A model generated the notes under the pieces. That model made no database searches, had not been told where the DNA came from, and saw nothing but the letters and a program-made list of their open reading frames with translations. The translations under genes and the position numbers were made by a program. A DNA stretch of 21,185 bases from NCBI GenBank assembly GCA_943704525.1, contig CALSCQ010003295.1, forward strand, positions 1 through 21,185, written 5' to 3'. This stretch comes from Pigoraptor vietnamica (Eukaryota > Opisthokonta > Filasterea). Shown here in pieces: positions 1 through 21,185 of this stretch (position 1 is its first letter; the number at the start of each line of letters is the position of its first letter).

Positions 1-22
1 GGGGGGGGGGGGGGGGGGGGGG
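1..22. repeat. poly(G) run at the window edge
   Basis: There are 22 consecutive G bases. On the minus strand this is a poly(C) run inside the last, incomplete intron of the beta-helix gene, about 60 bases after its donor site. The window also ends in a simple repeat, so this is most likely where assembly stopped. It may be partly a sequencing artefact, and the true length cannot be judged. Confidence 0.9.
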
Positions 23-83
23 ACAGTCGGCGCCAGCAATGTGTCAGGAAATGGATGAAATCACGGCCTGCAAAGTCACGCAC

Positions 84-3000
84 CGACGACGACAGCAGAA
101 GGCGCGCCAGACAGCGGCGTGGACGAGGGCACAAGCACGGCCTCGAGGAACACCGCCGCCTGTGAGTCAACCAGCGTCGGGTTACCGTAGGCGTCAAGAA
201 TGTCCGCTTCCATGTTGGGAAGCACGCCGCCGCTTTCGGCCTGCACCAAGGCGAAGGCGCAATTCGTCACTAGTCAGAGGAATGCACCCCATTCATGATC
301 AACAACGACAATTGACACTACGCTATGGCTGTGCGCAAAATATGCTGGCGCACATGCACGCGGTGCGCCGACGCACGCGGGAGACTCGCCTCGATGGCGC
401 GAGGACTTGACGCCGTGAGCGCAAGCATCATCGGCCGGGAACTGAGGTCGTTCGAAGCGCCGTCATAGCGGCTGTTTCCCACGAGAACTGCGCCGCTTGC
501 GTCGCGTGAGGCGTCGAAGGCCACAGCAGCATCGAGCGAGTACACGGCCCCGCCAGACAGCGCGCGGTTGTTCTGAAGGGTGGTCTCGCGCACACGAAAC
601 GCGCGAGCGCCGCGTGTGCGAAGGCGAATTGCAATGGCGCCGCCACAGCCGTCCTCGTAAGCCCTCCCCGCTATGTTGTCTGTCGGTAGAAATGCGGCCC
701 ATGAGTGTCAGGGCCAAATAAAAAGAAGAAACGAATATACAGGAACAGAGAAAAGCAACATAGAGGCACTCTCTCTGCCCAGATCTAGAATGGAGGATGG
801 GAGTCGAAATGAGCAAGGGGGACAATCTCTATGCATGCTGTTGAGGGCACGGGAGGCAATCACCGCTTGGAATCAACCGCATGAGTGAGGAAACACGGCG
901 AGAATAAACGCACCGGTGAACACGCTGCCGCTGGTGAGCGCCGCACCCGTCGACTCCCAATAGAGGCCGCCTGGACACAAGAGGTGAGCAACACAGTGTC
1001 ATCGGCCCAATGCACTGCGACACGTGAAAAGGAGCCACGCATACGAAATGTAGATACTACGCAAGGGGACGGCACGTGTCACGTCATGAGCCGCCGTACA
1101 AGCACGGCATGGTCCATCAGCAACTGACGCCACTCAAACATCACGCACGCACCCCCGTGCGAATCGGCCGCGTTCCCGTCAATGGTCGTGTTGATGAGGT
1201 CGAGGGTCGCGCTGCCCCTTGCGAGCACTGCGCCGCCAAGGCCCCCTCCATTCCCCGACAGGCGTCCGCCGAGCAGCGACAGCACCGCGTAGTCTTCCAT
1301 CACGATCGCGCCGCCGCCTTCCGTTCCGCTGTTGCCCGATGCTTCCAGTGCCTTCGCGGTGACATTGGCGCGGCCGCGAATAGCGAGTGCACCACCGTCG
1401 ACCTCCGCCGCATTCCCGTACAGCGATGCGCGGGCGATGGTCAGCGGCTGTGACGTGTCGACGAGCGCAAACCCACCCGATACGGCCGCTGTATTGCCTC
1501 GCCCAACCACGTCCGAGAGCGAGGCGGGGCGATCGGAGGAGAAGTAGGCCGCGCCGCCGCACAGCGCCGCCGTGTTTTCGCTGAAGACGGCCGCATCGAG
1601 CCGGAAGTCGCACGAACCCGTGACGCGAAGGGCGCCGCCGTCGTCCGCACTGCTCGCACAGCGGGAAAAGAGCGCGTGGCGCATGCGCACAACGGCCTTG
1701 TCAGCACAAGAGAAGCCCCCGCCGCCCACGTCCGCGCTGCAGTTGGTGGCGTTATAGCCGTTAATGACCACGCCAGCGTTGTTGCCCACCCAAACCGCGC
1801 CACCGAACGCCCGCGACGCGCACCCATCGCAGCGCATGTCGCCTGCCGTAAGACGAGATGCGTCGGTGAAGAACGCGCAGCCGCCGCCGCCCCGTCCAAC
1901 AATTCCACGTGCAAAGGACACGTTGGACACAGTCACGGATGCCGCGCCGCCCGCATAAATCCACCCGCCCACGTCCGCACGCGCGTCAGTGGCAGCAATC
2001 GCTGACAAAGAGATCGCCGCTGTGCCCGTTCCGAAGAAGCCGCCACCGGAGCCGCCCGCTTCACAGCGCGTGAGCGACATTCCCCAAAGTGTAAGCGGGA
2101 CGCCGTCGCCTGCCGCGAGGCAGCCGCCACCCGCCGCGGCTGTGCCGTTCTCAAGCGTGCTGTTGTAGATGGACACGGCGTGCGATCCAAAGACCGCCAA
2201 GTGGCCGCCGACATTCGCCGACGATGATACCAGCCTGCACGAGGCGAACGTCGCCGACGGAGGCACGCGTTCCCTACTCACGTCGGAGCTGTTGAACGGC
2301 ACGTACACGGTGCCGCCGGCGGCTCCCGCGACGTGGCGCGAGAAAGAGCAATTGCGCACGACGGCGGAGACACACCCCTCTATTGACAGCGCACCGCCTG
2401 ATTCGCGGGCAGTGTTCCCCGCAAAGCGCGAGTCGTTCACGTTGAGTGCGCGATTATCACACTCGTCGTTCGTCACTGCAAGCGCACCGCCGTACAGAGC
2501 CGTGTTATCGATGAACTCGCACGCGGACACGGTCAGGGCGCCCTCCGGTCCATCGTCCAGCACGATCGCACCGCCGCGCCCCCGCCACGCGTGGTCATCA
2601 TCTCCCGACGCGACGCCACTCGCGCGGTTTGCAACGAACGACGAACTCTCGATTCTGCGGACGGCAACGAAATAGAGGTACGCGAAGCACACCGCGCCGC
2701 CAGCGCCCGCCTCGTTTTCCAGGAACAAAGAGTTGGACACGTGCACCCCACAATCATTGGTGACGGTCAGCGCCCCGCCCGCAGCGAGGAGCCCGGCGCG
2801 GTTGCGCACGAACGTGCAGTGGTCTACCGCGCAGACGGCCCCATCCATCCCCGCCCTGCAGTACACGGCCCCGCCGCCGTTCACCATGCTGACGAAGTCT
2901 GACTCGAGTGCCGCGGCGTTCCCACTGAACGTCGAATTGACGACCCGCACGCGGTAAGTGCCGTCGAACAGTGCCGCGCCGCCACTCGAGTGTGCCTCGT

Positions 3001-5340
3001 TGCCAGCGAATGTACAGTCAGAGACAGCCAGCTCCGCCACCGCCCTGCTGGGCCCGTTTGTCGTCAGGTACAGCGCCCCGCCCTCGCCCGTGCGCTCCAT
3101 TCCACCGCCCGCCACGCCATTCCCCGAAAAGACGCATGACGTCACCGTGACGGAGCCTGCGCCCTGCGCAAGCACAAGCCGCACGGCACCCCCCTTCCCA
3201 CCCGCGGCCACGACCCCATTATCGGCGAAGTGGGTGTGCTCGATTGCGACGGTCCGCTGGCTCACTTCGTCACTGTCCGTTTTCACGGCAAGCGCGCCGC
3301 CGTCTTCCGCGCCGTTCGCCTCAAACGCCGAGTGGCTGAGAGAGGCTTTGCCGCACATCAGGAACGCACCACCGCCGTACCCGGACGCCCGGTTACCGCG
3401 GAATGTGACGTTCCACAGGGCACACTCCTGCGACACCGCCAGCAGTGCGCCGCCGCCGTGGTATTCCGTTGAGTATGCGCGCACAGTGACGTCACTCTCC
3501 CCGTTGCCTTGAAAGATGCAGTCGCTGACGCGGAGCCCTCCGCCAGCAAGCCCGGTCACGTGGGAGAGCGCCATGCCCCCGTACAGGCCGTCTTGCTCCG
3601 CCCCTTCGCTCCAATCGTCGTCGCACTCGCTTCGCAACACGTCTGTGAGCGCGACATTGCCAGTGAATAGCGACCGGCGCACGGCGAGTGTTGAATTCGT
3701 GCCGCGCACGCGCAGCCCGACCGTCCCACAGCCCGTATTGTTACTGAAGCGCGAGTCCTCCACGGTTACTGCTGCAAAGGCGGCATCCACCGACACTGCC
3801 GCCAGCGTGTGCGCCCCAAAGCGCTCAAAACTGCAGTCGCTGATGTCCAGCGCGCACCTCGCCGCGTCCGATACGACAGCTGCCGCCCCGTCGCAGCCAA
3901 CAAAGTCAATGCTCTCGAGCGACACGCTGACGCACGGCGCACGAACCGCGAGAAGGCCCGCGAGAGTGTCCGTCGGCTGCGCTTCATCGCACATAACGCG
4001 CGGTCTGGCGTCCACGTCGGCCGCCCCAATGCGCACGGCGCGAAGAGTGACGTTGAGGTGGCCAGGGCGCAGGCGGTGATCACCCGGCAGGAGTGCGACG
4101 ACGCCGCTGTCGGAGATCAGCGACAAATCAGAGAGAGCTGCCGCGAGACTGCGGAAGGGGTACTCGCGCGAACCGTCCGGTGACATATCGGGCGCGGGGG
4201 GCTGGTACGTGGACGGCGCCACGTGGACGGCGCAGGTGGCGGTGCGGCAGCGGCGCGACTCGGACAGTGTGCATGGACCGCCAGCGTCAATGGCGGGTGC
4301 GAGGACGCCGCGGACACGGACTTGCGTCTGGTTACCGCACGCACCGCTGCACGGCGACCACGTGCCCCAGTCGCCCGGCACACAGTCGCGCACGGTGGCT
4401 GGTGACAGATGATGTCAGCACAGAAGACGCCAATCGAAAAGCGCTCAAACAAACGACGACTGGCAGATTTTACCCCTTGTGTGCGTTGAAGACCCTCACG
4501 CACCTTCATCAAACTCGATCTCGGACGCCGACACGGTGCACGGCGACAGCGCCCCAGGCAGCGGCGCAAATACCACCCGCGCCCCCAGCGCACGCACCGC
4601 CGGCACAATCGCGAGGCTCGCCGACACATTACCCGAGGTGCCCTCGTCAGCTGTTTTGAAAGGGGCGCGCGAGAGGGCGGTCCAGCGGCCCTTGGTGTCG
4701 AGGGTCTCGATGTTGACATCAAGCGATATGTTCGCTGCGTGCACGTTCGAGAGCCCCACACGGCCGAGCCACACGGCGCCGCGGGAGGCGGTCCAGTTCA
4801 GGCCAACGTACACAGGGTTGACGCAGTTTGCAGATGACGCCTGCCATTGCGTCATTAGCGCGCCGTCAAACGCGCTCGATGCATTGCCGCCCGACGCGAC
4901 CGGCACCGCAGTGGGCAGTGCGGGGCACGCGGCAGCGCACAGCGAGCTCTCGGTAGTGTTGCCGCAGGGAGTGCCGCCGGCGACGGCCTCGCGGATGGTT
5001 GTGCGTGCGCGTGCAACGGAGGAAAGTGCGCCGCAAGGGGCGTGGCAGGATGACCACGGCGACCACGGCGTCTGCAGGCAGTTGACGTCGCACGGGCCGA
5101 GGGCGCAGTCCTCCGTCTCGACAAGCGGCGGACACGGCGTGCCAAATGCATTGGGTGCTGTCGTGACTTCGCGAGCGCGGTTGTGGACGGAGGGACCGCA
5201 CGTAACGTTGCACGCAGACCATTCGGTAAAGGGTCCGACCTCGCAGTCCACGTAGTCGGCTGTGTGGGCATGCCGCGCGGTCAGAAGGAGACGTACAAGA
5301 ATTACGATAGGGCCTCACATGGCATGTCTGTTTGAGCGCG

Positions 5341-5429
<89 letters not shown>

Positions 5430-6076
5430 TCAGTGCGTGTGGTGTGTGTAAGTGTGTGCGTGCGTGCGCGCATGCGTGTTTGTGCTGCGAGCGCTAGCGT
5501 ATGCGTGTTCGCGAGGGCACTCGATTTCTCACCCGCGAACAGCTCAATCTCAGCGACGGAGAGCGTGCACATCCCTCCAGAAGCCGTGCGGAGGCTCGGG
5601 AAGGATATCTGCGCGGCGAGGGCGGCGGTAGGCTTGTCCAGCGCCTTGTAGAATACTGTATTCGGACCCGCCACAAAGACGTTCGACGTGAACGCTGTGG
5701 TCCATCCACTGCTCGGCGTCTCGAGGCGCATGCTGACGGTGTTGGGCGGGTTCGTGCCGAAAGTAACCCGCACCGACGTAACATACCTTGTCGCACTATT
5801 ACTGAAGAGAGCTTGGAATGCAATGGGCGAGAAGGGTGCGCACGTCTGCGAACCCGCATTAAAGTAAGTGCCCGTTGAGCCGTCGTACGCGTTGAGGGCC
5901 GGCGTGCACGCCTGCCCCAGCTGACACGTAAAGCCGCTCACGGTCACGTGCGACACGCGCATCATGTTCACGTCGGCGTGCGCAAGCGTCGCTGTGCAGG
6001 CGATGGCCGCGAGGGCCTGAACTGCAAGCGCCCAACTGACCCTCGCACGCGCACGAGGACGGCCGCCGCGTGCCAT
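84..6076 (-). CDS. Secreted TSP1/discoidin-like/right-handed beta-helix protein, 3' end missing (5 exons)
   Basis: Exons 6076-5533, 5259-4504, 4398-1153, 679-377 and 269-84 join in frame. The first donor and all later junctions are phase 1. They encode 1,678 residues before the gene leaves the window. ATG 6076 is chosen because it opens a signal peptide (Arg-rich start, hydrophobic core, probable cut after AHA near residue 34). Order: discoidin (F5/8C)-like domain about 36-181; TSP1 domains about 186-238 and 239-293 with WSxxC and CxxxCG patterns and a WSPWSSC C-mannosylation motif; second discoidin-like domain (AFDG near its start) about 294-433; third TSP1 about 438-488; then about 28-30 coils of the type xFxxNxAxxGGAl. 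Exon 5 carries an LDAYGN segment that often follows such helices. Many NxS/T sites suggest glycosylation. A surface or matrix adhesion role is inferred; no catalytic motif was recognised. Intron 1152-680 and the last exon are the least certain parts. Confidence 0.86.
680..1152 (-). other. Large intron (473 bases) of the beta-helix gene
   Basis: The donor GTGCGTGCG follows codon CAC GGG G at 1153 and the acceptor CCGACAG ends at 680. Phase 1 is kept on both sides, and the joined product continues the helix repeat with GCGGAIAI. Translations of this stretch on the minus strand show no helix-type repeat, so I see no extra exon. Alternative acceptors a few bases downstream (after CATAG, or after GGGAG with a different donor) are possible, so the exact junction is uncertain. 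Confidence 0.6.
5342..5426. repeat. (TG)n/(CA)n microsatellite inside intron 1 of the beta-helix gene
   Basis: About 42 uninterrupted TG units on the plus strand read as CA units in the sense direction of the gene. The tract fills much of the 273-base intron 5532-5260 and ends about 82 bases before the acceptor. The flanking sequence 5427-5500 is also GT-rich and degenerate. Confidence 0.97.
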
Positions 6077-6242
6077 GGAAGATGCGGTCGCAGGTGTCGC
6101 GCGTGGTGCGGTGCGGGTGCATGGGGCAATGTCCTTCTGCTGTCGCGCCGTGTTGCTGGTAGCAGTGGTCGCGTGTGTGCAGTTGTTACTACCGCACTGT
6201 TGACAGTCGGTGGTAACGTGTGGCTGATGGGTTCTGAAATGC

Positions 6243-6252
6243 CCATATATGG
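6243..6252. promoter_or_regulatory. CArG-box match (CC, six A/T, GG)
   Basis: CCATATATGG fits the MADS-box/SRF consensus exactly and is its own reverse complement. It lies about 175 bases from each start codon in a GC-rich promoter where AT-only hexamers are rare. The function is inferred from the motif alone. Confidence 0.35.
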
Positions 6253-6293
6253 TAGGTGTGGTGCCCGTCGATGCTAAAAGTGTTGCATAGATC

Positions 6294-6303
6294 GTCACGT
6301 GAC
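6294..6303. promoter_or_regulatory. Palindromic E-box GTCACGTGAC
   Basis: A perfect 10-base palindrome around CACGTG, a core typical of bHLH or bZIP factors. The inner TCACGTGA also occurs in the other divergent promoter at 13494-13501. Two further copies lie in exons (about 6612-6619 and 15685), so the octamer is not promoter-exclusive. Confidence 0.35.
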
Positions 6304-6426
6304 TGCGGTCAGCTGTCGTGAACGGCCCTAAACTACAGACCCACTTTTACACAAAACACAGCGCACAGTCACATCCCAGACGCTTCCTCTTCGCCGCCCT
6401 CCGACGAGGCGTGCAGGTGTGCGAGG

Positions 6427-9400
6427 ATGCAGCGCCGCTCTTCCGTGACGGCGGCGGACATCAACTTTCTCGAGCCCCTCAAGCAGGATGTCGTGTTTCT
6501 GCGCGGCCTGCTCATTGACGCCATTGCAGCGCTCGCCCGCGACGACGCAGAGGCGCGCGACGTCCACGCGGTGCTCGAGTCGGTCCTCGACGCAAGCAAA
6601 CGGTACTCGCGGTCACGTGACGCCGCTGATTTTGCGCTCGTGGCGGAGCGCATCCAGGCGCTGAGTGCGCGGCAGTCGCTCGACGTCGCGCGCGCCTTCC
6701 ACGAATTTCTGAACCTCGCGAATGTGGCGGAGCGGCACCACCGCGTGCGTCGATGGCGCGCCTTCTTGCGTGGAGAGGGTGACATTCGCCTGCACCACAC
6801 GCTGTACGACTGCTTCCAGCAGGTTGTGGACAAGGTAAGCGTTGTTTGCGGTGTCCGCGCACTGCTTGTCGGCTTTCTCTGCCTGCGCGCCATTCCACTC
6901 CTCGCATGCCATGTGCGTTGTTGTCGTCGTAGCACCAACGCAGCCTCCCTCCCTTTGGCTTGCCCGTTTGTCACCCCCATTCGCTCACCGCCCCCTTCAC
7001 GCTCGCCCTTTCGCAGGGGTTCACGGTCATGCAGGCACGCGAGGCCCTCCTGCGCCAGCGCGTCGAGTTTGTGCTCACGGCGCACCCGACGCAAGCTGCG
7101 CGGCGGACAGTCCGGACGAAGTATACTGAAATTGCGGCGCTGCTGGACCGCCGCGACCGCCTGGCGCTCACCCCGGATGAGAAGGCGGAGCTCGTGGACG
7201 ACATTCGCCGCGAGGTGGCGTCGTGCTGGGGCACCAACACAATCCGCCAGATCAAGCCGACGCCCGAGGACGAGGCGCGCGACGGGCTCGACATGCTCGT
7301 GCGCAACCTGTGGGTGACCATCCCCACGCACATGCGCGCCATCGACGCAGCGCTCGTCCGCCACGGCGCGCCGCCGCTGCCCCTCGACGCCGCGCCGGTG
7401 AAGTTTGGGTCGTGGATGGGGGGCGACCGCGACGGAAACCCTTTCGTGACGCCTGCTGTCACGCGCACCGTGTGCCTGCTGTCGCGGTGGAAGGCGGCGG
7501 ATTTATACTACGACGAGATTGACCACCTGCTCTTCGAGCTGAGCATGGGCCAGTGCACGGAGGAGCTGCGCCGCGAGGCCTCTGGGATTGTGTCGGCGGA
7601 GACGGCGGACAAGCGGCACTGGGCGTTTGAGCACGGCAACATCCCCACCGACGAGCCCTACCGCCTCGTTCTCTCCCGCGTGCGCGACCGCATGCTTGTG
7701 ACGCGCAAGTGGTTCGAGGACGCGCTTGCGAGGGACTCGAAGCGCAGCCCTCAGCCCGCCGGCGGTGCTGTGGACGCGCAGCCGCCGCCGCACATTTACA
7801 CGCGCGCGGAGCAGGTCATCGAGCCGCTCGCACTCTGCCACCGCTCGCTTGTCTCGTGCGGTTACGCTCTCGTCGCGAACGGCCGCCTGCTGGACCTCCT
7901 ACGGCGCCTCGCGTGCTTTGGGCTCACGCTGACGCGGCTCGATCTTCGCCAGGAGTCGGACCGCCATGCCGAGGCGCTCGATGCTGTCACCCGCTATGTC
8001 GGCATCGGGTCATACCTGCAGTGGTCCGAGGACGAACGCGTCGAATTCCTGGCGCGGGAGCTGTCCGGACGCCGCCCGCTCGTCCCGCGCGCGTTTGACG
8101 CCCTCGCGGCTTGCAACGGCGATGCGGAGGCGGCGCAGCGCGTAACGGACTGCCTCGAGACGTTCCGCGCGGCGGCCGACATTGGGAACGAGTCGCTGGG
8201 GGCGTACGTCATCTCGATGTCGCACGCGGTGAGCGACGTGCTGGCCGTGTGCCTGCTGCAGAAGGAGGGCGGGACCCCCGAGGACCGCCTCATGCGCGTG
8301 GTGCCGCTGTTCGAGACGCAGGCCGACCTCCAGCACGCCCCGGATGTCGTGCGGCGGCTGCTGTCGGTGCCGTGGTACAAGGCGCACGCGGGCGGCCGGC
8401 AGGAGGTGATGATCGGCTACTCGGACTCGGCGAAGGACGCCGGTCGCCTCACGTCCGCATGGGAGCTCTACCGCGCGCAGGAAGAGCTCGTGCGCGTGGC
8501 AGGCGAACACGGCGTCACCATCACGCTCTTCCACGGCCGTGGCGGGTCGGTCGGGCGCGGTGGTGGCCCGCAGCACCTTGCCGTGCTCTCGCAGCCGCCG
8601 GGCTCGCTGGCGGGCGGCCTGCGCGTGACCATCCAGGGCGAGAGCATGGAGCAGCACTTTGAGGGGTTGTTCACCTCGGAGCAGACGCTGGAGCGGTACA
8701 CGACGGCGACGCTGCTGAGCACGCTGGACCCGCCGCACCCTCCGCGCCCGGAGTGGCGGGGTGCGATGGAGCGCCTGTCTGAGGACTCGTGCCGCGAGTA
8801 TCGCGACGTCGTCTACAACATGCCCGCGTTTGTGCCGTACTTTCGCGCGGCGACGCCGGAAAAGTCGCTCGGGAAGCTCATGATTGGCAGCCGCCCCAGC
8901 CGTCGCAAGGAGGACGGGGGCATTTCAGCGCTGCGTGCGATCCCGTGGGTGTTTGCGTGGACGCAGAACCGGCTGCACCTGCCCGTGTGGCTGGGCGTCG
9001 GGGGCGCGCTCGAGCGCATGCAGGCCACGCCCGAGGGTGGCGACATGCTTCGGGCCATGTACCACGGGTGGCCGTTCTTTCAGTCGACCCTCGACCTCAT
9101 CGAAATGGTCCTCGCCAAAATGGACCTCAACATTGCCGCGCGTTACGATGACGCGCTCGTGCCAGAGGACCTCAAGCACGTGGGCGCCGACCTGAGGTGG
9201 GCTTCTGAGAGAGTATTGTCTGGACAGCGCGATCGTTGCTCATTTTGCGATTGGGTGGATGGCGCCACGCAGGGCACGCGCCGGCCGCACCGTTTCTGCT
9301 GTGCTGCAGGTGACCGGCAACGCGACACTGCTCCAGGAGAACCCGGTGATCCGCCGTGCGATCGACGCGCGCGCCCCGTACGTCGATCCCCTCAACCTCA

Positions 9401-9537
9401 TCCAAGTGGCTGCCCTCGCGTCGCTGAATGCGATGGGGGAGCCGTCGGGCGGCACGAACGCGGCGTACGAAGTCGCGAACCGGACGCTGCTTGTGACGAT
9501 CCAGGGCGTCGCGGCGGGCATGCAGAACACGGGCTGA
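6427..9537 (+). CDS. ppc: Phosphoenolpyruvate carboxylase (3 exons, complete)
   Basis: Carboxylates phosphoenolpyruvate with bicarbonate to oxaloacetate and phosphate, replenishing the TCA cycle, probably in the cytosol since no targeting peptide is seen. Exons 6427-6834, 7017-9196 and 9273-9537 give 950 residues, normal for the family. Landmarks: catalytic His159 in VLTAHPTQ, GSWMGGDRDGNPFVTP, Lys609 in GYSDSAKDAGR, His642 and Arg650 in FHGRGGSVGRGGGP, IQGES, the SRPSRR loop, FAWTQNRLHLPVWLG, and the C-terminal QNTG. Residues matching the E. coli aspartate/malate site (Lys in LAKMDL, Arg in DARAPY, terminal Asn) are kept, so feedback inhibition is likely. ATG 6427 has A at -3 and no upstream in-frame ATG after the stop at 6319. 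The second intron (9197-9272) was chosen because it restores 26 residues after GADLR that align gap-free with E. coli PEPC as I recall it. The plant N-terminal phosphorylation motif is absent; an RRSS stretch sits at residues 3-6. Confidence 0.97.
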
Positions 9538-9729
9538 TCTTCGCCGGTGTTGCGGGTTGCATAACGTAGGCATGATAAACTGACCACTTGTCGCACAGCA
9601 ATTGTAGTGGGCGCAATTAGTGGGCTCAATTAAAGTTCTCAGACTGTTACTCTACCAGTTACACACGAAAGCGCGACGAAAGTGTGCGTCGCGCATCAAG
9701 TGTATACATAGCGCGCGTGTATTTGGCCA
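9538..9729. other. Convergent 3' region between PEPC and the coiled-coil gene
   Basis: The two stop codons are only 192 bases apart, so the 3' UTRs are short or overlap. CAATTGTAGTGGGCG, CAATTAGTGGGCT and CAATTAAAG follow one another at about 9600-9637 as a degenerate direct repeat. The last one could serve as a weak polyadenylation signal for PEPC. A perfect 8-bp hairpin lies at 9671-9694. No clear AATAAA is seen on either strand. Confidence 0.55.
9671..9694. other. Perfect 8-bp hairpin in the shared 3' region
   Basis: GCGCGACG at 9671-9678 pairs fully with CGTCGCGC at 9687-9694 around the 8-base loop AAAGTGTG. Seven of the eight pairs are G-C and the flanks do not extend the stem. It could form in the 3' UTR of either convergent transcript. 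Any role in 3' end formation is inference. Confidence 0.6.
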
Positions 9730-12700
9730 CTACGCAAGCGCGGGGAGTTCGCTCAGGGAGAGCACGTGCGTGAGAAAGAGCGTCAGTCCGGAGCCCGGCG
9801 AGACACACTCTGCGCCGCCATCCGAGATCCACGTGAAGAGCGCGCCGAGCGCAGCGGCGGCAGCAACGAGCGCGACCACGAGCAGGGTGACTGCCGGGCG
9901 CGACCCCCTTGCGCGGCGGCCGGCATCCTCGCGCACAGACAGTGTGGCCTCGCACAGCCCCAACCGCTGGCGGAGGCTCTCCATGTCGCCCCACACACGC
10001 GCGCGCATGCCTGCGTAATACCCTTCGCGGTACACCCCGTCGCCCAGTTCCTCGGCGGGGACGGGCGCGGCGGTCGGATCCCACGCCAGCTTCGTTGCCG
10101 CATCCTCGCTCGCCGCACGGACGACGTCCATCACGGCCACGAGTCGCTCAGCCATCGAGCGTCGCCGGTCAACCGACACCGCCACGGCGCCCTCCTGGAG
10201 GCCACGCAGTACCGCGAGAATGTTGCGCGCCGTCGAGGCGGCGTGCGCGTTGAGGTCGTTCAACCGCGATCGCAGCACCTCGCGCTCGACCGCCGCCTTC
10301 TCCGCCTGCTGCTGCGTCTCTTCGAGGCGCGTTTCGAGATCGCGCTTTTGGCCGACGAGGGTGTCCACGCGGCGGGCAATGGCGGCCTGGACCACGCGCG
10401 TGCGCTCGCGCGTCTGCAGCGACACCTGCGACACGACGCCGTTGAGCGTGTTGAGCGCGTGGGCGAGCACGTCACGCGCAGAGCTGTGGGCCTGCCCGCC
10501 CTCCTGGGCGTCGAAAAAGTGCACCGCCTCCTGAAGCGTCCCGATCACGTGATCCATGCGGCGCACGAGGCCCTCGTCCTCCGAGAAAAACGTCAGCGAC
10601 GACCCCGCCGCCGCGCTGCCCGGGCGGCTCGGCAGGAGGTCCCGCAGCTCCGCGGCCATCGCAGTGTCGCGCGCGTTGAGGTCGGCAATGCGGCCAAGGG
10701 CGCCCTGCAGATCCGCCTCCAGCTGCTCCACGCGCCCGCTCGAACCCCGCATGTCGCGCAGGGCACGGTCCGCCGCCGACCGCGCCGCATCGCACTCCCG
10801 CTGCAGTTCGCGACACGTGACATCGGACGACGCCAGCGCGGCCTGCGCATCGGACAGCTCCTGAAAGCGTGCGAATGGGCAACATTAGTGACGGCTGATG
10901 TGTTGGCGAGAGTGGGTGCAAGTGTGCTGAGCCAGAGTAAAACGACTACGATGACTCGCAAAATGCCACTAAATCAAAACCGGCAACCCACCGCGTCCTT
11001 CTGCGCCAACGACGTCTCGTACTCCTCGACGGTGCGCTCGAGCTCGGCCAGGCGACCCATGAGCTCCGCGACAGCCGCATTATCCGCACTTGCCTTCGGC
11101 GGCGACCCCGCAGCCTCCGTCGCTGTGTCATCAGACGCCCGTCGCGTCTCGGCTTCCAGCAGCGACAGTTCGAGCCGCTCGCGCAGGGCATCGCACTCGG
11201 CCGCGCGCTTCAGCGCCTCGCCAAGCCGCGCCTCCAGCGTCGCTTGGTGGGCCGTCTGCGCCGCGCGGTCCTCGTCTGCCGCAGTGCTGTCAGCCTCGCG
11301 GGCCAGCAGCGACTCGTGCAGCGCGCGCGACTCCTCCACGGCCTCCGTCAGGCGGTCCCGCAGGTCGTCGTTCTCGCGGTGCAGCTGCTGAACAAGCTCG
11401 CGTGTCTGGCGGTCCTGCTGGAGCTCCCTCTGCAGCGCCGCCTCCCGTTCCTGCGCCTCCGCGGTGAGGTCGGCAATGCGCGCCTTCATGCCCTTCAGCT
11501 CTGCCTCCAGTTGCTGCACACGCGCCGTTGCGTGCGAAAGGTTGCGCTCGGACGCTTGCAACGCGGCGCTCGCGCCCTCATACTTGGTCTGGAGAGCGCC
11601 CGCACCCGACGCACCGGCGTCAAGCGCAGCGTGTGCCACTGCCAGCTCCTGCAAAGGCATAAAACGTCAGTGAATAGCAACAAAGTATGCGCGCGTGTCC
11701 ACGAGCATGTGCCGTGTGTGTGCTTGCGCCATACAATCAACTTGAACGAGACGTTGCCACTCACCGCCGCCCTGTCCGAGAGCAACTCGTTCTGTTCGTG
11801 CAGTTGGCGTTCCAGGAGCGCCACTCGAGTCTCAAGCACAGACACGACCTCGCTGCTCGCGTGCGCGGCTTCCCGCTCAACGCGCTCCAGCGACTCGTGC
11901 AATTCCGAGCGCGCAACCTCCGACTCACGCCTCGCAATGTCCGCCTCTCGCCGCGCGGCGTTAGCGTCCGCAGCCGCAGTAGCCGCGGCCACGTTCGCTC
12001 GGTCCAGCTCTGCGCGCACGGCGGACAGCTCTCTCTTTGACGCGTCCGCCTGCGACAGAGCAGCCTCGGCCTGTGCGGTAAGGGTGGCAATGCGGGCGGC
12101 GGCCACAGCGAGCCTGTCGTCCCTCTCGCGAACGGCCTCCTCGGCCGCTCGCAGCTGTCCCTCCGTCGCAATCATGCTCTCCTCCAGCAGCGACATGTGG
12201 TCGTCGTCGCGCGCAATTTCGTCCACCACGCCGAGGGCCGCGCTGACGCCATCATGCTCCCGGCGCACCACAGCCTCCACAGCATCCGCGATGCGCAGGA
12301 CGCTCTCGCCGCCCGTGTGCCGCGCAAAGTCCTCCGCGGCGCTGCGCTCAAGCAGTTCCGCCTGCAGGTGGTCCACGCGCGCGCTGAGGCTCACGACGGT
12401 GCTTGCCAGTCGGCTCGCGTCCTCCGCAGCCTCGTCCGCCTCGCCGCGCGCCGTCGCAAGCTCCAGCGTCAGCAGGCGCAGGCGCTCCCGCAGCGCATCG
12501 CACTCGCCGGCGCGCGCCACTGCCTCCGCCAAACGCGCCTCGAGTGCCGCGAGTTCCAGACCCTGGTCGGCAATCTGCCGATCGCGGTGCACCGAAGACG
12601 CCGTGTCGGATTCGCGTTTCCGCAGGGAATCGCGGAGGGCACGCGCCTCAGCCGTTGCCTCGCTCAACTGCCCGCGCAGTTCGTCGTTTTCGCGGCGCAT

Positions 12701-13255
12701 CTGTTGCGCGAGCTCCTTCGATTGGCGCTCCTGGCGAAGTTCCCGCCGCAGCCGCTCGCAGTCGGACGACAGCCGCGCGTTCTCCTCATACAGGCGCTCC
12801 ATCTCACCCTTGAGCTGGCCGTTTTCCTGCCGCAGGCGGCGGAGGTGCGCGTCGAACTCGGCCGCAGCCGCGCCCGGCGACGCCCCGTGTCGCGCGCCGC
12901 GCGTGTTGCTTCGGGGCGCGCTGGTGGGCGTGCGCACGGGGCTACCCACGGGGCTCGCACCGGTCGGCGTCAGCGCGCCCGTGTCATAGACGCCCGCCTG
13001 CAGTGCGATCCACGTGACCATCTGCCGGCGATAGGTGTCCAGCGACACGGCCCCGGTGCCGTCCGGGTCGAGCATCTTTCGAAGGGCCGCGAGCTCGTGC
13101 TCGGGTATGCCGGCGCTGTCGCCCTCGCGCGGCAGAGAGCGCAAATAGTCCACGATGCCAGCGACGGACGCCGACTCGGTGCTACCGCGGAGAAGGCACG
13201 AGCGAAAGAGCTCGTCCAGCAGAGCGTCTTGCTCCGCACTCACAGGAGCGACCAT
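9730..13255 (-). CDS. KASH5-like EF-hand/coiled-coil/tail-anchored protein, candidate LINC component (3 exons)
   Basis: Exons 13255-11765, 11648-10992 and 10860-9730 join in phase 0 (introns 116 and 131 bases) to give 1,092 residues. Residues 8-89 form a degenerate EF-hand-type domain ending LDPDGTGAVSLDTY and MVTWI, closely resembling the N-terminus of vertebrate KASH5/CCDC155 as I recall it. Loop position 12 is Thr, so calcium binding is doubtful. A Ser/Pro linker (about 90-130) holds clustered TP and SP sites. Residues about 140-1030 are heptad-rich coiled coil with a near-repeat (171-270 versus 571-667). After RRARGSR comes one hydrophobic segment, about 1038-1061, then a 31-residue tail with a single Cys1068, 25 residues from the end counting itself. 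EF-hand, coiled coil, membrane anchor and short Cys-containing tail is the KASH5 plan for joining dynein to SUN proteins at the nuclear envelope. The tail lacks the usual PPPx ending, so a tail-anchored golgin is the main alternative. ATG 13255 directly precedes the domain. Confidence 0.85.
11139..11429 (-). repeat. Second copy of a ~100-residue coiled-coil duplication
   Basis: Encodes residues 571-667 (RELQQDRQTRELVQQ ... ETRR), matching residues 171-270 encoded at 12745-12446. About half the positions are identical by eye, including ECDALRERL unbroken in both. The copies lie in different exons, so a segment was duplicated rather than an exon shared. Confidence 0.85.
12446..12745 (-). repeat. 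First copy of the ~100-residue coiled-coil duplication
   Basis: Encodes residues 171-270 (RELRQERQSKELAQQ ... ATAR) in exon 1, paralogous to 571-667 in exon 2. Copy 1 is about three residues longer, the extra length lying around QGLELAALEARL. Confidence 0.85.
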
Positions 13256-13493
13256 CGTGCGTGACTGATGTGGGCGCGCCCGCACGTTTCCGGCCACCGA
13301 CAGCAGGCGCGAGCGTTGTGTGCTCACGGAGCCGCAGCAGAGCCTTTTCACACCGAAGGACGCGGGAGGGTGTGATTTCGACAAATTTTGAGTGCATGTG
13401 TTGCGTGCAAACACGCTTGTGGTGTCGTCTCACCACTGCGACCCTGACTGCGCGGGAATTCGATTTCAAAAAAGAATCAACGGGACTGACAGG

Positions 13494-13501
13494 TCACGTG
13501 A
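13494..13501. promoter_or_regulatory. TCACGTGA E-box palindrome
   Basis: The same octamer as in the other divergent promoter (6295-6302). It lies 187 bases before the BBOF1 ATG and 239 bases before the start of the opposite gene. Confidence 0.35.
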
Positions 13502-13508
13502 TTGTATT

Positions 13509-13522
13509 AGCGAGATCTCGCT
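13509..13522. promoter_or_regulatory. 14-bp perfect palindrome AGCGAGATCTCGCT
   Basis: Reads identically on both strands and sits between the E-box and the candidate X-box. Compatible with a dimeric factor's site; I recognise no named consensus. Confidence 0.35.
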
Positions 13523-13534
13523 CTGACTGTGCGA

Positions 13535-13548
13535 GTTTCCTTAGCAAC
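13535..13548. promoter_or_regulatory. Candidate RFX X-box upstream of BBOF1
   Basis: GTTTCCTTAGCAAC matches 13 of 14 positions of the nematode/vertebrate X-box consensus GTTNCCATRGNAAC; only the first spacer base differs. It lies 139 bases before the BBOF1 start codon, within the distance usual for ciliary genes controlled by RFX factors. The opposite gene starts 280 bases away and could share it. Whether this organism has an RFX factor cannot be seen here. Confidence 0.55.
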
Positions 13549-13687
13549 TGATCTCCAGTCTCAGTCGCCCGTTGTTGTCGGCAAGACACTCACGCCGCTC
13601 CACGGGGTCGCTGGCTGTTCTGCAAACACAAAACCGCACACTGTAGTGTCGTGCGTCCATGCGTGTGAACGGGCGGTGACAGTGAAA

Positions 13688-15136
13688 ATGGGCTCGATCG
13701 AGCAGCTCGCCGCGGCCGTGCCTGCGCCCGTGGCCGCGCTGCGTCGCGAGGGCGAGTCGCAGTCGCCGGCAGTCACGCGCGCCGGCAGTGCTCTGGGCAT
13801 TGGTACCACGTCGCCTGCGCACACGGCCGTGGTGCTTCCCCCCATTGCGGCTGCGCAGGCGGTGCCGGGGGGTTCGGGGTCCGCAGGCCCGTCGGTGACA
13901 ATAGCGCGCGACCCGCCGTCGAGGGACGAGCCCGCAGCGAATGGCGGGAAGAAAAAAAAGAAGGGAAAGAAGAAGAAGGGGGGCGACGACCGCGATGTGG
14001 CGAGGGAGCCCGGCATGGACGCGACGGACATGGTGTGGGGCGCGCGGTTGGAGTCGACTGAGCACTCGTTGGAGGAGTACAAGAAGATTGTGGTGCGATT
14101 ACGGCGCGAGAATGCGCAGCTTCAGCACGAGATGCAGCAGACTGAGAAGGTGGGGGCGCTGGGAGTGCTTATGCTCAAGGATGTGCTGCTGTTTGAGTTC
14201 AATGTGGTTCGACTGCGTGGGAAGTGGTTCGATTGTGCGTGGGAAGCGCGCGCGCCTGTGTGCTGCAACCCTCGCTGAACGTGCCCGCGTGACGCACAGG
14301 ACACCATCGAGGTGATTTCGTTCATGCGGCGCGAGAGCGACAAGAAGGACGAGCTGGTCGTGAAGCTGCAGCGGCAATTGAGAGAGCAGCGCGTGGAGTT
14401 TGACGGGGAGAAGGAGCGTCTCACGGCAGACTTCCAGGCGCGGCTGTCTGCGCTTGAGGAGCAGGCGGCGCACAAGGCGGAGGAGCTGGGCCTCGCGCAG
14501 CAGGAGATGAAGGTCGTCAAGGAGTTCCGTAAGAAGCGCACGGCCATGCAGAAGGAGCTCGACCGCATCAAGTCGCAGATGGCGGACGTCGGGCGGAAGC
14601 ACGCCGACACGATATCGCGCATGGAGCACAAGTTCTTCGAGGAGAAGGTGCGGCTGCAGAAGGAAGCAAACAAGAAGATTAGCGAGCTCGCGGAAAAGGC
14701 ACACGAGGAGGCCGTTTCGAACCTCGACGAAACGACCAAGGCCGTCTTTAAGGAGAACGTGCGCCTCGCCGAAGCTCTGCGCTTCCACGTGCAGGAGGGC
14801 GAGGAGCTCAAGCGCGCCAAGCTGATACTAATGGACCAGGTTCGTGCGTGGTGTATATGCGTGTGTGCGTCCATGTGTGCGTGGAGGTTTGGGCATGTGT
14901 GTATGTGCGTGGCGTGTGTGCGCGCGTGAATGTCTGCGTGCGCATGCATGTGCCTGTGCATGAACGCGTATTGTATATGGCGTCGGCCAGCGTATGTAAC
15001 GCGCTCGAGAGCGGATGTGTGGCATGTGCGCGTGCGTGTTTTATTCTGAGCGTGCGTGTGTATGCCCGTTATTGCCTGTTGCAGTGCGTGTATGTGCATA
15101 CAAAGACACTTGCAGACATACACACATACACACACA

Positions 15137-15193
<57 letters not shown>

Positions 15194-16667
15194 GCTGCGA
15201 AGTGCTTTCGGGTTTGTGGGCATCGGGATGCTGTTGCAGCTTAACGTGCGGCATGCTCCCAACGTAGATAAGGACCCTTACGGAGGACCGCGAGCTCAAC
15301 CGGGGCGTCGTGCAAGACAAGATCACGCAGTCGCAGAAGCAGACACAGCAAATTCGCGAGCTGAACGAGAAGGTCCAGCAGCTCGAGCGCAGCCTCTCGG
15401 AGGTCGTGCGTGACTTTGACGGCGAACGGCGCCGACTGAAGGAGCAGTCGGAGCAGCAACTGGCTGAGCTTGTGGCCACTGTGGAGGACTTGAGGCGCAC
15501 GCTCGCTATGAAGACAAAGGAGATGGTGAGTCTCTTGCGGCTGAAAAGTTGTGAGTGCTTCGCAGTTGGACTTTGGTGCGCGGGTTTCTGGTGTTGGACA
15601 TTCGTACGTGGGTATGCGCCTGTGAGTGACGGCTCGTACTCTGCGTACTGCGTGAATTTGACAAGCGCATTGCCTTCTGCAGAATCACGTGAAGCGGCTG
15701 GCGCGAAACATTCTTGACCAGCGAACAGACCTCGAGCAATTCTTCATCGACTCACTCGAGTTTGTGAAGAAAGAAATCACGAGCAACCGTGCGCAGTACA
15801 GGAAAGAGGTGTGCTACGCGCCGCCCGTTGTGCTTCTTCTGTGTCTCTGCATGTTTGCGCGCGAAACGTATCGTGTGTATGCCTGCCGCATGCGAGCCAG
15901 CGAGCAGATAAGACGTCTCGCGAGTATGGCGCGTATGAGCATTCCCTTCTCAAGTTTGGATGCTCGCAGGCGGAAGCAGCTTACAACCAACAGATGCGCC
16001 TCGCGACGCTGCGCAAGAATGGGCAGTTTCCGGCCATCCGCACGTTCCACCAGTCGGCCACAAGCACAAACTCCATCTTCATGGACTTTTCGGAGGCGGA
16101 ACGGAGGGGGTGGGTGTCCTATGGCCCTCTCTGGCCGTGTCGCGAGGTGATGGTGCGCCGTATCCTGCCGCTGTTGTTGCGCTCAGTCTGCGCGGTCTAA
16201 ATGCACTGCTGTTTGCAGCTACGACTTTCAGGGTGCCGCGCCGCGCATGGATATCGGCGACCTCACGTGGGAGGAGCGCGAACGCGTGCTTCGCATCATG
16301 TTTGCGAAGCTCAACGGCACGCGCATGGGGTGAGCAGCACACCAGCGTTCGCATGCGCTGACGAGTGCAATGTGTAGTGTGCAGTGTGCCCAAAGTGTTT
16401 CTGCAGATGCGCTGTGCTAAGCGAGTTCCCGCGCGCAGCACCGGGGACGGGCACGCGACGCTGCACCACGCCCTTGGGACCGAGGCCCTCGAGGAGTCGC
16501 CATCGATGGGCGGGAGCAACGACGACTACGGCGACGGCGGGTCGTCCGTTGCGGAGGGTGGCCATCCGGGGCATCCGCCCAATGCGGCCGTTGCACTGGT
16601 GCCGGTGGCCGCTGGCCATGCGCCCCCACCGGTAGCAACGGGGCCATCGGCGTTCATCACGTCCTAA
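13688..16667 (+). CDS. BBOF1: Basal body-orientation factor 1 (CCDC176) orthologue, 7 exons
   Basis: Coiled-coil protein of basal bodies and motile-cilium axonemes, needed in vertebrates to align and maintain motile cilia. Exons 13688-14149, 14300-14839, 15268-15525, 15683-15808, 15970-16109, 16219-16329 and 16439-16667 give 621 residues (human about 530). Segments that follow the vertebrate protein: LEEYKKIVVRLRREN, DTIEVISF, the stretch around HKFFEEKVRLQKEANKKISE, KENVRLAEAL, KRLARNILDQRT, AAYNQQMRLATL, TNSIF and DIGDLTWEERERVLRIMFAKLNG. Splicing phases are 0,0,0,0,2,2, and the phase of each junction forces the acceptor chosen. The long N-terminus (1-110) is disordered and ends in a Lys/Gly block near residues 85-97, resembling the Lys/Gly-rich start of the animal protein. 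ATG 13688 is the first in frame, with A at -3 and G at +4. The C-terminal 75 residues (exon 7) are low complexity and least certain. Introns: 150, 428, 157, 161, 109 and 109 bases. Confidence 0.95.
14840..15267 (+). other. BBOF1 intron 2 (428 bases), GT-rich then CA-rich
   Basis: The donor is GTTCGTGCG and the acceptor is CAACGTAG, fixed because it gives the right number of residues between LILMDQ and RELN. The first half is rich in GTGTG and GCGTG; the second half contains the (CA)n tract. No coding sequence was found inside it. Confidence 0.85.
15121..15192 (+). repeat. (CA)n microsatellite in BBOF1 intron 2
   Basis: About 36 CA units with two TA interruptions (near 15127 and 15142) on the sense strand. 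It ends about 76 bases before the acceptor, almost the same spacing as the CA tract in intron 1 of the beta-helix gene. Confidence 0.95.
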
Positions 16668-18077
16668 TTAAAAGCCTCATGTAAATGTGCTTGTTGGGGC
16701 ACGGGCCTGTGGCCGGATGCGGCGGGAAGATTAACTTGGGTCGAACTTGGCGCAGCGAAACTTGAAGCGAAAGCAAAGAACGAAGCGTAGACGCAACGAC
16801 TGCACGCGCTGGCGACTGAGGAGAGCGTGTCCGGCACACTCTCATGGGCTCACTTCTGACCGCCTCCTTCATCTGGACGTAATGGTCGTGCGCTACGAAG
16901 CCGATTGAACAGGACGGGTTCGACCCACACACACACACACGCGCACCGGTGACACATGCACACACGCACACACACCTGGGGGAATTCGAAGGGCACCGGG
17001 GAATTCACAAACGCACATACAGACCCACCACCAGCTACACCGACGCGTAGACTTGCACGGGCGCGCAGCGACACGAAAGCGCGCACGGCGCCATGCAAAG
17101 GGCACACGCAGCGCTAGCCGCAAGTGTGCGCAGCGCCGCGCATCAGGACGGTGACGCACACGAGCTCACAGCACGTACGAGCGCACGGATGGAGGCACGC
17201 ACAGCCTAAGACGTGGGAGCGCAGCGCAACACACGGGGTGCAGTGCCACTGTGCGCACGATCCCACGAAGAGTGGGCAGCGATTCCGGGCACGCAACATG
17301 CATATGCTCGCAGCATGCTACGAACAAGCGTGCAGCGACACGCGCGGGCGCACGGCACACACGTGCGTGCAGCACGCCGGCTCTCGAGCATGGCGTCGTA
17401 CACAAAACGCACGACGCAAAGTACGAGCGCCGGGCCGGACTGACTCAGAGACTAGTTTGACACTCAGTGTCGGCTTCGTCTGCCGGGGCGACGAGGCGCT
17501 CGCTCGTCGCAGTGAGCACAGGGCGGCGTTGCTCTTGGCGATAGCGGGCTGGGAGTGAGTGCTGGGAGGAGGAGAGATCGGCGGAAGCTTGAGTTCCACG
17601 GGGCACGCTAAATCTTAGCCGCCGTGTTGAGTTCAGTCCTCTTGGGTCCCACCGAGCAATTTAACCGTGCGCCCTGAATCGGTACTCGCGCGAGTCAAGA
17701 GTGCACTCTGGCCGCGGTATGTGTATTGTGTGTTTTGCACACGCACGTACGGTACTGGTGCGTGTGAGTGTGGCATTTTCCGTCGTATGTGTACACGACG
17801 ATCCCTTTGAAAGTCATGAACGTACGCATTCCCACAATGTATGTACTCGTTCGTTGATGTACCTGTGTGTGTCAGACTGCGCATCCTTCCTGCTGTGTCC
17901 CTGACGGTGTGCGCCGACTCAACGTGCGCAGGGTGTCGTGTGTCGACTGTGCCGATATGCTACCAGGTGGGTGTCCTGGTGTATATCTTGAGGCCTAATG
18001 TGTGTGTTTCTGCGGTTTGTGTATCCCCTGTGTGTGCTCTCTCGTCTCCCTGAATCTCCCTGTGCTATTCAGTCGCG
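16668..18077. other. Gene-poor stretch downstream of BBOF1 with CA-rich and GT-rich patches
   Basis: AATTAAAA overlaps and follows the BBOF1 stop and may act as its polyadenylation signal. At about 16925-17000 CACACA runs predominate; from 17700 on the plus strand becomes GT-rich and A-poor, grading into the minisatellite. Several 60-145-codon frames are open, but all read as low-complexity Cys/His/Arg/Ala strings without family resemblance. I found no tRNA, 5S or snRNA signature and support no gene here. Confidence 0.6.
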
Positions 18078-20045
18078 TATGCTCGTGCGTGGCGCCGTGT
18101 GCTTGTGAGCCGCGTCGTACGGTCGTACGTGGGGCTGTACGAAGCGTGTGGGGCTGTACAGTCGTGTGTAGCGCTGCGTGCCGCGAGGTGCGCCAAAAAC
18201 TCATTCGTAGTCCTGCACCTTTTCGAGCTGAGTCACCTTCGGTGGTGTGCGCTCGTGCGTGGGGATGTATGCTCGTCCGTGTGGGCTGCGTTCTCTTGCA
18301 AGGCTGTGCGGCTATGTGGGCTTGTGCGTGGGGATGGCGTGTCGCTGCGCTCTTGTGCGCGGGATGTACGCTCGTGCATGGGGGTGTACGCTCGTGTGTG
18401 TCGCCGTGCGCTCGCGTGTGGGGCTGTGCGCTCGTGCGTGTCGTTGTGCGCTCTTGCGTGGGGATGTGCGCTCATATGTGTGGGGCAGCGCGTTCCTTGT
18501 AGCGGCTGTGTGGGCTCGTGCGTGTGGGATGTACGTTGTTCGTGTCGCTGTGCGCTCGCTTGTGGGGCTGTGCGCTCGTGCTTGTCGCTCTGCGCTCGTG
18601 CTTGTCGCTGTGCGCTCGTGCGTGCGGATGCGTGGGGGGCTCGCTTGTGGGGCTGTGCGCTCGTGCTTGTCGATCTGCGCTCGTGCTTGTCACTCTGCGC
18701 TCGTGCGTTGGGCTGCGCGCTCCTTGTGAGGCTGTGGCGTATGTGTGCGCTCGTGCGTGCCGTTCTGCGCTGATATGTGGGGATGGGCGCTCGTGCGTGG
18801 AGCTGCGCGTTCCTTGTCAGGCTGTGCGAATGTGCGCACGTGCGTGCCGCTCTTCGCTCGTGCGTGGGGATGGGCGCTCATGCGTGTCGCCGTGCCCTCA
18901 CGAGTGTTGCTGTGCGCTCTCGTGTGCTGCTGCGTGGGGCTGCGTGTGGGGATGGGCGCTCCTGCGTGGGGCTGCGCGTTCCTTGTCAGGCTGTGCGTAT
19001 GTGCGCTCGTGCGTGCCGCTGTGCGCTCGTGCGTGGCGTTGTGCGCTCGTGACTGCACGTTCCTTTTAGGCTGTGACGGTGGGTGCGCTCGTGCGTAGGG
19101 CTGTGCGCTCGTGCGTGTCGCTGTGCGCTCTCGTGGTGATGGGCGCCCGTGTGCGGGGCTACGCGTTCCTTGTTAGGCTGTGCGGGTGGGTGCGCTCGTG
19201 CGTAGGGCTGTGCGCACGTGTGTGTCGCCTGTGCTCGTGCGTGCGTATGGGCGCTCGCGTGTGCTGCTGCTCGCTGCTGTGTGGGGCTGTGCACTTGAGA
19301 TTGTCGCTGCGTGCGGGGATGGGCGCTCTTGCGTACGGTTGCGTGGTCCTTGTTAGGCTGTGCGGGTGAGTGCGCTCGTGCGAAGGGCTGTGCGTTCGTG
19401 CGTGCCGGGGATGGGCGCTCGTGCGTAGGGCTGTGCGTTCGTGCGTCCCGCTGTGCGCTCATGTGTGGGGGATGTGGGCTTGTGCGTGTGGCTCCGCGTT
19501 TCTTGTTAGGCTGTGCGTGTAGCTATGTGCTCGTGCGTGTCGCTGTGCGCTCTAGATCTTGTGGTGATGGGCGCTCGTGCGTGGGGCTACGCGTTCCTTT
19601 TTAGGCTGTGCATGCGGATGTACGCTCGTGCGTAGGGCTGTGCGCTCTCGTGGTGGTGGGTGCCCGTGCGCAGGGCTGCGCGGTCCTTGTGAGGCTGTGC
19701 GCTCGTGCGTAGGGCTGTGCGCTCGTGTGTGTCTGTGTGCACTCATGTGTGGGGATGTGGGCTTGTGCGTGTGGCTCCGCGTTCCTTTTTAGGTGAGTGC
19801 GCTCGTGCGTAGGGCTGTGCGCTCGTGCGTGTCGGTGTGCGCTCGTGCGTGGCGATGAGCGCTCCGTGCGTGGGCTGTCATGCGCGTTCCTCTAATTGTT
19901 AGGCTGCAGTGTGCGGGTGGTGCGCTCGTGCGTGGGGCTGTGCGCTCGTGCCTGTCGCTGTGCGCTCGTACATAGGGCTGCGCACGCGTGTGTGTCGCTC
20001 TGCCCCGTGGTGTGTGTCGCCGTGCTCGTGTATGTGGTTGTGTGC
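18078..20045. repeat. Nested minisatellite of 20-bp units with an interspersed second module
   Basis: The core unit is GTGCGCTCGTGCGTGTCGCT, with the last five bases alternating among TCGCT, GGGCT and GGGAT. Units follow head to tail, for example through 18385-18480. A second module of the form GCGCGTTCCTTGTTAGGCT breaks the array about 13 times between 18289 and 19905. Divergence is moderate and the left edge is gradual. The plus strand contains almost no A, so stop codons are nearly absent and long frames stay open by composition. Confidence 0.92.
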
Positions 20046-20760
20046 TGGTGCCCCGGTGGGGCTGCCGTGTGCTCAAACGCGTGTATGTCTCCAACTTGTC
20101 TCCACATGTGTCTGCATTGGTCACTCACCGCGTTGTACTGATTTGGTGTTTCCTTCTGCCTCGCGTGAAATGTATGTGTTTCCCTACCTGTCAATGTGCT
20201 CTTCGGTGCGGCGTGGCCCTCCCGTGTGTGCCAGGTGTTCAGTTTGCGTGCCGGAGCGTACCTTTTCGTCAGTGTGTGCATTCCCGCATCTGCGAGAGTC
20301 AGTTGTTTCTCAGCTGGCCAGGGGCGCAGTCACTGTGCCTCTGTTGTACGAAAAAAGTACTGTGCTTTGTTTAAAGAGACAGTTAAAATGTGACCGCATT
20401 TGCAATGGTTTCTATACTGAGCCGGCCAATTTATTGTGCAAGATTCGCACACATCAGATCGGCAGAGATACTACCAAATTTGCAACATCGGCAGAGATCC
20501 ACTACCCCACGCACCAAGTTCGTCACCCCCAGTAGTGGGTCTCCACCAGGGGTACTCACGTACTCACGTCTCCACCGCACCCGTCGCACCGGCCGACTGC
20601 CGGAAAAAGTGCCCCGGTACTGATTGCGAGTGCTGGTGATAAAAACCCACTACGCCCACCACGACCAAATTCGGTACCGCCGGATCGGCAGTAGTGAAAA
20701 TCGCCATCACCACTCGTTACTACCACAATTGCTAGCAATTGCACCGCGCAAGTGCCGTGT
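20046..20760. other. Unique, more AT-rich stretch between two repeat blocks
   Basis: Composition returns to mixed bases with A-rich segments such as 20345-20390. ATCGGCAGAGAT occurs at 20458-20469 and 20487-20498, each followed by a CTACC-type motif, and GATCGGCAGTAGTG recurs near 20681. GTACTCAC is doubled near 20551-20566. A 16-bp palindrome lies at 20726-20741. No coding frame with family resemblance and no RNA gene was recognised; a degenerate transposon end is possible but unproven. Confidence 0.5.
20726..20741. repeat. 16-bp perfect palindrome CAATTGCTAGCAATTG
   Basis: Identical on both strands, with no spacer. It stands about 20 bases before the GT-rich terminal tract. It may be a protein-binding site or a relic of an inserted element; nothing in the context decides. 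Confidence 0.7.
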
Positions 20761-20924
20761 GTATCTGTGTCAGTCAGTGCGCCGGTGTGTCGGTGTGTGC
20801 GTGTGCGTGTGTGTGTGTGTGTGGATCTGTGTGTGCGTGTGCGTGTGTGTGTGTGCGCGCGTTTTTTTTTTTGGTGTGTGCGTGTGTGTGTGTGTGTGGT
20901 GTGTGCGCGCGCGTTTTGTGTGTG

Positions 20925-20968
<44 letters not shown>

Positions 20969-20974
20969 TTTGTG

Positions 20975-21012
<38 letters not shown>

Positions 21013-21093
21013 TGTGTGTGTGTCTGTGTGTGTGTGTCTGTGTGTGTGTGTCTCTGTATGTGTGTGTGTGTGTGTGTGTGTGTCTCTGTATGT

Positions 21094-21153
<60 letters not shown>

Positions 21154-21185
21154 GGTGTGTGTGTGTGTGTATGTGTGTGTGTGTG
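20761..21185. repeat. (GT)n tract with embedded GCGCGCGTTTT modules, to the window end
   Basis: Long GT runs are broken three times by GCGCG(CG)TTTT blocks near 20855, 20907 and 20961, then by CTGTGTG and CTCTGTATG variants up to the last base. The repeat continues out of the window, which probably explains why the contig stops here. Confidence 0.95.

Follow-up and report, generated by a model that had tools for sequence, protein, structure and literature searches.

A predicted tail-anchored EF-hand/coiled-coil protein from the filasterean Pigoraptor vietnamica with a domain layout like that of KASH5

KASH5 (CCDC155) is a vertebrate meiotic transmembrane dynein adaptor. Its EF-hand pair is reported to bind the dynein light intermediate chain (LIC) in a calcium-independent manner (PMC9242646, PMC10071310), and residues L77, F97 and M101 are described as critical for dynein association (PMC9242646). 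Long animal KASH tails are described as having a PPPX end, an aromatic residue at -7, Leu at -9, a large hydrophobic residue at -17 and Cys at -23, while the same review lists KASH5, UNC-83 and ZYG-12 as having short KASH domains without this Cys (PMC6527376). Plant KASH domains are reported to end in (V/I)PT and to be unable to form disulfides (PMC13200780). KASH sequences are stated not to be confidently identifiable outside metazoa (PMC5630835), and for Toxoplasma it is reported that no KASH protein was found by bioinformatics (PMC10629696). Beyond animals, fungi and plants, few KASH partners are known.

The locus described here is from Pigoraptor vietnamica (assembly GCA_943704525.1, contig CALSCQ010003295.1). 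The window, i.e. the whole stretch of DNA that was analyzed, comprises 21,185 nt of the forward strand. The candidate gene (9730..13255, minus strand) is predicted from the sequence to have three exons and two phase-0 introns and to encode a product of 1,092 aa (Table 1). Its start codon is the first Met of the open frame. A first-pass annotation had described a spliced product of this length, with a degenerate EF-hand-type N-terminus, a coiled coil of great length, a single C-terminal membrane segment preceded by RRARGSR, and a tail of 31 residues whose only Cys stands 25th from the end. This description is accurate. The three-exon frame is joined across GT...CAG introns, the order of the domains holds on the spliced product, the tail and its Cys follow from translation, and the individual parts are confirmed below. 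The architecture is of real interest.

Table 1. Coordinates of the candidate gene and of the features of its predicted product
Feature	Position	Strand	Residues and details
Exon 1	11765..13255	-	residues 1-497; open frame, ATG 13255, GT donor at 11764
Exon 1 content			N-terminus of EF-hand type at ~7-90, then a linker rich in Ser and Pro (~91-130) and the first part of the coil
EF-hand_9 (PF14658) match	13007..13165	-	residues 31-83
Weak KASH_CCD (PF14662) match	12608..12847	-	first coil; E=0.009, not diagnostic
Intron 1	11649..11764	-	116 nt, phase 0, GTGAGT / TTTGCAG
Exon 2	10992..11648	-	residues 498-716; coiled coil with second duplication copy (540-680)
Intron 2	10861..10991	-	131 nt, phase 0, GTGGGT / TTTCAG
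Exon 3	9730..10860	-	residues 717-1092 and stop; coil end, helical region, membrane anchor, tail
Membrane segment	9826..9891	-	residues 1040-1061; KD19 2.64; GES sum 47.7 over 22 residues
C-terminal tail, 31 residues	9733..9825	-	residues 1062-1092, Cys1068

The N-terminus was compared with a Pfam set of 24,736 families. For residues 1-96, EF-hand_9 is the only significant family (E=3e-6), its 28 bits being under the curated cut-off of 37. The E-value is 7.2e-6 for residues 1-140 and 9.8e-5 for the whole protein. At E<=10, residues 1-96 match nothing else except EFCAB10_C (weak, E=0.047), and EF-hand_1 and EF-hand_7 are absent. The first EF hand is strongly degenerate (judged by eye). The loop at residues 63-74 reads DPDGTGAVSLDT, with Thr at position 12. 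A six-frame search of the genome with EF-hand_9 returned eight loci, among which the candidate ranks sixth with 28 bits. By eye, the other seven read as standard EF hands, most of them resembling calmodulin or centrin. Four of these seven were scanned against Pfam as controls, and in all four EF-hand_1 or EF-hand_7 outscores EF-hand_9, by about 3-13 orders of magnitude. Because all four controls prefer the ordinary profiles, the EF hand of the candidate is unusual, degenerate and closest to EF-hand_9. The weight of the match comes only from this profile-preference control.

We take EF-hand_9 and KASH_CCD to be the Pfam models of KASH5. As proof of kinship with KASH5, EF-hand_9 was rejected, because the model also matches ordinary EF hands of this genome, and a plant study gives PF14658 simply as a calcium-binding domain of Arabidopsis (PMC7272662). 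The profile check that the first-pass annotation had suggested, carried out within Pfam, thus yields EF-hand_9 as the sole significant family, but through a model that is not confined to KASH5. A single-sequence AlphaFold2 model of residues 1-140 is poor (pLDDT 46, pTM 0.29). Its helices (7-23, 31-40, 52-62 and 72-90) are four in the order of an EF-hand pair, with low confidence. A fold search with this model returned nothing at E<=0.001.

Downstream of the linker, strong hydrophobic residues cluster on the best two heptad positions in windows from about residue 135 to 800 (a tally without a null model). The coil is internally duplicated: residues 140-221 and 540-621 are identical at 36 of 82 positions, with a score of 174; among 60 shuffles of residues 131-790 the highest score was 77. 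The match extends at an offset of 397 over residues 219-280, where it scores 132. Another repeat pairs 464-570 with 683-789 (score 142). The KASH_CCD match of the candidate reaches 16.4 bits (cut-off 43.3) and ranks behind YabA, a bacterial coil family (E 0.0049). In the genome search the candidate scores 23.4 bits and is second of 11 loci. KASH_CCD was rejected as evidence for KASH5, as the match is under the cut-off, YabA scores better, and the model also finds matches in 5 of 14 control genomes.

The membrane segment is single: its best 19-residue Kyte-Doolittle window scores 2.64, versus 1.23 among the windows starting at residues 1-992. It is directly preceded by RRARGSR. Its GES sums are 41.5-47.7 kcal/mol over 19-22 residues. 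For KASH5 a value of 38.6 is reported, and for a mitochondria-targeted variant 31.7 (PMC8115505), although segment lengths may differ. Because its sum exceeds both values, targeting of the predicted segment to the ER system is likelier than targeting to mitochondria. The tail, SDGGAECVSPGSGLTLFLTHVLSLSELPALA, ends in LPALA. When the last residue is counted as 0, following the KASH literature, it has Ala at 0, Pro at -3, Leu at -7, -9 and -17, and Cys at -24.

The first-pass annotation had likened this Cys to the one at about -23 in animal KASH peptides. It is one residue off that position, where a Cys is a feature of the long animal KASH domains only. The aromatic residue at -7 is absent, Leu being found there, and the C-terminus is neither PPPX (animal) nor (V/I)PT (plant). 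The Pfam KASH model (PF10541) has no match in the last 67 residues at E<=10, in a search where HMMER filters drop most weak matches. In the genome it has two weak matches (E 0.013 and 0.45), both outside the window of the candidate. Both were rejected: L002 adjoins a long low-complexity run, and the frames of L003 contain nothing KASH-like. These results speak against the KASH identity that had been proposed; judged from its sequence, the candidate is a possible KASH protein. A strict KASH-tail score is 3 of 7 (shuffle p=0.03) and a relaxed one is 5 of 5 (p=1.3e-4 in 200,000 shuffles), but the latter p-value overstates the KASH case because the relaxations were picked after the tail was seen. 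Assuming a Cys frequency of 0.7-2%, a Cys would fall on one of three set positions in 2-6% of cases. In addition, likeness to KASH5 and a Cys at -23 do not support each other as arguments, because KASH5 is devoid of that Cys.

A short KASH tail is best tested by its conservation. Homology searches returned 0 of 1,604 candidates at E<=0.001 for residues 1-140 and 0 of 7,996 scored candidates at E<=1 for residues 795-1092. The database includes eukaryotes, since many eukaryotic SUN proteins came back from it. As no relative was found, no residue is backed by conservation. Within the genome, two further weak matches to residues 1-138 (E 0.12 and 2.5) were inspected and rejected as paralogs. The last 302 residues also have two such matches (E 3.1 and 4.7).

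A search of the genome with PF07738, also at E<=10, found one SUN locus. Its homology search yielded 1,317 proteins at E<=0.001 among 3,508 candidates. Since the named relatives among the best 120 of these are mostly fungal, some being SLP1 or SUN-like protein 1, with Capsaspora and fish in addition, the locus is considered to code for a mid-SUN protein. The fragment has 29 residues between C69 and C99, with no Cys among them. When it was aligned with 24 of the best 120 relatives, 6 of the 25 rows had a Cys inside the C69-C99 stretch; the row of P. vietnamica had none. For SUN2, 37 residues are reported between C563 and C601, with a 20-residue lid at 567-587 (PMC6527376). The AlphaFold2 model of the mid-SUN fragment (mean pLDDT 80, about 73-85 in the C69-C99 region) has only a short helix and no lid hairpin; 151 of its residues align with SUN2 within 183. 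These features weaken the classical SUN-KASH model without making it implausible, as interaction with KASH proteins is reported for mid-SUNs of plants (PMC10180911, PMC10629696). No C-terminal SUN was found by PF07738 in the 1,395-contig assembly, where a divergent one could escape. The multi-exon CASP and LIC genes were recovered exon by exon with the same method. Both SUN kinds are reported for almost all selected species, and divergent Mps3-type SUNs are reported to be missed by BLAST (PMC7982736). A C-terminal SUN may therefore be divergent here, or the assembly may lack it, or introns may break it up.

The LIC gene of the genome is found at C108 and was matched at five places. The PDB matches listed for the hand-joined protein include one chain named dynein light intermediate chain (E 3e-52) and another named cytoplasmic dynein 1 light intermediate chain 2 (E 3e-51), but no dynein-2 LIC. 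The match runs beyond the GTPase-like fold through the EQxFLxKQQ segment. By its sequence, the LIC is of the dynein-1 type, which fits the dynein side of the first-pass reading. The adaptor-binding helix is unseen because the contig stops in a Pro run before it. KASH5 L77, F97 and M101 correspond to Arg59, Met79 and Ile83 of the candidate when spacing is transferred by eye from the start of the EF2 loop (KASH5 D81 = candidate D63).

We tentatively favor the view that the candidate acts in the manner of a dynein adaptor, as an EF-hand/coiled-coil tether whose tail anchors it in the ER, the nuclear envelope or the Golgi. Its membrane segment would be inserted in the ER-nuclear envelope-Golgi system, with a luminal 31-residue tail and with the basic RRARGSR staying cytosolic. 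The coiled coil of about 650 residues or more, extended by internal duplication and probably forming a dimer, would hold the N-terminus off the membrane. At the free end, the degenerate and probably calcium-insensitive EF-hand pair would bind a partner. The likeliest one may be the C-terminal helix of the dynein-1 LIC, as in KASH5, FIP3 and ninein. A membrane would thereby be linked to microtubules via dynein. The sequence of EF-hand, coil and membrane segment argues for this tether, as do the coil repeat, well above its shuffle maximum, and the presence of a dynein-1-type LIC, although its contig stops before the helix that matters. EF-hand_9 is the sole significant match, against the opposite preference in four of four controls, but it is under the cut-off, also matches calmodulin-like sequence, puts the candidate only sixth of eight, and is listed for Arabidopsis simply as calcium binding. 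The four predicted helices fit an EF-hand pair with low confidence, in a poor model for which the fold search was empty. By eye, Met79 and Ile83 stand at the positions of F97 and M101, but Arg59 takes that of the critical L77, and the lack of relatives leaves each of these residues without support from conservation.

It is rather unlikely, in our estimate, that the protein is instead a golgin-type vesicle tether, with a Golgi tail anchor, an outreaching coil and an N-terminal module that captures carriers or a small GTPase. Golgin-84, giantin and CASP are built in this way, from a long coil and an anchor at the C-terminus. The CASP golgin of this genome, at C1316, closes with a membrane segment followed by a tail of some 30 residues that has one Cys, 18th from the end (counted by eye on the predicted frame, the last exon being taken to reach the stop). 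Because CASP has both features, tail length and a single Cys cannot tell a KASH protein from a golgin, and they were rejected as KASH evidence. The candidate itself is not CASP, as CASP_C (PF08172) has no match in it at E<=1, and no golgin family is among the Pfam matches listed for the protein. Golgins are not known to carry an EF-hand pair at the N-terminus. The least probable reading is an EF hand in appearance only, on a lineage-specific structural rod, e.g. of ER or basal-body-linked membranes, that has no motor function. The empty homology searches, the EF-hand score below threshold and the poor fold model would fit, but chance is unlikely to produce an EF-hand_9 match of 3e-6 in a scan of 24,736 families.

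Were the candidate a true KASH protein, sitting in the outer nuclear membrane, its tail would lie in a SUN groove, of the mid-SUN or of an undetected C-terminal SUN, and its EF-hand would recruit dynein. We judge this to be unlikely. The single C-terminal membrane segment with a short tail (by hydropathy, and presumably luminal) is present, but it is also found in CASP. The tail length fits the reported ~30-40 residues of mammalian KASH luminal tails (PMC8115505) and the 8-32 residues given elsewhere, where non-animal tails are said to differ (PMC13200780). Pro -3, the three Leu residues and Cys -24 give the relaxed 5 of 5, with its post hoc p-value, while CASP has 0 of 5 (by eye); the strict score is 3 of 7. 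The plant precedent (PMC10629696, PMC10180911) is set against a sole SUN that is a mid-SUN with neither the partner Cys for a KASH tail nor a lid hairpin. The KASH reading is undercut because its features are common to a golgin, do not go together, or fail the defining tests, the two weak PF10541 matches of the genome lying elsewhere. Quite improbable is the more specific case of a LINC complex in a protist whose lineage is without a C-terminal SUN, so that a mid-SUN would anchor a transmembrane dynein adaptor that resembles KASH5 and combines an EF-hand pair with a divergent KASH tail. If this were true, the EF-hand/dynein design would exist at the nuclear envelope outside animals, or would have arisen twice. 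From the KASH5-like LINC protein of the first-pass annotation, the domain order, the unusual EF-hand, the tail-anchor layout and the LIC gene are supported, while KASH identity is not.

The dynein-adaptor-like tether that we prefer is laid out like an animal nucleus-motor linker, and it may sit on the nucleus. A KASH5-like layout in a flagellate would bear on nucleus- or membrane-microtubule linkage across eukaryotes, even if the protein should reside in the Golgi or ER. Like KASH5, the candidate has an N-terminal EF-hand pair with degenerate loops, a coil and a C-terminal membrane segment, and its only significant EF-hand profile is presumably that of KASH5. It differs in being under the cut-off for the EF-hand and coil profiles, and, by eye, in having Arg at one of the three positions critical for LIC contact. 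The coil of KASH5 is predicted at 166-350 (PMC10071310), while that of the candidate is far longer and internally duplicated. Its tail has a Cys, which the review reports as lacking in KASH5 (PMC6527376), and is without the PPPX end. With nesprin-type KASH tails it shares the length, the hydrophobic residues at -7, -9 and -17, and Pro -3, but its Cys is at -24 instead of -23, Leu replaces the aromatic residue at -7, and PPP and a Pfam KASH match are missing. CASP, golgin-84 and giantin resemble it in having a coiled-coil rod with a C-terminal anchor, and the CASP of this genome also in tail length and the one Cys; the candidate is distinguished by its EF-hand N-terminus and by the absence of CASP_C. 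The EF-hand dynein adaptors CRACR2A, FIP3, Rab45 and ninein likewise have an EF-hand pair followed by a long coil. To our knowledge, none of these is tail-anchored by a membrane segment, as the candidate is predicted to be.

The coiled coil of the candidate protein is duplicated internally, with the two copies lying about 400 residues apart, one carried by exon 1 and the other by exon 2. A second repeat is found within the coil (residues 464-570 versus 683-789), and it spans both exon junctions.

The gene for phosphoenolpyruvate carboxylase ends near the candidate gene's 3' end. In the divergently oriented neighbor, the match to DUF4515 has an E-value of 7e-15 (Pfam). DUF4515 corresponds to the BBOF1/CCDC family of basal bodies, and such a membership would fit a flagellated cell. 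For the large frame, a match to the Chlamydia-PMP repeat is weak and below the cut-off. The degenerate array shows higher-order periods of 39-107 bp.

Features in the window and at two loci elsewhere in the P. vietnamica assembly (G000; C1364 and C1316 are contigs)
Feature	Location	Strand	Details
Large frame	window 1079-4414	-	thrombospondin type 1 and right-handed beta-helix matches (Pfam)
Long GT/AC runs	window 5342-5466; 15116-15191; 20785-21185		
Phosphoenolpyruvate carboxylase	window 6933-9569	+	Pfam PF00311, E 9e-261
Internal coiled-coil duplication, candidate gene	window 11100-12838	-	residues 140-280 and 540-680
Coiled-coil gene, divergent orientation	window ~13690-14929	+	DUF4515 match in frame 14279-14929
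Long degenerate array, ~20-bp units	window 18337-20003		
Mid-SUN (SLP1-type) gene, L010	G000:C1364, 3318-5759		
CASP golgin, L030	G000:C1316		

The mid-SUN gene codes for the only SUN domain detected in the P. vietnamica genome. The CASP golgin of the same genome has one Cys in the tail of about 30 residues that follows its membrane segment.
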